A stretch of 64,000 nucleotides of DNA from Owenweeksia hongkongensis DSM 17368 (GTDB lineage: Bacteria; Bacteroidota; Bacteroidia; Flavobacteriales; Schleiferiaceae). The notes below the pieces were generated by a model. It was not told the origin of the DNA. It saw nothing but the letters and a program-made list of their open reading frames with translations, and did no database searches. The stretch is taken from contig NC_016599.1 in NCBI RefSeq assembly GCF_000236705.1, positions 3,906,001-3,970,000 of the forward strand. The letters are read 5' to 3'. Below, piece by piece: positions 1 through 64,000 of the stretch. Positions within the stretch are counted from its first letter, which is position 1. Every line of letters begins with the position of its first letter. The position numbers and the translations under genes were made by a program.

Positions 1-2
1 TA

Positions 3-3000
3 GGTACGGTGGTGAGTCCGCTGGACATGAGCACATTTATACCGATCGACACTTTCCATATCGGCAACAATACTACCTACCAACATTTCTCTACCGAAAT
101 AACTACCGCTAACGGTTATAATGGTACTCACAGTTATCTTGCGGTTTTAGATAATTCTACAACAGGTTCTTACGCATTTATTGATGACATTACTATCGGA
201 GAGATACCTACTTGTACAGCTTCCTCAAACTTAGCTGCAGCGGGTCAAGGTTATGATTCAGCTTACGTAAGTTGGACCGCAGGCCAAGGGCTGGCTTACA
301 ACTTGGAGTTTGGTCCTGTAGGATTTACCCAAGGAAATGGAACGTTAGTAAAGGGAATTACCAATCCGTACGCAGGAATCAATGGTCTTAGTGGAGCGAC
401 ATGTTATGATATTTATGTGAGGGATAGCTGCGCTAGTGGACTGAGCCCATGGTTTGGCCCAATTTCATTTTGTACTACTTGTTCTCCAGTAGCTATTCCA
501 ATTACTGAAAATTTTGACACCACTGCGAGTGGTTCGACTTCCAACCCTTCACCTCCTGTTTGCTGGAGCTATTATGAAAACCAGAATGTATCGGGATATG
601 GAAATACCTCTACTACAGGAATTCCGAATGGGGCAAAGCATTGGAGAATGTACAGCCCTACTTCCAGTGCAACGGATACTATAGCTCTAATATCTCCAGC
701 TATTGCAGGTATTACCAATGGTGATAAAATGATTTCATTTTATTCAAAAACAGCTGGTGCTAGTTTTAGTAAAGTAGTGGTAGGAACTTCACCTAGCAAT
801 ACATCGCTGAAAAACTTCACACCAATTGACACTTTAACTACGGATGGGGCTTCATACTCCACTAAGTTTGAAGTGTATTTAGATCAAGTTTCTGGATACA
901 ATGGCAAAGATGAATACATCGTAATAATGCATGGCAATGCCACTACGCATACTTATGTATATGTAGATGACATTATCATTGATGATATTCCTCCATGTAC
1001 AGCTCCATATAATTTAGGTGTTAGCAATATTACTTCTAGTGGAGCTACCTTATCATGGTCTACAAGTGGAGGGAGTGGTTTTAGAGTAGAATATGGACCT
1101 GTTGGGTTTACTCAAGGTACGGGAACCACAGCTAATGGTACCGTGGTTAGCAATTCTACTTCGCCAACTACAATTGGAGGTTTAGCCCCAAATACTACTT
1201 ACCAGTTTTATGTAGCAGATAATTGTGATTCATCAACATTTGCAGGTCCATTTTCTTTCACAACTACATGCACGGGCCAGCTTTCTGGTATTTATAGCGT
1301 AGGTTCTCCAACGGCTGATTTTAGCGATTTAGATACAGCTTTCTCCGTATTGAGCAATTGTGGTATTACAGGGCCAGTTACCTTAAATCTACAAGGTGGA
1401 AATCACAGTGTGTTTTCTATGAGGCTAGGACATATTGATGGGGCTAGTGCTACAAATACTGTATCAATAGTAGGAGGGACTGTAAGTGCAGATACGCTTA
1501 ATTACGGATCAGGAAGTAATATTCTACTTGAGCTTGATAGTACTAACTATGTGACTTTTAAGAACATTAATATATATGCTCCTAATGCCTCTCGAATGGT
1601 TTGGATGCATAGCCAGGCAGAACATATTACTTTTGATAGTATAAACTTCTTTGGAGGTGCTACTACAAGTTCTAATCATTATCTTATCGTGGCTTCTTCA
1701 TCACCAACTTCTATTATCAGTGGTAATGGTGATAATGTGAGCAACTTTACACTAAAGAATAGCAACCTGTATGGTGGCTATTTGAGTATGATTATCTTGA
1801 GTAGGAATGCTTCTAATAAGAGTAGCAATTTTACTATTGAAAACAATAACTTTATTGACCCTTACTACTACGGTATCCGCATGTACAATGTGGATAATGT
1901 CAATATTAGTTCAAATAAAATCAACTGTACGGGGCCATCGTCTTATGCTATCTTGCTTCAAGATGCCGATTACCTAACTATTGAGGGTAACGAAACCAAG
2001 GCAGGTAACTATGGTTTGTATATAAATGGTTCTAATAAAACTGGTGCTCCAAGCCGTTCTACCATAATTAATAACATGTTCATTGGAGGCAATTATGGAG
2101 TTTACTTCCAAAGCACTAAGCATGTTAATATTTACCATAACTCCATATTTGGAGATAATCGAGGTTTCCACTTTCAAGCCAATTTCAACAACAACTTTGA
2201 TATGATAAATAACATTGTTGTTTCAGATATGGGTGAGGCAATATTTGCGAGTAATGATCCTGTATCGGCTGTATTTGATTACAATCTTTATTATACCAAT
2301 GGAAGTACTCCTTTCCAGCTAAATTCAACCAACTATGCTACACTTGCAGCATGGCAAACGGCAGCTCCTACCGAAAATGATAGTTCACTTTACGGTGATC
2401 CATTGTTTATCGCACCGGATGATTTGAGAATTATACTGGGTACTCTTGCTAATGACAAAGGTGATAATACTGTAGGTGTACTTACTGATATTGATCAGAA
2501 TACTCGTCCCGCATCAGGTTCAATACGTGTTGATATAGGAGCTTACGAGTACTCACCTATTGTTACAGATCTTAGTATGGTAGAAGGAGGCTTTAAAAGA
2601 AGCTTATGCTTATCTCAAAATGATACAGTAGAAATTAAGGTAGAGAACATAACAGGTTCAAATATTAATCTCGTTACAGATAGTATAATAGTAAGCTGGG
2701 ATGTAACAGGGCCAATTAATTCTTCGGGTACTGTAGTTGCCGATACGGGTAACCTTCCTCTTGGAGATACTCTAAGTCTGATGGCTTTAGGAGTTGACCT
2801 CTCTGTACCAGGTACTTATTTGCTTAACGCTTATATAGAGCCAACTTCCTATAATGCCTATTTACTTAATGATACCTTGATCCAAACTTCTATTGTGATA
2901 AATCCATTATGGGAAGTATCACCTATAGGCGATACACTTTATTCAACTACGGATAGTAGCGATTTGGTAGTGAAGTCTCCATTTTTTGGAGAAGAGGCTT

Positions 3001-4535
3001 TCTTCATCACTGAAATTTGTCAGTACGCTGGTTCTGGAACCGGAACTCCATCAGGAGGAGCCCCATCATGGTTGATAGCTGATGATTATATTGAAATCAC
3101 CGGAACACCTGGTGCAGACTTAGAAGGAATTACCTTAGAGCAGTGGAGTCTTTCAAATATGGAGGGTACTTATACCTTCCCTAAAGGAACCATACTTGGA
3201 CCAAACGGAACGGCAATTATTGCAGTTGGTGATTTAGGATCGAGTGTACCAAGCCCTTCTGACTTTTATTACCATGGTAATGGAACTTTTGGAGGTACTT
3301 ATAGTTCAGGTGAGGCATCAGGAAGAATATTAAAAGATGCCAACAATAACATAATCGATGCGGTGGGCTACCACACTGGTTATACTTTCCCTACAGCCGC
3401 AGGAGTGAGCCCAAATGATTGGTCAGGTTCTGCTATTTCGGGCTCAAGCTCATGGGGTATCAGATTAGAAGGCCCAGATATGAATTCACCAGCCGGATGG
3501 GTAAAAAGTACTCAGGATCCTAATGCGGTAAACAATATGGTTACGGTGCCAAGTGTACCTTCTTCAATTGGTTTTACATGGTCAAAGGTGGTAAATGGTA
3601 ATTTGGTTCAAGTTGATACTGTTCCTGAAATAAAAATAGGAGAGAGCACCCCAGGTATTTTCTTCTATGTAGCATCATACACCAATGCTTGCGGAACTTT
3701 TACTGACACCGTTACCATCTATTCATTTGTTACAGGATGTCCTGGTCCTACAAATATTACTTCAAGTACTAGCTGTACAGAAGCTACTATTACATGGACT
3801 TCAGATGTGAACACCACGGATTCATATATTGAGTATGGATTAGCTGGATTTACTTATGGAAGTGGAACACCAGTAGTAAGTAGTGCAAGCCCTCAAGTGA
3901 TTAGTGGTTTGTCACCAAATACCGCATATGACTTTTACATTATAGATAGTTGTACCGCTGCTGGATTTTCCACTCCTGTAAAGGTGACAGATTCCACCCA
4001 AAATGGTTTCACATCAGCCACTTTCACTTGGATGCAAAGTGCTACTAGTATAAGCAATGCTACTGTCGATTTTGATGCTTCAAATTCGGTAAATGGTATC
4101 ACATATACTTGGGACTTTGGTGATGGATCTGCAGCAGGAAGTGGAGCAATGCCTACACACCAGTATACAGCCAATGGCCAATTTTATGTTACAGTAGATG
4201 TGGAAGGGCCTTGTGATACCACTTCTTTTGGAGATACAATTTTGGTAGAACAAATATCTATCAGTGAGATTCCAAACATGGGGCAGTCGTTTGATATATA
4301 TCCAAACCCAACTAACGGAAAGGTATATGTAGAACTAAACCTTAGCGTAGTAAGTGATGCAACCCTAAGAGTTAGAAACTTTATGGGACAAGAAGTTTAC
4401 CAGCGTGAGTTGGGGACTGTTTCAAATGATAATATCATAGAACTTGATCTTACAGAACAAGCGGGAGGAGTTTACTTTATAGAAGTATTGTCCAACGGAG
4501 ACTCTTCTGTGAAACGTGTTGTAATTCAGTACTAA
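3..4535 (+). CDS. Giant multidomain T9SS-secreted protein, 5' truncated by the window
   Basis: The frame is open to the left edge and begins inside a cleaved-adhesin/MAM-like domain, so the true start lies outside. Counting from position 9, domains in order are: end of a MAM-like domain (1-68), FN3 (70-155), MAM-like (156-335), FN3 (336-420), a right-handed beta-helix region rich in Asn ladders (425-850), a CARDB-like stretch, a lamin-tail-like domain (about 997-1160), FN3 (1245-1325), PKD with the WDFGDG motif (1335-1415), and a C-terminal T9SS type A sorting domain (1425-1508) with YPNPTNG and a final GVYFIEV strand. Such proteins are exported by T9SS and anchored or released at the surface, usually as adhesins or glycan-binding proteins. 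Its beta-helix resembles the head of the protein at 13580. No catalytic residues were recognised. Confidence 0.85.
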   Translation, partial: GTVVSPLDMSTFIPIDTFHIGNNTTYQHFSTEITTANGYNGTHSYLAVLDNSTTGSYAFIDDITIGEIPTCTASSNLAAAGQGYDSAYVSWTAGQGLAYNLEFGPVGFTQGNGTLVKGITNPYAGINGLSGATCYDIYVRDSCASGLSPWFGPISFCTTCSPVAIPITENFDTTASGSTSNPSPPVCWSYYENQNVSGYGNTSTTGIPNGAKHWRMYSPTSSATDTIALISPAIAGITNGDKMISFYSKTAGASFSKVVVGTSPSNTSLKNFTPIDTLTTDGASYSTKFEVYLDQVSGYNGKDEYIVIMHGNATTHTYVYVDDIIIDDIPPCTAPYNLGVSNITSSGATLSWSTSGGSGFRVEYGPVGFTQGTGTTANGTVVSNSTSPTTIGGLAPNTTYQFYVADNCDSSTFAGPFSFTTTCTGQLSGIYSVGSPTADFSDLDTAFSVLSNCGITGPVTLNLQGGNHSVFSMRLGHIDGASATNTVSIVGGTVSADTLNYGSGSNILLELDSTNYVTFKNINIYAPNASRMVWMHSQAEHITFDSINFFGGATTSSNHYLIVASSSPTSIISGNGDNVSNFTLKNSNLYGGYLSMIILSRNASNKSSNFTIENNNFIDPYYYGIRMYNVDNVNISSNKINCTGPSSYAILLQDADYLTIEGNETKAGNYGLYINGSNKTGAPSRSTIINNMFIGGNYGVYFQSTKHVNIYHNSIFGDNRGFHFQANFNNNFDMINNIVVSDMGEAIFASNDPVSAVFDYNLYYTNGSTPFQLNSTNYATLAAWQTAAPTENDSSLYGDPLFIAPDDLRIILGTLANDKGDNTVGVLTDIDQNTRPASGSIRVDIGAYEYSPIVTDLSMVEGGFKRSLCLSQNDTVEIKVENITGSNINLVTDSIIVSWDVTGPINSSGTVVADTGNLPLGDTLSLMALGVDLSVPGTYLLNAYIEPTSYNAYLLNDTLIQTSIVINPLWEVSPIGDTLYSTTDSSDLVVKSPFFGEEAFFITEICQYAGSGTGTPSGGAPSWLIADDYIEITGTPGADLEGITLEQWSLSNMEGTYTFPKGTILGPNGTAIIAVGDLGSSVPSPSDFYYHGNGTFGGTYSSGEASGRILKDANNNIIDAVGYHTGYTFPTAAGVSPNDWSGSAISGSSSWGIRLEGPDMNSPAGWVKSTQDPNAVNNMVTVPSVPSSIGFTWSKVVNGNLVQVDTVPEIKIGESTPGIFFYVASYTNACGTFTDTVTIYSFVTGCPGPTNITSSTSCTEATITWTSDVNTTDSYIEYGLAGFTYGSGTPVVSSASPQVISGLSPNTAYDFYIIDSCTAAGFSTPVKVTDSTQNGFTSATFTWMQSATSISNATVDFDASNSVNGITYTWDFGDGSAAGSGAMPTHQYTANGQFYVTVDVEGPCDTTSFGDTILVEQISISEIPNMGQSFDIYPNPTNGKVYVELNLSVVSDATLRVRNFMGQEVYQRELGTVSNDNIIELDLTEQAGGVYFIEVLSNGDSSVKRVVIQY

Positions 4536-4564
4536 GTAAGGTAAATCTTACTATTTTGGGGATT

Positions 4565-4603
4565 AAAAAAAGGGGATTGTCCGAGAGGGCAATTCCTTTT
4601 TTT
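4565..4603 (+). terminator. Intrinsic terminator after the first giant gene
   Basis: An A-rich arm followed by GGGGATTGTCC, a short GAGA loop and GGGCAATTCC followed by seven T. The stem contains a G-U pair and one bulge. It lies 30 bases after the stop codon at 4535. Confidence 0.75.
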
Positions 4604-4699
4604 GATTCTGAGAAAAAAATCAAATAAAACGATGGGGTCTATACCGTGAATTACTAGGGTATATACCCTAAACAAGCGTTTTTTCACGAGTTCATTGTA

Positions 4700-4707
4700 T
4701 AGTTTTG
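4700..4707 (+). promoter_or_regulatory. Bacteroidota -7 element (TAGTTTTG) before the LamG-headed gene
   Basis: TAGTTTTG fits the Bacteroidota -7 consensus TAnnTTTG. The -33 position (about 19 bases upstream) is T-rich but not TTG. Transcription would start near 4714, giving a leader of about 75 bases to the ATG at 4791. An upstream in-frame TTG at 4695 would lie before the transcription start, which argues for the ATG at 4791. Confidence 0.5.
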
Positions 4708-4790
4708 ATGTTAAATGCTGGTATTATGTGTTTTGCGAGGTAGAGGCAAAGTACATATCGGTAATTAGATTTAAACAAAATCCCTATCCA

Positions 4791-7700
4791 ATGAAGAACA
4801 AACTACTATTTATTCGAAACTTTGCCCTGCTGCTGTTTACGATGCTCTTGGCAAACAATGTCCACAGTCAAAATGCACTCGACTTTGACGGAGTAGATGA
4901 TTACATAACTACAACTTTTCCTGGCGTTTTAGGTTCTGCAGACAGAACTTTTGAAGCTTGGATATACCTCGATGCCACTCCATCATCAAATGTTACAATC
5001 TTAGATTACGGTACAAGTGCCTCGGGTTCAAGAAACACATTTATCGTTAATCCAAACCTGCAATTGTCGTTCCTTTCAGGAGGATCAAATGGTAACCTTC
5101 CTTCATCAAACAATGTAGTTCCTGTGGGCCAGTGGGTTCACGTAGCTTTTGTATTGGATAATGGCACAGGTTATTCTTATGTCAATGGGGTACAGGTTGC
5201 TACAGGTAATTTGTCAGGTGTAAATACTCCTACAGGAGGTAATGACTTAAGAATAGGTCAGCGCGTTTCTGGTGGTAATATTCCATTTGCAGGAAAGATA
5301 GAAGAAGTTAGAGTGTGGGATGTAGCTCGTTCTTTAACTCAAATCAATCTTGATACAGCAACTGAGTTTTGTACTCCGCAAGCAGGTCTTGTGGCTTATC
5401 ACAGATTTAATTCAGGAACGGCTGGTGGCACAAACACCACGATTACTACCTCAATTGATGATTCAGGATTGAACAATGATGGAACTCTACAAGGATTTGC
5501 CCTTACTGGAAATACTTCTAACTGGGTAACTGGAAAATTAACACCTTGTGTACCGCCATCATGCCTTAGCCCAACCAGCCTTGGAGCGACCAACGTGCTT
5601 GGCGCCTCAGCAGATGTGTACTTTACTCAAAGCAATACTGGTTCTACGGTAAAACTGCAATACGGAACTTCCGGATTTACATTAGGTTCAGGCACCAAGC
5701 TAAACCCAACAAATGACACTGTTTCACTATCAGGTCTTTCACCACAAACCACCTATGACGTATATGTAATGGAGGTTTGTTCTCCTACAGACTCAAGTTT
5801 CATTAGTACATTTTCTTTCACTACCGGCTGTGGTTTGATTAGTACCTATCCCTACTATGAGTCTTTTGAAGGTCCAAATTGGGTTTCAGGATCTGGTAAT
5901 GCAAACTCTGGATTTTCAATTGATCCATGTTGGTCGGTAGCGCCTGCAAGTGGTAATGTTTTCTTATGGGGTACGCGTTCGGGATCTACATCAAGTTCTT
6001 CCACAGGTCCTTCGAATGCCTATGGAGGTTCTAATTATGTATTTGCAGAAGCCTCTTATGGCTCAACAGATGATATAGCTGACTTTACTTCTCCAAACTT
6101 TGATTTAAGTTCACTAACTGTACCGCAGCTTACGTTTGGTTACCATATGTCTGGAATTAGTATGGGAACATTACAGGTATGGGCTTGGAATGGAACTGCT
6201 TATGATACACTTACATCCGTATCAGGTGATCAGGGTAATGCTTGGGTGGAAGCTATCGTTGATTTATCTGCTTATAAGAATGACACTACACACTTGGTAT
6301 TTCATGCAATACGCGGTACGAGCCTTAACTCAGATATAGCAATAGATTCTGTAGTCATAGAAGAAGCCCCACCTTGCCCTAAGCCGGGTGTGGTTACTTT
6401 AGATAGTATTACGTCAAATTCGGTAAACATAAATTTCAGCTCACCAGGGCATGAGTTTATTGTAGAATATGGACCAACAGGTTTTAATCAGGCATCATCC
6501 TCTTCATCTATAACCATAACATCGTCAGGTTCTACAATTTCAGGTTTGAGTCCAAATACTGAGTACGACTTTTATATTCAAAATGATTGTACGGATTCGG
6601 CTAATGGATTGTCTGTACGGGTAGGCCCATTTACAGCTCGTACGGAATGTTCTTATACTAATAGTTATTTTACTGATTGGGATCACCTGTCTAATACAGA
6701 AACGGACATCTGCTGGACATTCTTAGAGTATGGGGCTACAGCATCTTATGCAAGAGCCTACGACCCTAGTGCAACTGTTGCATTACAACCTTTTTCAGGT
6801 AATATTTATTACAGGTATTATAACTCTAGCGCTACCGCAACCTTTTTAGTAAGTCCTGAAATAACTGACTTGGCTACTAATACTTTACAGTTAAGGTTTC
6901 AGGCAAGTGATAGCTATACGGGCAGTACAGGTACTCCTGAGTTTTATATAGGAACAATGCTTTCACCTAATGATACGGCCTCCTTTACACCCCTTGATAC
7001 CGTGACCACTATTACAGATGTGTGGACTGAGTTTACTGTATTATTAACAGGTGTACCAGCCAATCACAATCATGTGGTAATAAGACATGCTCACAATGCG
7101 AACAATGTGTATATGGCCATCGATGACCTGTATATTGAACTACAACCTGCATGTATTGCTCCGAGCCTTGGTTTAGTTAGTGATATTCGAGATACTAGCG
7201 CGGTACTTAACTGGACGGCTGGAGATGGTAGTACTTTTGATATCGAATATGGTACCACAGGTTTTACTCAAGGATTAGGAACAACTATTACTGGCTTAAC
7301 CAGCACTACAGATACCCTTACAGGTCTATTGCCTGATACATGCTATGATGTTTATATCCGTGGAAACTGTACCACTAACAACAGTCCATGGTATGGACCT
7401 ATCTCATTTTGTACTGAATGTGCTACCAAAATAGCCCCGTTTTTAGAGGACTTTGAAAGTTCGGGTTGGGTTAAGGGTACAGCAGCTACTAATGCCGTGG
7501 ATGGTTGTTGGGTGCGTACACCTGAAAGTTCTACCAATTTATATAGGTGGGAAACTAATTTTGGAAGTACAACAAGCTCTAGTACTGGTCCTTCAGCAGG
7601 TGCGGGTGGCTCTGGAAAATATGTTTTCACAGAAGCCTCTAGAGGTGTAAATAATTCACTGGCGTCTTTGCAAATGCCAAAGGTTGATTTTTCAGGATTA

Positions 7701-9797
7701 ACTACTCCTACGTTGCATTTTTCTTACCATATGTATGGGTCTAATATGGGAGAGTTGTATGTGTTGATAAATGATGGTACCCAAACCGATACAATCTGGA
7801 GCATCAGCGGACAACAGCAAGTGGATGATACTACAGCTTGGAAAACGGCTTATGTAGATATTAGTGCATACATGGCTCAGCCAGCTACAATAAGTTTTGT
7901 TGGTAAAAAAGGAGGTGGAATAAATGGTGATATTGCACTTGATGATGTGGGTATTGATGAACTACCCAATTGTATTACACCTACCGGATTTACTTTAGAT
8001 AGCGTATACACCAATTTCGCTGACTTCAGCTGGACGTCAATAAGTAACGGTACTTCATTCGTAATGGAATATGGACCAACGGGCTTCCGTCAGGCGTCAG
8101 GTACAGGTACTAACGTTTATGCAGGTTCAAGCCCTACAAGAGTATCAGGTCTTACGCCTGGTATGACGTATGACATTTACCTTTCGGATATGTGTGATTC
8201 TACTGACTGGGTAGGCCCCATCACTTTTACCACCATTATTCAAAATGATGCTGAGCTGGAAAGTATTGTTTCTCCTTTTGATTTAGCATGCGGTGATTCA
8301 AGCCTTGTGATAGAGGTTAAAGTGAAAAACAATGGAATCAATGCCATTACTACCTTGCCTGTAGGGGCAAATATTTCAGGTGCTATCACTTCAAGTGTTA
8401 CCAATACATATACTGGAAGCATAGCTCCGGGTGCATCAGCTACTATTACGGTGGGCACAATTAACGCTTATACGGGTGGTGTGATTAACATTGATGCCTA
8501 CACCGGATTGTCAGGAGATCAGAATATGACCAATGATACTTTATCAGAAAGTGGTCTTGAGCTGATTTCAGCAGTTCCATTGCACATGCCGGTTGATTCC
8601 ATTTGTGCTAATGATACCACAGGAATATTTGTAGCTCTTCCTCAAACGGGCATCAGCCATAACTGGTATACGAATGCTAATGATGTAAACCCGGTAGCCA
8701 CAGGCGATACTGTAAGTGTGCAACCTGGACAAACTTTGTATCTGGACAGAGCCCAGTCAAATTCATTGGTTGTTCAAACCGGGACTGCCGGTTCGTTGTA
8801 TGGTACTATGTTTAAAATTTATGTGAAAAAGGACTTTATCTTCTCTGGATATACGTGGATATCTCACCAAACAGGTCTAAAATCATTGAAGGCATTTTAC
8901 AAAATGGGTAACTATAAAGGACATGAAACTACCCGTTCCAGTTGGACTGTAATAGACACCTTAGAGCAAGCAAGTTCTTCGAGTTTTACATCATATAGAT
9001 TTGATTTCAGAAACCCGGTAACCTTTACAGCAGGAGATACTATTTCAATATACCTGGCCAGTAAAACCGGTAAATATGAAGCAGAGGGATTGGCTGGAGC
9101 AACCGTTGATTCAGTATTCAAAACCACCAATGACTTTGAGTACATAGCTGGTGTGGGTGGAGCCTATTTTGGTTCAAATATGGTAGGAGCCACAAGCGCG
9201 AGTTCTATCGCTAAAACCCTTCACTGGGAGAGCTTAGATGTGTGTGGCAACAAGCGTATATCGCTTACCATGGGCGTAAATAATGACACGGCTGTAGCCA
9301 GCTTTACCTCAGTAGTAAATGCCAATGGAGCCGATGTTGATTTTGATGCTTCAGCTTCTAGTGGCCATGTATACGATTGGGATTTTGGTGACGGAAACAG
9401 CGGAACCGGTATAAACCCAAGCAACACGTATGGTGCGGCAGGTAGCTACACCGTTACTCTTACCGTTACGGATACCGTGTGTGGAACTACAGATACGATT
9501 ACTCATACTGTAATGCCTACCGTGAGCTTAAATGAGCTTGAGTTTGCAGGAAGTGTAGAAGTGTATCCAAACCCAAACAATGGTAAGTTTAATGTAAACC
9601 TTGATTTGATTGGCGGACAGGATGTGCAGCTTGCCCTGGTAAACACTGTTGGTCAAATGGTATACACAAAAGACTTAGGTAATGTAGGTGGCCATGTAGA
9701 AACCGATATGGACATTGAAAACCTTGCACCGGGAGTTTATTACCTGCGTGTAATTGCCAACGGAAAATCAACTACCGTAAGAGTTACAATTTTGTAA
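4791..9797 (+). CDS. Giant T9SS-secreted protein with LamG-like head and FN3/MAM stalk
   Basis: 1668 residues from the ATG at 4791, chosen because it gives a clean signal peptide (MKNKLLFIRN..., cleavage near NVHS-Q) and lies after a -7 promoter element. Domains: LamG/concanavalin-like jellyroll (about 28-200), FN3 (258-345), MAM-like (346-527), FN3 (528-615), cleaved-adhesin/MAM-like (620-785), FN3 (786-875), MAM-like (877-1060), FN3 (1060-1145), CARDB-like (1153-1250), an Ig-like segment, PKD with WDFGDG (about 1500-1580), and a T9SS type A domain with YPNPNNGKF (1582-1668). Everything from about residue 257 onward is duplicated in the protein at 13580. It is probably a surface adhesin; the LamG head suggests glycan or protein binding. 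No enzyme motif was seen. Confidence 0.9.
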   Translation: MKNKLLFIRNFALLLFTMLLANNVHSQNALDFDGVDDYITTTFPGVLGSADRTFEAWIYLDATPSSNVTILDYGTSASGSRNTFIVNPNLQLSFLSGGSNGNLPSSNNVVPVGQWVHVAFVLDNGTGYSYVNGVQVATGNLSGVNTPTGGNDLRIGQRVSGGNIPFAGKIEEVRVWDVARSLTQINLDTATEFCTPQAGLVAYHRFNSGTAGGTNTTITTSIDDSGLNNDGTLQGFALTGNTSNWVTGKLTPCVPPSCLSPTSLGATNVLGASADVYFTQSNTGSTVKLQYGTSGFTLGSGTKLNPTNDTVSLSGLSPQTTYDVYVMEVCSPTDSSFISTFSFTTGCGLISTYPYYESFEGPNWVSGSGNANSGFSIDPCWSVAPASGNVFLWGTRSGSTSSSSTGPSNAYGGSNYVFAEASYGSTDDIADFTSPNFDLSSLTVPQLTFGYHMSGISMGTLQVWAWNGTAYDTLTSVSGDQGNAWVEAIVDLSAYKNDTTHLVFHAIRGTSLNSDIAIDSVVIEEAPPCPKPGVVTLDSITSNSVNINFSSPGHEFIVEYGPTGFNQASSSSSITITSSGSTISGLSPNTEYDFYIQNDCTDSANGLSVRVGPFTARTECSYTNSYFTDWDHLSNTETDICWTFLEYGATASYARAYDPSATVALQPFSGNIYYRYYNSSATATFLVSPEITDLATNTLQLRFQASDSYTGSTGTPEFYIGTMLSPNDTASFTPLDTVTTITDVWTEFTVLLTGVPANHNHVVIRHAHNANNVYMAIDDLYIELQPACIAPSLGLVSDIRDTSAVLNWTAGDGSTFDIEYGTTGFTQGLGTTITGLTSTTDTLTGLLPDTCYDVYIRGNCTTNNSPWYGPISFCTECATKIAPFLEDFESSGWVKGTAATNAVDGCWVRTPESSTNLYRWETNFGSTTSSSTGPSAGAGGSGKYVFTEASRGVNNSLASLQMPKVDFSGLTTPTLHFSYHMYGSNMGELYVLINDGTQTDTIWSISGQQQVDDTTAWKTAYVDISAYMAQPATISFVGKKGGGINGDIALDDVGIDELPNCITPTGFTLDSVYTNFADFSWTSISNGTSFVMEYGPTGFRQASGTGTNVYAGSSPTRVSGLTPGMTYDIYLSDMCDSTDWVGPITFTTIIQNDAELESIVSPFDLACGDSSLVIEVKVKNNGINAITTLPVGANISGAITSSVTNTYTGSIAPGASATITVGTINAYTGGVINIDAYTGLSGDQNMTNDTLSESGLELISAVPLHMPVDSICANDTTGIFVALPQTGISHNWYTNANDVNPVATGDTVSVQPGQTLYLDRAQSNSLVVQTGTAGSLYGTMFKIYVKKDFIFSGYTWISHQTGLKSLKAFYKMGNYKGHETTRSSWTVIDTLEQASSSSFTSYRFDFRNPVTFTAGDTISIYLASKTGKYEAEGLAGATVDSVFKTTNDFEYIAGVGGAYFGSNMVGATSASSIAKTLHWESLDVCGNKRISLTMGVNNDTAVASFTSVVNANGADVDFDASASSGHVYDWDFGDGNSGTGINPSNTYGAAGSYTVTLTVTDTVCGTTDTITHTVMPTVSLNELEFAGSVEVYPNPNNGKFNVNLDLIGGQDVQLALVNTVGQMVYTKDLGNVGGHVETDMDIENLAPGVYYLRVIANGKSTTVRVTIL

Positions 9798-9820
9798 ATA
9801 GGGAATAGGGTTATTTCCAA
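5562..9820 (+). repeat. Copy 1 of a ~4.25 kb imperfect direct repeat (adhesin stalk plus 3' UTR start)
   Basis: Encodes FN3/MAM/CARDB/PKD/T9SS modules matching 15063-19314 in order and length. Similarity begins at the shared PPSC residues and continues 23 bases beyond the stop codon (AATAGGGAATAGGGTTATTT and CCAA), then ends abruptly. Identity is uneven: the FN3 near 6374 is clearly diverged, whereas stretches near 8007 and 9535 are nearly base-identical, a mosaic consistent with duplication followed by gene conversion. Confidence 0.9.
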
Positions 9821-9822
9821 AC

Positions 9823-9854
9823 CAAGGGGCTACTCGAAAGGGTAGCCCTTTTTT
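9823..9854 (+). terminator. Intrinsic terminator after the LamG-headed gene
   Basis: GGGGCTAC, loop TCGAAAG, GTAGCCC and a run of T. It begins immediately after the duplicated 3' sequence ends, so the two copies of the stalk use unrelated terminators. Confidence 0.85.
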
Positions 9855-9910
9855 AGTTATTAAAGCTTGCGTATAATTTGAGGTAACCATACTCCAACCG
9901 AATGAAAACA

Positions 9911-9943
9911 AAAAAAGGCTTAGAAGAAATTCTAAGCCTTTTT
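9911..9943. terminator. Bidirectional hairpin terminator
   Basis: Perfect 14-base arms (9912-9925 and 9930-9943) with loop GAAA, flanked by A and T runs, so it can work on both strands. On the minus strand it ends the two-component operon. Its core GGCTTAGAA/TTCTAAGCC and adjoining GAAAACAAAA are shared with the tRNA terminator at 35124. Confidence 0.85.
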
Positions 9944-10109
9944 GATGCTAACCCTGTGTGATTAGCTTTAAAACCTTATGTATGTTTCGATTAGCAAGAT
10001 AGACATAGACCACAGGTTGATTCCAAACACTTTGTTTTTTTGTCAGAGAGTAAATCACAATTTGGGGGAAAAGTAAATAGCCATTATCTATGGCTTTAAA
10101 TTCAAAGAT
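9944..10109. other. Non-coding 3' region of the response regulator gene
   Basis: About 165 bases between the bidirectional terminator and the regulator stop codon. It holds short inverted matches (CCTGTG near 9952 and CACAGG near 10011) but no credible reading frame or RNA gene. Confidence 0.4.
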
Positions 10110-10748
10110 TTACAGGTCATATCCATTGGCTATAGCATATCTTACTAAACCAATTGCATTATGAACATTTATCTTCTTCATAAGCTTAGTTCGGTGTGAG
10201 TCAATAGTTTTGTGGCTCAAAATCAGCTTTTCACCTATTTCCTTGTTGGTAAGTCCCTGTGCGATTAGCGTAAGCACTTCCTCTTCTCTGGGCGAAAGGT
10301 TAACCAATGAAATGGTTTTTGAAGAAACAGGTATTTTTAGGGATTTGGTATCTTTTTTAAATAAGTCCGGGCTATAGTAGCTTTTACCCTTCATCACTAA
10401 ATTTAGTGCAAGAATAAATTCATCACGATCTGAGTTTTTCAATATGTAAGCTTTTGCTCCTAAGCGGATAATTTCACGATGCATTGATGGATCACCAAAC
10501 ATGCTGATTACAATTACCCTTGTGCTAGGAAAATACTCAGATGCATGCTTTAGTACGTTTAATCCGTTTACTACAGGCATGTGTAAATCCAGTATCATGT
10601 AGTCGGGACTATGCTTTTCCAATGCATCGATAGCCTCCTGACCGTCAGAGGCTGTAGCAACCACCTCAAGATCATCAATGTCATCTATAAGTAAGCGATA
10701 TCCTTCTATTATTAGATTATGATCTTCTGCAAGTACAATAGTATTCAT
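10110..10748 (-). CDS. NarL/FixJ-family response regulator
   Basis: 212 residues. An N-terminal receiver domain (1-120) carries the acidic pair E8/D9, phosphoacceptor D54 in ILDLHMP and conserved K104. A C-terminal LuxR-type helix-turn-helix (about 147-205) has the SPREEEVL and TNKEIGEKL motifs typical of NarL/FixJ DNA binding. It starts 9 bases after the stop of the sensor kinase upstream, so the two form an operon and presumably a cognate pair. Targets are unknown; the flanking giant adhesin genes are an obvious but untested possibility. Confidence 0.95.
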   Translation of the reverse strand: MNTIVLAEDHNLIIEGYRLLIDDIDDLEVVATASDGQEAIDALEKHSPDYMILDLHMPVVNGLNVLKHASEYFPSTRVIVISMFGDPSMHREIIRLGAKAYILKNSDRDEFILALNLVMKGKSYYSPDLFKKDTKSLKIPVSSKTISLVNLSPREEEVLTLIAQGLTNKEIGEKLILSHKTIDSHRTKLMKKINVHNAIGLVRYAIANGYDL

Positions 10749-10757
10749 AAGTCTTTG

Positions 10758-12812
10758 TTAAGCAGTTTTTTTATTTACATCTGTAAAGGTAGGGATAGAT
10801 ATGTGTGTATACGTCCCACTTCCCGGAGAGGATTGTATTTGGATCGAACCTCCCAAAGCTTCTAATCTTACATAAATATTATTAATTCCAATACCGTGAT
10901 TCTTAGATGTTATGTCAAAGCCTTTACCATCATCCTCAACAATCAATATCAGTTTTTTTCCACGAATTAATAATTGAATACCCACTTTTGATGCCTTGGA
11001 ATGACGAAATATGTTGGAGGCCAATTCTTGGATAATTCTATAAACATTGATCTCAATATTGCTAGGTAACCTATTCTGTAATCCTGAAAATAAAAAATCA
11101 ACCTCAATTGGAGAGGCAGCAAAATTATGTTCTATTAATTGTTCAATAGCAGACTGTAGTCCATTCTCCTTGAGTTCTAAAGGCATCATTTGATGTGATA
11201 AAGATCTTACTTCATCACAAATTACTTCCAGTCGCTGTACCGTTATGTCTGTAGCTTTCGGATTTTTGTCAAACTGTAGTTGCATTTTCAAAGCGACAAG
11301 AGACTGTCCTATACCATCATGAAGTTCACGAGCCAATCGTTGCCGTTCATCTTCTTGAGCATCAATCATTTGTTCCATTTGTTTCTCTTTCAATGAAAAC
11401 TTAAGTGCTTGATTTTCTTTAAGTCCTTTCATCCTGATATAGTATATCAGTCCACCACCAATAAGAATTACGACTATCAATAGCCCTCCCATTCTGGCAC
11501 GCTGCTGCCTGTTCTTTATTAACTCTTCATTTTGTTGAATAATTTCGTTGCTTTTTTGCTGAATCAGCTCATTCTTTTTAAGCTCCTTAAAATACATGGC
11601 TTCAAGGGCATTAAGCTGCTGCAAATTGGTGTAGGAGTAGAGGCTATCTTTTAATACCCCCCATTTTTTGTAATAAAAAGTTGCTTGGTCGGTTTGGTTG
11701 AGGGCAGTATGTAAGTCTGCCGCTTCTTTATACACATCGATACTTCTAGGTATAACCGATCCAATGCTGTACTTAGCTTTGAATAAGTTAAGATCTTCTT
11801 TTACCTGAGTGAGTTCCCCTCGTTGAAAATGTATGTGAGCCATAAAAAGTAATGTTTTATAGCCGGCTTGATTTTTTGATTCCAATATGGAGTTTATCTT
11901 ATCAAAGCAAACTTCAGCAGCTGTGAAGTTATTTTCTCTAAGCTCAATTTGACCTATGCTGGAGTAAAGCACAACGGCCTTGGATAGGTTCTTTTTTTCC
12001 AGAGCAATTTTTAAGGCTTTTTCATAATTTTCTTTAGCTAATTTTATTTTGTTTTTCTGAAACAAAACATCAGCATAGATGTGAATAATTTCATCCTGTT
12101 GAGTCATTCCTTTAGCATAATCAACGGACAGGGCAATATGCTCTTCGGACGAATTGAATAGACCAAAGTGATGATAGGTTCTTCCCATCAAAAAGTTGGC
12201 TACAGCAATAGCTAGTGAATCGCAAGACAGCTCCGCATACTTCATACATAGAATAGAACTCTCAAAACTTTCCTCCCACAGTTCCATACGCTGCATCGAG
12301 CCAGCTCTTTCAAAATAAATATATGAGTATAATGGATAATCAACAATATGCTTCACCTGGACTAAAGCACTATCAAAATAAGGTAAAACTTTATCCCTCA
12401 TATTCGATTTGCCTGTACCTTGCGAAAAATCTGCAAACTGAGCTTTTAAAACATACACTTCGGCCAATTTTTTATGATCGGGATGCTTTTTATAATATTG
12501 ATAGGCCTTATCAAGAGTTACCTTAGCAGAGTCAAGGTTGAGCACAATCCAATAATCGGTTCTCCTTAGGTTGTTTTCAGCCTTAAGCTCATTGACTAAA
12601 TCCTGTTCTTGTAATTGTTCGATTTTCTTTGAAGCTAGTTCTAAAAGAACATATGAACTGTCACGTGAATAATTCACAAACCTTTCCAGTAATTGATGAA
12701 TTTCTGAAGGACTGAGTTGCTGAGCATTTTGACTCCTGGCTGGCAAAAGTAATACGAGCATAAGCACCAAAATAAATGGGTACCTCAAGCTTGAATGTGG
12801 TTTTGATTTCAT
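10758..12812 (-). CDS. TPR-containing sensor histidine kinase (HisKA_3 type)
   Basis: 684 residues. A signal peptide (residues 1-27) is followed by a periplasmic region of tetratricopeptide-like helical repeats (about 30-400), a coiled coil, one membrane segment (441-459), then a HisKA_3 dimerisation domain with phosphoacceptor H498 in RELHDGIGQ and a GHKL ATPase domain (N-box N600, DDGKGFD at 627-633). This architecture is common in Bacteroidota NarL-type systems. The signal sensed is unknown. It is the first gene of the operon with the regulator at 10748. No good TAnnTTTG element was found upstream. Confidence 0.95.
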   Translation of the reverse strand: MKSKPHSSLRYPFILVLMLVLLLPARSQNAQQLSPSEIHQLLERFVNYSRDSSYVLLELASKKIEQLQEQDLVNELKAENNLRRTDYWIVLNLDSAKVTLDKAYQYYKKHPDHKKLAEVYVLKAQFADFSQGTGKSNMRDKVLPYFDSALVQVKHIVDYPLYSYIYFERAGSMQRMELWEESFESSILCMKYAELSCDSLAIAVANFLMGRTYHHFGLFNSSEEHIALSVDYAKGMTQQDEIIHIYADVLFQKNKIKLAKENYEKALKIALEKKNLSKAVVLYSSIGQIELRENNFTAAEVCFDKINSILESKNQAGYKTLLFMAHIHFQRGELTQVKEDLNLFKAKYSIGSVIPRSIDVYKEAADLHTALNQTDQATFYYKKWGVLKDSLYSYTNLQQLNALEAMYFKELKKNELIQQKSNEIIQQNEELIKNRQQRARMGGLLIVVILIGGGLIYYIRMKGLKENQALKFSLKEKQMEQMIDAQEDERQRLARELHDGIGQSLVALKMQLQFDKNPKATDITVQRLEVICDEVRSLSHQMMPLELKENGLQSAIEQLIEHNFAASPIEVDFLFSGLQNRLPSNIEINVYRIIQELASNIFRHSKASKVGIQLLIRGKKLILIVEDDGKGFDITSKNHGIGINNIYVRLEALGGSIQIQSSPGSGTYTHISIPTFTDVNKKTA

Positions 12813-13185
12813 CTTTAAAATCTTTAATCAAAGAATTTTCCTCCCGTTGATACGCCAAGCAATCATCAGACTCTTGGTGGTTTAGGTGGTGGAAATTACT
12901 TCAAAATATGTTTACTGAGCACCTCAGCAGGGTAAATACACTACGAAATTGGGTCGAATACCTGAGTTATTGAGTTCCAAGAAGGAAACTGACTCTTTTC
13001 AGCTTCATACAATCATTATATAATGATAAATCAGGTATTTACTTTACATATTTACAGTTTCGACCCTATTGAAAAGCCAAATATATCATTGTTACTTTGG
13101 ATTGTATTTATAAAAATAGCTCTCTACCCAGGAGTGCTATCTTGAGATTAGTGTTTTTCTTGAGAATTTTAGGAAATAGGGAAGT

Positions 13186-13220
13186 AGTAAAGCCTCATTA
13201 AACTGGGGCTTTACTTTTTT
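13186..13220 (+). terminator. Orphan terminator-like hairpin
   Basis: AGTAAAGCC (13186-13194), a 12-base loop, GGCTTTACT (13207-13215) and then a T run. It is oriented on the plus strand but no gene lies before it. It could end an unannotated small RNA or be the remnant of a lost gene's 3' end. Confidence 0.55.
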
Positions 13221-13461
13221 ATATCCAATAAGATTAACTGAATCGCTAGATGTTAATTTACGAGGAAACTTATAAGCCTGGGTTTCCATAAACTAACTAC
13301 TTCTACATCCCATTTATTCAATCAAGTCCCTAATGGATTTGCTAAAGGATGAATTCATTTCAGATTCCTTTTGGCTAAAAGCAGCTAGACTATATCATAA
13401 AGGGATTGTAATGAGAAGTAGAATATTTCAAATTTTCTCTTCAGGTGTTGACTGTAAATGT

Positions 13462-13479
13462 GTGGGGCACGTGCCCCAC
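13462..13479. repeat. Perfect 18-base GC-rich palindrome
   Basis: GTGGGGCAC followed directly by its reverse complement GTGCCCCAC, in AT-rich surroundings about 100 bases before the start of the third giant gene. It could be a protein-binding site or a repeat remnant. Confidence 0.6.
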
Positions 13480-13579
13480 GGAGCTAGTTTGGGTAAGTTC
13501 AAAATGTAAATTAGCTTATAAAGTATTGTAGTTTCATATTCTAAATACGATTAACTAATAGTAAACTTAAACTTAAACA

Positions 13580-16500
13580 ATGAAGAAAGCATCACCTTTG
13601 TATCTTTTTGTGTCAGCCTTTATGCTGATGAGTACGGTAGTGATGGGCCAGTTATCTGGTGCATATACTATCAATGGTTCTTCTCCTACGGGTGGAACTA
13701 ATTATCAAACTTTTACGGCTGCAGTTTCTGCCCTTACTTCCAATGGAGTTTCAGGTGCGGTTACCTTTAATGTGCAAGCAGGTACTTACACCGAGCAGAT
13801 ATCTATTTCTGCCATTTCTGGAGCAAGCACAACCAACACCATTACATTTAAAGGTTTAGGAGACTTAACCACAATTACGGCAGCGCCAACTATGGCTAAT
13901 TTGCCAATAATTAGTTTAGACTCTGCCAGCCACATTACAATTGACAGCCTAAATATTGAAGTGACAGGAACCAATGGCTGGGGCGTGCATTTTATGCGTC
14001 ATGCTGATAGTAATGCTGTTATTAATAGTCACATTGTTGGTCCAGCTTTATCAAATACTCGTGGTATAATTGGATCAAGCTCTATAACTACTATTTCTGT
14101 TGTGCAGAACAATGCCGAATACATTTTAATAGAAAACAACACGATTGAAGGCTTTGACGTAAGCATAAATATGGTGGGGGAAACCGGTCCAATAACAACT
14201 CCTAACAGGCAAATTAATTACGGTACAGATATTAGTATTATAGGCAATACTTTTCAAGACTTTGCTGGTAAAGCGGTTGTTATAAATAACTATCATAATG
14301 TTAATGTAGACAATAACGAAATTTCTACATCGAATACTGCAAGCAGCGGTGCGCTTAGTTTTTGGGATGCTGGCGACAACATAATTATTACCAGAAATAA
14401 CATGTATGTTAATTCTGACGCAAACAACACCCGCATGATAATTTTGGCTATGGCTCCAGGAAACGGGCCTGCTGGCGATGCAACAAAACCAGCCATTGTT
14501 GCTAATAACATGATTCAATACCATGGTACCAATTCAACAACTCCTACAGGTCTGTTGATGAAAAACAAAGATCAAATTGAAATTTTCAATAACACGTTTA
14601 AAATTAAAAACCAAGGCGCAAATGCTAACTGTATTTGGTTCGATAACAACAACGCACGCACCTTATCGGGCGTGGAAGTACGCAATAATATTTTTGCGTT
14701 AGATAATGCAGGATCTGGCCAGTTTTTTTACTGCCGTAGCAGTGCCATTGGTTCACGCTTTAACGGTTTAGTAATAGACCACAATAATTACTATGCACCT
14801 GCTGGATATTTTAGTGTTGATATACCTGATGGTTCGGGCCTAAGCACATTTACAAGTTTTGCCGCATATAAAGCCAATACTGGTGGCTGGGGTACCGGAG
14901 CTATGAATGTTGATCCGCAATTTGTATCTGCAACTGATCTACACGCTAGTTCGGTAGCTATGAATGATAGCGGTGCTGTGATAAGTAGCATTACTACTGA
15001 TATTGACGGTGACTTAAGAAGCGCTACCTATCCTGATATGGGAGCTGATGAATATGCACCTCCAAGCTGTGTGGGAAGTTCTAATTTAGGAGTATTTGAT
15101 GCTTTTGGCTCAACAGCAAAAGTGTATTGGACTCAAAGCAATATGGGGGCTACTGTTAAAGTTCAATACGGCACAACTGGTTTTACGCTGGGTTCTGGAA
15201 CCAAAATGACTGCTACCAATGATACCATTTCATTAACAGGTCTTACACCACAATCCACTTATGATGTGTATGTAATGGAGGTGTGTTCGCCAACAGATTC
15301 AAGTGCATGGACTTCGCTCTCCTTTACCATTGGCTGTGGAGTTGTTAGCACCTATCCCTATTATGAATCTTTTGAAGGATCAAATTGGGTTTCAGGGTCT
15401 GGTACACCAAATTCTGGGTTTTCAATTGATCCCTGTTGGTCGGTAGTGCCGTCTAGTGGTAACGTTTTCTTATGGGGTACGGGTTCAGGATCTACATCAA
15501 CTTCTTTTACAGGTCCTCCAAGCGCCTATGGAGGTTCTAACTATGTTTTTGCACAAGCCTATAATGGATTTACAAATGACATAGCCAACTTTACCTCTCC
15601 AAACCTTGATTTAAGTTCACTTACTGTACCACAGCTAACATTTGGTTATCACATGTATGGAATCCATATGGGAACGTTAGAAGTTTGGGCCTGGAATGGA
15701 ACGGCTTATGATACACTTACATCCATATCAGGTGATCAGGGTAATACCTGGAGAGAAGCCATCATTGATTTATCTCCTTACAAGAATGACACTACACATT
15801 TAGTTTTTCATGCAATACACGGTATTAGCCTTTACTCAGATATAGCTATTGATTCTATAGTGATAGAAGAAGCTCCGCCTTGTCCTAAGCCTGGCGTGGT
15901 TGCTTTTGATAATGTTACCGCCACTTCTGTAAATCTAGTTTTCAGCTCTCCAGGCCATGCGTTTGAGGTTGAATTTGGTCCTACTGGTTTTACTCAGGGA
16001 ACGGGCACCACTACCACCATCAATGGATCGGGGGATACTATAACAGGGCTTACTCCAAATACTTCTTATGATTTTTATTTAAATAATAATTGCACAGATT
16101 CTTCTAATGGCTTTTCAGCGTGGGTAGGACCATTTACCGTTCGTACCGAATGTTCTTTTACCAACAGTTATTTTACTGATTGGGATTACCTGTCTAATTC
16201 AGAGTCTGATATTTGCTGGTCATTTTTAACCTTTGGTTCTAACATATCTTACGCAAGGGCTTATGATCCTAGTGCAGGTCTTGCACTGCAACCTTTTTCA
16301 GGTAATATTTATTACAGGTATTATAACTCTACAGCTACGGCAACCTTTTTAGTAAGTCCAGAAATAACCGACTTGGCTACAAATACCTTGCAAGTAAGAT
16401 TTCAGGCAAGTGATAGCTATACGGGCACTTCAGGTACTCCTGAGTTTTATATAGGAACTATGCTTTCAGCTAATGATACTGCATCCTTCACACCACTTGA

Positions 16501-19291
16501 CACAGTAACCACTATTACAGATGTATGGACTGAATTTGCTGTACCATTAACAGGTGTACCAGCTAATCACAAATACGTGGTGATAAGACATGCTCATAAT
16601 GCCAACAACGTATATATGGCCATTGATGACCTGTATATTGAAGTACAGCCTGCATGTGTTGCACCAAGTTTTGGTGTATTTAGCGATGTTCGAGACACAA
16701 GTGTAGTTCTTAACTGGACTGCTGGAGATGGAAGTACCTTTGATATCGAATATGGTGCGGCTGGATTTACTCAAGGATTGGGAACAACTATTTCTGGCTT
16801 AACCAGCACTACAGATACCCTTACAGGCCTAACACCTTTTACATGCTATGATGTTTATATCCGTGGAAATTGCACTTCCAGTAATAGCCCATGGTATGGA
16901 CCTATTTCATTATGTACGAAGTGTGTTACGAAAGTAGCTCCGTTTGTAGAGGATTTTGAAAGTTCGGGTTGGGTTAGGGGAACAGCAGCTACTAATGCCG
17001 TGGATGGTTGTTGGATACGAACACCAGAAAGTTTCACTTCATTTAGGTGGGAAACTAACTTTGGAAGTACAACAAGCTCTAGTACTGGTCCTTCCACAGG
17101 TGGGGGTGGTTCTGGAAAATATGTTTTCACAGAAGCCTCTAGAGGTGTAAATAATTCACTGGCATATTTGCAAATGCCAAAGGTTGATTTTTCAACCTTA
17201 ACTACGCCTACGCTAAGTTTCTCTTATCATATGCATGGATCACAAATTGGTGAGTTGTATGTATTGATAGACGATGGTACACAAACCGATACTATCTGGA
17301 GCATCAGCGGACAACAGCAAGTAGCTGATACTTCTGACTGGATTACTGCTTATGTAGATATTAGTGCTTATATGACTCAGCCGGCTACTATCAGCTTTGT
17401 AGCTAAAAGAGGAGGAACCTATGGTGATATAGCACTTGATAATGTAGGTATTGATGAACTACCTACCTGCCTTATTCCAACAGCGTTTTCACTTGATAGT
17501 GTTTACACCAATTTCGCTGACTTCAGCTGGACGTCAATAAGTAACGGTACTTCATTCGTAATGGAGTATGGCCCAACAGGCTTCCGTCAGGCTACAGCTA
17601 CAGGTACTAATGTGTATGCTGGTTCAAGTCCTACAAGAGTATCAGGTCTTACGCCTGGTATGACGTATGATATTTACCTTTCGGATATGTGTGATTCTAC
17701 TGACTGGGTAGGCCCAATCACTTTTACCACTATCATTCAAAATGATGCAGAGCTGGAAAGTATTGTTTCTCCTTTTGATTTAGTATGCGGGGATTCAAGC
17801 CTTGTGATAGAGGTTAAAGTGAAAAACAATGGAATCAATGCCATTACGACCTTGCCTGTAGGGGCAAATATTTCAGGTGCTATCACTTCAAGTGTTACCA
17901 TTACATATACTGGAAACATAGCTCCGGGTGCATCGGCTACTATTACAGTGGGCACAATTAACGCTTATACAGGTGGTGTGATTAACATTGATGCCTACAC
18001 CGGATTGTCAGGAGATCAGAATATGACTAATGATACTTTATCAGAAGCTGGTCTTGAGTTGATTTCAGCAGTGCCATTGCACATGCCGGTTGATTCCATT
18101 TGTGCTAATGATACAAGCGGAATATTTGTAGCTCTTCCTCAAACGGGTATCAGTCATAACTGGTATGCTAATGCTAATGATGTAACCCCGGTTGCCACAG
18201 GCGATACCGTAAGCGTGCAACCTGGTCAAACTTTGTATCTGGACAGAGGACAGTCAAGTTCATTGGTTGTTCAAACCGGAACTGCAGGATCTCTTTTCGG
18301 TACTATGTTTAAAGTTTATGTGAAAAGGGACTTTATTTTCTCTGGATATACGTGGGTATCTCATCAAACTGGTGCTAAATCATTGAAGGCGTTCTATAAA
18401 ATGGGAGATTATAAAGGACATGAAACTACCCGTTCCAGCTGGACATTGATTGACTCCTTGGAGCAAACAAGTTCATCAAGTTTAGCTGCTTACAGATTTA
18501 ATTTTAGAAATCCGGTAATCTTTACAGCAGGAGATACTATTTCAATATACCTGGCCAGTAAAACCGGTAAGTATGAAGCAGAGGGATTGGCTGGAGCAAC
18601 CGTTGATTCAGTATTTAAAACCACCAATGACTTTGAGTATATAGCTGGTGTTGGAGGTGCATATTTTGGATCTAACATGGTGGGAGCCACAAGCGCAAGT
18701 TCTATCGCTAAAACCCTTCACTGGGAAAGCCTGGATGTGTGTGGCAACAACCGTATTGCACTTACCATGGGGGTAAATAATGACACAGCCGTGGCTAGCT
18801 TTAGTTCTGTAGTAAATGCTAGTGGAGTTGTTGACTTTGACGCTTCAGCTTCTTCAGGACATGTATACGATTGGGACTTTGGCAATGGAACCACTGGAAC
18901 TGGAGAAATGCCTTCAAATACATACACAGCGGGCGGAACTTACACTGTTACTCTTACAGTAACCGATACTGTTTGTGGTACTACTGATACTATTACTCAA
19001 ACCATATTTACCGATGTGAGCTTAAATGAACTTGAGTTTGCAGGAAGTGTAGAAGTATATCCAAACCCAAACAACGGTAAGTTTAACATAAACCTTGATT
19101 TGATTGGTGGACAGGATGTGCAGCTTGCACTGGTAAATACTGTTGGTCAAATAATATACACAAAGGACTTGGGTAATGTAGGTGGCCATGTAGAAACCGA
19201 TATGGACATTGAAAACCTTGCACCTGGAGTTTATTACCTGCGTGTAATTGCCAACGGAAAATCAACTACCGTAAGAGTTACAATTTTGTAA
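13580..19291 (+). CDS. Giant T9SS-secreted protein with beta-helix head and FN3/MAM stalk
   Basis: 1903 residues with a signal peptide (about 1-23, ending VVMG-Q). Residues 24-490 form a right-handed parallel beta-helix with repeated Asn-rich turns, ending in GADEYAPP, a typical end of such domains in Bacteroidota. From about residue 495 the order is FN3, MAM-like, FN3, cleaved-adhesin-like, FN3, MAM-like, FN3, CARDB-like, Ig-like, PKD and T9SS type A domain (YPNPNNGKF), the same stalk as the protein at 4791. The head resembles the beta-helix within the first giant protein. Beta-helices often bind or cleave polysaccharide, but no catalytic residues are evident. The likely role is a surface adhesin or glycan-binding protein. 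Confidence 0.9.
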   Translation: MKKASPLYLFVSAFMLMSTVVMGQLSGAYTINGSSPTGGTNYQTFTAAVSALTSNGVSGAVTFNVQAGTYTEQISISAISGASTTNTITFKGLGDLTTITAAPTMANLPIISLDSASHITIDSLNIEVTGTNGWGVHFMRHADSNAVINSHIVGPALSNTRGIIGSSSITTISVVQNNAEYILIENNTIEGFDVSINMVGETGPITTPNRQINYGTDISIIGNTFQDFAGKAVVINNYHNVNVDNNEISTSNTASSGALSFWDAGDNIIITRNNMYVNSDANNTRMIILAMAPGNGPAGDATKPAIVANNMIQYHGTNSTTPTGLLMKNKDQIEIFNNTFKIKNQGANANCIWFDNNNARTLSGVEVRNNIFALDNAGSGQFFYCRSSAIGSRFNGLVIDHNNYYAPAGYFSVDIPDGSGLSTFTSFAAYKANTGGWGTGAMNVDPQFVSATDLHASSVAMNDSGAVISSITTDIDGDLRSATYPDMGADEYAPPSCVGSSNLGVFDAFGSTAKVYWTQSNMGATVKVQYGTTGFTLGSGTKMTATNDTISLTGLTPQSTYDVYVMEVCSPTDSSAWTSLSFTIGCGVVSTYPYYESFEGSNWVSGSGTPNSGFSIDPCWSVVPSSGNVFLWGTGSGSTSTSFTGPPSAYGGSNYVFAQAYNGFTNDIANFTSPNLDLSSLTVPQLTFGYHMYGIHMGTLEVWAWNGTAYDTLTSISGDQGNTWREAIIDLSPYKNDTTHLVFHAIHGISLYSDIAIDSIVIEEAPPCPKPGVVAFDNVTATSVNLVFSSPGHAFEVEFGPTGFTQGTGTTTTINGSGDTITGLTPNTSYDFYLNNNCTDSSNGFSAWVGPFTVRTECSFTNSYFTDWDYLSNSESDICWSFLTFGSNISYARAYDPSAGLALQPFSGNIYYRYYNSTATATFLVSPEITDLATNTLQVRFQASDSYTGTSGTPEFYIGTMLSANDTASFTPLDTVTTITDVWTEFAVPLTGVPANHKYVVIRHAHNANNVYMAIDDLYIEVQPACVAPSFGVFSDVRDTSVVLNWTAGDGSTFDIEYGAAGFTQGLGTTISGLTSTTDTLTGLTPFTCYDVYIRGNCTSSNSPWYGPISLCTKCVTKVAPFVEDFESSGWVRGTAATNAVDGCWIRTPESFTSFRWETNFGSTTSSSTGPSTGGGGSGKYVFTEASRGVNNSLAYLQMPKVDFSTLTTPTLSFSYHMHGSQIGELYVLIDDGTQTDTIWSISGQQQVADTSDWITAYVDISAYMTQPATISFVAKRGGTYGDIALDNVGIDELPTCLIPTAFSLDSVYTNFADFSWTSISNGTSFVMEYGPTGFRQATATGTNVYAGSSPTRVSGLTPGMTYDIYLSDMCDSTDWVGPITFTTIIQNDAELESIVSPFDLVCGDSSLVIEVKVKNNGINAITTLPVGANISGAITSSVTITYTGNIAPGASATITVGTINAYTGGVINIDAYTGLSGDQNMTNDTLSEAGLELISAVPLHMPVDSICANDTSGIFVALPQTGISHNWYANANDVTPVATGDTVSVQPGQTLYLDRGQSSSLVVQTGTAGSLFGTMFKVYVKRDFIFSGYTWVSHQTGAKSLKAFYKMGDYKGHETTRSSWTLIDSLEQTSSSSLAAYRFNFRNPVIFTAGDTISIYLASKTGKYEAEGLAGATVDSVFKTTNDFEYIAGVGGAYFGSNMVGATSASSIAKTLHWESLDVCGNNRIALTMGVNNDTAVASFSSVVNASGVVDFDASASSGHVYDWDFGNGTTGTGEMPSNTYTAGGTYTVTLTVTDTVCGTTDTITQTIFTDVSLNELEFAGSVEVYPNPNNGKFNINLDLIGGQDVQLALVNTVGQIIYTKDLGNVGGHVETDMDIENLAPGVYYLRVIANGKSTTVRVTIL

Positions 19292-19314
19292 ATAGGGAAT
19301 AGGGTTATTTCCAA
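15063..19314 (+). repeat. Copy 2 of the ~4.25 kb imperfect direct repeat
   Basis: Matches 5562-9820 module for module and ends at the same point, 23 bases past the stop codon. The copies are in direct orientation and separated by about 5.2 kb that holds the two-component operon and the beta-helix head. Confidence 0.9.
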
Positions 19315-19319
19315 TTATG

Positions 19320-19347
19320 AAGGCCGCTCATTTGAGCGGCCTTTTTC
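19320..19347 (+). terminator. Intrinsic terminator after the third giant gene
   Basis: GGCCGCTC, loop ATTT, GAGCGGCC and five T. It also lies between convergent genes and may limit read-through from the his operon, though the minus strand lacks a T run. Confidence 0.85.
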
Positions 19348-19369
19348 ATTTAGTGCAGTTCGAAACTTA

Positions 19370-19966
19370 TTACTTTTTTGAATCTCGCTCTTTCAGTATT
19401 GCCTCAATTTCTTGAAGTTTAAAACCTTTAGCTTTTAGCAAAATTAAAAAGTGATAGAGCAAATCTGCAGCTTCATTTTTAAAGAGTTCTGCATTATCAT
19501 CTTTAGCCTCAATCACAAGTTCCACGGCCTCTTCGCCTACCTTTTGGGCTACTTTATTAATACCTCTTTTGTAGAGTGTATTGGTGTATGAATTCGGGTC
19601 ATCACCATCTATTCGCTTAGCAATAGTTTCTTCCAATTGATATAAAAACCCTAGACTGGTTTTATTTCCAAAGCAAGTTTGTGTGCCCTTGTGGCAAACA
19701 AGCCCGGTGGGTTTTACTTTTATCAAAATGGCGTCTTCATCACAATCCACTTTTATAGAGTCAAGCCCTAAGTAATTACCCGAGGTTTCGCCCTTGGTCC
19801 AGGGTCGTTTTTTACTTCTACTATAAAAGGTCACTCGACTTTCTGTTAAGGTTTTTTTCAAAGCTTCTTCGTTCATATAGCCAAGCATCAACACTTGCTG
19901 GTCCACAGCATCCTGAATAATTGCAGGAGCAAGACCGTCTGAAAATTTGTTAAAATCTACTTTCAT
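19370..19966 (-). CDS. hisI: Phosphoribosyl-AMP cyclohydrolase / phosphoribosyl-ATP pyrophosphatase
   Basis: 198 residues, a fused HisIE catalysing the second and third steps of histidine synthesis. The N-terminal cyclohydrolase half (1-110) has the metal-binding Cys/Asp pattern (DCDEDA, then CHKGTQTC). The C-terminal pyrophosphohydrolase half (about 115-198) has the [12 protein letters not shown] helix of the MazG-like fold. It is the last gene of the his operon and overlaps hisF by four bases. Confidence 0.97.
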
Positions 19967-20715
19967 CGGATGGCAATGTTTTGAGTTTTTAAATAGTTTT
20001 TTAGATCAGGAATAGGAATTTCCCCAAAGTGAAAAATGCTGGCTGCCAAAGCGCCCGTGGCATTGGTTTTACTGAATACATCTACAAAATGATTAATCTC
20101 ACCTGCGCCTCCGGAAGCTATGATGGGCAAATTAACCACGTTGCCAATAAGCTGAAGTAACTCAATGGCAAAGCCTTTTTTCTGGCCGTCATGGTTCATA
20201 CTCGTAAGTAGCAATTCACCAGCACCAAATTGTTCGGCCGTGTAAGCCCATTTTTCGGTAAGCCATTCTGTTTTTTTTCTTCCTCCCTGAGTATATACGT
20301 GCCATTGGCCTTTCTCCTTATGAGTATCAATAGCCACTACCACTGCCTGGCTCCCAACTTCACTAGCCAGTTCTTGTATTAGTTCGGGGCGCCTTACGGC
20401 AGATGAATTAATGCTCAACTTATCAGCTCCGGCTGCAATTACTTCTTTACCTAGTCCCACAGAATCAATACCTCCACCCACCGTGAAAGGGATGTTTATG
20501 ATTTGAGCAATTTTCTCTACCAATGGTAAAAGGGTTTTGCGCTTTTCATGAGTAGCTGAAATATCCAGAAACACCAATTCATCCGCACCTTCATCTACGT
20601 AGCGCTGGGCAAGTTCCAGAGGGTCTCCTGCATCTCGAAGGTTTTTAAAACTCACACCTTTTACCGTGCGTCCCTGATCTATATCCAAGCACGGAATTAT
20701 TCTTTTTTTGAGCAT
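19963..20715 (-). CDS. hisF: Imidazole glycerol phosphate synthase, cyclase subunit
   Basis: 250 residues, a (beta/alpha)8 barrel. Catalytic D11 lies in RIIPCLDID and the second acid near residue 130 in VAIDTHK. Phosphate loops are visible at GGGIDS and ASGGAGE. It uses ammonia from HisH to make IGP and AICAR. It begins two bases after the hisA stop, typical for translationally coupled his genes. Confidence 0.98.
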
Positions 20716-20717
20716 GA

Positions 20718-21455
20718 TCAGTCGTTGTTAGAGTTATCATTTCGTTCAAAAGTCACCAGCTCATCCAAGGGAATTTTACCTTCATAAATGGCCTTTCCAA
20801 CAATAGTACCTTCGCAACCTATTTCGCGTAGTTTTTTCAAATCGTCAAGCTTGCTAATGCCGCCACTGGCCACAATTTTTGCAGATGAATTCTGAATGAG
20901 GGATGAGTATAATTCAAAGGCTGGGCCGGCAAGCATTCCATCTTTGCTGATGTCGGTTGCTGTGATGTTCTGAACGCCTTGCTCACAGTAGTTTTGGACA
21001 AATGGCAAAATAGATTGTGAGCTTTGTTCTTCCCATCCGCTTATGGCCACCATTCCATTTAAGGAGTCTGCGCTGAGGATAATTTTTTTTGCCCCATATT
21101 TGGATAGGCAGGACAAGAAAAACTCAGGATTTTTTACAGCAATGCTACCAAAGTTGAGCTGTTGTGCTCCGCAATCAAATGCTTTTTTCACATCCTCCAT
21201 GGTTTTTAATCCACCTCCAAAATCCACCACCAAGTTGGTGTTTGAGGTAATTTCTAAAAGCGTTTTTTCATTCACTACTTTTCCACTTCGGGCCCCATCC
21301 AAATCCACGAGGTGTAAGTATTTTAAACCCGCATCTTCAAAAGATTTGGCAACCTCCAATGGCTTGTCAGGGTAAGTTGTTTTGGAAGTGAAGCTACCTT
21401 GTGAAAGGCGCACACATTGCCCGTCAATTATATCTATAGCTGGTATTATTCTCAT
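20718..21455 (-). CDS. hisA: ProFAR isomerase
   Basis: 245 residues, a (beta/alpha)8 barrel paralogous to HisF. D8 in IIPAIDI is the catalytic base; GGGLKT and ASGGISK are the phosphate-binding loops. It isomerises ProFAR to PRFAR, the HisF substrate. The start overlaps the hisH stop by four bases. Confidence 0.98.
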
Positions 21456-22039
21456 AAGTCAATAAAGTTTTGAAGGATTCGCTCACCGGTTTTACCTGAT
21501 TTTTCAGGGTGGAACTGAGCTCCGAAGAAATTATCTTTTTGAAGTGCGGCACTAAAGGGTAGGAGGTAGTCGCATTCAGCAATAGTTTGCGTACAAGTAG
21601 CCGCGTAAAAACTATGTACAAAATAGAAATCATCGCCAGTTTCTACGCTATCCATTAGAGGACTTTTGGCTTTTGATAAATTATTCCAGCCGGTGTGTGG
21701 AATAATACCTTTCGCAGGGAATCTTTTTACTTCCGTATCAAATATTTTCAGTCCTGTAGTGTTTCCTTCTTCCGAAAAATTACACATAAGTTGCATGCCT
21801 AAGCAAATACCTAAAACAGGTTGGGTGAGCTGTGGAATCAATGAGTCCAGGTTTTGTATTTTCAAATATTTCATGGCTGAGCTAGCCTCACCAACACCCG
21901 GGAAAATTACTTTGTCGGCTTTTAGTAATTCTTGCGGGTCATCCGTCAAAATGGCTTCAATACCCAATCGCGCCAAGGCGTAATTAAGCGAGGTGCTATT
22001 GCCCGCATTGTATTTTAATATCGCTATCCGTTGTTTCAT
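21452..22039 (-). CDS. hisH: Imidazole glycerol phosphate synthase, glutaminase subunit
   Basis: 195 residues, a class I glutamine amidotransferase. Nucleophile C79 in LGICLGMQ, and H177/E179 in QFHPEKSG. It releases ammonia for HisF. The N-terminal YNAGN is the usual HisH-type glutaminase start. Overlaps hisB by four bases. Confidence 0.97.
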
Positions 22040-23124
22040 AATACTCCTTTTGTACTGGGGATTTTGCCGCTATCGCTTTGCGTTATGGCCATTTTTATGG
22101 CTTGCGCAAAAGCCTTAAAAATTGATTCAATCTTGTGATGTTCGTTTTGACCTTCTGCTTTTATATTGAGGTTACATTGGGCCGCATCACTAAAGGATTT
22201 AAAGAAGTGCAAAAACATTTCCGTGGGCATATCTCCAACCTTTTCGCGGGTAAACATGGCATCCCAAACCAGCCAAGGACGGCCACCAAAATCAATAGCT
22301 ACTTGTGAAACGCAATCATCCATGGGCAGAAGAAAGCCATAGCGCTGAACACCTTTTTTGCTTCCCAAAGCCTTGCGAAAAGCTTCTCCAAGGGTGAGCG
22401 CCACATCTTCAATAGTGTGGTGTTCGTCTATCTCCAAATCACCATTTGCTGAAATAGTCAAATCCACATTGCCATGGCGCGCCAGCTGATCGAGCATGTG
22501 ATCAAAAAATGGCAAACCCGTAGAGATTTGCGATTTCCCTGAACCATCCAAATTGAGGATTACCTCAATCGCGGTTTCTTTGGTAGTTCTTTTTACCGAA
22601 GCTTTACGGTCGGTATTTCGCAAAAAGTGATAAATATCTTCCCAACGAGTAGTTGATAGATTTGCGTTTTCTTCTTTCGCGGAAGCGAGAAGAATAGATT
22701 TTGCACCCAAGTTTTTAGCTAACTCCACATCCGTCAGTCGGTCACCAATTACCACTGAATTGGCCAAGTCATAAGAACCATAAATGTATTTCTGAAGCAG
22801 GCCGGTTCCTGGTTTTCGGGTATCCTTTTTTTCTTCCGGAAAACTCTTGTCAATCAAAATTTCACTGAAGGTAATTCCCTCGTTTTTTAGAGTATTCAGC
22901 ATTTTGTTTTGGGCGGGCCAAAAATCCTCTTCGGGGAAAGAGCTTGTACCCAGCCCATCCTGATTGGTCACCATCACCAATTCATAATCCAGCTCGCGCG
23001 ATATTTTACCCAGCCATTGAAATACTTCAGGGTAAAACTCCAGTTTTTCGAGGCTGTCAATTTGTTGATCTTCCGGCTCAATGATTAAGGTGCCGTCTCG
23101 ATCTATGAATAGAACTTTCTTCAT
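22036..23124 (-). CDS. hisB: Bifunctional histidinol-phosphatase / IGP dehydratase
   Basis: 362 residues. Residues 1-165 are a HAD phosphatase with D8/D10 in FIDRDGT and GDRLTD near 127. The Cys-rich zinc loop of the enterobacterial enzyme is missing: the corresponding stretch near 92-106 has no cysteine. Residues 175-362 are IGP dehydratase with FFDHMLDQ (206-213), the metal-binding HHTIED near 235 and a second EHHKIES near 328. It catalyses steps 6 and 8 of the pathway. Overlaps hisC by four bases. Confidence 0.96.
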
Positions 23125-24158
23125 TTTTCTAGTTTTTTAAAGCGATCCAGCGCTTTTATTAAAGTTTGGTTTTCCTTTTTGGTTCCTATAGAAATCCTCA
23201 GGCAGCCTTCTATTTGAGAGCTTCTATTCCGAACGATAATGCCGTTTTGTAAAAGAAATTGATACAATTTTTGCGGCTTGGCTACACTAATCAGAATGAA
23301 ATTAGCCTGTGTTGGAAATACACGTTTTACAAAGGAGTAGGCATTTAATGCAACTATCATTTTCTTACGCTCCGACTTTAGAACCAAAGTATTTTGATAG
23401 ATGCGGGCACTCTTTAATAGAATGTCTAAAGCAGCTTTCTGGTTTAATTCGCTCACATTGTAAGGCGGCTTTACTTTAGTAAGAAGCTCTATGATTTCAG
23501 GATTTCCGAAAGCAATTCCCACCCGTGCTGCTGCCAAACTCCAGGCTTTGCTAAAGGTTTGGCTCACCAATAGATTTGGAAAATCTGATAGCTTTTCTGA
23601 CCATGATTTTTGATTGCTAAACTGTGCGTAGGCTTCGTCCATTATCACAAGGCCGTCAAAATATTTTAGCAATCGAGTTATGCATTCCTCACTCAAAATA
23701 TTGCCTGTAGGATTGTTGGGCGAGCACAGAAAAATAATTTTCACATCCCTTTCTTGCAGGGCTTTTTTAATAATGCTTTCATCAAGATCGAAATCTTTGT
23801 TTAACGGAATTTCGACCATTTCTACATCGTTGAGCTGTGCCGATACTTTATACATTCCATAGGTTGGAACAAAGGACAAAGCTTTGTCTACACCGGGTGT
23901 ACAGAAGATGCGGAATAGTAAGTCGATTATTTCATCGCTACCATTTCCGATAAAAATCTCATTCGCCTTTACATTCCATTGGTTAGCAATTTTAGATTTT
24001 AAAGTGATCTGATGTGGGTCAGGATAACGGTTGAGCTTTCCAAAAGGGCTTTCGTTCGCATCCAAAAATACTTGAGCTTCTCCCTTAAACTCATCGCGCG
24101 AAGAACTGTAAGGCATCATTTTTAAAATGTTGGGTCTCGCCAATTTTTCAAGTTCCAT
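23121..24158 (-). CDS. hisC: Histidinol-phosphate aminotransferase
   Basis: 345 residues, a PLP-dependent fold type I aminotransferase. ANESPFG near the N terminus, SPNNPTGN (146-153), D174 in VIMDEAY, and PLP-binding K204 in SQTFSKAW. It transfers an amino group to imidazole acetol phosphate. It follows hisD by three bases. Confidence 0.97.
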
Positions 24159-24161
24159 AGC

Positions 24162-25442
24162 TTATGATTTTGAGGTTCTAATAGTTACCGCATTTTTATG
24201 CGCCTGAAGGCCTTCGGCTTCCGCCATTATTTCTATGGCATTGCCAATTCCATCCAACCCTTCCTTAGATATTTCCTGAAAGCTGATGTACTTGGTAAAG
24301 CTGGAAAGTGACACTCCGCTGTAACTTTCGGCAAACCCATTAGTGGGCAAGGTGTGGTTGGTGCCACTGGCATAATCGCCCGCACTCTCGCAACTATAGT
24401 TTCCTATAAATACAGATCCTGCATTGGTTACAGCTCCCGCCAAATCCGAGGGATTCTCACAAGCCAATATCAGGTGCTCAGGTGCATATAAATTACTGAA
24501 GGCTATGCAGTCACTCAGGTTTTTCAGTAGAATGGCTTTGCTGTTTTGCAATGCTTTTTGAGTTACTTCCATTCGCGGAAGCGCACGTAGTTGTTTCTCA
24601 ATTTCGTTCAAAACATTAGCCACCACATCTTTGCAGGTGGATAATAATATCACCTGACTATCAGGGCCATGCTCTGCTTGAGAAAGTAAATCTGCCGCCA
24701 CAAAATCAGGACGTGCACTTTCATCAGCAATTACCAATACCTCGCTTGGTCCTGCAGGCATGTCTATGGCCACACCTTTTGTTTGAACCAGCTCTTTAGC
24801 TTTAGTTACAAATTGATTTCCAGGGCCAAATATTTTATTCACTTTGGGAATAGAAGATGTTCCGTAAGCCATAGCCGCAATAGCCTGCGCACCACCGATT
24901 TTAAACACATTTTTGATTCCTAATAAGGAAGCGGTGTATAAGGTTGCTGGGTGAATTTTGCCATTTTTGTTAGGAGGTGTGCACACCACAATTTCCGGGC
25001 ATCCGGCTAATTTTGCTGGTATGCCAAGCATCAATAAGGTGGAGAATAAAGGGGCAGAGCCACCAGGGATATACAAGCCTACTTTTTGAATGGGAACTTG
25101 TTTTTGCCAGCAAACTACTCCAGGACTGGTTTCAATTTTTTGCAATGACAATCGCTGCGCGGCATGAAATTTCTCAATGTTGCTTTTTGCTATCTGAATG
25201 GCATTTTTGAGTTCCTCATCTACTTCACCCTCGGCATCAGAAAATTCACTTGAACTAACCGAAAGGGAATCAAGGGAAACCTGATCATATTTTTCTAAAA
25301 GCTCGAAAAGAGCCTGATCGCCAAAGGTTTTTACTTTGGCGAGAATTGAATTTACTACTTCATCAAGGTCAGCAGTACCCAGCGATGGTCGAGACACCAA
25401 ATTGTACCAATCTTGCTTTTCGGGATAATTAATTAGCTCCAT
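24162..25442 (-). CDS. hisD: Histidinol dehydrogenase
   Basis: 426 residues from the ATG at 25442; a GTG one codon upstream (25445) is also possible. The ATG shares its A with the TGA stop of hisG, which favours it. Zinc-site residues lie in LLSQAEHGPD (Q and H near 255/258), and the C-terminal signature SAGDYASGTNHTLPT is present. It catalyses the last two oxidations from histidinol to histidine with NAD. Confidence 0.97.
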   Translation of the reverse strand: MELINYPEKQDWYNLVSRPSLGTADLDEVVNSILAKVKTFGDQALFELLEKYDQVSLDSLSVSSSEFSDAEGEVDEELKNAIQIAKSNIEKFHAAQRLSLQKIETSPGVVCWQKQVPIQKVGLYIPGGSAPLFSTLLMLGIPAKLAGCPEIVVCTPPNKNGKIHPATLYTASLLGIKNVFKIGGAQAIAAMAYGTSSIPKVNKIFGPGNQFVTKAKELVQTKGVAIDMPAGPSEVLVIADESARPDFVAADLLSQAEHGPDSQVILLSTCKDVVANVLNEIEKQLRALPRMEVTQKALQNSKAILLKNLSDCIAFSNLYAPEHLILACENPSDLAGAVTNAGSVFIGNYSCESAGDYASGTNHTLPTNGFAESYSGVSLSSFTKYISFQEISKEGLDGIGNAIEIMAEAEGLQAHKNAVTIRTSKS

Positions 25443-26299
25443 CACACAATCATTTTTTCAATCGGTGAAACAAGAATTCCTTCAGCACCAAGGTTTTGCA
25501 ACTGATCAATGATGTTCCAAAAATCATCTTCTCTTACTACGGAGTGGATACTCACCCAACCACTTTCTGCAAGAGGGAGCACTGTAGGACTTTTCATTCC
25601 AGGTAAGATTTTCGTGATTTTTTCAACCGATTGCTGCGGAGCATTTAGTAAAATGTATTTGTTGTTTTTGGCTTCGTTTACGGCCTTAAACCTGAAAAGA
25701 AGTTGATTTAATAGCCTTTGGTTTTCAGGACTTAAATTGTCGTTTACAATAAGGGAAGCTTCACTTTTTAGTACTACTTCTACTTCTTTAAGACCATTCA
25801 TTACCAATGTACTTCCGGTACTTACCAGGTCGCAAATACCATCAGCCAAACCTATGCTTGGAGCAATTTCTACGCTACCGCTAATTTTTTCAATTTCGGC
25901 TGTAATGTCATTTTCTTTAAAGTAATTGGAAAGAATATTGGGATAGCTGGTAGCCACGCGCTTGCCTTGAAAGTAGCTCAGGTCAGTATACTTATCTTCT
26001 CGAGGTACTGCTAATGAAAGGCGGCATTTTGCAAAGCCAAGCGGCATAGCTTCGGTTAGATTTAGGTTTTGCTCAAAAACCTCATTTTGGCCAACAATTC
26101 CAATATGAGCAACACCTTCTGCTACATATTGGGGAATGTCATCGTCCCTTAAAAAGAGAACTTCAATTGGAAAATTGCTGGCTTCGGATTTTAATTTTCG
26201 ATTGCCATTGCTCACCTTGATTCCGCTTTCTTCCAGCAGCTTTAGTGACTTTTCACTTAGGCGTCCACTTTTTTGAATCGCCAGTTTTAATTTACTCAT
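25442..26299 (-). CDS. hisG: ATP phosphoribosyltransferase, long form
   Basis: 285 residues, the committed first step of histidine synthesis. The PRPP loop DGICDLVSTGSTL lies at 153-165. The C-terminal part (about 210-285) is the ACT-like regulatory domain of the hexameric long form, so histidine feedback inhibition is expected and no HisZ partner is needed. It is the first enzyme gene of the operon and lies directly after the leader-peptide attenuator. Confidence 0.97.
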   Translation of the reverse strand: MSKLKLAIQKSGRLSEKSLKLLEESGIKVSNGNRKLKSEASNFPIEVLFLRDDDIPQYVAEGVAHIGIVGQNEVFEQNLNLTEAMPLGFAKCRLSLAVPREDKYTDLSYFQGKRVATSYPNILSNYFKENDITAEIEKISGSVEIAPSIGLADGICDLVSTGSTLVMNGLKEVEVVLKSEASLIVNDNLSPENQRLLNQLLFRFKAVNEAKNNKYILLNAPQQSVEKITKILPGMKSPTVLPLAESGWVSIHSVVREDDFWNIIDQLQNLGAEGILVSPIEKMIV

Positions 26300-26347
26300 T
26301 ACATTTTTTGGTTAATGTCTGAGCAAAAAAGGGGAGTGGTTAAAAAC

Positions 26348-26383
26348 GAAAAAACCCGCCTGAGATGCTCAGACGGGTTTTTG
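26348..26383 (-). terminator. his operon attenuator terminator
   Basis: On the minus strand: AAAAACCCGTCTGAG, loop CAT, CTCAGGCGGG and six T. The 5' arm can pair instead with TCAGGCG inside the leader ORF (26417-26423), which repeats the 3' arm. This provides the mutually exclusive antiterminator helix. Confidence 0.9.
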
Positions 26384-26404
26384 AAAATTTATAGTATACA
26401 CATA

Positions 26405-26467
26405 TCATTTCCTCCTCGCCTGATGACCAGAATGAAAATGATGATGTAGTTGTTGATTCGTTATCAT
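26405..26467 (-). CDS. hisL: his operon leader peptide (20 aa, five His)
   Basis: MITNQQLHHHFHSGHQARRK. His occupies residues 8, 9, 10, 12 and 15. It ends 22 bases before the terminator. A ribosome stalled at the His run leaves the downstream CATCAGGCG free to pair with the terminator's 5' arm (antitermination); a ribosome reaching the stop codon covers it and allows termination. This is the logic of enterobacterial his attenuation. The start codon lies only five bases after the -7 element, so the message may be nearly leaderless. Confidence 0.88.
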   Translation of the reverse strand: MITNQQLHHHFHSGHQARRK

Positions 26468-26472
26468 GGGGC

Positions 26473-26502
26473 CAAATGTAGACAAAAATGTCAGCTATGC
26501 AA
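26473..26502 (-). promoter_or_regulatory. his operon promoter (TTG-N19-TACATTTG)
   Basis: TTG at 26500-26502, a 19-base spacer and TACATTTG at 26473-26480 match the Bacteroidota primary sigma consensus. The next ATG is that of the leader peptide, five bases downstream. Confidence 0.8.
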
Positions 26503-26682
26503 TTTTCGGGTTTAGGATATTCTGAATTAATAGATATTAGAAGAGGGCTGCGGACTCTAAAACCTGTTATGGATAGTCTTTTTTAAGTCAAAAAAGGAAG
26601 CTTAGTTTTAAATCATTTTTACTGTCCATACTCTAGTTGCAACAGGCAAAAATATGTGTGAAGGCTATTTGATTGCATAGGT
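26503..26682. other. Intergenic region between arg and his operons
   Basis: No gene seen. It holds the region upstream of the his promoter and the 3' end of the arg transcript. TTTTTTGACTTAAAAAA near 26580-26600 could form a weak AT-only hairpin, but no convincing arg terminator is visible. Confidence 0.4.
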
Positions 26683-27963
26683 TTAGTTTTCTGACTTCAT
26701 TTTAAGTTTGATTTCCTCCAAACAAAGATTTCCAATACTTCCTTCATGTACATGATTCACTTCTTTTGAAGGGCTGAACTTTCCATCCATAATTTCTTTC
26801 CCCAACTTTTGATAGGCATCTCTAAATGTCATTCCGTTCATCACAAGTTTATTTACTTCTTCTACGCTGTAGAGGTAGTCATATATTGGATTTTCCAGTA
26901 ATTTATCATTGATGGAAATATGCTGCAGCATAAAGTCACAAACCTCCAAATTGTCCTTGGTTTGATCAATTCCGTTCATCAGGCTTTCCTTTAAAAGCTG
27001 AAAATCGCGATGATAACCGGTTGTGAGGTTATTGGTTATAAAACTCAGTTCTACTGGTAAGTTTTGAATCTTGTTGCTATGGGCGCGCATCAATTCAAAC
27101 ACATCTGGGTTTTGTTTGTGCGGCATTATACTCGATCCGGTTGTAAGCTCTTTAGGGAAACCTACAAAGTTGAAATTCTGACTCATAAAAAGACAAATGT
27201 CAGCGGAAAGCTTGGACAAAGTTCCTGCTACAGAAGCCAAAGCGTAGCCTATGGTTTTCTCTAGTTTTCCACGGCTCATTTGGGCAGCCACTACATTGTA
27301 CTTCATGGTTTCAAAACCAAGCAGTTCGGTGGTCATAGAGCGGTTGATAGGGAAAGAAGTACCATAGCCTGCAGCTGACCCAAGTGGATTTTGATCGGCA
27401 ACTTTTAGTGCAGCATTTAGCATGATCATATCATCGATTAAGCTTTCTGCGTAAGCGCTAAACCAAAGGCCAAAGGAAGAAGGCATGGCCACCTGCATGT
27501 GCGTGTAGCCGGGCATGAGTACATTTTTGTGCTGTTCGGCTAGCTTCAGTAAAGTGTCAAATAGATTTTGGATCAATGATTTTATATTATGTATCTCCTC
27601 TTTGACATACAAGTGCAGATCCACTAAAACCTGATCGTTGCGCGAACGTGCGGTGTGAATTTTTTTTCCGGCTTCGCCAATTTGCTGAACCAGCTCAAAT
27701 TCAATTTTACTATGCACATCCTCAAATTGCTCCTCAATAATAAAATCTCCATTTTCAATTTGGGTATCAATGGTTTGCAGTGCTTTTAAAATATCATCAA
27801 GTTCTTGTGTATCAAGAATGCCGATTTTGTGGAGCATAACAGCATGAGCAATATTTCCACGCACATCATGCTTGGCAAGCTTCAAGTCGAGCTGACGATC
27901 ATTGCCTACAGTATATCGGTCTACAATATTTTCGGTGGTGTATCCTTTATCCCAGAGTTTCAT
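26683..27963 (-). CDS. argH: Argininosuccinate lyase
   Basis: 426 residues, shorter than the usual 460 or so, as is common in Bacteroidota. It carries the fumarase-superfamily signature GSSIMPHKQNPD, the N-terminal ARSRNDQ substrate loop and the HMQVAMP segment. It splits argininosuccinate into arginine and fumarate. It is the last gene of the arginine operon, 12 bases after the deacylase gene. Confidence 0.96.
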   Translation of the reverse strand: MKLWDKGYTTENIVDRYTVGNDRQLDLKLAKHDVRGNIAHAVMLHKIGILDTQELDDILKALQTIDTQIENGDFIIEEQFEDVHSKIEFELVQQIGEAGKKIHTARSRNDQVLVDLHLYVKEEIHNIKSLIQNLFDTLLKLAEQHKNVLMPGYTHMQVAMPSSFGLWFSAYAESLIDDMIMLNAALKVADQNPLGSAAGYGTSFPINRSMTTELLGFETMKYNVVAAQMSRGKLEKTIGYALASVAGTLSKLSADICLFMSQNFNFVGFPKELTTGSSIMPHKQNPDVFELMRAHSNKIQNLPVELSFITNNLTTGYHRDFQLLKESLMNGIDQTKDNLEVCDFMLQHISINDKLLENPIYDYLYSVEEVNKLVMNGMTFRDAYQKLGKEIMDGKFSPSKEVNHVHEGSIGNLCLEEIKLKMKSEN

Positions 27964-27975
27964 AGGGTATGTTTT

Positions 27976-29028
27976 TTATAATATGGTTTCAAAAAGTTTA
28001 ATGTAAATGTCGATGCCTTCTTCAATCTCATTTAAATAAATAAATTCATTGGCCTGATGCGATCGCGTGGAATCTCCGGGTCCTAATTTTAAAGAAGGAC
28101 ATGATAGCGAAGCCTGATCGGAAAGAGTAGGCGAGCCATAGGTAGTTCTTCCCAAAGCAATACCCGCCTGAACGATGGGATGATTTTCTGGTATAGAAGA
28201 CGAATTCAATCGGAAGGAGCGGGCCTTTAACTCACTCTTAGTGTGTTCGTTAATAATTTCAAAAACCTCCTGATTGCTGTAATGCTCATTCACGCGAACG
28301 TCTATCACAAAGTGGCAACTGGCGGGAACAACATTGTGCTGGCTGCCGGCATTTATTTGTGTGACGCTCATTTTTACCGGACCCAGCACCTCCGAAGCTG
28401 TTGAGAAGCTATAGTTGCGTATCCACTGAATATCATCCATAGCATTATAAATGGCATTGTCGGTATTGGTGTGTGCTGCGTGGCCTGAAACACCAGGTGC
28501 GTAAGCGTCAATTACCAACAGGCCTTTTTCGGCTATGGCCAGGTTCATTTGTGTAGGCTCGCCCACCACTGCAAATTCTATCGGTGGTGTTATTTTCAAC
28601 AAACTATTCAGGCCATTCGGTCCAGAACTTTCTTCTTCCGCAGTAGCGGCCATTAGCAGGTTGTACCTAAGGTTTTCACTTGCGTAAAAATGGGTAAAGA
28701 GAGCGATGAGCGAAACCAGACAACCACCAGCATCATTGCTGCCAAGGCCATATAACTTTCCATCTTCCACCTTGGCTTCAAATGGATCATTGGTATAACC
28801 TGAGTTTGGCTTTACCGTGTCGTGATGTGAGTTGAGAAGTATGGTTGGTTTATTTTTGTCAAAGTGTTTGTTGGTTGCCCAAATGTTATTGTCATTTCGA
28901 TTAAAGGGAATTTTATGATCATCAAACCAGTTGCAAATATGCTTTGCGGTTTCATCTTCTTCACCCGAAAAGGAAGGTGTCACAATTAACTTTTTTAGTA
29001 GTTCAATGGCTTTTTGCTGTAGTTCCAT
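27976..29028 (-). CDS. argE: N-acylornithine/N-acylcitrulline deacylase (M20 family)
   Basis: 350 residues, an M20 metallopeptidase-fold deacylase. Metal ligands are visible in SHHDTV, GSNDAGG and EEESSGPNG, with a dimerisation domain between. In Bacteroidota, carbamoylation occurs on N-acylornithine, so this enzyme probably removes the acyl group from N-acylcitrulline before ArgG, rather than acting as a classical acetylornithine deacetylase. Whether the acyl group is acetyl or succinyl cannot be read from the sequence. Confidence 0.88.
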   Translation of the reverse strand: MELQQKAIELLKKLIVTPSFSGEEDETAKHICNWFDDHKIPFNRNDNNIWATNKHFDKNKPTILLNSHHDTVKPNSGYTNDPFEAKVEDGKLYGLGSNDAGGCLVSLIALFTHFYASENLRYNLLMAATAEEESSGPNGLNSLLKITPPIEFAVVGEPTQMNLAIAEKGLLVIDAYAPGVSGHAAHTNTDNAIYNAMDDIQWIRNYSFSTASEVLGPVKMSVTQINAGSQHNVVPASCHFVIDVRVNEHYSNQEVFEIINEHTKSELKARSFRLNSSSIPENHPIVQAGIALGRTTYGSPTLSDQASLSCPSLKLGPGDSTRSHQANEFIYLNEIEEGIDIYIKLFETIL

Positions 29029-29039
29029 TCTTGAAAAAT

Positions 29040-29819
29040 TTAGAGGATTAAAGTGCTATGAACGGAGGTTTCATCCTTTAGAAAATTGATGTTGCCTATA
29101 CACACTTTTGATACTTTATTTTTCAAGGCATGAAAGCAATTCTCCATTTTAGGCAGCATCCCATCATGAATGCTATTGGCGTTTTTTAGCGCTTCATATT
29201 TAATGCTGTCGATATTTTCAATCACTGAATTATCATCAGCCAAATCTGCCAACACGCCTTGTTTTTCGAAGCAGTAAATTAATTCTGTTTCATATTCTTT
29301 TACCAGTGCTATTGCCAATTCCGAAGCAATGGTGTCGGCATTAGTGTTTAGCAATTGCCCATTTCCGTCATGGGTGATAGCACAAAATACAGGACAAATT
29401 CCATCCTGTAGCCATTGAGAAATCACAGGGTGATTTACAGTTTTTACATCACCCACAAAACCGAAATCAATTGGCTCAACCGGACGTTTGATAGAAAGAA
29501 TGCTATTTCCATCTGCACCGGTAAAGCCAGCAGCATTACAAGTAAAAGCCTGCAATTGGGCCACTATGTTTTTATTGATCAGCCCTGCGTAGATCATGGT
29601 TACAATGTCTATGTCTTCGGCAGATGTAATTCTTCGACCATTGATCATTTGAGGTTCGATACCAAGTTTTCTGCTAAATATAGATGCCTTTTTTCCACCA
29701 CCATGCACCAGAATTTTATGACCTTCCATTTTGGAAAAGGAGTGCAAAACTTCAGAAAGTGCCGCAGGGTCGTCAATAACGTTTCCTCCAACTTTTATGA
29801 TTCTTAGTTTATCCGACAT
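29040..29819 (-). CDS. argB: N-acylglutamate kinase
   Basis: 259 residues, amino acid kinase fold. KVGGNVIDD and VHGGGKKAS are the phosphate-binding Gly-rich loops; NTNADTIASELA is the nucleotide/substrate segment. It phosphorylates N-acylglutamate. Overlaps the carbamoyltransferase gene by 11 bases. Confidence 0.95.
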   Translation of the reverse strand: MSDKLRIIKVGGNVIDDPAALSEVLHSFSKMEGHKILVHGGGKKASIFSRKLGIEPQMINGRRITSAEDIDIVTMIYAGLINKNIVAQLQAFTCNAAGFTGADGNSILSIKRPVEPIDFGFVGDVKTVNHPVISQWLQDGICPVFCAITHDGNGQLLNTNADTIASELAIALVKEYETELIYCFEKQGVLADLADDNSVIENIDSIKYEALKNANSIHDGMLPKMENCFHALKNKVSKVCIGNINFLKDETSVHSTLIL

Positions 29820-30759
29820 TCTGAAGCATTTTTAGTAAAACCGTTTGCGCGGCATAGGTCCTGTTGTTGGCCTGTTCCAAAACCAATGAATTTCCGGAGT
29901 CTATCACTTCATCTGTTACCACCACGTTTCTGCGGACAGGCAGGCAATGCATAAACTTTCCATTATTGGTCAAATCCATTTTTGGTTTGGAGATAGTCCA
30001 GTCGGTAAGATTTGGAGCAGTTTGTCCATAGTTCTCGTATGATGACCAATTTTTGGCGTATACAAAGTTGGCTCCAGCCAAAGCTTCATTCTGATTGTGA
30101 AGAACTGTAACACCATCGGTAAATTCTGGAGACAAATCAAACCCTACAGGATTTGTAATTACCAATTCTACATCAGCTTGCTTCATCCACTCTACAAATG
30201 AATTGGCCACAGCCTGAGGTAGAGCACGAGGGTGTGGCGCCCAGCTCAGTACCACTTTGGGACGAGTTATTTTTTTTTGCTCTTCTATGGTGATCAAATC
30301 CGCGAAGGACTGCAATGGGTGAAGGGTAGCACTTTCTAATGAAACCACCGGAACTTTAGCACTTTGGATAAACTTGGTGAGCACCTTTTCCGAATAATCT
30401 TCGTCACGGTTTTTTAACTCAGCAAAAGTTCTAATGCCGATGATGTCACAGTATTGGGAAATAACACCAGCGGCTTCCTTGATGTGTTCCTGACTTCCTT
30501 GATCCATCACTGTTCCGTCTGTCATTTCTATAGACCAACCTTCGGTTCCCAAATTCATCACCATTACGTTCATGCCGAGATTCAAAGCCGCTTTTTGCGT
30601 GCTCAACCTTGTCCGTAAACTTGGGTTTAAAAAAATAAGCCCAAGGGTTTTGTTTTTACCAAATTCCTGGAAACCAAAAGGGTTTGCTTTTATTTCCAGC
30701 GCTTTTTTCAACCAAGCATTTATATTGGTTAAATCTTTTACAGAGGTGAAATTCATCAT
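29809..30759 (-). CDS. argF: N-acyl-L-ornithine carbamoyltransferase (Bacteroidota type)
   Basis: 316 residues of the aspartate/ornithine carbamoyltransferase fold. The carbamoyl-phosphate loop is the divergent NPSLRTRLS rather than STRTR, and HPLQSFADL and HCLPVRRNV are present. This matches the N-acetyl/N-succinylornithine branch known from Xanthomonas and Bacteroides, not classical ArgF. In that branch a single residue (Glu or Pro in the characterised enzymes) sets acetyl versus succinyl preference; by my rough alignment the site falls at GSQEH and seems to be Gln, which needs a proper alignment. The gene overlaps argD by four bases. Confidence 0.9.
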   Translation of the reverse strand: MMNFTSVKDLTNINAWLKKALEIKANPFGFQEFGKNKTLGLIFLNPSLRTRLSTQKAALNLGMNVMVMNLGTEGWSIEMTDGTVMDQGSQEHIKEAAGVISQYCDIIGIRTFAELKNRDEDYSEKVLTKFIQSAKVPVVSLESATLHPLQSFADLITIEEQKKITRPKVVLSWAPHPRALPQAVANSFVEWMKQADVELVITNPVGFDLSPEFTDGVTVLHNQNEALAGANFVYAKNWSSYENYGQTAPNLTDWTISKPKMDLTNNGKFMHCLPVRRNVVVTDEVIDSGNSLVLEQANNRTYAAQTVLLKMLQNVG

Positions 30760-31883
30760 GACAAATGTTTTTTTAGTGCTTCCACAAATGGTTTGAAATC
30801 ATCGATAGTGATACAAAGTGGAGGCAGGATTCGCAAGAGATTTGGGTTGGATGTTGATCCAGTAAAAATTTGATCTTCAAAAAGCAGTTTGGAACGTAAC
30901 TCCTTTATCGGAAAATCGAATTCCAATCCTAACATTAGGCCTCTGCCTTTAAGTTTTTTTACCTGAGGAATTGCTTTCAACTCCTCCGAAAGTAAGGCCC
31001 CGGTTTTCTTTGCATTTTGTATAAGTGACTCATCTTTCAAAACATTGAGCACGGCAATACCTGCAGAGCAAGCAAGATGATTTCCGCCAAATGTTGTTCC
31101 TAGCATTCCGTGCTTTGCTTCAATATTTGGGTGAAGTAAAATGCCCCCAATCGGAAATCCATTTCCCATGCCTTTGGCTATAGAAATGATGTCTGGGGTA
31201 ACATTATATTTTTGAAAGGCGAAGAAGTCTCCCGTACGCCCATAGCCAGATTGTACTTCATCGGCTATCAGAAATGCATCATGTTTTTTGCACAGATTAC
31301 TTAGCTGCTCATAGAATTCTTGAGTGCTTTCATCAAGGCCACCAACGCCCTGAATAAACTCAATAATAACCGTACACACACCTCCTTTTTGAAGCTCCGA
31401 TTTTACGGTTTCCAAATCGCCAAGCTCAATGAAGGTAACTTCTTGCTGTTGGTTTAGCGGGGCATTTATTTTGGGGTTGTCTGTAGCAGCAACCGCGGCA
31501 GAAGTCCTTCCATGAAAGGAGTTTTTGAAAGCAATGACTCTCGATTTATTAGTAACAAAAGAGGCAACTTTCAAAGCATTCTCATTGGCTTCAGCGCCAG
31601 AATTACACAAGAAAAGGTTGTAATCGACACATCCTGAAAGTTCGCCCAGCTTTTGAGCAAGTTCTTCCTGCAGCGGGTTTTGAATGGCATTGGAATAAAA
31701 GCCAAGTTTTGCTACCTGATCCTGAATAGATTTCACATAGTAGGGATGAGAATGCCCGATTGAAATAACCGCATGGCCTCCATACAGATCAAGGTATTCC
31801 GTGCCTTTTTCATCATACACATGAATGCCCTTAGCATTTACAGGAGTAATGTTATATAGGGGATAAACGTCAAATAATTTCAT
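30756..31883 (-). CDS. argD: N-acylornithine aminotransferase
   Basis: 375 residues, class III PLP aminotransferase. Visible motifs: GGHAVISIGHSHP near the N terminus, CNSGAEANENALK, the cofactor Asp in LIADEVQSGYGRTG, and the PLP lysine in SIAKGMGNGFP. It converts N-acylglutamate semialdehyde to N-acylornithine. It starts where argC stops. Confidence 0.96.
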   Translation of the reverse strand: MKLFDVYPLYNITPVNAKGIHVYDEKGTEYLDLYGGHAVISIGHSHPYYVKSIQDQVAKLGFYSNAIQNPLQEELAQKLGELSGCVDYNLFLCNSGAEANENALKVASFVTNKSRVIAFKNSFHGRTSAAVAATDNPKINAPLNQQQEVTFIELGDLETVKSELQKGGVCTVIIEFIQGVGGLDESTQEFYEQLSNLCKKHDAFLIADEVQSGYGRTGDFFAFQKYNVTPDIISIAKGMGNGFPIGGILLHPNIEAKHGMLGTTFGGNHLACSAGIAVLNVLKDESLIQNAKKTGALLSEELKAIPQVKKLKGRGLMLGLEFDFPIKELRSKLLFEDQIFTGSTSNPNLLRILPPLCITIDDFKPFVEALKKHLS

Positions 31884-32860
31884 CAGAAGTAACTGGCTTT
31901 AAGGTTTAGTCCGGTACTTTCATTAAGACCAAACATTAGGTTCATATTTTGGATAGCTTGCCCGGAGGCTCCTTTTAAAAGGTTGTCAATCACGGAGATG
32001 ATTAGCACTTTGCCATCTATTTTTTGCACCTGAAGCAAGCAGAAGTTGGTGTTAACTACTTGCTTAAGGTTGATACCATTTGCACTGATTTTGGTGAATG
32101 GAGCATCCTCATAATAAGATTTGTAAAGCGCGCTTAATTCTTCTTCTGAGAGTTCACAATTGGTGTAGACGCAGGCAAAAATTCCTCTTGTAAAATCTCC
32201 CCGTAAGGGAAGGAAGTTTAAAGCTTTATCAAAATCGGGTTGAAGGGAAACCAAGCTTTCGCCAATTTCACCTAAATGCTGATGGCTAAAAGCTTTGTAG
32301 ATGGACAGGTTGTTATTTCGCCAACTAAAATGTGTGGTAGCTGATGGTGATTGACCTGCACCAGTAGACCCTGTTATGGCGTTTATGTGAACTTCATTTT
32401 TAAGAAAACCACCTTTTGCCAGTGGCAACAAAGCCAATTGAATCGCTGTGGCAAAACAGCCTGGGTTGGCAATATATCCAGCATTTGCAATCTTTTCCTT
32501 GTTCAGTTCAGGGAGCCCATAAACGTACTCTTTACCCAAAAAATTAGCATCAGCTTCAAGCCTAAAATCATTGCTAAGGTCAATTACTTTGGTACTTGGC
32601 GAGAAGGTGTGGTTTTCCAGAAACTTCTTAGAATTTCCATGACCTAAACAAAGGAAAAGCACATCCACATTGAGGTTTACCTGATCGGTAAATTGTAAAC
32701 TTTCAAAGCCAAATAAATCTTCATGAACGGATGCAACACTCTGTCCCGGCTGAGAGTGACTGTATATAAAGTCAATCTTTACGTTAGGGTGATTTACCAA
32801 TAGACGAATCAATTCTCCCGCCACGTAACCTGTGCCGCCAATTATTCCTGCTTTAATCAT
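31883..32860 (-). CDS. argC: N-acyl-gamma-glutamyl-phosphate reductase
   Basis: 325 residues from the ATG at 32860, chosen because MIKAGIIGGTGYVAGELIRL is the usual N terminus; an ATG at 32884 would add eight atypical residues. The Rossmann loop GGTGYVAGE and the active Cys in ANPGCFATA are present. NADPH-dependent reduction gives the semialdehyde used by ArgD. The start overlaps the argG stop by eight bases. Confidence 0.95.
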   Translation of the reverse strand: MIKAGIIGGTGYVAGELIRLLVNHPNVKIDFIYSHSQPGQSVASVHEDLFGFESLQFTDQVNLNVDVLFLCLGHGNSKKFLENHTFSPSTKVIDLSNDFRLEADANFLGKEYVYGLPELNKEKIANAGYIANPGCFATAIQLALLPLAKGGFLKNEVHINAITGSTGAGQSPSATTHFSWRNNNLSIYKAFSHQHLGEIGESLVSLQPDFDKALNFLPLRGDFTRGIFACVYTNCELSEEELSALYKSYYEDAPFTKISANGINLKQVVNTNFCLLQVQKIDGKVLIISVIDNLLKGASGQAIQNMNLMFGLNESTGLNLKASYF

Positions 32861-34079
32861 AGGTATCCGAGTTTTGAAGTTCACTATTTACCTTGTCATT
32901 CACATGTTTGAAAATTTTCATGGGATTGGCCAATATTTTAGTGAAGCCTTTCACATCATCGCCCGTCCATTGTTTGTTGATTTCTCCATAATCTGCAAAA
33001 CCTGATTTCATCAAATCATAAGGAGAGTCAATTCCTTGGACGATAAAACGATAGGGTAGAAGTTCTACGAAAACTTTACCCGACACGGTTTTTTGTGAAT
33101 CTTGAAGAAAGCCTTCAATATTGCGCATTACAGGTTCAAAATATTGCGATTCATGGATGAACATGCCGTACCAATCGCCCAGCTGTTGTTTCCAATGTTG
33201 CTGCCATTTAGAGAGTGTATGTTTTTCTAAAGTGTGATGTGCTTTGATGATGATACTTGCCGCTGCTGCTTCAAAACCTACACGTCCTTTTATTCCAATA
33301 ATTGTATCACCAATATGCATATCTCTACCAATAGCATATTTGCTGGCAATAGATTCAAGTTTTTGAATGGCTTCAACCGGAGCTAGATTATCATCATCCA
33401 AGCCAACTAGTTCGCCATTTTCAAAAGTCAAAGCAATTTGCTTGGGCGTAGTTTCAACCAGAGGGCTGGGGTAGGCTTCTTCTGGGAGTGGAGCGTGAGA
33501 TGTAAGTGTTTCTGCACCGCCAATGCTGGTTCCCCAAAGGCCTTTATTGATAGAATATTGAGCTTTTTTCCAATCGATGTTTACTCCATGTTTTGCCAGG
33601 TATTCAATTTCCGCTTGACGCGAAAGTTGTTGATCACGTATAGGCGTTATGATTTTAATTTCGGGAGCGATAAGTTGGAAAACCAAATCAAAACGCACCT
33701 GATCATTTCCCGCACCAGTGCTGCCATGAGCAATGTAAGATGCGCCAACTTCTTGGGCATATTCCGCTAAGGCAATGGCCTGATAAATTCGCTCAGCACT
33801 TACCGAAAGAGGGTAGGTGTTGTTTTTTAATACGTTGCCAAAAATCAAATATTTGATAATTTTTTGGTAATAATTATCCGTTTCCTCCAGAGCGATATGC
33901 GAACTGACTCCAAGGTTAAATGCTTTGGTTTCAATTTCCTGAAGCTCCTCTGGCGAAAAACCTCCTGTATTTACAATTGCTGAATGTACTTCCAGGTTTT
34001 TGTCATGCTTTAAATACTTTACGCAGTAGGAAGTATCTAAACCGCCACTAAAGGCGAGAACAACTTTATTATTCATCAT
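32853..34079 (-). CDS. argG: Argininosuccinate synthase
   Basis: 408 residues. The ATP pyrophosphatase P-loop AFSGGLDTSYC is near the N terminus, followed by the HGSTGAGNDQVRFD citrulline/aspartate-binding segment. It joins citrulline and aspartate. Two consecutive ATG codons are possible starts. It overlaps the upstream GNAT gene by 11 bases. Confidence 0.97.
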   Translation of the reverse strand: MMNNKVVLAFSGGLDTSYCVKYLKHDKNLEVHSAIVNTGGFSPEELQEIETKAFNLGVSSHIALEETDNYYQKIIKYLIFGNVLKNNTYPLSVSAERIYQAIALAEYAQEVGASYIAHGSTGAGNDQVRFDLVFQLIAPEIKIITPIRDQQLSRQAEIEYLAKHGVNIDWKKAQYSINKGLWGTSIGGAETLTSHAPLPEEAYPSPLVETTPKQIALTFENGELVGLDDDNLAPVEAIQKLESIASKYAIGRDMHIGDTIIGIKGRVGFEAAAASIIIKAHHTLEKHTLSKWQQHWKQQLGDWYGMFIHESQYFEPVMRNIEGFLQDSQKTVSGKVFVELLPYRFIVQGIDSPYDLMKSGFADYGEINKQWTGDDVKGFTKILANPMKIFKHVNDKVNSELQNSDTYD

Positions 34080-34743
34080 TGGATTTTAGATTTTTTAATG
34101 CTGGTTTTAGGAAAGGGAATTTTTGAAGTTTCTTTTGAATGCGCTCTTTGCGCTCTGTCATAAAGCTTCTGAAATTTTCCCATGATTTTTTCTTATCCAG
34201 AGGCTTAGGCAGAGTTTTACTCAAATCGTACATCATACCTGTGCATAAGCACATGCCGCGATTAGTGCGTAGCAGAATGTCGTGATTAGGGCAGCTTTCG
34301 CAGCCTTTCCAAAAGGCATTATCCTGAGTAAGCTCCGAAAATGGAACGGGCTTGTAGCCCAGGTCAGAGTTTATTCGCATTACCGCCTGGCTGGTGGTAA
34401 TTCCGAATAATAGTGACGTAGGAAACTTTTGTTTTGAAAGGTCGAACGTGGCTTGCTTAATGGCTCTTGCCAGTCCTGTATTGCGATATTCAGGATGAAC
34501 AATAAGCCCGGAGTTGGCCACATATTTTTTGCCTTCCCAGGTTTCTATGTAACAAAAACCAACAACTGTGTTCACATCAAATGCGATCACAGCCTTGCCT
34601 TCGGCCATTTTGGCTTGTATGTATGCGGGCTCACGTTTGGCAATTCCTGTCCCGCGAATTTTAGCGGCATCCGCCATCATTTGGCAAATAGATTCCGCGT
34701 ATTGAGAATGACTCTCATCAGCCACCTTAACAATATATGACAT
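34069..34743 (-). CDS. GNAT acetyltransferase, probable N-acylglutamate synthase of the arg operon
   Basis: 224 residues. An N-terminal GNAT domain (about 5-130) shows the acyl-CoA-binding LIVHPEYRNTGLARAIK segment. The C-terminal half has a four-Cys cluster (CESCPN, then CLCTG), suggesting a metal site, and a basic tail. As the first gene of an operon that otherwise lacks argA and argJ, it is the best candidate for the first step, acylation of glutamate. I recall that related Bacteroides proteins next to argG have been implicated in N-succinylglutamate synthesis, but this is from memory. Acetyl versus succinyl use is undetermined. Confidence 0.75.
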   Translation of the reverse strand: MSYIVKVADESHSQYAESICQMMADAAKIRGTGIAKREPAYIQAKMAEGKAVIAFDVNTVVGFCYIETWEGKKYVANSGLIVHPEYRNTGLARAIKQATFDLSKQKFPTSLLFGITTSQAVMRINSDLGYKPVPFSELTQDNAFWKGCESCPNHDILLRTNRGMCLCTGMMYDLSKTLPKPLDKKKSWENFRSFMTERKERIQKKLQKFPFLKPALKNLKSNDE

Positions 34744-34962
34744 TGAAAAGAGGATTAAACTTTAGAAAAAAAATGAAATGAAATAAGTACGATTGTACTG
34801 TGGCGAGGCTACGTAAGCCCGCAAAGGATGATATTACGCCCTAAGGCGTCTTCGTGACCTGCGAAGGCGGAGAGTGGAATCCATAGAGCTATTTCTCCAA
34901 AAATTTGGAGAGCATTCGCTGTTATATGGATTTTGTTGTTTCACCGCTTTGGTTATTCAATA
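34744..34962 (-). promoter_or_regulatory. arg operon leader RNA region
   Basis: About 220 bases between the predicted start of transcription and the first arg gene. In order on the minus strand it has: a hairpin with arms 34925-34931 and 34879-34885 that encloses the leader ATG; the Arg-rich leader ORF (34834-34884); a hairpin at 34803-34822 (GCGGGCT with AGCC-T-CGC); a small hairpin at 34786-34799 (AGTAC/GTACT); and a U-rich stretch ending in eight T near 34766-34773. The leader's terminal CGTAA (34834-34838) can pair with TTACG (34812-34816), which would disrupt the 34803-34822 hairpin. No strong canonical terminator is present. Confidence 0.5.
34834..34884 (-). CDS. Candidate arginine operon leader peptide (16 aa, seven Arg)
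   Basis: MDSTLRLRRSRRRLRA; Arg at 6, 8, 9, 11, 12, 13 and 15, using CGC, AGG, CGA and AGA codons. It lies on the operon strand between a good -7 element and the first arg gene, as hisL does before hisG. Downstream RNA can form mutually exclusive helices. The caution is that the DNA (CGCCTTCGCAGG and similar) is GC-rich and palindromic and resembles dispersed intergenic repeats, in which CGN codons arise easily, and no strong terminator follows. It would act as a translation-dependent arginine sensor if real. Confidence 0.5.
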   Translation of the reverse strand: MDSTLRLRRSRRRLRA

Positions 34963-34968
34963 GAAGTA

Positions 34969-34976
34969 CAAATGTA
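34969..34976 (-). promoter_or_regulatory. arg operon -7 element (TACATTTG)
   Basis: Identical to the his operon -7 element. The -33 position 19 bases upstream reads TTC instead of TTG. Transcription would start near 34962. Confidence 0.65.
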
Positions 34977-35123
34977 GATTAACTATTTAAGATAGGAACT
35001 AAGGTAAATACTCTAAATTTCATGAAGTAGCTGAGCTAGATTTCTTTAGACAGGTAAATTATAAGGTAGACGTAAGAAGAAAGAGGTTATGGGCAAGGAG
35101 GACTGCAACCGCGTGAAAACAAA
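34977..35123. other. Intergenic region upstream of the arg promoter
   Basis: About 150 bases with no gene or obvious motif. It contains the upstream side of the arg promoter and ends at the tRNA terminator. Confidence 0.4.
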
Positions 35124-35151
35124 AAAGGCTTAGAAGATCTTCTAAGCCTTT
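35124..35151 (-). terminator. tRNA terminator, perfect 28-base palindrome
   Basis: AAAGGCTTAGAAGA directly followed by its reverse complement. On the minus strand the second arm runs into a T tract and GTTTTC, fitting termination of the tRNA-Pro transcript. Its core is shared with the hairpin at 9912-9943. Confidence 0.85.
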
Positions 35152-35162
35152 CTGTCACTGAG

Positions 35163-35235
35163 TCGGGATGACAGGACTTGAACCTGCGGCCTCACGCCCC
35201 CCAGACGTGCACTCTACCAACTGAGCTACATCCCG
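35163..35235 (-). tRNA. tRNA-Pro (anticodon GGG)
   Basis: 73 bases including discriminator A. Acceptor CGGGATG pairs with CATCCCG over seven bases; D arm GCTC/GAGT with AGTTGGTA; anticodon stem CACGT/GCGTG with loop CTGGGGG, so the anticodon is GGG; T arm GCAGG/CCTGT with TTCAAGT. CCA is not encoded, as is common in Bacteroidota, so the nucleotidyltransferase at 46567 would add it. Confidence 0.95.
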
Positions 35236-35330
35236 ATAATTCACTTTAGGCTTTGGACCAGAACCTCCATGTAAGGTGCATGGTCTTCCGAAGTGCGTCA
35301 TAATATAGATCTACACCCCATAAAGGGCGG

Positions 35331-35338
35331 CAAATGTA
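35331..35338 (-). promoter_or_regulatory. Possible tRNA-Pro -7 element (TACATTTG)
   Basis: The same octamer as before the his and arg operons, about 95 bases upstream of the tRNA. No TTG at the expected -33 position. The long leader implies 5' processing. Confidence 0.45.
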
Positions 35339-35419
35339 AAAATATTCTTGAAACGATGCCGATCATTTATAAGCTCATTTTCTTGTCTTATAGAAGACCA
35401 ATAAATTTATAGATTACCT

Positions 35420-35427
35420 TACTTTTG
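35420..35427 (+). promoter_or_regulatory. trxB -7 element (TACTTTTG)
   Basis: Matches TAnnTTTG, 18 bases before the ATG at 35446. An in-frame TTG at 35425 is part of this element and so cannot be the start codon. Confidence 0.55.
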
Positions 35428-35445
35428 TTCAAAATTGAAGAAACG

Positions 35446-36411
35446 ATGGAAAAACATAAGTGCGTAATTATCGGTACTGGACCTGCGGGATATACCGCTG
35501 CAATTTATGCTGCAAGAGCAAACCTGAAACCAGTTGTATATACTGGTCTTGAGCCTGGTGGACAACTTACCACCACTACTGATGTAGAAAATTTCCCGGG
35601 ATACCCTGAAGGAATTATGGGGCCTGAAATGATGGAAGACCTAAAGAAGCAAGCAGAGCGTTTTGGAACAGATGTTCGCTTTGGAATGGTTACCAAAACT
35701 GAGCTAAGTGAAATTCCTGGTGAATATCACAAACTTACTATTGATGAGACAACTACCATTTTAGCAAGAACTGTAATTATTGCTACCGGTGCTTCTGCTC
35801 AATACCTTGGTTTAGAGTCTGAGAAAGCCTTTATGGGACATGGCGTTTCCGCTTGTGCTATTTGCGATGGCTTCTTCTTTAAAGGACTAAATGTAGTAGT
35901 TGTAGGGGGTGGAGATTCTGCTGCTGAAGAGGCTACTTACCTTGCCAAGCTTTGCCCAAAAGTAACTGTGCTTATCCGTAAAGATCACTGGAAAGCTTCC
36001 AAAATTATGGAAGAGCGCGTGATGAAAACACCAAACATCGAAGTTCTTTTCAATACCGATACCGTTGAGGTAGTGGGTGAAAAAACCGTTACAGGTGTGA
36101 AGGTGAAAAACAATCAAACGGGAGAGGAGCAAACTATTCCTGCCGAAGGTTTCTTCGTGGCCATTGGTCACAAACCAAACACTGATATCTTCAAAGGACA
36201 GTTGGATATGGATAGCACCGGGTACTTGATTACCAAGCCAGGAACCGCTACCACCAATTTGCCGGGAGTATTTGCCACTGGCGATGCTCAAGATAGAATT
36301 TACCGTCAGGCAGTGACAGCTGCTGGTTCGGGTTGTATGGGAGCTTTGGAAGCTGAACGCTATCTTCAGGAATTTGAAGAAGAAGTGGAAGCCGCACAGA
36401 TAGTAGGCTAA
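35446..36411 (+). CDS. trxB: Thioredoxin-disulfide reductase
   Basis: 321 residues from the ATG at 35446. FAD-binding GTGPAG (10-15), redox pair C137/C140 in SACAICDG, NADPH-binding VVVGGGDSAAEEA (about 152-164), and the C-terminal FAD motif ATGDAQD. It reduces thioredoxin with NADPH. It is followed by a palindromic repeat that may double as a terminator. Confidence 0.97.
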   Translation: MEKHKCVIIGTGPAGYTAAIYAARANLKPVVYTGLEPGGQLTTTTDVENFPGYPEGIMGPEMMEDLKKQAERFGTDVRFGMVTKTELSEIPGEYHKLTIDETTTILARTVIIATGASAQYLGLESEKAFMGHGVSACAICDGFFFKGLNVVVVGGGDSAAEEATYLAKLCPKVTVLIRKDHWKASKIMEERVMKTPNIEVLFNTDTVEVVGEKTVTGVKVKNNQTGEEQTIPAEGFFVAIGHKPNTDIFKGQLDMDSTGYLITKPGTATTNLPGVFATGDAQDRIYRQAVTAAGSGCMGALEAERYLQEFEEEVEAAQIVG

Positions 36412-36438
36412 AACCTGCATAACATTTTGCATATAAAT

Positions 36439-36543
36439 ATCGACTCCGCTCGAAGCGACAGCCCTAAGTGGTTAGTCGCATTGAGCGGAGTCGATTTGTT
36501 TTAGCCACATTGAGCATTTCGACAGGGCTCAATACAGGTTCAG
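36439..36543 (+). repeat. Palindromic intergenic repeat, copy A
   Basis: ATCGACTCCGCTC (36439-36451) pairs with GAGCGGAGTCGAT (36483-36495); a nested GCGAC/GTCGC lies inside. A second hairpin, TTGAGC (36510-36515) with GCTCAA (36527-36532), follows. A related copy lies inverted at 37657-37732, so gap sits between the two. It resembles the dispersed non-coding repeats of flavobacterial genomes. Confidence 0.7.
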
Positions 36544-36636
36544 TTGAAATGTTAGGCTTACGCCAAAGGGGAAATGTCAATGTGATTATAGGTTGAACTA
36601 ATGATTAAAATCTATCAAGCTTTATAATTTAGCCAT

Positions 36637-37632
36637 ATGAAAACGCTAAGAATAGGAATCAACGGCTTTGGCCGAATAGGACGCTCCCTCACAAGGGTTA
36701 TTCGCAAGTATCCAAACATAGAATTGGTAGCGATTAATGATTTGGCTGATGTGAAGAATTTGGCCCACTTGCTAAAGTATGACACCGTGCATGGGCACTT
36801 TCCTGATGAGGTAAAGGAGCAGGCAGGCAAGCTTGTAATTAACGGTAGAGAGATTTCCGTTTTTAGTGAAAAAGAACCAGCCAATATTCCTTGGGCATCA
36901 GTAGGGGTAGATCTTGTTATCGAAGCCACTGGTAGATTTAAAACAACTGACTTAGCCATTGGTCACATTAAGGCTGGTGCCAAAAAAGTAATAATTTCTG
37001 CTCCGGCTACTGATGATACCAAGACCATTGTACTTGGCGCAAATGGTGATGAACTCAGTTCAGATGACATCATAGTTTCAAATGCTTCTTGTACTACAAA
37101 CTCGGTAGCGCCATTATTAAAAATAGTGGACGAAGTATGCGGGGTAGACCATGCATATATTACCACCGTGCATAGCTACACCACAGACCAACAATTGCAG
37201 GATGGCCCGCATAAAGATTTTCGTAGAGGGCGTGCAGCTGCCGAAAGCATAGTACCTACCAGCACTGGGGCAGCAAAGGCAATCACCCGTATTTTTCCAG
37301 AACTGGAAGGCCGCATTGGTGGTGCCGGAATACGAGTGCCAGTACCGGATGGTAGCCTTACGGATATCACCATTACTGTAAAGAAAAACACCACCGTAGA
37401 AGAAATCAATACAGCTTTCAAAAAAGCTTCGGAAGAAGGCCCGTTCAAAGGATACCTCGGTTATACTGCCGATCCTATCGTGTCGCGTGATGTAATTGGC
37501 AGCCCATACTCTGTGTGGTTTGATGAAGGCTTAACATCCGTACTTGGCAACATGGTAAAAGTAGTAGGCTGGTATGATAATGAAATGGGATATAGCCACA
37601 GGCTGGCTGATTTGATAATGAAGATGGGGTAG
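36637..37632 (+). CDS. gap: Glyceraldehyde-3-phosphate dehydrogenase, type I
   Basis: 331 residues. NAD-binding INGFGRIGR at the N terminus, D35 in INDLAD consistent with NAD preference, active C152 in SNASCTTN, catalytic His near 179 in TTVHSYT, and WYDNEMGYS near the C terminus. Glycolysis and gluconeogenesis. It is transcribed alone, flanked by inverted copies of a palindromic repeat. Confidence 0.97.
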   Translation: MKTLRIGINGFGRIGRSLTRVIRKYPNIELVAINDLADVKNLAHLLKYDTVHGHFPDEVKEQAGKLVINGREISVFSEKEPANIPWASVGVDLVIEATGRFKTTDLAIGHIKAGAKKVIISAPATDDTKTIVLGANGDELSSDDIIVSNASCTTNSVAPLLKIVDEVCGVDHAYITTVHSYTTDQQLQDGPHKDFRRGRAAAESIVPTSTGAAKAITRIFPELEGRIGGAGIRVPVPDGSLTDITITVKKNTTVEEINTAFKKASEEGPFKGYLGYTADPIVSRDVIGSPYSVWFDEGLTSVLGNMVKVVGWYDNEMGYSHRLADLIMKMG

Positions 37633-37656
37633 TTCCTTTTTGGATAAAGAAAGCAT

Positions 37657-37732
37657 TTCGTACGAGCTCGTATTGAGTCCAGTTGGAATGCTCAATATGA
37701 CCTAAGTGGAGTCACTTCGAGCGGAGTCGAGA
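37657..37732 (-). repeat. Palindromic intergenic repeat, copy B (inverted relative to A)
   Basis: Read on the minus strand it begins CTCGACTCCGCTCGAAGTGA and then contains ATTGAGCATT and CTCAAT in hairpin arrangement (37672-37696), closely paralleling copy A at 36439-36543. Confidence 0.65.
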
Positions 37733-37740
37733 AGAAAACA

Positions 37741-37770
37741 AAAGGCCCTCCATTTCTGGAAGGCCTTCTT
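37741..37770. terminator. Bidirectional terminator between gap and the TlpA-like gene
   Basis: AAGGCC-C-TCC, loop ATTTCT, GGA-A-GGCCTT. The minus strand continues into TTTTGTTTTC; the plus strand into TTCTTC. It lies between convergent genes. Confidence 0.75.
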
Positions 37771-37794
37771 CATTTCATATCGAAAAAGAAATCT

Positions 37795-38982
37795 CTACAA
37801 TACTTCTTTCAGCTTAGCTTCTAGAGCTGGGCCTCTAAGTTCTGTTGCAATGATTTTTCCTTCACGGTCTACCAATACGGTGTAAGGTATTCCTTGGAAA
37901 CCAAAATCTTTGATTACGGAAGTTTGCCATCCTTTAAGATCGCTTACGTGGTTATTCCATGCCAATTGATCTACAGTAATTGCTTTTGCCCAAGCTTCTT
38001 TTGGGTCTTGCTGGCTTGGCAAACCATCAAGTGATACGCTATACACCTCAAAACCTTTGTCTTTATACAGATTGTACATACGTACCAGGTTAGGGTTTTC
38101 GGCACGACATGGACGACACCATGCTGCCCAAAAATCTACCAAGACAACCTTACCACGAAGGTCAGAAAGCTTCATTACTTGTCCTTGAAGGTTTTCAAGA
38201 GCAATCTCCGGAACTTCAGCACCAGGAGCTAAGTTTTGTTTTACAGCATCCATCTCCTGCTGCATAGCAAGATTTTTACGCATTTCTACCATACGCTCAT
38301 TATAGCTCTTGGTGTGTATTGAGTTTGGATAGCTTTCGCTAATACCTTCTCCTACTTTTTCAAAGTATTCAAAGTTTTCTTGTGGAGTTACCAAAGGCAT
38401 TTGGCCAATAGACTGTGAAAAGATGAAAATGTTAGCCAGGCTACCTGGGTTTTCATCAATCATATCTGTGTATTGCTTTCTGGTGTCAGCCACAATTTGC
38501 TTAAAAGTGCTGTCCAGTCTTGGCTTTATCATTTCAAACTGAGCCGAGTCCTGCATCGCAGCCTGTCCTTCATCATTCAAAGCTTGAACAGCTTTGTTGG
38601 CCTCCAAAAGGATTTCGTTGATTTTTTCTATACGCTCAGATTCCGGGCTACCCGAAATGTTGTAACTCATATCCTCCATATCATCAATTTCAATGGTTAC
38701 ATGCTCTCCTGGCTGCACAAAAAGTGGAATTCTGAATCTTTCAGAAAGCTGTACCAACATAAAGTCAGCAGTGTCTACTGTTACATCTACTTTAAACTTG
38801 TTGTCAACTACGGCAACGGTGTCAAAAGGATTTATGCTCTGTGGCGTAATGTTGTAAAGTATTACTTGTGTAAACTCATCACCTTTTAGATTTCCTTCTA
38901 TTGATGTTCCTGAGTTGCTTTCGCAAGCGCTAAAGGCAAAAGTGGCGGTGGCTGCAAGAGCCATCATTTTTAATATTCTCAT
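37795..38982 (-). CDS. TlpA-like thioredoxin-fold lipoprotein with DUF4369-type N terminus
   Basis: 395 residues. A lipoprotein signal ends at C20 (FSAC). Residues about 25-120 resemble DUF4369, the middle is helical, and the C-terminal thioredoxin domain (about 255-395) has the redox pair C289/C292 in WAAWCRPC, and GIPYTVLVD with the cis-Pro. It probably acts as a periplasmic or outer-membrane-attached thiol oxidoreductase in redox maintenance or cytochrome/peptide processing. It follows gatB by 17 bases and is likely cotranscribed, without obvious functional link. Confidence 0.88.
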   Translation of the reverse strand: MRILKMMALAATATFAFSACESNSGTSIEGNLKGDEFTQVILYNITPQSINPFDTVAVVDNKFKVDVTVDTADFMLVQLSERFRIPLFVQPGEHVTIEIDDMEDMSYNISGSPESERIEKINEILLEANKAVQALNDEGQAAMQDSAQFEMIKPRLDSTFKQIVADTRKQYTDMIDENPGSLANIFIFSQSIGQMPLVTPQENFEYFEKVGEGISESYPNSIHTKSYNERMVEMRKNLAMQQEMDAVKQNLAPGAEVPEIALENLQGQVMKLSDLRGKVVLVDFWAAWCRPCRAENPNLVRMYNLYKDKGFEVYSVSLDGLPSQQDPKEAWAKAITVDQLAWNNHVSDLKGWQTSVIKDFGFQGIPYTVLVDREGKIIATELRGPALEAKLKEVL

Positions 38983-38999
38983 ATTGGGTTTTTGGGGTT

Positions 39000-40451
39000 T
39001 TACTTTTCTAATTCTTGTTGTACTAATTTACTGGTCACTTTGGGGTCGGCCTTACCGTGAGATAGCTTCATCACTTCTCCCATAAATAAGCCCATCAAGC
39101 CTTTTTTACCGGCTTTATATTCTTCCACCTTGGCGGGATATTTAGCCAAAGCTTCTTTTACTAATTCAAGCAAAGCATCGCTGTCACTCTCCTGTATAAG
39201 GTTTAGTTCCTTAGCCAATGCTTCAGGTGCTTTTTCAGGACTTTCAATCAAACCTTTAAACAAATCACCGTTGGCAGCAGAGTTGCTCACCACACCATTT
39301 TCTACCATACCAATAAGCTCAGCAATGGTATTAGGCTTTACTGGAAATTCTTCAATTGTGATGGCTCTATCATTCATGTATGATTTCACACTTCCCATCA
39401 TCCAGTTGGCCGCAGCCTTGTGGTTTTTGGTGTGCTTTATCACTTCTTCAAAATATAGGGCGATCTCCTTGGTTTCAGTAAGCAGAGCGGCATCATAAGC
39501 GCTCAATCCCATTTCCTGATATTTTGCCAAAAGCTCTTTCGGCAAGGGTGGGAGTTCACTTTTTACCTGGCTTACATAATCTTCTTTTACAAGAATTGGC
39601 TGCAAATCCGGCTCAGGAAAATAGCGATAATCGTGTGCATCTTCCTTAGCTCTTAGCAAGCGCGTTTCTCCGCTTCCGGCATCAAAAGTCATGGTTTGCT
39701 GTAGCACTTCGCCACCACTTTCATACACTTCGTACTGACGCTTTATTTCAAAATCAATAGCCTTTTGCACATTACGGAAGGAGTTCATGTTTTTCACCTC
39801 TACCTTGGTTCCAAACTTCTCTCTTCCTCTTGGGCGGATAGAAACGTTTACGTCACAACGCAAACTTCCTTCTTCCATATTACCGTCAGAAATATCGAGG
39901 TAACGTACTAACTGGCGCATCTCCTGAAGGTAATTATAAGCCTCTTGTCCGTTTCTGAAATCTGGCTCACTCACAATTTCCAAAAGTGCAACTCCGGCAC
40001 GGTTGAGGTCAATCAGTGTGTTAAAAGGGTCTATGTCGTGAATACTCTTACCACTATCTTCCTCCATGTGAATACGGGTAAGGCCAATACGCTTTGGATT
40101 ATCATCCGCATCTTTTATCTCCACATATCCATTGGTGCAAATTGGCGTAGTGTCCTGAGTTACCTGATAGCCTTTTGGCAAATCCGCATAAAAATAGTTT
40201 TTGCGGGCATACTCATTTCGCTCACGAATATCACAATTGGTAGCAATACCCAGCCTTACGGCAAATTCAATCACGCTGCTGTTTACCATCGGTAAAGTAC
40301 CGGGGTGTCCCAGTGAAATAGCATTGGTCTGTGTGTTGGGCATTCCACCGTAAGTGGTAGAGTCCGAACTATAGGCCTTGCTGTGGGTGTTCAGCTGAAC
40401 GTGTATCTCCAAACCGATAATCGGTTCGTATTTTTCTAAAATATCTTTCAT
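39000..40451 (-). CDS. gatB: Asp-tRNA(Asn)/Glu-tRNA(Gln) amidotransferase subunit B
   Basis: 483 residues. N-terminal IGLEIHVQLNT, the DLNRAGVALLEIVSEPD and MEEGSLRCDVNVSIR signatures, and a C-terminal YqeY-like tail domain (about 340-483). It binds misacylated tRNA and activates the side-chain carboxylate. gatA and gatC are not in the window, as is usual where the subunits are scattered. Confidence 0.97.
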   Translation of the reverse strand: MKDILEKYEPIIGLEIHVQLNTHSKAYSSDSTTYGGMPNTQTNAISLGHPGTLPMVNSSVIEFAVRLGIATNCDIRERNEYARKNYFYADLPKGYQVTQDTTPICTNGYVEIKDADDNPKRIGLTRIHMEEDSGKSIHDIDPFNTLIDLNRAGVALLEIVSEPDFRNGQEAYNYLQEMRQLVRYLDISDGNMEEGSLRCDVNVSIRPRGREKFGTKVEVKNMNSFRNVQKAIDFEIKRQYEVYESGGEVLQQTMTFDAGSGETRLLRAKEDAHDYRYFPEPDLQPILVKEDYVSQVKSELPPLPKELLAKYQEMGLSAYDAALLTETKEIALYFEEVIKHTKNHKAAANWMMGSVKSYMNDRAITIEEFPVKPNTIAELIGMVENGVVSNSAANGDLFKGLIESPEKAPEALAKELNLIQESDSDALLELVKEALAKYPAKVEEYKAGKKGLMGLFMGEVMKLSHGKADPKVTSKLVQQELEK

Positions 40452-40531
40452 AATAAGTGGCGCAAAGAAACGAAATTATGATAGTGTCTCAAAGGGGAGA
40501 TATAAAGCTTGGAAGGGTTATTTTAAGGGAG

Positions 40532-41542
40532 CTAAACTCCTTGTAAATAGCCGCTTATCTTTTTGGTGAAATCCTGTTCTTGGTCAAATAGAAATTGGAC
40601 TTGCATGGGGAGATAAAAAACATGCTCCAGCGTTTCTGCATTAAGCAAACTTTTTAAGCGTACCCAATCCTTTTCGGTGGTGATAATTGGGGTTCCACTG
40701 GCGGTCACCATTTTTTCTATATCTGCTATTTCCTTGGCGGAAAAACTGTGATGGTCGGCAAATTTCAGATGTTTCTGTATCGAAAGGCTTTTTCCAATTT
40801 GGTTTAAAAATGGTTGAGGTTTCGCAATGCCGGTAAGGGCTATTACTTTTTTTGTTCCTAGTTTTTCACCTTTCACATTTTGAGGTTCACTGTAGCTAAT
40901 GGTGGTGAAGTACACAGACTTGTCGCCTGGCTTTATCTTTTGCATCATTTCCTTGGCCTTGGCAGGAGTGAGGTTTGCAGGGCATTTGGTGACCACAATT
41001 ACATTTGCTCTTTTCTTTCCACTTGTGTATTCCCGAAGGTTTCCTGCGGGCAAAAGCAAATCGTGATAAAAGGGCTCCTGGAAAGTAGTAAGCAAAATTT
41101 GAAACCCCGGCTTTACATAGCGATGCTGGTAGGCATCATCTAATAAAATTAAATCGGGCGAACAATTTTCAATTAGGGCTTGCACGCCTTCAGGTCGCTT
41201 TTCGGCTAAGGCCAAACATATCTCTGGAAACTTGTTGAAAATCTGAAAGGGTTCATCCCCAATTTCGCTAAACGTGTGTTGAGGTTTTGCCAAAATAAGT
41301 CCCTTGGTTTTTCGGCCATAGCCGCGACTTACCAAACCAACTTTATAATCTGAAAACCTGCGGATTAGAAACTCCACCATGGGCGTTTTTCCAGTACCTC
41401 CAGCACTCAGGTTTCCCACAGAAATCACCGGTACCTTAAACTCCTGCGAAGGCAAAATGTCTTTATTAAAAGCCCAATTGCGTAGCGCAGTTATGGCTCC
41501 GTAAGGGAAGGAAAATGGGTATAGGAGTTTGCGGAGGTTCAT
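40532..41542 (-). CDS. lpxK: Tetraacyldisaccharide 4'-kinase
   Basis: 336 residues. P-loop GGTGKT at 48-53 within SVGNLSAGGTGKTP, which is diagnostic for LpxK, and LLDDAYQHR in the central part. It phosphorylates the lipid A precursor at the inner membrane, so the organism makes lipid A. It is the last gene of a minus-strand cluster running from the ABC exporter through miaA. Confidence 0.96.
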   Translation of the reverse strand: MNLRKLLYPFSFPYGAITALRNWAFNKDILPSQEFKVPVISVGNLSAGGTGKTPMVEFLIRRFSDYKVGLVSRGYGRKTKGLILAKPQHTFSEIGDEPFQIFNKFPEICLALAEKRPEGVQALIENCSPDLILLDDAYQHRYVKPGFQILLTTFQEPFYHDLLLPAGNLREYTSGKKRANVIVVTKCPANLTPAKAKEMMQKIKPGDKSVYFTTISYSEPQNVKGEKLGTKKVIALTGIAKPQPFLNQIGKSLSIQKHLKFADHHSFSAKEIADIEKMVTASGTPIITTEKDWVRLKSLLNAETLEHVFYLPMQVQFLFDQEQDFTKKISGYLQGV

Positions 41543-41571
41543 CTCAAGAATCAGTTTGCAAATAAATTCAA

Positions 41572-42219
41572 CTATTCAAAAATAATTGGGTAATCCATTG
41601 ATAAGCCATTTTTTTCAAAAAGGAAGATGGTAGATATAAAATCTACATCATTGAAATCATCGGGCTTTATAGTTTCTAAAGGATGGCCATGCCCTTTAAT
41701 TGGATAAAATCTTATATAGATTGTAGCAATAGTTAATCCTTGAAAATCTGCCATTTCCTCAATCCTTCTTATAGTTTTGAAAAAAGTCTCAGGGTTCAAA
41801 GGGTAGGATAGAGCATAATCTATTTCAATTGAATCGGTCTTTTCTGTCCAGAATATAGAAGGATCTTCAGCACTCCATGTGGTATCAATGATTGTGTTTC
41901 TTATTTTTTTTAGCTTTTCAGGATACACTGGATATGTTAAGGTGGAACGAAAAGTGTCAGCTTGTAAATTGTAAACTGATATGTCTGTTTTTACCGTAGT
42001 GTCAGGTCTATAACGTTTTACTTCTATCGTACGATATGTTTTATACCCGTTATCAAATTCTAAAATGTCAATTTGTTGACTTGAGTAGGAATGCTTAGAC
42101 ACAAACATATAGGTTGAGTCAAAGCTTGGACTGGAAACATTGAAAGGAATGCTTTTATCTTGAGCGGTGGAAAGATAAAAGGCAATTATAAAAATGATGG
42201 CTGATAGAATAGGTTTCAT
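41572..42219 (-). CDS. Exported protein of unknown function
   Basis: 215 residues with a signal peptide (about 1-19, FYLSTA-Q). The mature part is rich in Thr, Asp and Tyr, has no cysteine and no recognisable domain; length and exported nature suggest a periplasmic or surface protein. The start overlaps the miaA stop by four bases, indicating translational coupling. Not recognised. Confidence 0.8.
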   Translation of the reverse strand: MKPILSAIIFIIAFYLSTAQDKSIPFNVSSPSFDSTYMFVSKHSYSSQQIDILEFDNGYKTYRTIEVKRYRPDTTVKTDISVYNLQADTFRSTLTYPVYPEKLKKIRNTIIDTTWSAEDPSIFWTEKTDSIEIDYALSYPLNPETFFKTIRRIEEMADFQGLTIATIYIRFYPIKGHGHPLETIKPDDFNDVDFISTIFLFEKNGLSMDYPIIFE

Positions 42220-43127
42220 TGTTGATTTTTCAATTTAGGACTTAGAGTACTTTTAATCTCTACCACCTCAAAAGGCGAAAACCACTCAATATCCTTCTCT
42301 CTTCTAAACCAGGTAAGCTGGCGCTTGGCGTACCTGCGGCTGTTTTTCTTTATTTCTTCTATGGCGAAATCTAAATCTATTTCTCCATCGAAATATCGAA
42401 TTAGCTCTTTGTAGCCCACGGTTTGCATGGAGTTTTTCTCCCGAAAGGGAAGGAGTTGTTTCACTTCTTCTTCTAATCCTGCTTCCAGCATTTGGTCCAC
42501 ACGGAGGTTTATACGTTCGTATAATTCAGGGCGGGGCAGGTCCAATCCTATTTTTATAATATTAAATGGACGCTTGGTTTTTTCACCTTGGCGAAATGAA
42601 GTGTACGTTTTTCCTGTGGTGCGGATTACTTCCAAAGCTCTGATTATTCGCTGCGGGTTCTGCTGGTCTACTTGCGCAAAGTAGGCGGGGTCTTTTTCGC
42701 TTAATTCTTTAGCTAAACTGTCTAGTCCATTTTCTTCCAATTCAGCATTTAGCTGCTTTCGTATTTCTTGTGGAATGCCGGGCATCTCATCAAAACCATC
42801 CGTGAGGATACGCATATAAAGCCCGCTTCCACCAACGAGCACGGCTGTTTCATGTGTTTTGAAAATTTCTTCTAGCTTGGCCAAAGCTTCTTTTTCAAAA
42901 TCTCCCGCGCTATAATCATCATTTACCGAAAGGTGACCCACCAAGTGATGTGGCACACGAGCAAGTTCTTCAGGAGAAGGTGGTGCTGCTCCGATTTTCA
43001 ATTCTTTGTAAAACTGTCTTGAATCAAAAGAGATAATCTCAGTTTGCAGCCATTCTGCAATTTTGATGGCTACGTCTGTTTTTCCCACGGCAGTGGGGCC
43101 GGCTATAAATATGGCAGTTTTGTTCAC
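42216..43127 (-). CDS. miaA: tRNA dimethylallyltransferase
   Basis: 303 residues. P-loop AGPTAVGKTD at 9-18, SFDSRQFYKEL substrate loop, and YAKRQLTWFRRE near the C terminus. It prenylates A37 of tRNAs reading codons starting with U. It overlaps both neighbours by four bases. Confidence 0.97.
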   Translation of the reverse strand: MNKTAIFIAGPTAVGKTDVAIKIAEWLQTEIISFDSRQFYKELKIGAAPPSPEELARVPHHLVGHLSVNDDYSAGDFEKEALAKLEEIFKTHETAVLVGGSGLYMRILTDGFDEMPGIPQEIRKQLNAELEENGLDSLAKELSEKDPAYFAQVDQQNPQRIIRALEVIRTTGKTYTSFRQGEKTKRPFNIIKIGLDLPRPELYERINLRVDQMLEAGLEEEVKQLLPFREKNSMQTVGYKELIRYFDGEIDLDFAIEEIKKNSRRYAKRQLTWFRREKDIEWFSPFEVVEIKSTLSPKLKNQQ

Positions 43128-43963
43128 AGCTGGTTACCACAATTTGGACAAAAATTAGCTTCTGGGTCGATTATACCTTTGTTGCAAGCCGGGCATCTGT
43201 GATGGTGTAGCTTTTTATTTTCGTCAGCCTTTGTCTGATTAGCACGGGCAATTTCAGAAGTTACAATACCAGTAGGCACAGCAATAATTCCATATCCCAA
43301 AATCATAATTACCGAGGCAATCATTTGGCCCAAGGTAGTTTGCGGAGCAATGTCGCCATAACCAACCGTGGTAAGCGTTACAATGCACCAATAGATACTC
43401 ACAGGAATACTCGTGAAACCATTTTCGCGGCCTTCTACCAAGTACATCACGGTACCCATTATAAACACGGCACACATTACCACCACTATAAACACGGTGA
43501 TTTTTATACGGCTAGCTTTTAGTGCATTGCTGAGCATATTGGCTTCACCGAGAAAGCGTACCATCTTTAAAATCCGGAAAACACGGATAAGACGAATACT
43601 GCGGATGGCCATAAAATAATGGGCTCCCGAAAGTACTATGGCGAGGTAGGTAGGTAGTATGGAGAGTAAGTCAATAATACCGTAAAAACTAAAAATGTAG
43701 TATCGAGGATTGCGGACTACGGCTACTCGAAGGATATATTCAAGAGTAAAAATTACTGTGAAAATCCATTCGACCATTTGAAAAATGGTTCCATACTTAT
43801 TATAAATACTCTCTACAGATTCAAGTACAATGGCAAGTAAGCTACCCAAAATGGCAATAAGCAGAACTACATCAAAGAGTTTTCCTTTGGGCGTATCCGC
43901 TTCAAAAATAATTTCATACCAGCGGGCTCGCCACCCAGTCATATTTTCCGGACGGTTGGTCAC
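43124..43963 (-). CDS. Voltage-gated-type potassium channel with C-terminal zinc ribbon
   Basis: 279 residues, six-TM voltage-gated channel layout. The S4-like helix RSIRLIRVFRILKMVR (121-136) has regularly spaced Arg/Lys; the selectivity filter TVGYGD lies at 199-204 between S5 and S6. A cytoplasmic tail carries a four-Cys zinc ribbon (C257, C260, C272, C275). It is predicted to conduct K+ at the inner membrane. The ribbon may serve assembly or regulation. Confidence 0.92.
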   Translation of the reverse strand: MTNRPENMTGWRARWYEIIFEADTPKGKLFDVVLLIAILGSLLAIVLESVESIYNKYGTIFQMVEWIFTVIFTLEYILRVAVVRNPRYYIFSFYGIIDLLSILPTYLAIVLSGAHYFMAIRSIRLIRVFRILKMVRFLGEANMLSNALKASRIKITVFIVVVMCAVFIMGTVMYLVEGRENGFTSIPVSIYWCIVTLTTVGYGDIAPQTTLGQMIASVIMILGYGIIAVPTGIVTSEIARANQTKADENKKLHHHRCPACNKGIIDPEANFCPNCGNQL

Positions 43964-44778
43964 AGATCTCGTTTTTTAAGAATTACTAAACCTCCAGCCG
44001 CAAAGATGAGGGTATAAAGCCAAGTGGTCAACAAAAATTTGGTGGGCACACTATCCGTAGAGGTTGTGCCCAAAATCATGTCGGCCTCCATCAATCGGGT
44101 GAAAGGTTGTAAAATCAATTCCCGCGAAGGGGCTGCCGGCAAATAGTACTTTATAGGCTCACCAATGGCAAAGCCAAGAATGGGTTCTACAATAAAATAG
44201 TAGGCCAAAATTACAATGATGCTCACGGTACTTCTTCTGAAAAGGAAAGTGAGGAATAGTGCGAAAACCATCATGAACATTACTTCAGTAAAGAATGCAA
44301 ACAGGTAATCGGCTCCGTCAACGTATTCTGTAAAACTTGCATCGGGATTATACATAATAGCAATTACAAGCCCTGTAAAGAATATAACGCCAAGACTTAT
44401 GATGCTAAAGATTAAGGCGCTAAAAAGCTTAGAAATATAAAAGCCTTGAATGCTAAGTCCGTCAATCACATTTTGACGAAAAGTCTTGTATTGATATTCG
44501 TTGGAAATAAAGAATATGAGAAGGAAGGCAGGGATGAACTTAAAAAATCCAGCTAGGTAAGTAATGTTATGCCAAAGGTGAGGGAGTATGTAAAACCCTG
44601 CCTCGCCAAAGGTTTTCATGGCAATCATGCCTTGGTTTTCTGCTCCATCATTATTAAACAACTTAAAGCTCCCAAAGCCTGAAATAAGAAGAATCATGCA
44701 AAGGATGTAAAGCCCCATTCCTATCCAAAAGAAAATATGTAAGCGCAGCTTTAGCCACTCTAGTTTAAATAGTTTCAT
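43960..44778 (-). CDS. ABC-2 type transporter permease
   Basis: 272 residues with about six membrane segments and an N terminus (MKLFKLEWLKLR) typical of ABC-2/CcmB-like permeases. It overlaps the ATPase gene by four bases and forms an exporter with it. Substrate unknown. Confidence 0.88.
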   Translation of the reverse strand: MKLFKLEWLKLRLHIFFWIGMGLYILCMILLISGFGSFKLFNNDGAENQGMIAMKTFGEAGFYILPHLWHNITYLAGFFKFIPAFLLIFFISNEYQYKTFRQNVIDGLSIQGFYISKLFSALIFSIISLGVIFFTGLVIAIMYNPDASFTEYVDGADYLFAFFTEVMFMMVFALFLTFLFRRSTVSIIVILAYYFIVEPILGFAIGEPIKYYLPAAPSRELILQPFTRLMEADMILGTTSTDSVPTKFLLTTWLYTLIFAAGGLVILKKRDL

Positions 44779-45668
44779 GAGTTTGAGATTAGGTTTAGGA
44801 ATTGCTTTTCAAGGCTGTTTTTGCGGAATACCAGGTGGTGGGCAAATATGCCTTGAGCCACCAAATGTTTGTTGATTTCAGACGGGGATATTTTTTTGTC
44901 CAAAACCACAAGGAGCATATCGCCTTCAATTTTTACACTGTCCACACCATCCAGTTTCTCCAGTAGCATTCGGGTGAGATTTAAATCTTCGCTACCTATT
45001 TCTACCACACCTTCGTGGCCGGTCAATTCTTCAACGGTGCCACAAAACAGTAATTTCCCAAAACGGATAACGGCCGCATGGGTACACACTTTTTCTATTT
45101 CATCCAAAAGATGACTGGCAATAATTACTGTAATTCCTTGTGAGGCGATGTCTTTTATTAAAGCCCGTATTTCAGCAATTCCTTGCGGATCCAATCCGTT
45201 TGTTGGTTCATCCAAAACCAAAACTTCAGGATTGCTGAGCAGGGCAGAGGCAATGGCCAAGCGTTGTTTCATCCCAAGGCTGTACGTTTTGAATTTGCTA
45301 TCAGCACGTGTATTCAGGTTTACAGTTTTGAGTACTCCATCAATATTGGCATTACCAATTTCCTTTATTTGAGCCACTACTTTTAGATTATCTACCGCAG
45401 ACATATAGGGGTAGAAATTAGGAGTCTCGAGTATAGCGCCCAGCTTTTGTTTTGTTTCAAAATTCAGAGGTTTTCCAAACCAGGAGAAATCGCCACTGTC
45501 TGGTTTTGTAACTCCAAGTAGCATTCCCAAGGTGGTTGTTTTTCCACTTCCATTCGGGCCAAGTATTCCAAATACACTTCCCTTCGGAACCTCCAGACTT
45601 AGGCTATCAACGGCTTGCACGGGGCCATAGCGTTTACTTAAATTTCGAATGTTTAGAATTTTATCCAA
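44775..45668 (-). CDS. ABC transporter ATP-binding protein
   Basis: 297 residues. Walker A GPNGSGKTT (about 37-45), signature YSLGMKQRLAIA, Walker B VLVLDEPTNGLD, H-loop ASHLL. It resembles the CcmA/NatA-type subunits that pair with ABC-2 permeases. The start is TTG; no ATG or GTG in frame gives an intact N terminus. It is the first gene of a cluster ending with lpxK. No TAnnTTTG element was found directly upstream. Confidence 0.92.
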   Translation of the reverse strand: MDKILNIRNLSKRYGPVQAVDSLSLEVPKGSVFGILGPNGSGKTTTLGMLLGVTKPDSGDFSWFGKPLNFETKQKLGAILETPNFYPYMSAVDNLKVVAQIKEIGNANIDGVLKTVNLNTRADSKFKTYSLGMKQRLAIASALLSNPEVLVLDEPTNGLDPQGIAEIRALIKDIASQGITVIIASHLLDEIEKVCTHAAVIRFGKLLFCGTVEELTGHEGVVEIGSEDLNLTRMLLEKLDGVDSVKIEGDMLLVVLDKKISPSEINKHLVAQGIFAHHLVFRKNSLEKQFLNLISNS

Positions 45669-45760
45669 AATGCTTATATTTAGTTTGACAAGCTAAGGGT
45701 AAATTTTATAAAAATAATGGGGACCATACCTCATTTTCCAACCGAAATATATTTTACATT

Positions 45761-46057
45761 ATGGATAACACATTTGACGCCACTCCTTTGGTGGAAAAGG
45801 AAATTATAGGGGAACTTAAATTTCCACAAGCAGAAGTACTTTTAGATAAATTGGCAATTTCCGAACGGACTGCCGCTCTGCATCATGCAACTAGTTTAGG
45901 CAATTTAGATCATCACAAAGTGAATATTTACTTTGAGGATGCAGATGGTGTAAAGAGGGTGAACACCACCATTTGGGCGATTACAGATAAGCGAATCTTA
46001 CTAAAAAATGGAAAGTCAATTCCGATAAACCGAATTCACGGAGTGGTAATTATTTAA
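45761..46057 (+). CDS. Small conserved-looking protein of unknown function
   Basis: 98 residues, acidic N-terminal half and a C-terminal segment (TTIWAITDKRILLKNGKSIP) resembling the beta-strands of bacterial PH-like domains. No signal peptide. It is the only plus-strand gene between 37.6 and 57.4 kb, and its stop overlaps the convergent gene at 46054. Function not recognised. Confidence 0.7.
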   Translation: MDNTFDATPLVEKEIIGELKFPQAEVLLDKLAISERTAALHHATSLGNLDHHKVNIYFEDADGVKRVNTTIWAITDKRILLKNGKSIPINRIHGVVII

Positions 46058-46563
46058 TACCAATCATCTCCCTGATAATCATCAGAATCTTCATTGTCAT
46101 GATCCCATTCAGAAAAAAGGTCGTCATCTCCGGTGTCGGCCTTCATTTCTTTTTCAGGAGGAGTGTTAGGGCGTTCTCCAATTTTACCTAAAACTTGAGA
46201 TTCGAAGCTGGTTTCATCGATGATTTTGATAGCGGTGGCTTCCAGATAAAATGTCCACAAGTTCATATAATCATATACAAAGAGCATTTTCTCTTCTTCC
46301 TTCACAAAGCTTTCTTCAATGCTATGTGCTTCCAGCTGATTTTTTCCGCTTTCAGCATCAAAGGCCATCATGCTGATTTCCTCACCTTGCTCCCAGTCAT
46401 CATTGCTTTTAAAGAAGGAAGACATTTCACCAGGTTCCAAATCAAAAGCTTGAACCAAAATTTTGTGTAGATCGTACAAATTAGCATTACCATGAATCGC
46501 GATGTCGCGAATCACATCTTCGTCAGCGTCAAGTATAGCACGGATTGTAAATACTTCAGTCAT
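46054..46563 (-). CDS. pRiA4b ORF-3-like protein
   Basis: 169 residues. The N-terminal VFTIRAIL and LYDLHKILVQAFDLE motifs match the plasmid pRiA4b ORF-3 family, a cytosolic family of unknown role. The tail is strongly acidic (Asp/Glu-rich, ending in DDWY). It lies three bases after the CCA/poly(A) polymerase gene. The family name comes from a plasmid, but nothing here indicates a mobile element. Confidence 0.82.
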   Translation of the reverse strand: MTEVFTIRAILDADEDVIRDIAIHGNANLYDLHKILVQAFDLEPGEMSSFFKSNDDWEQGEEISMMAFDAESGKNQLEAHSIEESFVKEEEKMLFVYDYMNLWTFYLEATAIKIIDETSFESQVLGKIGERPNTPPEKEMKADTGDDDLFSEWDHDNEDSDDYQGDDWY

Positions 46564-46566
46564 CTC

Positions 46567-47976
46567 TTATTGTTTGGTGTCAAGCCCTAGTTCCTTGCCT
46601 TTTTCTACAGCGAGAGCCAGCGCTTCTTCGTGGTTATTCTTAATACTACCTTCTAAGATAGCTTCTTTTATGAATTCTTTTATAATACCGATTTCACGCC
46701 CAGGAGGAATGTTAAAAATCTCCATTATTTCAGCACCATCTACTGGTGGTTGAAAATTACGAATCTGATCGGATTCTTCAACTTCCTTCAATCTGGCACG
46801 AACAGTTTTGAAGTTTTCTAAGAAACCAGCTTTCTTCTTTTTGTTTTGTGTTGTAATGTCAGCTTCGCACAAAAGCATCAAGTCATTCACATCATCACCA
46901 GCATCAAAAAGCAACCTGCGTGCTGCACTGTCAGTCGCCTGGTCGTCAGTTACCGCAATAGGGCGGCTGCTCATGCGCACTATCTTTTGCACGTATTTTA
47001 GCTTGTCGCTCAAAGGAAGTTTCAGTCTTTTGAAAATCTTAAAAACCATTTTACTTCCCACAAATTCATGATTGTGAAAAGTCCAGCCAGTGCCTTTGAT
47101 GAATTTTTTGGTAACAGGTTTACCGATGTCATGAAATAAAGCAGCATATCGCAACCAAAGATTATCGGTAGTTTCTGAAATATTATCTACCACCTGAAGC
47201 GTGTGGTAAAAGTTGTCTTTGTGCAATTGGCCGTCCACTTCTTCTACACCTTTTAAGGCTATAATTTCCGGAAGGAAATATTCCATTAGGCCTGACTCAT
47301 AAAACAACCGAAGACCAACGGAAGGTTTTGGCGAAAGCATGATTTTGTTGAGTTCATCACTCACACGCTCTTTGCTTATAATATCAATGCGCTCCTTGGT
47401 TTCAAGGATAGCTTGAAAGCTTTTTTCCTCAATTTTAAAATTTAATTGTGAAGCAAAGCGGATGGCTCGCATCATCCTTAGTGGATCGTCAGAGTAGGTA
47501 ATGTGCGGATCTAAAGGTGTGCGGATGATTTTATTTTCAAGATCAGAAACACCACCAAAAGGATCTAATAGCTCACCATAGTTTTTGGCATTCAGGCTTA
47601 CAGCCATGGCATTTATGGTAAAGTCTCTGCGCTTTTGATCATCATCTAGAGTGCCATCTTCCACAATAGGTTTGCGGCTATCGCGGTTGTAAGACTCCTT
47701 TCGGGCGCCAACAAATTCTAGTTCAAGGTCTTTGTATTTTACCTGTGCGGTTCCAAAGTTTTTAAAGACAGCAATTTTGCTTCGCCCCAACTTTTTGGCA
47801 ACGAGCTTGGCCAGTGTAATTCCGCTTCCTACCGATACAAAGTCAATATCCTTGGAGTTTTTACGACCAAGAATTTTGTCGCGAACATAGCCGCCTACCA
47901 CATAGGTATCCATTTGCAACTCATCAGCTGCTTCGGCTATTACCTTAAATATTGTATGGTCAATGATTTCTTTCAA
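46567..47976 (-). CDS. cca: CCA-adding / poly(A) nucleotidyltransferase with HD domain
   Basis: 469 residues. Class II nucleotidyltransferase head with VGGYVRDKILGR and the KDIDFV acid pair, RRDFTINAMA, the RRxxR-like DDPLRMMRAIRFASQL, and an HD domain (LFHDIGKP near 258). It matures tRNA 3' ends, consistent with the absence of encoded CCA in the tRNA-Pro here; a poly(A) polymerase role is possible. It follows a small membrane protein gene by 12 bases. Confidence 0.93.
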   Translation of the reverse strand: MKEIIDHTIFKVIAEAADELQMDTYVVGGYVRDKILGRKNSKDIDFVSVGSGITLAKLVAKKLGRSKIAVFKNFGTAQVKYKDLELEFVGARKESYNRDSRKPIVEDGTLDDDQKRRDFTINAMAVSLNAKNYGELLDPFGGVSDLENKIIRTPLDPHITYSDDPLRMMRAIRFASQLNFKIEEKSFQAILETKERIDIISKERVSDELNKIMLSPKPSVGLRLFYESGLMEYFLPEIIALKGVEEVDGQLHKDNFYHTLQVVDNISETTDNLWLRYAALFHDIGKPVTKKFIKGTGWTFHNHEFVGSKMVFKIFKRLKLPLSDKLKYVQKIVRMSSRPIAVTDDQATDSAARRLLFDAGDDVNDLMLLCEADITTQNKKKKAGFLENFKTVRARLKEVEESDQIRNFQPPVDGAEIMEIFNIPPGREIGIIKEFIKEAILEGSIKNNHEEALALAVEKGKELGLDTKQ

Positions 47977-47987
47977 TCCATATTGAT

Positions 47988-48347
47988 TTAGGCGGTGGTA
48001 GGAAATAGTTTCTCAGAATAAATAGCCAGGATAATCAAAGCTATCAAAATGACATAAATGCCTATGTGGATTCGTTTTATTCTACGTTTGATGTTGTTTA
48101 GCTCTTCTCTTTTTTCATCCAAAACTATGGGGTAGAGCATAGGGAAAAGCATAAAAGCTTCGTAACGTAGCTTTTTGTCGGGCGCTGTTGCTCCACTAAA
48201 CTTTAAAATATCCCACACTTTGCCTTCCTTCTTTTTAGATTTTAAACGTAAGTACTGAAGCTGAAATCCAGCCTTGATAGTAAATAGCAGTAAAATCAAT
48301 AGGAGAAGGGCGAGAACCAGAAAAACAAAGATTATCTGAAAAAGCAT
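47988..48347 (-). CDS. Small membrane protein of unknown function
   Basis: 119 residues with membrane segments at about 5-25 and 93-113 and a basic cytoplasmic region between. No known motif. It is the first gene of an operon with cca and the pRiA4b ORF-3-like gene, behind a very good promoter. Confidence 0.75.
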   Translation of the reverse strand: MLFQIIFVFLVLALLLLILLLFTIKAGFQLQYLRLKSKKKEGKVWDILKFSGATAPDKKLRYEAFMLFPMLYPIVLDEKREELNNIKRRIKRIHIGIYVILIALIILAIYSEKLFPTTA

Positions 48348-48364
48348 ATCGTGATTTGAGGCTG

Positions 48365-48394
48365 CAAAAATAACTTAATAGCAGTGTTAGCCAA
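48365..48394 (-). promoter_or_regulatory. Promoter (TTG-N19-TATTTTTG) of the cca operon
   Basis: TTG at 48392-48394, exactly 19 bases of spacer, and TATTTTTG at 48365-48372. It fits in the 53-base gap between genes; the start codon follows 17 bases after the -7 element. Confidence 0.75.
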
Positions 48395-48400
48395 AGAATA

Positions 48401-49165
48401 TTATTCCTTCTTAACTTTCTCGTTCCGCTGAAGACTTAGGATTTTTAATGCCCGTATAAAGAGATAGTTTGCATTTTCCAGAGAGACTATGAGGCCGGCT
48501 TTACCATCCAGGATACCCAAACGCAATATGTAGTTTTTGAAAAAGCCAAATGCTGGCTTTACCACTAAATGCCAAAGGCCAACAGGTTTTGTTTTTGGGA
48601 GCCTATCATAAGCGCTCCAAGTGGAGTAGCGGTATGATTTTGCTAAAAAGTGCTCCAGATTTTTATAGGTAAAGTGGTCAAGCTTATTTTTTAAAACACC
48701 CGTTTTTCCATCTACCAGAACTTCGGCATGTACCTGCTTATCCTCGTAGCGACATTTACTTTTTTTAAAAAGTCGAATTACTTTATCGCCTTGCCAGCCG
48801 CTGTAGTTCACTTTTTGATCCATAAAGTAGTTTTGGCGTTTTATCCAAAAAGCATCTTTATCGGTACCATTTTTTAAAATGCCTTGTATCTCATCCCTTA
48901 GGGCATCGCTAATACGCTCATCGGCATCAACCAGCAAAATCCACTCATTATTTGCTTGGGGAATAGCCCAGTTTTTTTGAGATGCCGAATTTCCATATTC
49001 ACGCTGAATGATGAAGTCCGTGTGCTTTCTGGCAAGCTCTACGGTTTTGTCGGTGGAAAAGGAATCGACCACCATAACTTCATCAGCAAACGAAACCGAC
49101 TGTAATACAGCTTCAATGTTATGCTCTTCGTTTCCGGTGGGGATTATTGCCGTAAGTTTTGCCAT
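48401..49165 (-). CDS. Glycosyltransferase family 2 (WaaE/KdtX-like)
   Basis: 254 residues, GT-A fold. N-terminal AIIPTGNEEHNI, DSFSTDKT and a metal-binding LVDADERI. Similarity is to the lipopolysaccharide core beta-glucosyltransferase group. It lies three bases after the GT4 gene, suggesting they act on the same envelope glycan. Confidence 0.9.
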   Translation of the reverse strand: MAKLTAIIPTGNEEHNIEAVLQSVSFADEVMVVDSFSTDKTVELARKHTDFIIQREYGNSASQKNWAIPQANNEWILLVDADERISDALRDEIQGILKNGTDKDAFWIKRQNYFMDQKVNYSGWQGDKVIRLFKKSKCRYEDKQVHAEVLVDGKTGVLKNKLDHFTYKNLEHFLAKSYRYSTWSAYDRLPKTKPVGLWHLVVKPAFGFFKNYILRLGILDGKAGLIVSLENANYLFIRALKILSLQRNEKVKKE

Positions 49166-49168
49166 ATG

Positions 49169-50284
49169 TCAGCTGATTAAGGATTGGTAAACAAGTTTCC
49201 ACTTTTTGGCGATGGCCTCATCTTTAAAATCCTGAGCAAAGGTATAGCCCGTTTTGATCATTTCATTTTTGAGAGCATCATTGTCCCACACTTCCCGTAA
49301 TGCAGCGGTAATTTCTTCTTGATTTTCAGGGTTTACTAATTTGCTCCCTGGTCCTGCTGCTTCTGGTAAGCTGCTTATGTTTGAAGTGATAACAGGTGTT
49401 TTAGAAATCAAGGCTTCCAGCACAGGAATACCAAATCCTTCAAATATGGATGGGTAAATAAATAATTCGGCTATGCGGTAAACTTTAGCCAAATCCTCAT
49501 CCAGTCTTATTTCTGGCGTGTAAATGAGGTGTTGAATACCTTTGTATTTCTCAGAATTTTTCAGGTTTTCCCAAAATGTAGTTGGGCGTCCTACATACAC
49601 AACAGGAATGCCCGTTTGAAGCTGAGCTTCCAAAATTTTGTCAACGCCTTTTCGGACTTCCAGCGTTCCAACAAAAAGGGCAAACTTTTCAGGGAAACCG
49701 TAGCGCTCGCGAACATCTTGTGGCTCTTCGTCCAAAAATTCTTTCCAGTAAATAGGGTTTACCCCTTGATAAATCACTTGTATTTCTTTGGCAGGAATGT
49801 GAAAAAACTCTACCAAGTCGCTTTTGGTTTGCTCGCTTATCGCTACAATTTTATCAGCTCTTATACAGGCTGCACGTAGCTTGCGAGTGTAAATCTTTCG
49901 GTCGATTGATTTGTACAAATGTGGATAGCGAATGAAGATAGCATCATGCACGCTCACCACGCTTTTAATACCACGTTTGGCAAGCCCCATGGGCAATTCC
50001 TGTGATAGGCCATGAAAAATTTCTACTCCATCTTTTTTGGCTCTGTCGCTTATAAAACGCTGCCTCCACAAGTTTCTATACAGCGCACCGCCAATAGAAG
50101 GACGGGTTTCTTTTACGTTAGGTAAAAATTCAGCGAAGGGAATGCTGGCTTCTTTTGGGTTGTAAAGATGGTATTCATTATTTGGCAAATGGGTGGAAAG
50201 TGCTCTGAGCAGATTCCGCCCAAAATTGCCCAATCCACTGGCATTGTGAAATATTCGTTTTGCCTCAAAGCCAATTTTCATCAC
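49169..50284 (-). CDS. Glycosyltransferase family 4
   Basis: 371 residues, GT-B fold. GLGNFGRNL near the N terminus, FVGTLEVRKG at the start of the C-terminal domain, and the GT4 nucleotide-sugar motif PSIFEGFGIPVLEAL. A probable mannosyl- or similar hexosyltransferase in envelope glycan synthesis. It lies between the DHOase homologue and the GT2 gene with gaps of only 2-3 bases. Confidence 0.92.
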   Translation of the reverse strand: MMKIGFEAKRIFHNASGLGNFGRNLLRALSTHLPNNEYHLYNPKEASIPFAEFLPNVKETRPSIGGALYRNLWRQRFISDRAKKDGVEIFHGLSQELPMGLAKRGIKSVVSVHDAIFIRYPHLYKSIDRKIYTRKLRAACIRADKIVAISEQTKSDLVEFFHIPAKEIQVIYQGVNPIYWKEFLDEEPQDVRERYGFPEKFALFVGTLEVRKGVDKILEAQLQTGIPVVYVGRPTTFWENLKNSEKYKGIQHLIYTPEIRLDEDLAKVYRIAELFIYPSIFEGFGIPVLEALISKTPVITSNISSLPEAAGPGSKLVNPENQEEITAALREVWDNDALKNEMIKTGYTFAQDFKDEAIAKKWKLVYQSLIS

Positions 50285-50286
50285 GT

Positions 50287-51570
50287 TTATTTTTCAGCCA
50301 TCCACACCAGGATGTTATTGTTTATGATGCCCAAAGGTTTTCCGGTAAGTTCTTTACCAATAAAAGGCGTATTTCTCGATTTACTCTGAATATGTTCTTT
50401 ACCAAAAGTCCATTTGTGGTCTGGGTCAAAAAGTGTGAACTCACCCCAACTGTTTACTTCAACTGATGGCGTTTCCATACCCAAAACCTTACGTGGGTTT
50501 ATGGCAATACATTTTATTATTTGCTCTAAGTTTAGTCCATCTTCTCTAAGATTTCCCAAGGCTCCAAAGAAGCTTTCCAAGGTGATCATTCCAAAATCGG
50601 CTTGGTCAAACTCACATTTTTTATACTCCACATCTACTGGTGTGTGATCGCTGGTTATCACCTGAATTATTTCTTCATTCAAAGCTTTAATTAAAGCTTC
50701 CCTATCCTTTTTAGCTCTAATAGGTGGGCTCACTTTTAGATTGGAATCATACGTATCCAAAGCTTCATCAGTGAAAATCAAATTGGCCAAAGCTACATCA
50801 GCGGTAAAGGGCTTGCCCAGACTGTGCGCATTTCTCAAAAGTGACACTCCGCTTTCTGAAGAGATAGCCATAAAGTGAATAGCATTCTCAGCATATTCCG
50901 AAAGGTGTAAATCACGAAGCAGGGTAACTTCTTCCGCCAAAGCGGGGATGCCCTTCAAGCCTAAATAGGTGCTCACTTCGCCTTCGTGCATTTGCCCTTT
51001 GTAAGCCAATGATTCATCCGTTGAAAACACGTGGATGGGGGGCGCAAACTCCTTCCCGTACAGGAGGGCTAATTTTATTAAAGCAGCATTAGCCACAGGT
51101 TTTTTACCATGGCTAAAACCTACAGCACCCGATTGATACATATCATACATTTCGCTAAGCTCTTTGCCTTGCAGGCCTTTGCTCAAGCTTCCGTAGGGTA
51201 ATACGTTTACCGGAAATTCTTCGGCACGCTGATACACATATTCTATCGCTGCTTTACTATCAATAGCCGGAGAAGTTTCGGGACTCACGGCAACTCCTGT
51301 AAATCCGCCAAAAATGGCAGCATGGATTCCGCTTTCAATATCTTCACGTTCCTCGTGGCCAGGGTCGCAAAAGTTGGCGCGTAAGTCAAACCAACCCGGA
51401 CTAATGTGCAAATTGTCATGTTCCACCACCTGAGCATCTTTAGCATCGATGCTATCAGCGATTTCAATTACCACATCATTTTCTATCAAAATGTCCTTTA
51501 CCTGCAGGTGATGCGAGGAGTTTGGATCAACAATTTTAGCTTGCTTTATAAGTATCTTCCCGGAGTCCAT
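50287..51570 (-). CDS. Dihydroorotase homologue lacking metal ligands
   Basis: 427 residues, amidohydrolase fold of the PyrC class I type. Where active enzymes have D-x-H-x-H-x-R-x-P-G, this protein has D-LRANFCD-PG (62-71): both metal His and the substrate Arg are gone. The PHHL ligand motif is replaced by ALANL, and the SDD before the second metal site by SHG. The TSDHTP segment survives. It is therefore probably not a dihydroorotase; similar inactive homologues serve as aspartate transcarbamoylase partners in some bacteria, though no pyrB is seen here. The gene lies in an operon with a BatA-type protein and two glycosyltransferases. Confidence 0.85.
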   Translation of the reverse strand: MDSGKILIKQAKIVDPNSSHHLQVKDILIENDVVIEIADSIDAKDAQVVEHDNLHISPGWFDLRANFCDPGHEEREDIESGIHAAIFGGFTGVAVSPETSPAIDSKAAIEYVYQRAEEFPVNVLPYGSLSKGLQGKELSEMYDMYQSGAVGFSHGKKPVANAALIKLALLYGKEFAPPIHVFSTDESLAYKGQMHEGEVSTYLGLKGIPALAEEVTLLRDLHLSEYAENAIHFMAISSESGVSLLRNAHSLGKPFTADVALANLIFTDEALDTYDSNLKVSPPIRAKKDREALIKALNEEIIQVITSDHTPVDVEYKKCEFDQADFGMITLESFFGALGNLREDGLNLEQIIKCIAINPRKVLGMETPSVEVNSWGEFTLFDPDHKWTFGKEHIQSKSRNTPFIGKELTGKPLGIINNNILVWMAEK

Positions 51571-51574
51571 AAGG

Positions 51575-53572
51575 TTATTTCCAAAGTTTGATTAAGATAA
51601 TTTCAACAAATAAAAAGAATAGGGCTGCTGCCAAAAACCACTTCCACAAAGGCGTGCCCTGATAGCGCTGCTTTATGGAGTAGTCAATACTTCCGGCACT
51701 TGCTTCCAGCACATCGGAGCTTTGCAGGCCAAAAATATCGCGAATAGTATTTTCTTCAAGAAAGCTCCATTGGCTTTCTTCAGGATTAGTATTTAGAGCT
51801 AAGTAGCCAACCTTTTTTTCTTCTTGTTCCAAATTGTACAAGGCGGGTTTTAACGAAACAGGAATGTCATAAATCTCCACTTTTCCATTGCGCACACGCT
51901 GTCGCGGAATGATGGCGTTGTCTTCTGTTTTAATGCTTAGCGGGATATCCTCCTTGGTTTCTGATTCATAAGAAGGTCCGTTTGGTTTTCCCGATAAGGT
52001 ATAAAGCTCGCTAAGGCTGCGACTGTACAGCGCGGCATTGAGCATGGTGGGTACAAAAATAGCCTGTGATATCAAGTTGGTATTTTCCAAATTGGCTGTA
52101 GCCAAAAGTACACTCCCTTGCCCTACAGGAATTCGGGTGATAAGTGGCGAACCGTTTGCAAGCTTAAGAAGTGGATATCCCACAGTGGAAGGGTAGCTGT
52201 AATTTTCGGTGCTTTTTGGCAAAGAAGGATTATTGGGCTGAGAGGAAAAAACACCTTTATAATGTGGGTCATTCCAGTTGATGTCGAGCACAGTGGAAGC
52301 ACCTTGCTTATTTCCCAAAGCCGGTAGGCGCAGGTTGGAAAGCATATTGTTGGTAGCCGTGGCATCTTCCCCGGAAGGGAAAATCACTAAGTTTTTACCA
52401 CTCTTCAATTGCGCTTCAATAGCTTGAATAAGTCCGCTGGGCAGGGAAGAAGGGGCGTCAATTATGAATACATCAAATGCCGAAACTTGTGCATAATCAA
52501 TCGCATCGGTCGGCATATAGGTCAGATTGTAAATGCTGTCCTGAAAAAGACGTTTGAATTTTTCAATTCTCGATTTGTCGCCTGTCAATAGGATTTTGAA
52601 AGGTTGATCAACGTTGTAGGCAAAGAAAAAACTGTTGTCAAATTTTGGATCCTGATTCTCAATTTTTACTTCGCCACTATAAGCTTTGGCTTGCGCAGGG
52701 CGCAGAACAAAAGAGGTTTGTGCCTTTCCATTGGCCGGAACTTCCACTTCTTTGGTTCCTTGCAATTGGCCATCCAGGCTTATGCTGATGGGCAATTTTT
52801 GAGCGTTTTGACTGCCGCTATTTTGCAAAAGCACAAAAAGTTCCTGATCAAAATTGGGTTGTAAAACAGGTTGCTCAAACCAGGCGCTATCAATAGAAAC
52901 ATTGCCAAAACCTACGGTAGGAGTGAGGGGCAACACAGAGCGAGTCCAACCTTGTGGCCAATTGGGGATGTTTTCAAAACCGGATTTCTGAAAATCTGAA
53001 ATCCAAAATAAATCCAGTCCTTCTGCACTTACATTTTTTTGAGCTTCCGAAATACGGTCTACAATATCTGTGGCTTTTCGTCCTGCATAGGAAACTTCGA
53101 TTTCATCAATCAGCGCGATAGCTTCTCCTTTGCTGTAAAAGCGCTGTTGCTTGCCGCTAAAATCATTGGTCAAAACCTGAACCTTATAGTTTTCGGGAAG
53201 TGCTTTGATGATATCTACAGCTTTTGTGCGAGCAATATTTAGTGCTGAGTTTTGTCCATTTCCACTCAGCATACTTGGCGAATTATCTACATAGACACTA
53301 GCCCAACCGGATTGTGTTTCGGCATCATTGGTAGCCGGGAGATAAGGATTGGTAAAAGCGAGTACCAGCATGGCAAAGGCAAGCATGCGAGCCGTCATAA
53401 TCAGCAGTTGCTTAAGGCGATTGATGGCCTTAGATTGCTTGATTACATTTTGCAAAAAGCGGGTATTACTGAAATAAACAGTGGTATATCTCCTGAAATT
53501 GAAAAGGTGGATGAGGAGCGGGATGGCCAGCACACCAAGTGCCCAAAGAAATTGTGGGTATAGAAATTTCAT
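51575..53572 (-). CDS. BatA-type membrane protein with vWA-like domain
   Basis: 665 residues. The N terminus (FLYPQFLWALGVLAIPLLIHLFNFRR split over a membrane segment) is the BatA/aerotolerance N-terminal domain; a second membrane segment at about 55-75 precedes a von Willebrand A-like domain with VDNSPSM (DxSxS). A large periplasmic beta-rich region follows, and a C-terminal membrane segment (about 645-663). The role in Bacteroidota is unclear; often near MoxR/Bat stress genes, which are absent here. Confidence 0.88.
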   Translation of the reverse strand: MKFLYPQFLWALGVLAIPLLIHLFNFRRYTTVYFSNTRFLQNVIKQSKAINRLKQLLIMTARMLAFAMLVLAFTNPYLPATNDAETQSGWASVYVDNSPSMLSGNGQNSALNIARTKAVDIIKALPENYKVQVLTNDFSGKQQRFYSKGEAIALIDEIEVSYAGRKATDIVDRISEAQKNVSAEGLDLFWISDFQKSGFENIPNWPQGWTRSVLPLTPTVGFGNVSIDSAWFEQPVLQPNFDQELFVLLQNSGSQNAQKLPISISLDGQLQGTKEVEVPANGKAQTSFVLRPAQAKAYSGEVKIENQDPKFDNSFFFAYNVDQPFKILLTGDKSRIEKFKRLFQDSIYNLTYMPTDAIDYAQVSAFDVFIIDAPSSLPSGLIQAIEAQLKSGKNLVIFPSGEDATATNNMLSNLRLPALGNKQGASTVLDINWNDPHYKGVFSSQPNNPSLPKSTENYSYPSTVGYPLLKLANGSPLITRIPVGQGSVLLATANLENTNLISQAIFVPTMLNAALYSRSLSELYTLSGKPNGPSYESETKEDIPLSIKTEDNAIIPRQRVRNGKVEIYDIPVSLKPALYNLEQEEKKVGYLALNTNPEESQWSFLEENTIRDIFGLQSSDVLEASAGSIDYSIKQRYQGTPLWKWFLAAALFFLFVEIILIKLWK

Positions 53573-53579
53573 TAAAAAG

Positions 53580-53587
53580 CAAAGATA
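53580..53587 (-). promoter_or_regulatory. -7 element (TATCTTTG) before the BatA-type gene
   Basis: Lies 7 bases before the ATG, so the message would be leaderless or nearly so. No TTG at the expected -33 position. Confidence 0.45.
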
Positions 53588-53642
53588 TACAAAGGCATGG
53601 CATGGCTATGGGTTTGTGGCAAACATTTATTAAAAGAGTAAA

Positions 53643-54647
53643 TCACTCATGTGTTGGCCACGGTTTTAAACCGTATATATCTTCAATAAAACTTGATATT
53701 TCAGCTTCTACAGCTTGGTAGTCTTTTGATTTGATGAATGAGCCTATCACATGGTTGCCTGCTGTGGGTATAGCTTTTATTCTTTTCAAATTTGCTGGAG
53801 TGCCCAGCTTATCCTGCATTTTTGGGATGTAAGAAACGTCTACCACTTCATCCTGATTGGCTTCATTTTTATAATAATACAAGGTGATGGTTGGGCATTT
53901 TACTTTCTGAAAAGTAGAATCCACCATAGAGGTTTCCAATAGCTCCTGAAGTTGTACCACAGCTGTCGCGGGGTAGAGTGTATCCCAGTAGAGATTGGCT
54001 GCCTCTTGGTCGTGATATATTCTTTCGGCCTCACCACCAAATGCAATGTTGCAAATTTGAAGACCCCATGGGTCATTTAACAAAAATGCCGCAGAGTTAT
54101 TTACTCTAATATTGGGGGACATGTTGATTAAGCCATGCACCTTATCGGGAAATTTAGCCGCCAGCATAATTCCCAAAGTGGCGCCCGTGGAAGTACCCAT
54201 AATAATCACCTTTTGCCCTAATTTTTCAGCTATAGCAAATTGCTCCAGAGCTGACTCCCAAATGCCTTCAGCGGTAAAATCAGCCAGCTGACTTTCTTTA
54301 TAACCATGATAATCTAATCGGGCTAGATAAAGGTTGCAGGCATATTTATCGGCCATGTCAATATGAACAGGGTTTCCCTCCATGCGAGTAGCTGAAAATC
54401 CCGGAAGGTATAAGATTACATATTCAGTAGGTTTTCCGATGCCAAGTTCCCAAACGATTTTGGCATTGTTGTCCACTCTTAACTCTTGGCTGTTTTCGGT
54501 GCTATCCACATATTGGGTTATTTCTGAAATAGAAACGTTCAACTCAGGTAGCGAGCCTTTGTAATTTGGTGTTTCGGGTTTTGGGCCTAAAAAATATCCA
54601 ACAACTAATATGAGTAGGATAGCGGGGAGTAGTAGTTTTTTTATCAT
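53643..54647 (-). CDS. Alpha/beta hydrolase, membrane-anchored or exported
   Basis: 334 residues. N-terminal membrane segment or signal (5-20), oxyanion segment LPGFSATR, nucleophile S153 in GTSTG, a later Asp in the ALYYYKNEANQDEVVD region and H near 308 in AGNHVIGS. It is probably a periplasmic carboxylesterase or lipase; substrate unknown. It overlaps the DUF3299 gene by four bases, so it belongs to that operon. Confidence 0.88.
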   Translation of the reverse strand: MIKKLLLPAILLILVVGYFLGPKPETPNYKGSLPELNVSISEITQYVDSTENSQELRVDNNAKIVWELGIGKPTEYVILYLPGFSATRMEGNPVHIDMADKYACNLYLARLDYHGYKESQLADFTAEGIWESALEQFAIAEKLGQKVIIMGTSTGATLGIMLAAKFPDKVHGLINMSPNIRVNNSAAFLLNDPWGLQICNIAFGGEAERIYHDQEAANLYWDTLYPATAVVQLQELLETSMVDSTFQKVKCPTITLYYYKNEANQDEVVDVSYIPKMQDKLGTPANLKRIKAIPTAGNHVIGSFIKSKDYQAVEAEISSFIEDIYGLKPWPTHE

Positions 54648-55090
54648 TCAACTTCTTGTGCATTTTGAAGCACATAGTTAAAGGTATCCAAATCTGTGGT
54701 ATTTAGGTGCAAAGTTCCCTCAAAAGTAGCCACATCATCGGTGTCAAAATGGCGAGGTTTAGCTTTGAATTTTAAACTCATTACACTTTCGGGGCCAGCG
54801 CCACCACAAAAGAAGCATGAACTGAATGGATATGCGGAAAGGGCGTAAAGATTGTCTTCCACATCCAATGGAATTACATAACCCTTGATTTTTACTTTTT
54901 TACCATCCAATTTTTTGATGGGTTCTGAGAACTCGGGGAACAGATACCAAGCCTCATACTCCTCAAAATATTTATCTACAAAATCTACTTTGGAGAGAAA
55001 TTTCCAATCAATTTCTTTTGGAGAGTTTTGTGCGCTCATTGATGTGATTGAGGCACTAAGTAAAAATAAAATGAGAGCTAGTTTTCTCAT
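54644..55090 (-). CDS. DUF3299-like exported protein, copy 2
   Basis: 148 residues from the ATG at 55090, chosen because it begins with a clean signal peptide (MRKLALILFLLSASITSMSA). An in-frame start at 55135 would overlap the upstream gene and spoil the signal. The mature protein has GYVIPLD and a C-FFCGGAGPES motif with a possible metal-binding Cys pair. It is a tandem paralogue of the next gene upstream. DUF3299 genes occur with LolCDE-like ABC genes in zinc-linked clusters of other bacteria. Confidence 0.82.
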   Translation of the reverse strand: MRKLALILFLLSASITSMSAQNSPKEIDWKFLSKVDFVDKYFEEYEAWYLFPEFSEPIKKLDGKKVKIKGYVIPLDVEDNLYALSAYPFSSCFFCGGAGPESVMSLKFKAKPRHFDTDDVATFEGTLHLNTTDLDTFNYVLQNAQEVE

Positions 55091-55115
55091 AAAGAGTAAT
55101 TCTTTCAAAGTTTTA

Positions 55116-55547
55116 TTATCCGTGGATTTCAGCATTTCTTAAAACAAAAAACAGACCGCTTCCATTGCGGTTGAGCTGCAATGTTCCTTTTATCATAAGA
55201 TATTCATCGGTGGCAAAGCGGCCAGGGTTTTCACTGAAGTGTAGTTCCATTACCGTTTCGGGCCCTGCATTTCCGCAAAAGAAACAAGACGTAAACGGAT
55301 TTTTTGATAGGGCATATTTTCCCGCTTCTAAATCAATTGGGATTAGGTAGCCTGAAATTACTACTTCCTCACCTTCAAACTGGGTTTCTAAAACGGCTGG
55401 AAACTGTGGTGAATAATTCAATTCGCCAGAATCACCCGGGTCAGTTTGATAGGTGGTCATTCCCAAAAGTTGCCACACGAGCTGCTTTTGCGCGAAAGCG
55501 CCCTGAGCAAAGCAAATTACAAGTAGTGAGAAAAGTATTTTACGCAT
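55116..55547 (-). CDS. DUF3299-like exported protein, copy 1
   Basis: 143 residues with a signal peptide (1-19, GAFA-Q). It shares GYLIPID and SCFFCGNAGPE with its neighbour, and the same length and fold pattern, so the pair arose by tandem duplication. It overlaps the permease gene by eight bases. Confidence 0.83.
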   Translation of the reverse strand: MRKILFSLLVICFAQGAFAQKQLVWQLLGMTTYQTDPGDSGELNYSPQFPAVLETQFEGEEVVISGYLIPIDLEAGKYALSKNPFTSCFFCGNAGPETVMELHFSENPGRFATDEYLMIKGTLQLNRNGSGLFFVLRNAEIHG

Positions 55548-56739
55548 CAGAAAGTACTTTAGAAATATTGGTTTTGTAAGCCTGAATAGCGGGAATCAAG
55601 GCAGCAATAGTGCCAATAAGTAATGTGGCGGGTAGCAAGATTAATTCCACAAGAGTTATCCATTGCATGCTCATTTCGTACTGATAGGTTTGCTCAGTAA
55701 GCTGTGAAATGGCCATTAGCGAAAGCTTGCCTAGTATAACTCCTAGGATGTACCCTAAAAAGGAAATCAATAGACCTTCGGCCAAAACTATCCACAAAAG
55801 TTGGCGGCCAGATCCGCCTATACTGCGCATAAGTGCCAACTCATAACGTCTTTCTTTGAGTGATTGCCAAAGTGAAACAAAGACGCTAAAAGCTGAGAGA
55901 ACAATAATTAGGATGGCTAATACCCGTAAAGTTTTTACTCCAGAACCCATCAAACTAAAAAGGCGGTTTACTTCAATAGCGGGCAAGGCTGCTTGCATAT
56001 TAGTCCTTTGGTTTACCATTCGTGGTATGGTAAGATTACCCATTGGGCTTTTGAAGCTTATCAGCCCTGCCGTAATTTCTTTAGGTTTTTCTTCATGCAC
56101 GTGATCTTCACCTTCGTGGCTATGATCATCATGAACGGCCCACACACTGGATATTTCAGTAAGTAGAAGTTTGTCAACCACAGTGCCGGTAGGTGCCATT
56201 ATTCCTACCACGGTATAAGCAAAATGGTCGTGCTCATCAATGGAATTGGAAAGTCCGTGACTTCCTGAAAATTTATCGCCAATGGATAACTCTAAAAGTT
56301 CGGCAGCCCTGGAGCCCACTACAACCTCTCCCGATTTTTTCCACCAGTCTCCGTTTTTCAGCTCTGCATCATAGTGTTTTGGGTAATCCAAACTAGTTCC
56401 AACAATTCTGTAGCCTTGATAATTATCGCCATAAGCAAGAGGTATTGAAGTTTCCACCATTGGATTATTGGACAGTTTGTTGAACTCATCCAAAGAAATA
56501 TTTCCAGTAGGGGCATCAATCTGGTAAACGCTACTGAGGATTAATTGGAGTGGACTGCCCTTGGCGCCAACTACCATGTCTATTCCTCTAATGTTTTTGG
56601 TAAACTGCTTTTCCAGTTGCTCAGAAGTGCCCATCAGCATTATAATAATTCCCACCCCAAAGGCTAAAAGTATAATGCTGAGAATACTGGAAAGCGGTTT
56701 GTGCTTTATGTTATTGAGACTTATTTTACCAATTCTCAT
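55540..56739 (-). CDS. FtsX/MacB-like ABC permease with His-rich loop
   Basis: 399 residues. Membrane segments at about 20-38 and three near the C terminus flank a large periplasmic domain, the FtsX/LolC arrangement. The periplasmic part has two His clusters: SIDEHDHF near 170 and VHDDHSHEGEDHVHEE (202-217). These suggest binding of Zn2+ or a similar metal. It overlaps the ATPase gene by four bases. A mechanotransmission role or metal-linked lipoprotein extraction is possible. Confidence 0.88.
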   Translation of the reverse strand: MRIGKISLNNIKHKPLSSILSIILLAFGVGIIIMLMGTSEQLEKQFTKNIRGIDMVVGAKGSPLQLILSSVYQIDAPTGNISLDEFNKLSNNPMVETSIPLAYGDNYQGYRIVGTSLDYPKHYDAELKNGDWWKKSGEVVVGSRAAELLELSIGDKFSGSHGLSNSIDEHDHFAYTVVGIMAPTGTVVDKLLLTEISSVWAVHDDHSHEGEDHVHEEKPKEITAGLISFKSPMGNLTIPRMVNQRTNMQAALPAIEVNRLFSLMGSGVKTLRVLAILIIVLSAFSVFVSLWQSLKERRYELALMRSIGGSGRQLLWIVLAEGLLISFLGYILGVILGKLSLMAISQLTEQTYQYEMSMQWITLVELILLPATLLIGTIAALIPAIQAYKTNISKVLSDA

Positions 56740-57365
56740 AGCTCTATCACGTTTTTGTAGTGATCTTTCAAACGCTGGTCGTGTGTTACCACAATAAGAT
56801 TTGCGTTGCAGTCGCTGGCCGTTTCTTCCAGAAGTTGAGCAACGCGTTTTGCATTTTCATCATCCAGAGCGCTGGTTGGCTCATCGGCCAAAATAAGTTC
56901 GGGACTGTTGATTACCGCACGGGCTATAGAAATACGCTGTTGCTCACCAATGCTGAGGTTGCTCGGCATTTTGTGCAATTTGTCCTGCATGTTCATGTGA
57001 GTCAAAACCTCAGTAATTCTATTTAAATCTTCAGGTTTTCCTGCCAATTTTTGCGCAAGCAGCAAATTATCTTTTACCGTAAGGGATTTTACAAAATAGG
57101 AGCGCTGAAAAATCAGTCCGATATTTTTTCCACGAAAGTGGTCGAGCTTTCTACTTTTTAGGGTAGTAATATCTTGCTCACCGATAATTATTTTCCCCGA
57201 AGAGGGAGAAAGAATACCTGCCAAAAGGTGAAGGAAGGTAGTTTTTCCTTTTCCGGAATTACCAAGAATAAGCTGATGGCTACCTTTGGCCAAATCCATG
57301 TCAGGAAACCTAAAGGTGGTTTTTGGGTTGTATTGAAAAGAAAGATCAGATACTTGTACAGACAT
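56736..57365 (-). CDS. LolD-like ABC ATPase
   Basis: 209 residues. Walker A GNSGKGKTT (35-43), signature LSIGEQQRISIA, Walker B LILADEPTSALD, H-loop VVTHD. It belongs with the MacB/LolD/FtsE type that pairs with the adjacent permease. First gene of an operon with the permease, two DUF3299 proteins and a hydrolase. Confidence 0.93.
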   Translation of the reverse strand: MSVQVSDLSFQYNPKTTFRFPDMDLAKGSHQLILGNSGKGKTTFLHLLAGILSPSSGKIIIGEQDITTLKSRKLDHFRGKNIGLIFQRSYFVKSLTVKDNLLLAQKLAGKPEDLNRITEVLTHMNMQDKLHKMPSNLSIGEQQRISIARAVINSPELILADEPTSALDDENAKRVAQLLEETASDCNANLIVVTHDQRLKDHYKNVIEL

Positions 57366-57375
57366 ACATTTATAG

Positions 57376-57392
57376 ATTAGTGCAAAACTAAT
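57376..57392. promoter_or_regulatory. 17-base interrupted palindrome over a -7 element, candidate operator
   Basis: ATTAGT-GCAAA-ACTAAT, with perfect six-base arms. On the minus strand it includes TAGTTTTG (57383-57390), a TAnnTTTG match that would serve the ABC/DUF3299 operon 18 bases before its start codon. A dimeric repressor bound here would block that promoter. Confidence 0.5.
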
Positions 57393-57418
57393 TTTTTACA
57401 AACGATAGAAACATATTT

Positions 57419-57775
57419 ATGAAAACCTTAGTAATTGGAGCTAGCCACAATCCTGCCAGATATTCGTACATGGCCGTAAAAATGCTAAAACAATATAAAC
57501 ACGAAGTGGTGGCTTTAGGCCGCAGAGCAAGAGGTGTGGAAGATTGGGAGATAATAGATGGTACTCCTGATATTCCAAACTTAGACACTATTACTGTTTA
57601 TCTTAATGCTGATAATCAAAAAGAATATTACGACTATTTTTTAAAGCTAAACCCAAGAAGGATAATCTTTAATCCCGGAGCGGAAAACCCTGAGCTGGTC
57701 GCTTTACTCAATAAAAATGGAATCGAAACTGAAAATGCATGCACGTTAGTGATGTTGAGGTCTAATCAGTTTTAA
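57419..57775 (+). CDS. CoA-binding domain protein (YccU-like)
   Basis: 118 residues, a single Rossmann-like CoA-binding domain: VIGASHNPARYSYMA at the N terminus, TVYLNADNQKEYYD in the middle, and NPGAENPEL near the C terminus. Such stand-alone proteins are of unknown function. Its last 14 bases overlap the convergent lipoprotein gene. Confidence 0.88.
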   Translation: MKTLVIGASHNPARYSYMAVKMLKQYKHEVVALGRRARGVEDWEIIDGTPDIPNLDTITVYLNADNQKEYYDYFLKLNPRRIIFNPGAENPELVALLNKNGIETENACTLVMLRSNQF

Positions 57776-58241
57776 GCTGCTCGTCTTGATAGTTTACCAA
57801 GAAGTTTTTCTTGGTGCCATTTAAGTAAACCAAAACCTGGGTTCCCAAGCTTCGCATCTCCACCATATTGAAACAAGTGATGGCGCTTTGCATTTGGTCG
57901 CACATCCCAGCTTCCTTTACATATACATGCATATTTACTTGTGGGCGCATACTTTTAGTAGCTGTGCCATCCCACACGATTATTGGTTCGCCAGCATTGC
58001 AGCCACTATATTCATAAGTTATGCAGATGCATCCCTCATTTAGTTTAAAATCAAGAATATTGGTCTGTGCCAGAGCGTTGGTATCTTCTATATTTCGAAG
58101 TTTGGTGATGTCCAAGCAAACGGGGGACTCGGCCAACTGCTCTGTTTTTTTTGTGGATGGTGCATCGTTTGCAGTAGTGGGTTTACCACTGTCACATGCA
58201 AACAGAGAAAAACTTAGGGCGAGAAAAAGTAGGTAGCGCAT
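57762..58241 (-). CDS. Lipoprotein of unknown function
   Basis: 159 residues with a lipoprotein signal ending at C16 (LFAC-D). The mature part has about seven Cys, including CICITYEYSGCN. It follows the protease gene by four bases and is the last gene of the receiver-protease-lipoprotein operon. It might be a periplasmic partner or inhibitor of the protease, but that is a guess from position alone. Confidence 0.78.
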   Translation of the reverse strand: MRYLLFLALSFSLFACDSGKPTTANDAPSTKKTEQLAESPVCLDITKLRNIEDTNALAQTNILDFKLNEGCICITYEYSGCNAGEPIIVWDGTATKSMRPQVNMHVYVKEAGMCDQMQSAITCFNMVEMRSLGTQVLVYLNGTKKNFLVNYQDEQLKTD

Positions 58242-58245
58242 AGAT

Positions 58246-59862
58246 TTAATTGTTTATGATGAACTTAAACGATTGCGCTTGGCCATTGTTTAGAATACGC
58301 AGCACATATGGTCCATTTGGCAAGTGACTTACCGGAATGTATCCATCTTGCTCTATGTTGGTGTAGGGTACAGTTTCATCACCAGGGTAAACAATATCTC
58401 CTCGAAGATTATAGATTTGAATTAAACGATCACCAACTACAGGCAGGCCTTGAAGAAAGAGCTTGCCTTCAGTTACAGGGTTTGGTTTTAAAATAATTTT
58501 GCTCGTTGCATAAGGAGGCGCTGAGTCTCCAAGAGTTGCTCCTGAAAGTACTGACACCCCCGTGTTTCCAGGGTCAAGCCAATCTTTTAACCTACGATTG
58601 GCAGTATTTCCATTTTGATCCCAGTGATAGCTAAATTTGCCGTAAAAATCCTGAGTTGTATTTTGACTGCAATTAGGGTAGCCCCCAGTAAGTGTACCAC
58701 TTATTAAGTTATTTTCATTGAAAAATGGACCGCCCGAAGAACCACCTTCTGTAACTCCATGGTTGGTTACAGTTGCAGCCCATCTTATTTCCCAATGCGA
58801 GTTTATCACTGTTGCGCCAGGGTAATTACCGCTAACGGCTGTTGTGGTACTAGTCGAAATTTTCTTAATATCTCCATTAGGGTGATGAATTGCCACTCCA
58901 CTCGTAGGCGCGTTATTGAGGCGAGACCATCCTGCAAAGAATGGGTTAAAAGTAGATGGGATACCGGTGCTTAGCTCTAGTAATAGAAAGTCGCTACCAT
59001 TATCACCTCCATTGTCATTGCTTCGTGCCAATAGCGTAGCGCCTGTAATCTGTTTGTTGGCTAATGATCCCTCGGATGAAGGGTTGGTGCAAGTTGGAGC
59101 TTCGTATTGAAAGTAGAACACCCAGTCCGAAAAATCCTGAGTAGAAGCAAAAGTAGCACCATTTAACGCACAATGTTCTGCGGTTAGGATATAAGGTTTA
59201 TAGCTATAGTCTGTTGTGTTTACCAAGCTCCCCGTACACCAAAAATAGGCACTGCCAATTTTTACATCAATTCGTACAATGCTGTTTTTTACATCTTGGT
59301 GATTGTTTCCCTCAGGACAATTTACATTTACCTCACAAGGTTGGGAATCCCCAAAGTCATCAGTGTTAGCTGTCCTTTTTGCCACTTCCATACTATAGCT
59401 TCTAACTTTAACTTTTGGAGTTGTGGCTGAATTGAATGGCTTGTATTGCAAAGTCAGCTCATCATTAACAATGGTTGACGTCCATTTTTCTTGAAGTAGA
59501 TCTGAAGCGGTCAAGAACTGTAATCTTTCACCATCTTTATTTAATACAAATAGAGTGTCATATCGGGGGATATCTTCAATTTTTAGGGAAACTCGGAATG
59601 CGAAATCAGAGCCGGCTACCTTCCAATAATAAGAGTCATTTTGAAAATAACCTGAGGAGATATCAGCGTTTACTGTACGGTTCAATGCATGGCATTCCAT
59701 AAAATGCTCTTGGGTATTCTCATTAAGTTTTTCCTTAAGGGTAGCCAAGTCTATGTCGGGCTGTACATGCGCCTTCATGTTTGAAACCTCAATGTTTTGA
59801 GAATATACATTGGGGATGAAAGCCACCCAACTAAGGGCAATGATGCACAGCAAATGTTTCAT
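58246..59862 (-). CDS. T9SS-secreted trypsin-like serine protease (lysyl-endopeptidase type)
   Basis: 538 residues. Signal peptide (1-22), a propeptide-like region to about 165, and an S1 protease domain with the triad H230 (LTAEHC), D291 (GSDFLLLEL) and S376 (EGGSSGGP), resembling Achromobacter-type lysyl endopeptidases. A T9SS type A C-terminal domain (about 455-538) starts with LKPNPV and ends with PYVLRI. It is exported across the outer membrane. Its ATG overlaps the stop of the receiver gene (ATGA), so the two are translationally coupled. Confidence 0.93.
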   Translation of the reverse strand: MKHLLCIIALSWVAFIPNVYSQNIEVSNMKAHVQPDIDLATLKEKLNENTQEHFMECHALNRTVNADISSGYFQNDSYYWKVAGSDFAFRVSLKIEDIPRYDTLFVLNKDGERLQFLTASDLLQEKWTSTIVNDELTLQYKPFNSATTPKVKVRSYSMEVAKRTANTDDFGDSQPCEVNVNCPEGNNHQDVKNSIVRIDVKIGSAYFWCTGSLVNTTDYSYKPYILTAEHCALNGATFASTQDFSDWVFYFQYEAPTCTNPSSEGSLANKQITGATLLARSNDNGGDNGSDFLLLELSTGIPSTFNPFFAGWSRLNNAPTSGVAIHHPNGDIKKISTSTTTAVSGNYPGATVINSHWEIRWAATVTNHGVTEGGSSGGPFFNENNLISGTLTGGYPNCSQNTTQDFYGKFSYHWDQNGNTANRRLKDWLDPGNTGVSVLSGATLGDSAPPYATSKIILKPNPVTEGKLFLQGLPVVGDRLIQIYNLRGDIVYPGDETVPYTNIEQDGYIPVSHLPNGPYVLRILNNGQAQSFKFIINN

Positions 59863-60320
59863 GATAATAGTCTTTGTCTTAGTAAGAACTCTAATTGATC
59901 GTTGGCTCTTTCCAGTTTTACGATAAGTTCTTTATTTTCCCTTCTTAGATGATAAACTTCAAAAGCACTTTCAATAGTAAGTTTAAGTTCTTCTTCTTGC
60001 CAAGGCTTATTTAGATAACGGTATACCTGCCCTTTGTTGATGGCATCAATCACAGCATTTATATCAGAATAGCCCGTAAGCAGAATTCGCATGGGCTCAG
60101 GATTTATCTTTCTAATTTCCACCAAAAGCTCAATACCTGTCATCCCTGGCATGCGTTGGTCAGTTAGGATAATGTCAATTTCATTTTCCTGAAACACCTT
60201 AAGTCCTTCAGCACCAGACTCTGCAATAAAAACATCGAAGGTTCTTCTAAAGGTTGCTTTGAAAGATTGAAGGTTGTGTACTTCGTCATCTACGTAAAGT
60301 ACTTTGATTTTGTCTGCCAT
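59859..60320 (-). CDS. Single-domain response regulator
   Basis: 153 residues: a CheY-like receiver with D11/D12, phosphoacceptor D54 in ILTDQRMPG and K105 in YLNKPW, then a short C-terminal coiled coil without an output domain. The YLNKPW form is common in receivers paired with 7TMR-DISM kinases in Bacteroidota, and one begins at 62285 in the divergent direction. It is cotranscribed with the T9SS protease. Confidence 0.93.
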   Translation of the reverse strand: MADKIKVLYVDDEVHNLQSFKATFRRTFDVFIAESGAEGLKVFQENEIDIILTDQRMPGMTGIELLVEIRKINPEPMRILLTGYSDINAVIDAINKGQVYRYLNKPWQEEELKLTIESAFEVYHLRRENKELIVKLERANDQLEFLLRQRLLS

Positions 60321-60402
60321 TGATAAGTGAGTTAAAAAAGCTTGGACAAATTAAATCATATTTTTAAACATTGTTTATTTTCGGCCTTCAAACAACTAAA
60401 AA

Positions 60403-61530
60403 ATGACAAAATATTCAGTGTCACAAGGCTTTGAAGAAGATTTATTGCTACTGGATAAACCTGATTTATCGAGCTATAAACCTTTGGTTTTTGGATTTAA
60501 GGATAAATCAGCACTTCAAAAATTATTAAGCGAAAAACGACCTGAATTCCATGATCAGCTAAAAGGGCAGGTTATGGAGCTGAATAAAATAAGAAATCCT
60601 CAAAAAAAAATCACCGCTGAAGAGCAGGAATTGTACTACAGAAAATGGATGTCTGAGGTTGATTCAGTTTCTTATGGTTTATACGTTTATTACCCATGGA
60701 GTAATAAATTAGTACATACAGTTACAAAAGAAGAATTCATTGAGCTACGTACTTCACGCAATAAGCATAAAATCACAGAAGATGAACAAGCCAAGCTTGG
60801 AGAGGCTACTGTTGGTGTGATCGGTCTATCTGTTGGGCAATCAGTGGCACTTACCATGGCAATGGAAAGAAGTTTTGGAACGCTTCGTATTGCTGATTTT
60901 GACACTTTAGAACTCACAAATCTAAATAGAATAAGAGCAGGGGTAAGTTCTATGGGTTTGCCCAAAACAATTGTAGTAGCACGTGAGATTGCTGAGATAG
61001 ATCCTTTTTTGAACGTTGAGATTTTTAATGAAGGTGTTACGGATTCTAATATTGAAGACTTTTTCGGGAAAGACAAGCCGCTGGAATTACTTATAGAAGA
61101 GTGTGATTCACTTCCGATAAAAATATTGGCTCGCGAAAAGGCTCGCGAAATGAAGATTCCTGTTATTATGGATACAAGTGATAGAGGGATGATAGACGTA
61201 GAGCGCTTTGATAAAATGGAAAACTTACCATTGCTACATGGCTTATGTAAAGTTTCAGGTATTAAAGAGTTAATGGCGCTTGACCCGAAGGAGCAAATGG
61301 AGGTAATGATGGGGATGGTTGACTTTGATAATTTATCGCCAAGAATGAAATATTCTTTTGGAGAATTAGGAAAAAGTTTATCAACTTGGCCCCAGTTAGC
61401 CTCTGATGTAATAGCCGGAGGAGGGAATGCGGCAAAAATTGCCAGAATGATTGTTTTGGGGGAGGATGTTCCTTCAAAAAGATACTATTTTGATGTGAGT
61501 GATCATATGCAGATTAGTAATGAGATGTGA
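60403..61530 (+). CDS. E1/ThiF-like adenylyltransferase family protein (Rv1355c-like)
   Basis: 375 residues. An N-terminal domain (1-135) precedes an E1-like Rossmann fold: VGVIGLSVGQSVALTMA (nucleotide loop), ADFDTLELTNLNR with the conserved Asp, Asn and Arg used for adenylation, and IMDTSDRGMID. From memory, related Rv1355c-type proteins are about twice as long with a nitroreductase domain at the C terminus; here the protein ends after the ThiF part and no nitroreductase follows. It probably adenylates a carboxylate. It begins a plus-strand operon with a GNAT-like protein and a sensor kinase. Confidence 0.85.
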   Translation: MTKYSVSQGFEEDLLLLDKPDLSSYKPLVFGFKDKSALQKLLSEKRPEFHDQLKGQVMELNKIRNPQKKITAEEQELYYRKWMSEVDSVSYGLYVYYPWSNKLVHTVTKEEFIELRTSRNKHKITEDEQAKLGEATVGVIGLSVGQSVALTMAMERSFGTLRIADFDTLELTNLNRIRAGVSSMGLPKTIVVAREIAEIDPFLNVEIFNEGVTDSNIEDFFGKDKPLELLIEECDSLPIKILAREKAREMKIPVIMDTSDRGMIDVERFDKMENLPLLHGLCKVSGIKELMALDPKEQMEVMMGMVDFDNLSPRMKYSFGELGKSLSTWPQLASDVIAGGGNAAKIARMIVLGEDVPSKRYYFDVSDHMQISNEM

Positions 61531-61562
61531 ATTCTTGAAATTTAGAATTTCTATGATATAAG

Positions 61563-62279
61563 ATGATAAGAATACGAGCTTTTAGGGCTATAGAGGATCC
61601 TGAGACGTGCGAAAAATTTATTGACGGACATACCCGAGTATTACACAGTGTGGGAGTAAAAAAAGTTACTTCAAACAAAGCAGACTGGATGTACTGGGCT
61701 AGTGTGTTTGTGATGGTAGTAGAAGATACTGAAACAGGTGAAGTTTTGGGAGGCGCTCGCATTCATGCACATGATGGCATAAACCCTCTACCTGTGGAAG
61801 ATGCTACCGGATATATGGATGAAAAGGTGGTTCCATACATTGCTGAATGTGGCAAAACAGGAACTGGAGAAATCTGTGGATTGTGGAACAGCATGAAGGT
61901 AGCAGGTATGGGATTCGGAAGTGTGTTTTTATCAAGAGCTTCTGTGGCACTTGTGGAGCAAATAGGTTTGAATAATTTATTAGCCTTGTGTGCGCCCTAC
62001 ACAGTTCGGCCAGCCAAAATATTTGGCTACAGTGTGGTTGAGGAAATCGGAAATAACGGCACTTTTTATTACCCCAAATTAGATCTGCTTGCAACATTTA
62101 TGGTGATGAAAGATGCCATTGGTATGCCAGATGCTTTAAGTGCTGAGAAGGATAGAGTAATAGAGTTGAGAAAAAATCCTTTTGCAATAGTGAAAGAAAC
62201 CACAAAGGTGGCGGAGGTAGAAATATCTTATGACCTTAAAATCACAGATCTTCCAAAAGATACTTTCCACATAAAATAA
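61563..62279 (+). CDS. GNAT-fold / autoinducer-synthase-like acyltransferase
   Basis: 238 residues. VFVMVVEDTETGEVLGGARI, then GEICGLWNSMKVAGMGFGSV, and LLALCAPYTVRPAKIFGYSV follow the strand order of the acyl-homoserine-lactone-synthase/FeeM branch of the GNAT fold; a standard GNAT acyl-CoA loop (R/Q-x-x-G-x-G/A) is not obvious. Predicted to make an N-acyl small molecule. It lies 32 bases after the ThiF-like gene and six before the kinase gene. Confidence 0.68.
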   Translation: MIRIRAFRAIEDPETCEKFIDGHTRVLHSVGVKKVTSNKADWMYWASVFVMVVEDTETGEVLGGARIHAHDGINPLPVEDATGYMDEKVVPYIAECGKTGTGEICGLWNSMKVAGMGFGSVFLSRASVALVEQIGLNNLLALCAPYTVRPAKIFGYSVVEEIGNNGTFYYPKLDLLATFMVMKDAIGMPDALSAEKDRVIELRKNPFAIVKETTKVAEVEISYDLKITDLPKDTFHIK

Positions 62280-62284
62280 TGTGA

Positions 62285-64000
62285 ATGAGAAAATATATAC
62301 TGGCCCTACTTTTAATTATTACTTCTTTAAAAGGCTTCGGTCAAGAAATTACATACGATTGTAATTCTGAAAATAACGAATATTTTGGAAACCAACTTGA
62401 GTATTATAAAACGGATAAAAGCCTTGCTGTTAAAGATTTAGAGCGGGTTGAATTTAAAAAGATTTCTCAAGATGTACCCAACTTTGGTGTAACGGAGTCT
62501 ACCATTTGGCTGAAAGGCAAACTGAGGAGTTTAACAGAATGTGAAGCTTTGTTTGAAATTGAAAATCAGTCTTTGGATACGGTTGAGTTTTTCTTGTTTC
62601 AAGGAGATGATTTAGTAGCGCACAGTGTGGCTGGGCAGCAGGTTCCAGTAAGAGAGTGGGAGGTAAAAAACCCTGTTTTGGGTTTCCCATTTCAATCTTT
62701 AGAAAATGCTCAACTGGATTTTTACTTTAAGGTAAAAAGTAAAAAGCAAATCATAGTTCCTATCACCGTACGCTCAATGGATTCTTTTTATAGCAGAAGA
62801 CTGGAGTCTCACATTAAAACGGGTCTGTACTTTGGAATTATTCTAGTCATGATTCTCTATAACCTGTTTTTGTTTATCTCAGTTCGTGATATAAATTTTC
62901 TATACTACATATTGTATATCGCCTCTGTGGGCTTAGCGCAGGGAACTTTGATGGGGTTTACAACAATTTACCTATGGCCAAATAATGATTGGCTGGTGGA
63001 GAATGCCGTGTATTTGTTTGGAATATTGTCTGGATTATTCACAGCGATTTTTGTGATTAGTTTTATTAAAACGAAAGAGTATGTGCCGATTCTGCATAAA
63101 TTTTTCGTGTCTTTTATTGTGCTATATGGGGTTATCACCATAATGGTGCTTACGGGTTATGAACTGGAAGCTTATCAAGCCATTAATTTAATAGCTGGCG
63201 TGGGTGCTATTGTAGCATTGATTGCAGCTATTGCGGTAAGTAGAAAAGGGTATATGCCTGCTAAATTTTTTCTATTTGCATACTCCTTCTTTTTGGGAAG
63301 CATTATTATTCTGGTGTTGAAAGATTATGGAATTCTGCCTTACAATGAGTTTACCAAATCATCTGTAATTTATGGTTCATCATTTGAAATAGTATTGCTG
63401 TCATTAGCTTTGGCTAATAGGATAAATGTGTTGCGCGAAGAAAAAGAAGCTTCACAGGCAGAAGCTTTGAGAGCATTAAGGGAGAACGAAAAAATTATTA
63501 GAGAGCAAAACGTGCTTTTGGAGCAGCGGGTAAATGAACGAACTCTAGAGTTGCAAGAGGCTAATGAAGAGCTTACAGTTACTTTGTCAAACCTTAAGGA
63601 TACGCAAACTCAGCTCGTAGATGCGGAGAAAATGGCTTCTCTTGGTCAGCTTACAGCTGGTATTGCACATGAGATCAATAACCCTATAAATTTTGTTACT
63701 TCAAATATAAAGCCGCTCAAGCGTGATTTGGTTGACGTATACGAGCTAGTAGATGCGTACACAGCTATAGAAGAGGAGGGAATGGCCGATGCTTTGAAAA
63801 AAGCCCATGAGCTAAAAGAAGAGATTGATTACGATTACATCAAAGAAGAAATCGAATCTTTAGTTCAAGGTATTTCTGATGGCGCCAATCGAACTTCAGA
63901 AATTGTAAGAGGTTTGAAAAACTTTAGTCGACTAGATGAAGATGTGGTAAAGCCAGCCGATTTACATGAAGGTTTATCCAGTACAATTGTACTCTTGCAA
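62285..64000 (+). CDS. 7TMR-DISM sensor histidine kinase, 3' truncated by the window
   Basis: 571 or more residues; no stop codon before the window ends. Signal peptide (1-19, KGFG-Q), extracellular 7TMR-DISMED2-like beta-sandwich (about 25-165), seven-TM block (about 180-370), a coiled coil, and a HisKA-type domain with phosphoacceptor H462 in GIAHEINNPINF. The ATPase domain lies outside. 7TMR-DISM proteins sense small ligands or carbohydrates. It begins five bases after the GNAT-like gene, so the three genes form one operon. Confidence 0.92.
   Translation, partial: MRKYILALLLIITSLKGFGQEITYDCNSENNEYFGNQLEYYKTDKSLAVKDLERVEFKKISQDVPNFGVTESTIWLKGKLRSLTECEALFEIENQSLDTVEFFLFQGDDLVAHSVAGQQVPVREWEVKNPVLGFPFQSLENAQLDFYFKVKSKKQIIVPITVRSMDSFYSRRLESHIKTGLYFGIILVMILYNLFLFISVRDINFLYYILYIASVGLAQGTLMGFTTIYLWPNNDWLVENAVYLFGILSGLFTAIFVISFIKTKEYVPILHKFFVSFIVLYGVITIMVLTGYELEAYQAINLIAGVGAIVALIAAIAVSRKGYMPAKFFLFAYSFFLGSIIILVLKDYGILPYNEFTKSSVIYGSSFEIVLLSLALANRINVLREEKEASQAEALRALRENEKIIREQNVLLEQRVNERTLELQEANEELTVTLSNLKDTQTQLVDAEKMASLGQLTAGIAHEINNPINFVTSNIKPLKRDLVDVYELVDAYTAIEEEGMADALKKAHELKEEIDYDYIKEEIESLVQGISDGANRTSEIVRGLKNFSRLDEDVVKPADLHEGLSSTIVLLQ

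Follow-up and report, generated by a model that had tools for sequence, protein, structure and literature searches.

A probable arginine-sensing leader peptide ahead of the arg operon in Owenweeksia hongkongensis and its relatives

RESULTS

The arg operon of O. hongkongensis and the region upstream of it

The window, by which we mean the whole analyzed stretch of 64,000 nucleotides of the O. hongkongensis genome, carries on its minus strand an arg operon preceded by a small Arg-rich ORF. The features are as follows.

34969..34976, minus strand: TACATTTG, read in the sequence, which we take to be a Bacteroidota-type -7 promoter element (consensus TAnnTTTG)
34834..34944, minus strand: leader peptide ORF of 36 codons, MKQQNPYNSECSPNFWRNSSMDSTLRLRRSRRRLRA, an open frame with a putative GTG start
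34834..34884, minus strand: Arg-rich 3' part of this ORF, 16 codons, MDSTLRLRRSRRRLRA, whose ATG may be internal only
34836..34849, minus strand: predicted hairpin H1, ACGCC-UUAG-GGCGU, whose stem ends on the stop codon's U (folding)
34803..34822, minus strand: predicted hairpin H2, GCGGGCU-UACGU-AGCC(U)CGC, with one bulged U, a UAYGY-type loop, and no U tract behind (folding and covariation)
34786..34799, minus strand: weak predicted hairpin AGUAC-AAUC-GUACU ahead of a U-rich stretch, a candidate weak terminator (folding)
34069..34743, minus strand: first operon gene, a GNAT-family acetyltransferase (Pfam PF13508/PF00583; no NCBIfam match)
26683..34079, minus strand: argG, argC, argD, N-acetylornithine carbamoyltransferase, argB, argE-like deacylase, and argH (ORFs and NCBIfam)

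The original prediction had placed a 16-codon ORF with seven Arg codons (minus strand, 34834-34884) between the promoter element and an eight-gene arg operon. The ORF was found as described, and the gene order, from the GNAT acetyltransferase gene through argG to argH with his genes following, was borne out by ORFs, NCBIfam, and Pfam. Across the class, 144 of 396 genomes and 89 of 199 genera had the GNAT gene. In 82 of the 114 longer loci checked, it was followed on the same strand by argG at a distance of no more than 300 nt; in the remaining 32, argG was further away, absent, or outside the sequence covered. Within the host's family, the GNAT gene and argG of this operon type were found in 2 of 88 genomes, the host and G030.

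Several neighboring elements were also observed on the minus strand. A tRNA-Pro (GGG) gene (35162-35235) precedes the arg promoter in the same orientation, with its own terminator-like repeat behind it. In the interval between argH and the his promoter, a long imperfect inverted repeat (26563-26646; CCTGTT..TATGGACAGT / ACTATCCATAACAGG) may mark where the arg transcript ends. Before hisG, a hisL-like leader, MITNQQLHHHFHSGHQARRK (26347-26467), stands behind its own TACATTTG and is followed by a GC-rich hairpin and U6 (AACCCGTCTGAGCATCTCAGGCGGGTTTTTTCG), resembling an ordinary his attenuator.

The leader ORF lies between TACATTTG and the first operon gene at 34743, and contains seven Arg codons within its last 12 codons (in order, CGC CGC AGG CGA AGA CGC AGG in MDSTLRLRRSRRRLRA). 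When the 350-nt upstream region was dinucleotide-shuffled, this Arg density was matched in none of 200 shuffles. The Arg-rich 16 codons of the original prediction are present, but translation probably starts 20 codons before the ATG proposed there, at the GTG at 34944, since the frame is open to that point and related leaders have 34-37 codons. The distance from TACATTTG to this start is 24 nt.

The suspicion, raised together with the original prediction, that the DNA is a palindromic dispersed repeat did not survive a search of the 4,000,057-base genome: the leader was unique, the next best match being 23 bases long (E 0.07). No known Rfam element matched the window leader or 20 related loci; in particular, the T-box model had no match in these loci or in the window, where the tRNA was the sole Rfam match. 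In the same genome, no Arg-rich leader ORF was found within 420 nt upstream of carA.

Arg-rich leaders in relatives

In G030, TACATTTG is followed seven bases further by an ATG and then by MKNNATYTSLQAAMIMAEVAVMRSLRRFERRLRA. This leader has 34 codons and ends in RSLRRFERRLRA, whereas that of the window ends in LRLRRSRRRLRA; its N-terminus, MKNNATYT, is similar to MKQQNPYN of the window leader. Comparison of the two sequences indicates that the G030 leader follows the same plan as that of the window and has diverged from it. Leaders of similar length were found in L014 and L015 (36 codons each) and L063 (34 codons), and Arg-rich upstream ORFs also occurred in Kapaibacterium (L070) and Ignavibacteria (L089) loci, which by title lie outside the class. 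The comparison of relatives proposed with the original prediction thus came out in its favor, Arg-rich ORFs preceding the arg operons of both close and distant ones.

Two further arrangements were observed among relatives. In ten loci from Gillisia, Salegentibacter, Gramella, and similar genera (L028, L069, L079, L085, L087, L090, L091, L123, L135, and L144), two Arg-rich ORFs stand in tandem, near -300 and -90, which looks like two arginine leaders in series. In 11 Labilibaculum/Ancylomarina/Marinifilum-type loci (L026, L033, L047, L061, L067, L068, L071, L075, L077, L078, and L080), a conserved small ORF of 46 residues (..NNKWLCLTAVALFWE(I/T)) instead lies just before the GNAT gene.

Arginine enrichment upstream of arg operons across the class

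Arginine enrichment was measured in a blind test, in which each ORF of 12-70 codons in the 300 nt upstream was taken and the residues of its last 12 codons were compared with those in 200 dinucleotide shuffles. The test took 91 of 98 upstream loci (87 and 88 genera, respectively), leaving out six same-genus duplicates and one genus's only locus, keeping four same-genus pairs, and excluding the window. Arginine gave a Stouffer z of 17.1, followed by proline at 5.2, and antisense arginine gave 1.35. At single loci, p 0.05 for arginine was reached in 34 of 91 cases, compared with 5 of 91 on the antisense strand. An earlier test on 30 upstream regions, a sample separate from the 91 loci, had given a z of 9.9 for arginine (next, Phe at 3.5), part of which may be due to four Labilibaculum/Ancylomarina/Marinifilum-type loci among the 30. 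Examples of leader ends are ..RRPIMPRA, ..PLRRTRFTFRV, ..PRPRRGC, and ..FYPRRP.

The promoter motif was likewise recurrent. Of 78 leader loci, 36 (the window included) had TAnnTTTG at 30-190 nt before the leader stop, against 6.6 expected by shuffling, and in 21 of these 36 an in-frame start followed 4-10 nt past the motif, so many such mRNAs may be nearly leaderless. Under our first leader rule (three Arg in the last 12 codons, stop at -190 to -50), 41 loci failed, and on inspection a good part of them had no such ORF. These upstream sequences indicate that Arg-rich leader ORFs are a widespread and arginine-specific feature of arg operon leaders in the class.

Coding selection and codon use in the leaders

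Spirosomataceae-type leaders (..HTTPFRFRSPRTA), 31 in number, were examined for signs of translation. Where codons differed by a single base, the difference was synonymous in 65% of cases in frame, compared with 29% and 16% in the other frames, and internal stops numbered 0 in frame versus 29 and 24. In the aligned leaders, Arg codons interchange among CGA, CGG, and AGG. The substitution pattern indicates that leader ORFs are under coding selection in this clade, the one with enough close sequences; the window's own leader may likewise be translated, by analogy with the G030 leader.

Codon usage was counted in 66 leaders, which had been chosen by Arg content. AGG and CGA made up 27% and 22% of their Arg codons, compared with 11% and 9% in the long ORFs of 80 loci, and in 46 of the 66 no more than one codon separated the final Arg codon from the stop.

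Distribution of the leader and of ArgR

We next examined the arginine repressor ArgR (PF01316). No match was found in the host genome at E up to 1e-4. In the class, ArgR was found in 19 of 396 genomes, leaving 377 without detectable ArgR. In all 14 clear-ArgR genomes with a GNAT operon, the ArgR domain was encoded within 400 nt upstream of the operon on the same strand. Of these 14 loci, 1 satisfied the leader rule, compared with 63 of the 88 loci in which ArgR was not found (one-sided Fisher test, p 6e-6), the rule here being a loosened one (last 14 codons, stop at -200 to -40) set after inspecting failures of the first. With the first rule, the counts were 1 of 9 ArgR loci and 56 of 89 others; when four Arg were required, they were 0 of 14 and 33 of 88 (p 0.003). 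G252, with a weak ArgR hit, was left out of the comparison of 14 with 88 loci. The single leader-positive ArgR locus was L187, whose ORF, with its stop at -58, we took to be a chance occurrence, and 25 of the 88 ArgR-negative loci failed the rule. The 14 ArgR loci span four families, so the comparison is not phylogenetically independent and independent swaps are few. These distributions suggest that leader and ArgR are, for the most part, mutually exclusive at the start of the arg operon.

Hairpins behind the leader

When the window was folded together with G030, L014, L015, and L063, H1 was predicted in the equivalent place in all four relatives. H2 began 8-12 nt past the stop codon in each of the five, with differing stems; in G030, both hairpins occupied the same places as in the window, and the stem of H2 was different. 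Pairing was retained while sequence changed, as a comparison of compensatory pairing along the lines of the original prediction would have it. The switch proposed there fared differently. In the window, pairing between CGTAA at the 3' end of the ORF and the TTACG in the H2 loop is indeed possible, but it was kept at that place in none of the four relatives, although CGTAA of L014 can pair with TTGCG elsewhere, and we rejected it as a conserved switch.

Folding constrained by ribosome footprints was performed for the window, G030, L015, and L014. H2 was kept with a ribosome on the Arg codons or with none; a ribosome at the stop left it intact in G030 and shortened it in the window, L015, and L014. 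This behavior therefore does not discriminate among the mechanisms considered below.

The loop of H2 was followed across 77 leaders, consisting of 56 obtained by rule, 11 added by eye after inspecting rule failures, and 10 named loci. The scan took the first TAYGY located 5-50 nt past the leader stop and ignored pairing. UAYGY was found in 29 of the 77 (13.8 expected), nine of these being named loci picked after their hairpin was visible. Across the 29 loci, the flanks were paired in 82.8% of cells versus 51.5% in shuffles, and 70 double-change cells were counted versus 23.5, a number reached by none of 500 shuffles, with slid controls at 15-31. For the 20 loci not picked beforehand, the values were 77.1% versus 51.7% paired and 42 versus 16.7 double-change cells (0 of 500 shuffles). 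Among the rule-only leaders, the motif itself was not clearly enriched (14 of 56, 10.3 expected), whereas UAYGY with at least five of seven flanking pairs occurred in 10 of 56, compared with 0.7 in shuffles and a highest value of 5 in 500. The covariation indicates that the UAYGY-type H2 is real in a subset of leaders as a minority feature, the support coming from pairing and not from the motif count. The lowered weight of H2 leaves the odds of our main reading unchanged, as that reading does not rest on H2.

A UAYGY loop on a freely covarying stem was also seen to recur 11-28 nt past the leader stop in several families (alignments A5 and A7). We had likened the H2 loop to an anticodon loop with U33 and ACG, presumably an Arg anticodon; this mimicry was dropped, as 9 of the 29 loops have AUG and not ACG. 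A structure model, R1, was built from 21 leaders of one clade and matched 47 of 82 sources at E <= 0.001. Searched against 295 genomes, R1 hit five places, four directly before an arg operon and one, weak, elsewhere. It misses the window leader, L013-L017, and L063 at E up to 10, and hence shows the specificity of one clade's leader only.

Mechanism of the leader

We consider it very probable that the element in the window is an arg operon leader that works through Arg codons read by the ribosome. The mRNA would probably start about 20 nt ahead of the 36-codon ORF. When charged tRNA-Arg is scarce, the leading ribosome would stall on the Arg codons and alter the choice of hairpins behind RNA polymerase, so that transcription could reach the arg genes. 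When arginine is plentiful, the ribosome would finish and leave, H1 and H2 would form, and transcription or expression would be curtailed. The tiny Arg-rich gene thus probably lets the ribosome sense arginine shortage, although the sensing itself is something that we infer.

A rather different origin of the ORF, a chance GC-rich palindrome reading as arginine, would draw on the CGCC/GGCG repeats, which yield CGN codons, and on the window being a single locus. Dinucleotide shuffles, the antisense strand, and ArgR-bearing loci do not, however, show the arginine excess, and Arg codons interchange between CGA, CGG, and AGG in aligned leaders; we regard chance as refuted. It is quite improbable that the hairpins themselves are the regulator, as a riboswitch or protein-binding site with UAYGY as the ligand site and the Arg-rich ORF secondary. 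The H2 stem does covary around a fixed loop over distant families, but the loop motif is missing from 42 of 56 leaders chosen by Arg content, the ORF is under coding selection in the Spirosomataceae-type clade, and, as noted, no Rfam family matched the window leader or the 20 relatives.

In classical attenuation, an Arg-stalled ribosome would favor an antiterminator over an intrinsic terminator, which in the window would be H2 or the weak AGUAC hairpin. Exactly such an arrangement was found in L150 and L177, which represent two genera within a single family: behind each leader (..NLRSPRRQPNTAG and ..NYRSLRRRPYAAG) stands a -16 kcal/mol terminator with U6. There, the last part of the ORF contains GGCAGGC, the same sequence as in the terminator's 3' arm, and can pair with the 5' arm in place of the latter (-14.2 and -18.8 kcal/mol). 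As in the textbook arrangement, GGCAGGC would be hidden under a ribosome that has reached the stop but would stay available while a ribosome is stalled on the Arg codons. U6 also stands directly behind the H2 of L064, and in 34 Spirosomataceae-type sequences (among L018-L088) TACTACG in the HTTP codons can form a 7-bp helix with CGTGGTA of H2, 92% paired, as an alternative to H2. The window shares with classical attenuators a short ORF with regulatory codons between the promoter and the first gene, but not a U-tract intrinsic terminator before that gene: in agreement with the original prediction that no strong terminator follows, the terminator scan gave nothing that passed there, the AGUAC hairpin scored under its threshold, and few matches lay between leader and gene in other loci; H2 has no U tract in the window. 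Nor did the window contain a mutually exclusive, conserved antiterminator and terminator, the CGTAA:TTACG pairing not being kept at that place in four relatives. Such leaders therefore occur with and without a terminator, and for the window we consider intrinsic termination unlikely. L150 and L177 also share an additional small ORF, with a product ending in IxDMLNYT; it is located downstream of the terminator, within the last 130 nt before the GNAT gene.

For the output step in the window, Rho-dependent termination in the G-poor stretch past H2 is a guess, to which we give clearly less than even credence. Ribosome release at the leader stop would expose this C-rich, G-poor stretch, and an Arg-stalled ribosome or altered hairpins would prevent termination. 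Rho is encoded in the host genome, C exceeds G past the stop in 70 of 78 leaders, and the 20 nt behind H2 average 61% pyrimidine and 8% G (15 loci). This bias is barely above background, however, as C also exceeds G in 25 of 33 loci with no leader, and a rut element is not provable from sequence. As for the arginine attenuation that the original prediction had proposed, its leader was supported by comparison, whereas classical termination is unproven in Owenweeksia, where no terminator was found. We thus describe the element as a real arginine leader peptide akin to ribosome-mediated attenuation, and not as a proven member of the classical type.

DISCUSSION

Leader-peptide attenuation is a textbook mechanism. 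The arginine leader resembles the hisL, trpL, and leuL attenuators in being a small ORF that stands directly behind the promoter of a biosynthetic operon, contains many codons for the amino acid made by the pathway, and is overlapped at its end by hairpins. It differs in that the amino acid is arginine, the Arg codons run up to the stop, no U-tract terminator is found in the window, and a covarying UAYGY hairpin stands behind some of the leaders. Arginine synthesis is also controlled by a peptide-coding upstream ORF in fungi, where the conserved arginine attenuator peptide (arg-2 / CPA1 uORF) stalls ribosomes when arginine is plentiful; this is eukaryotic translation control and, unlike the window leader, it is not based on Arg codons. 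ArgR/AhrC exerts arginine feedback on arg operons and, like the leader, heads the same operon, in 14 genomes; by contrast, it is a DNA-binding protein, was not found in the host, and rarely coincides with the leader. T-boxes differ from the window leader in that their RNA interacts with tRNA directly, with no leader peptide involved. The arginine T-boxes of Firmicutes are similar in that arginine supply is sensed at the RNA level before arg genes (PMC1262725).

The original prediction held that attenuation by arginine had not been established, and we found no description of an arginine leader peptide before a bacterial arg operon in the literature searched, the papers of one library. In the portions covered, the T-box study lists arginine as T-box controlled and names attenuators for other amino acids (PMC1262725), and the text of another contains no such arginine leader element (PMC8632094). 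Clues to leader-peptide attenuation before amino acid operons have been described in Flavobacterium psychrophilum, with arginine not named in the part covered, although the supplement may list it (PMC9723704), and leader-like small ORFs are mentioned in a study on Bacteroides thetaiotaomicron (PMC7366714). A hisL-based reporter study contains both "Arg codons" and "leader peptide" (PMC4046918).

We rate it an even chance that the leader represents an old, class-wide alternative to ArgR which in many lineages, including that of the window, lacks an intrinsic terminator and acts through the stop-codon hairpin and, in a subset, the UAYGY hairpin, as an undescribed ribosome-read RNA switch. The leaders would form a natural series, with the textbook terminator type at one end and, at the other, types in which the loop of the output hairpin is fixed. 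At the start of this operon, repressor and RNA leader appear to stand in for one another. Arginine as an attenuation signal for arg operons was not described in the literature searched, and would explain how arginine synthesis could be controlled in the 377 of 396 genomes of the class in which ArgR was not detected.
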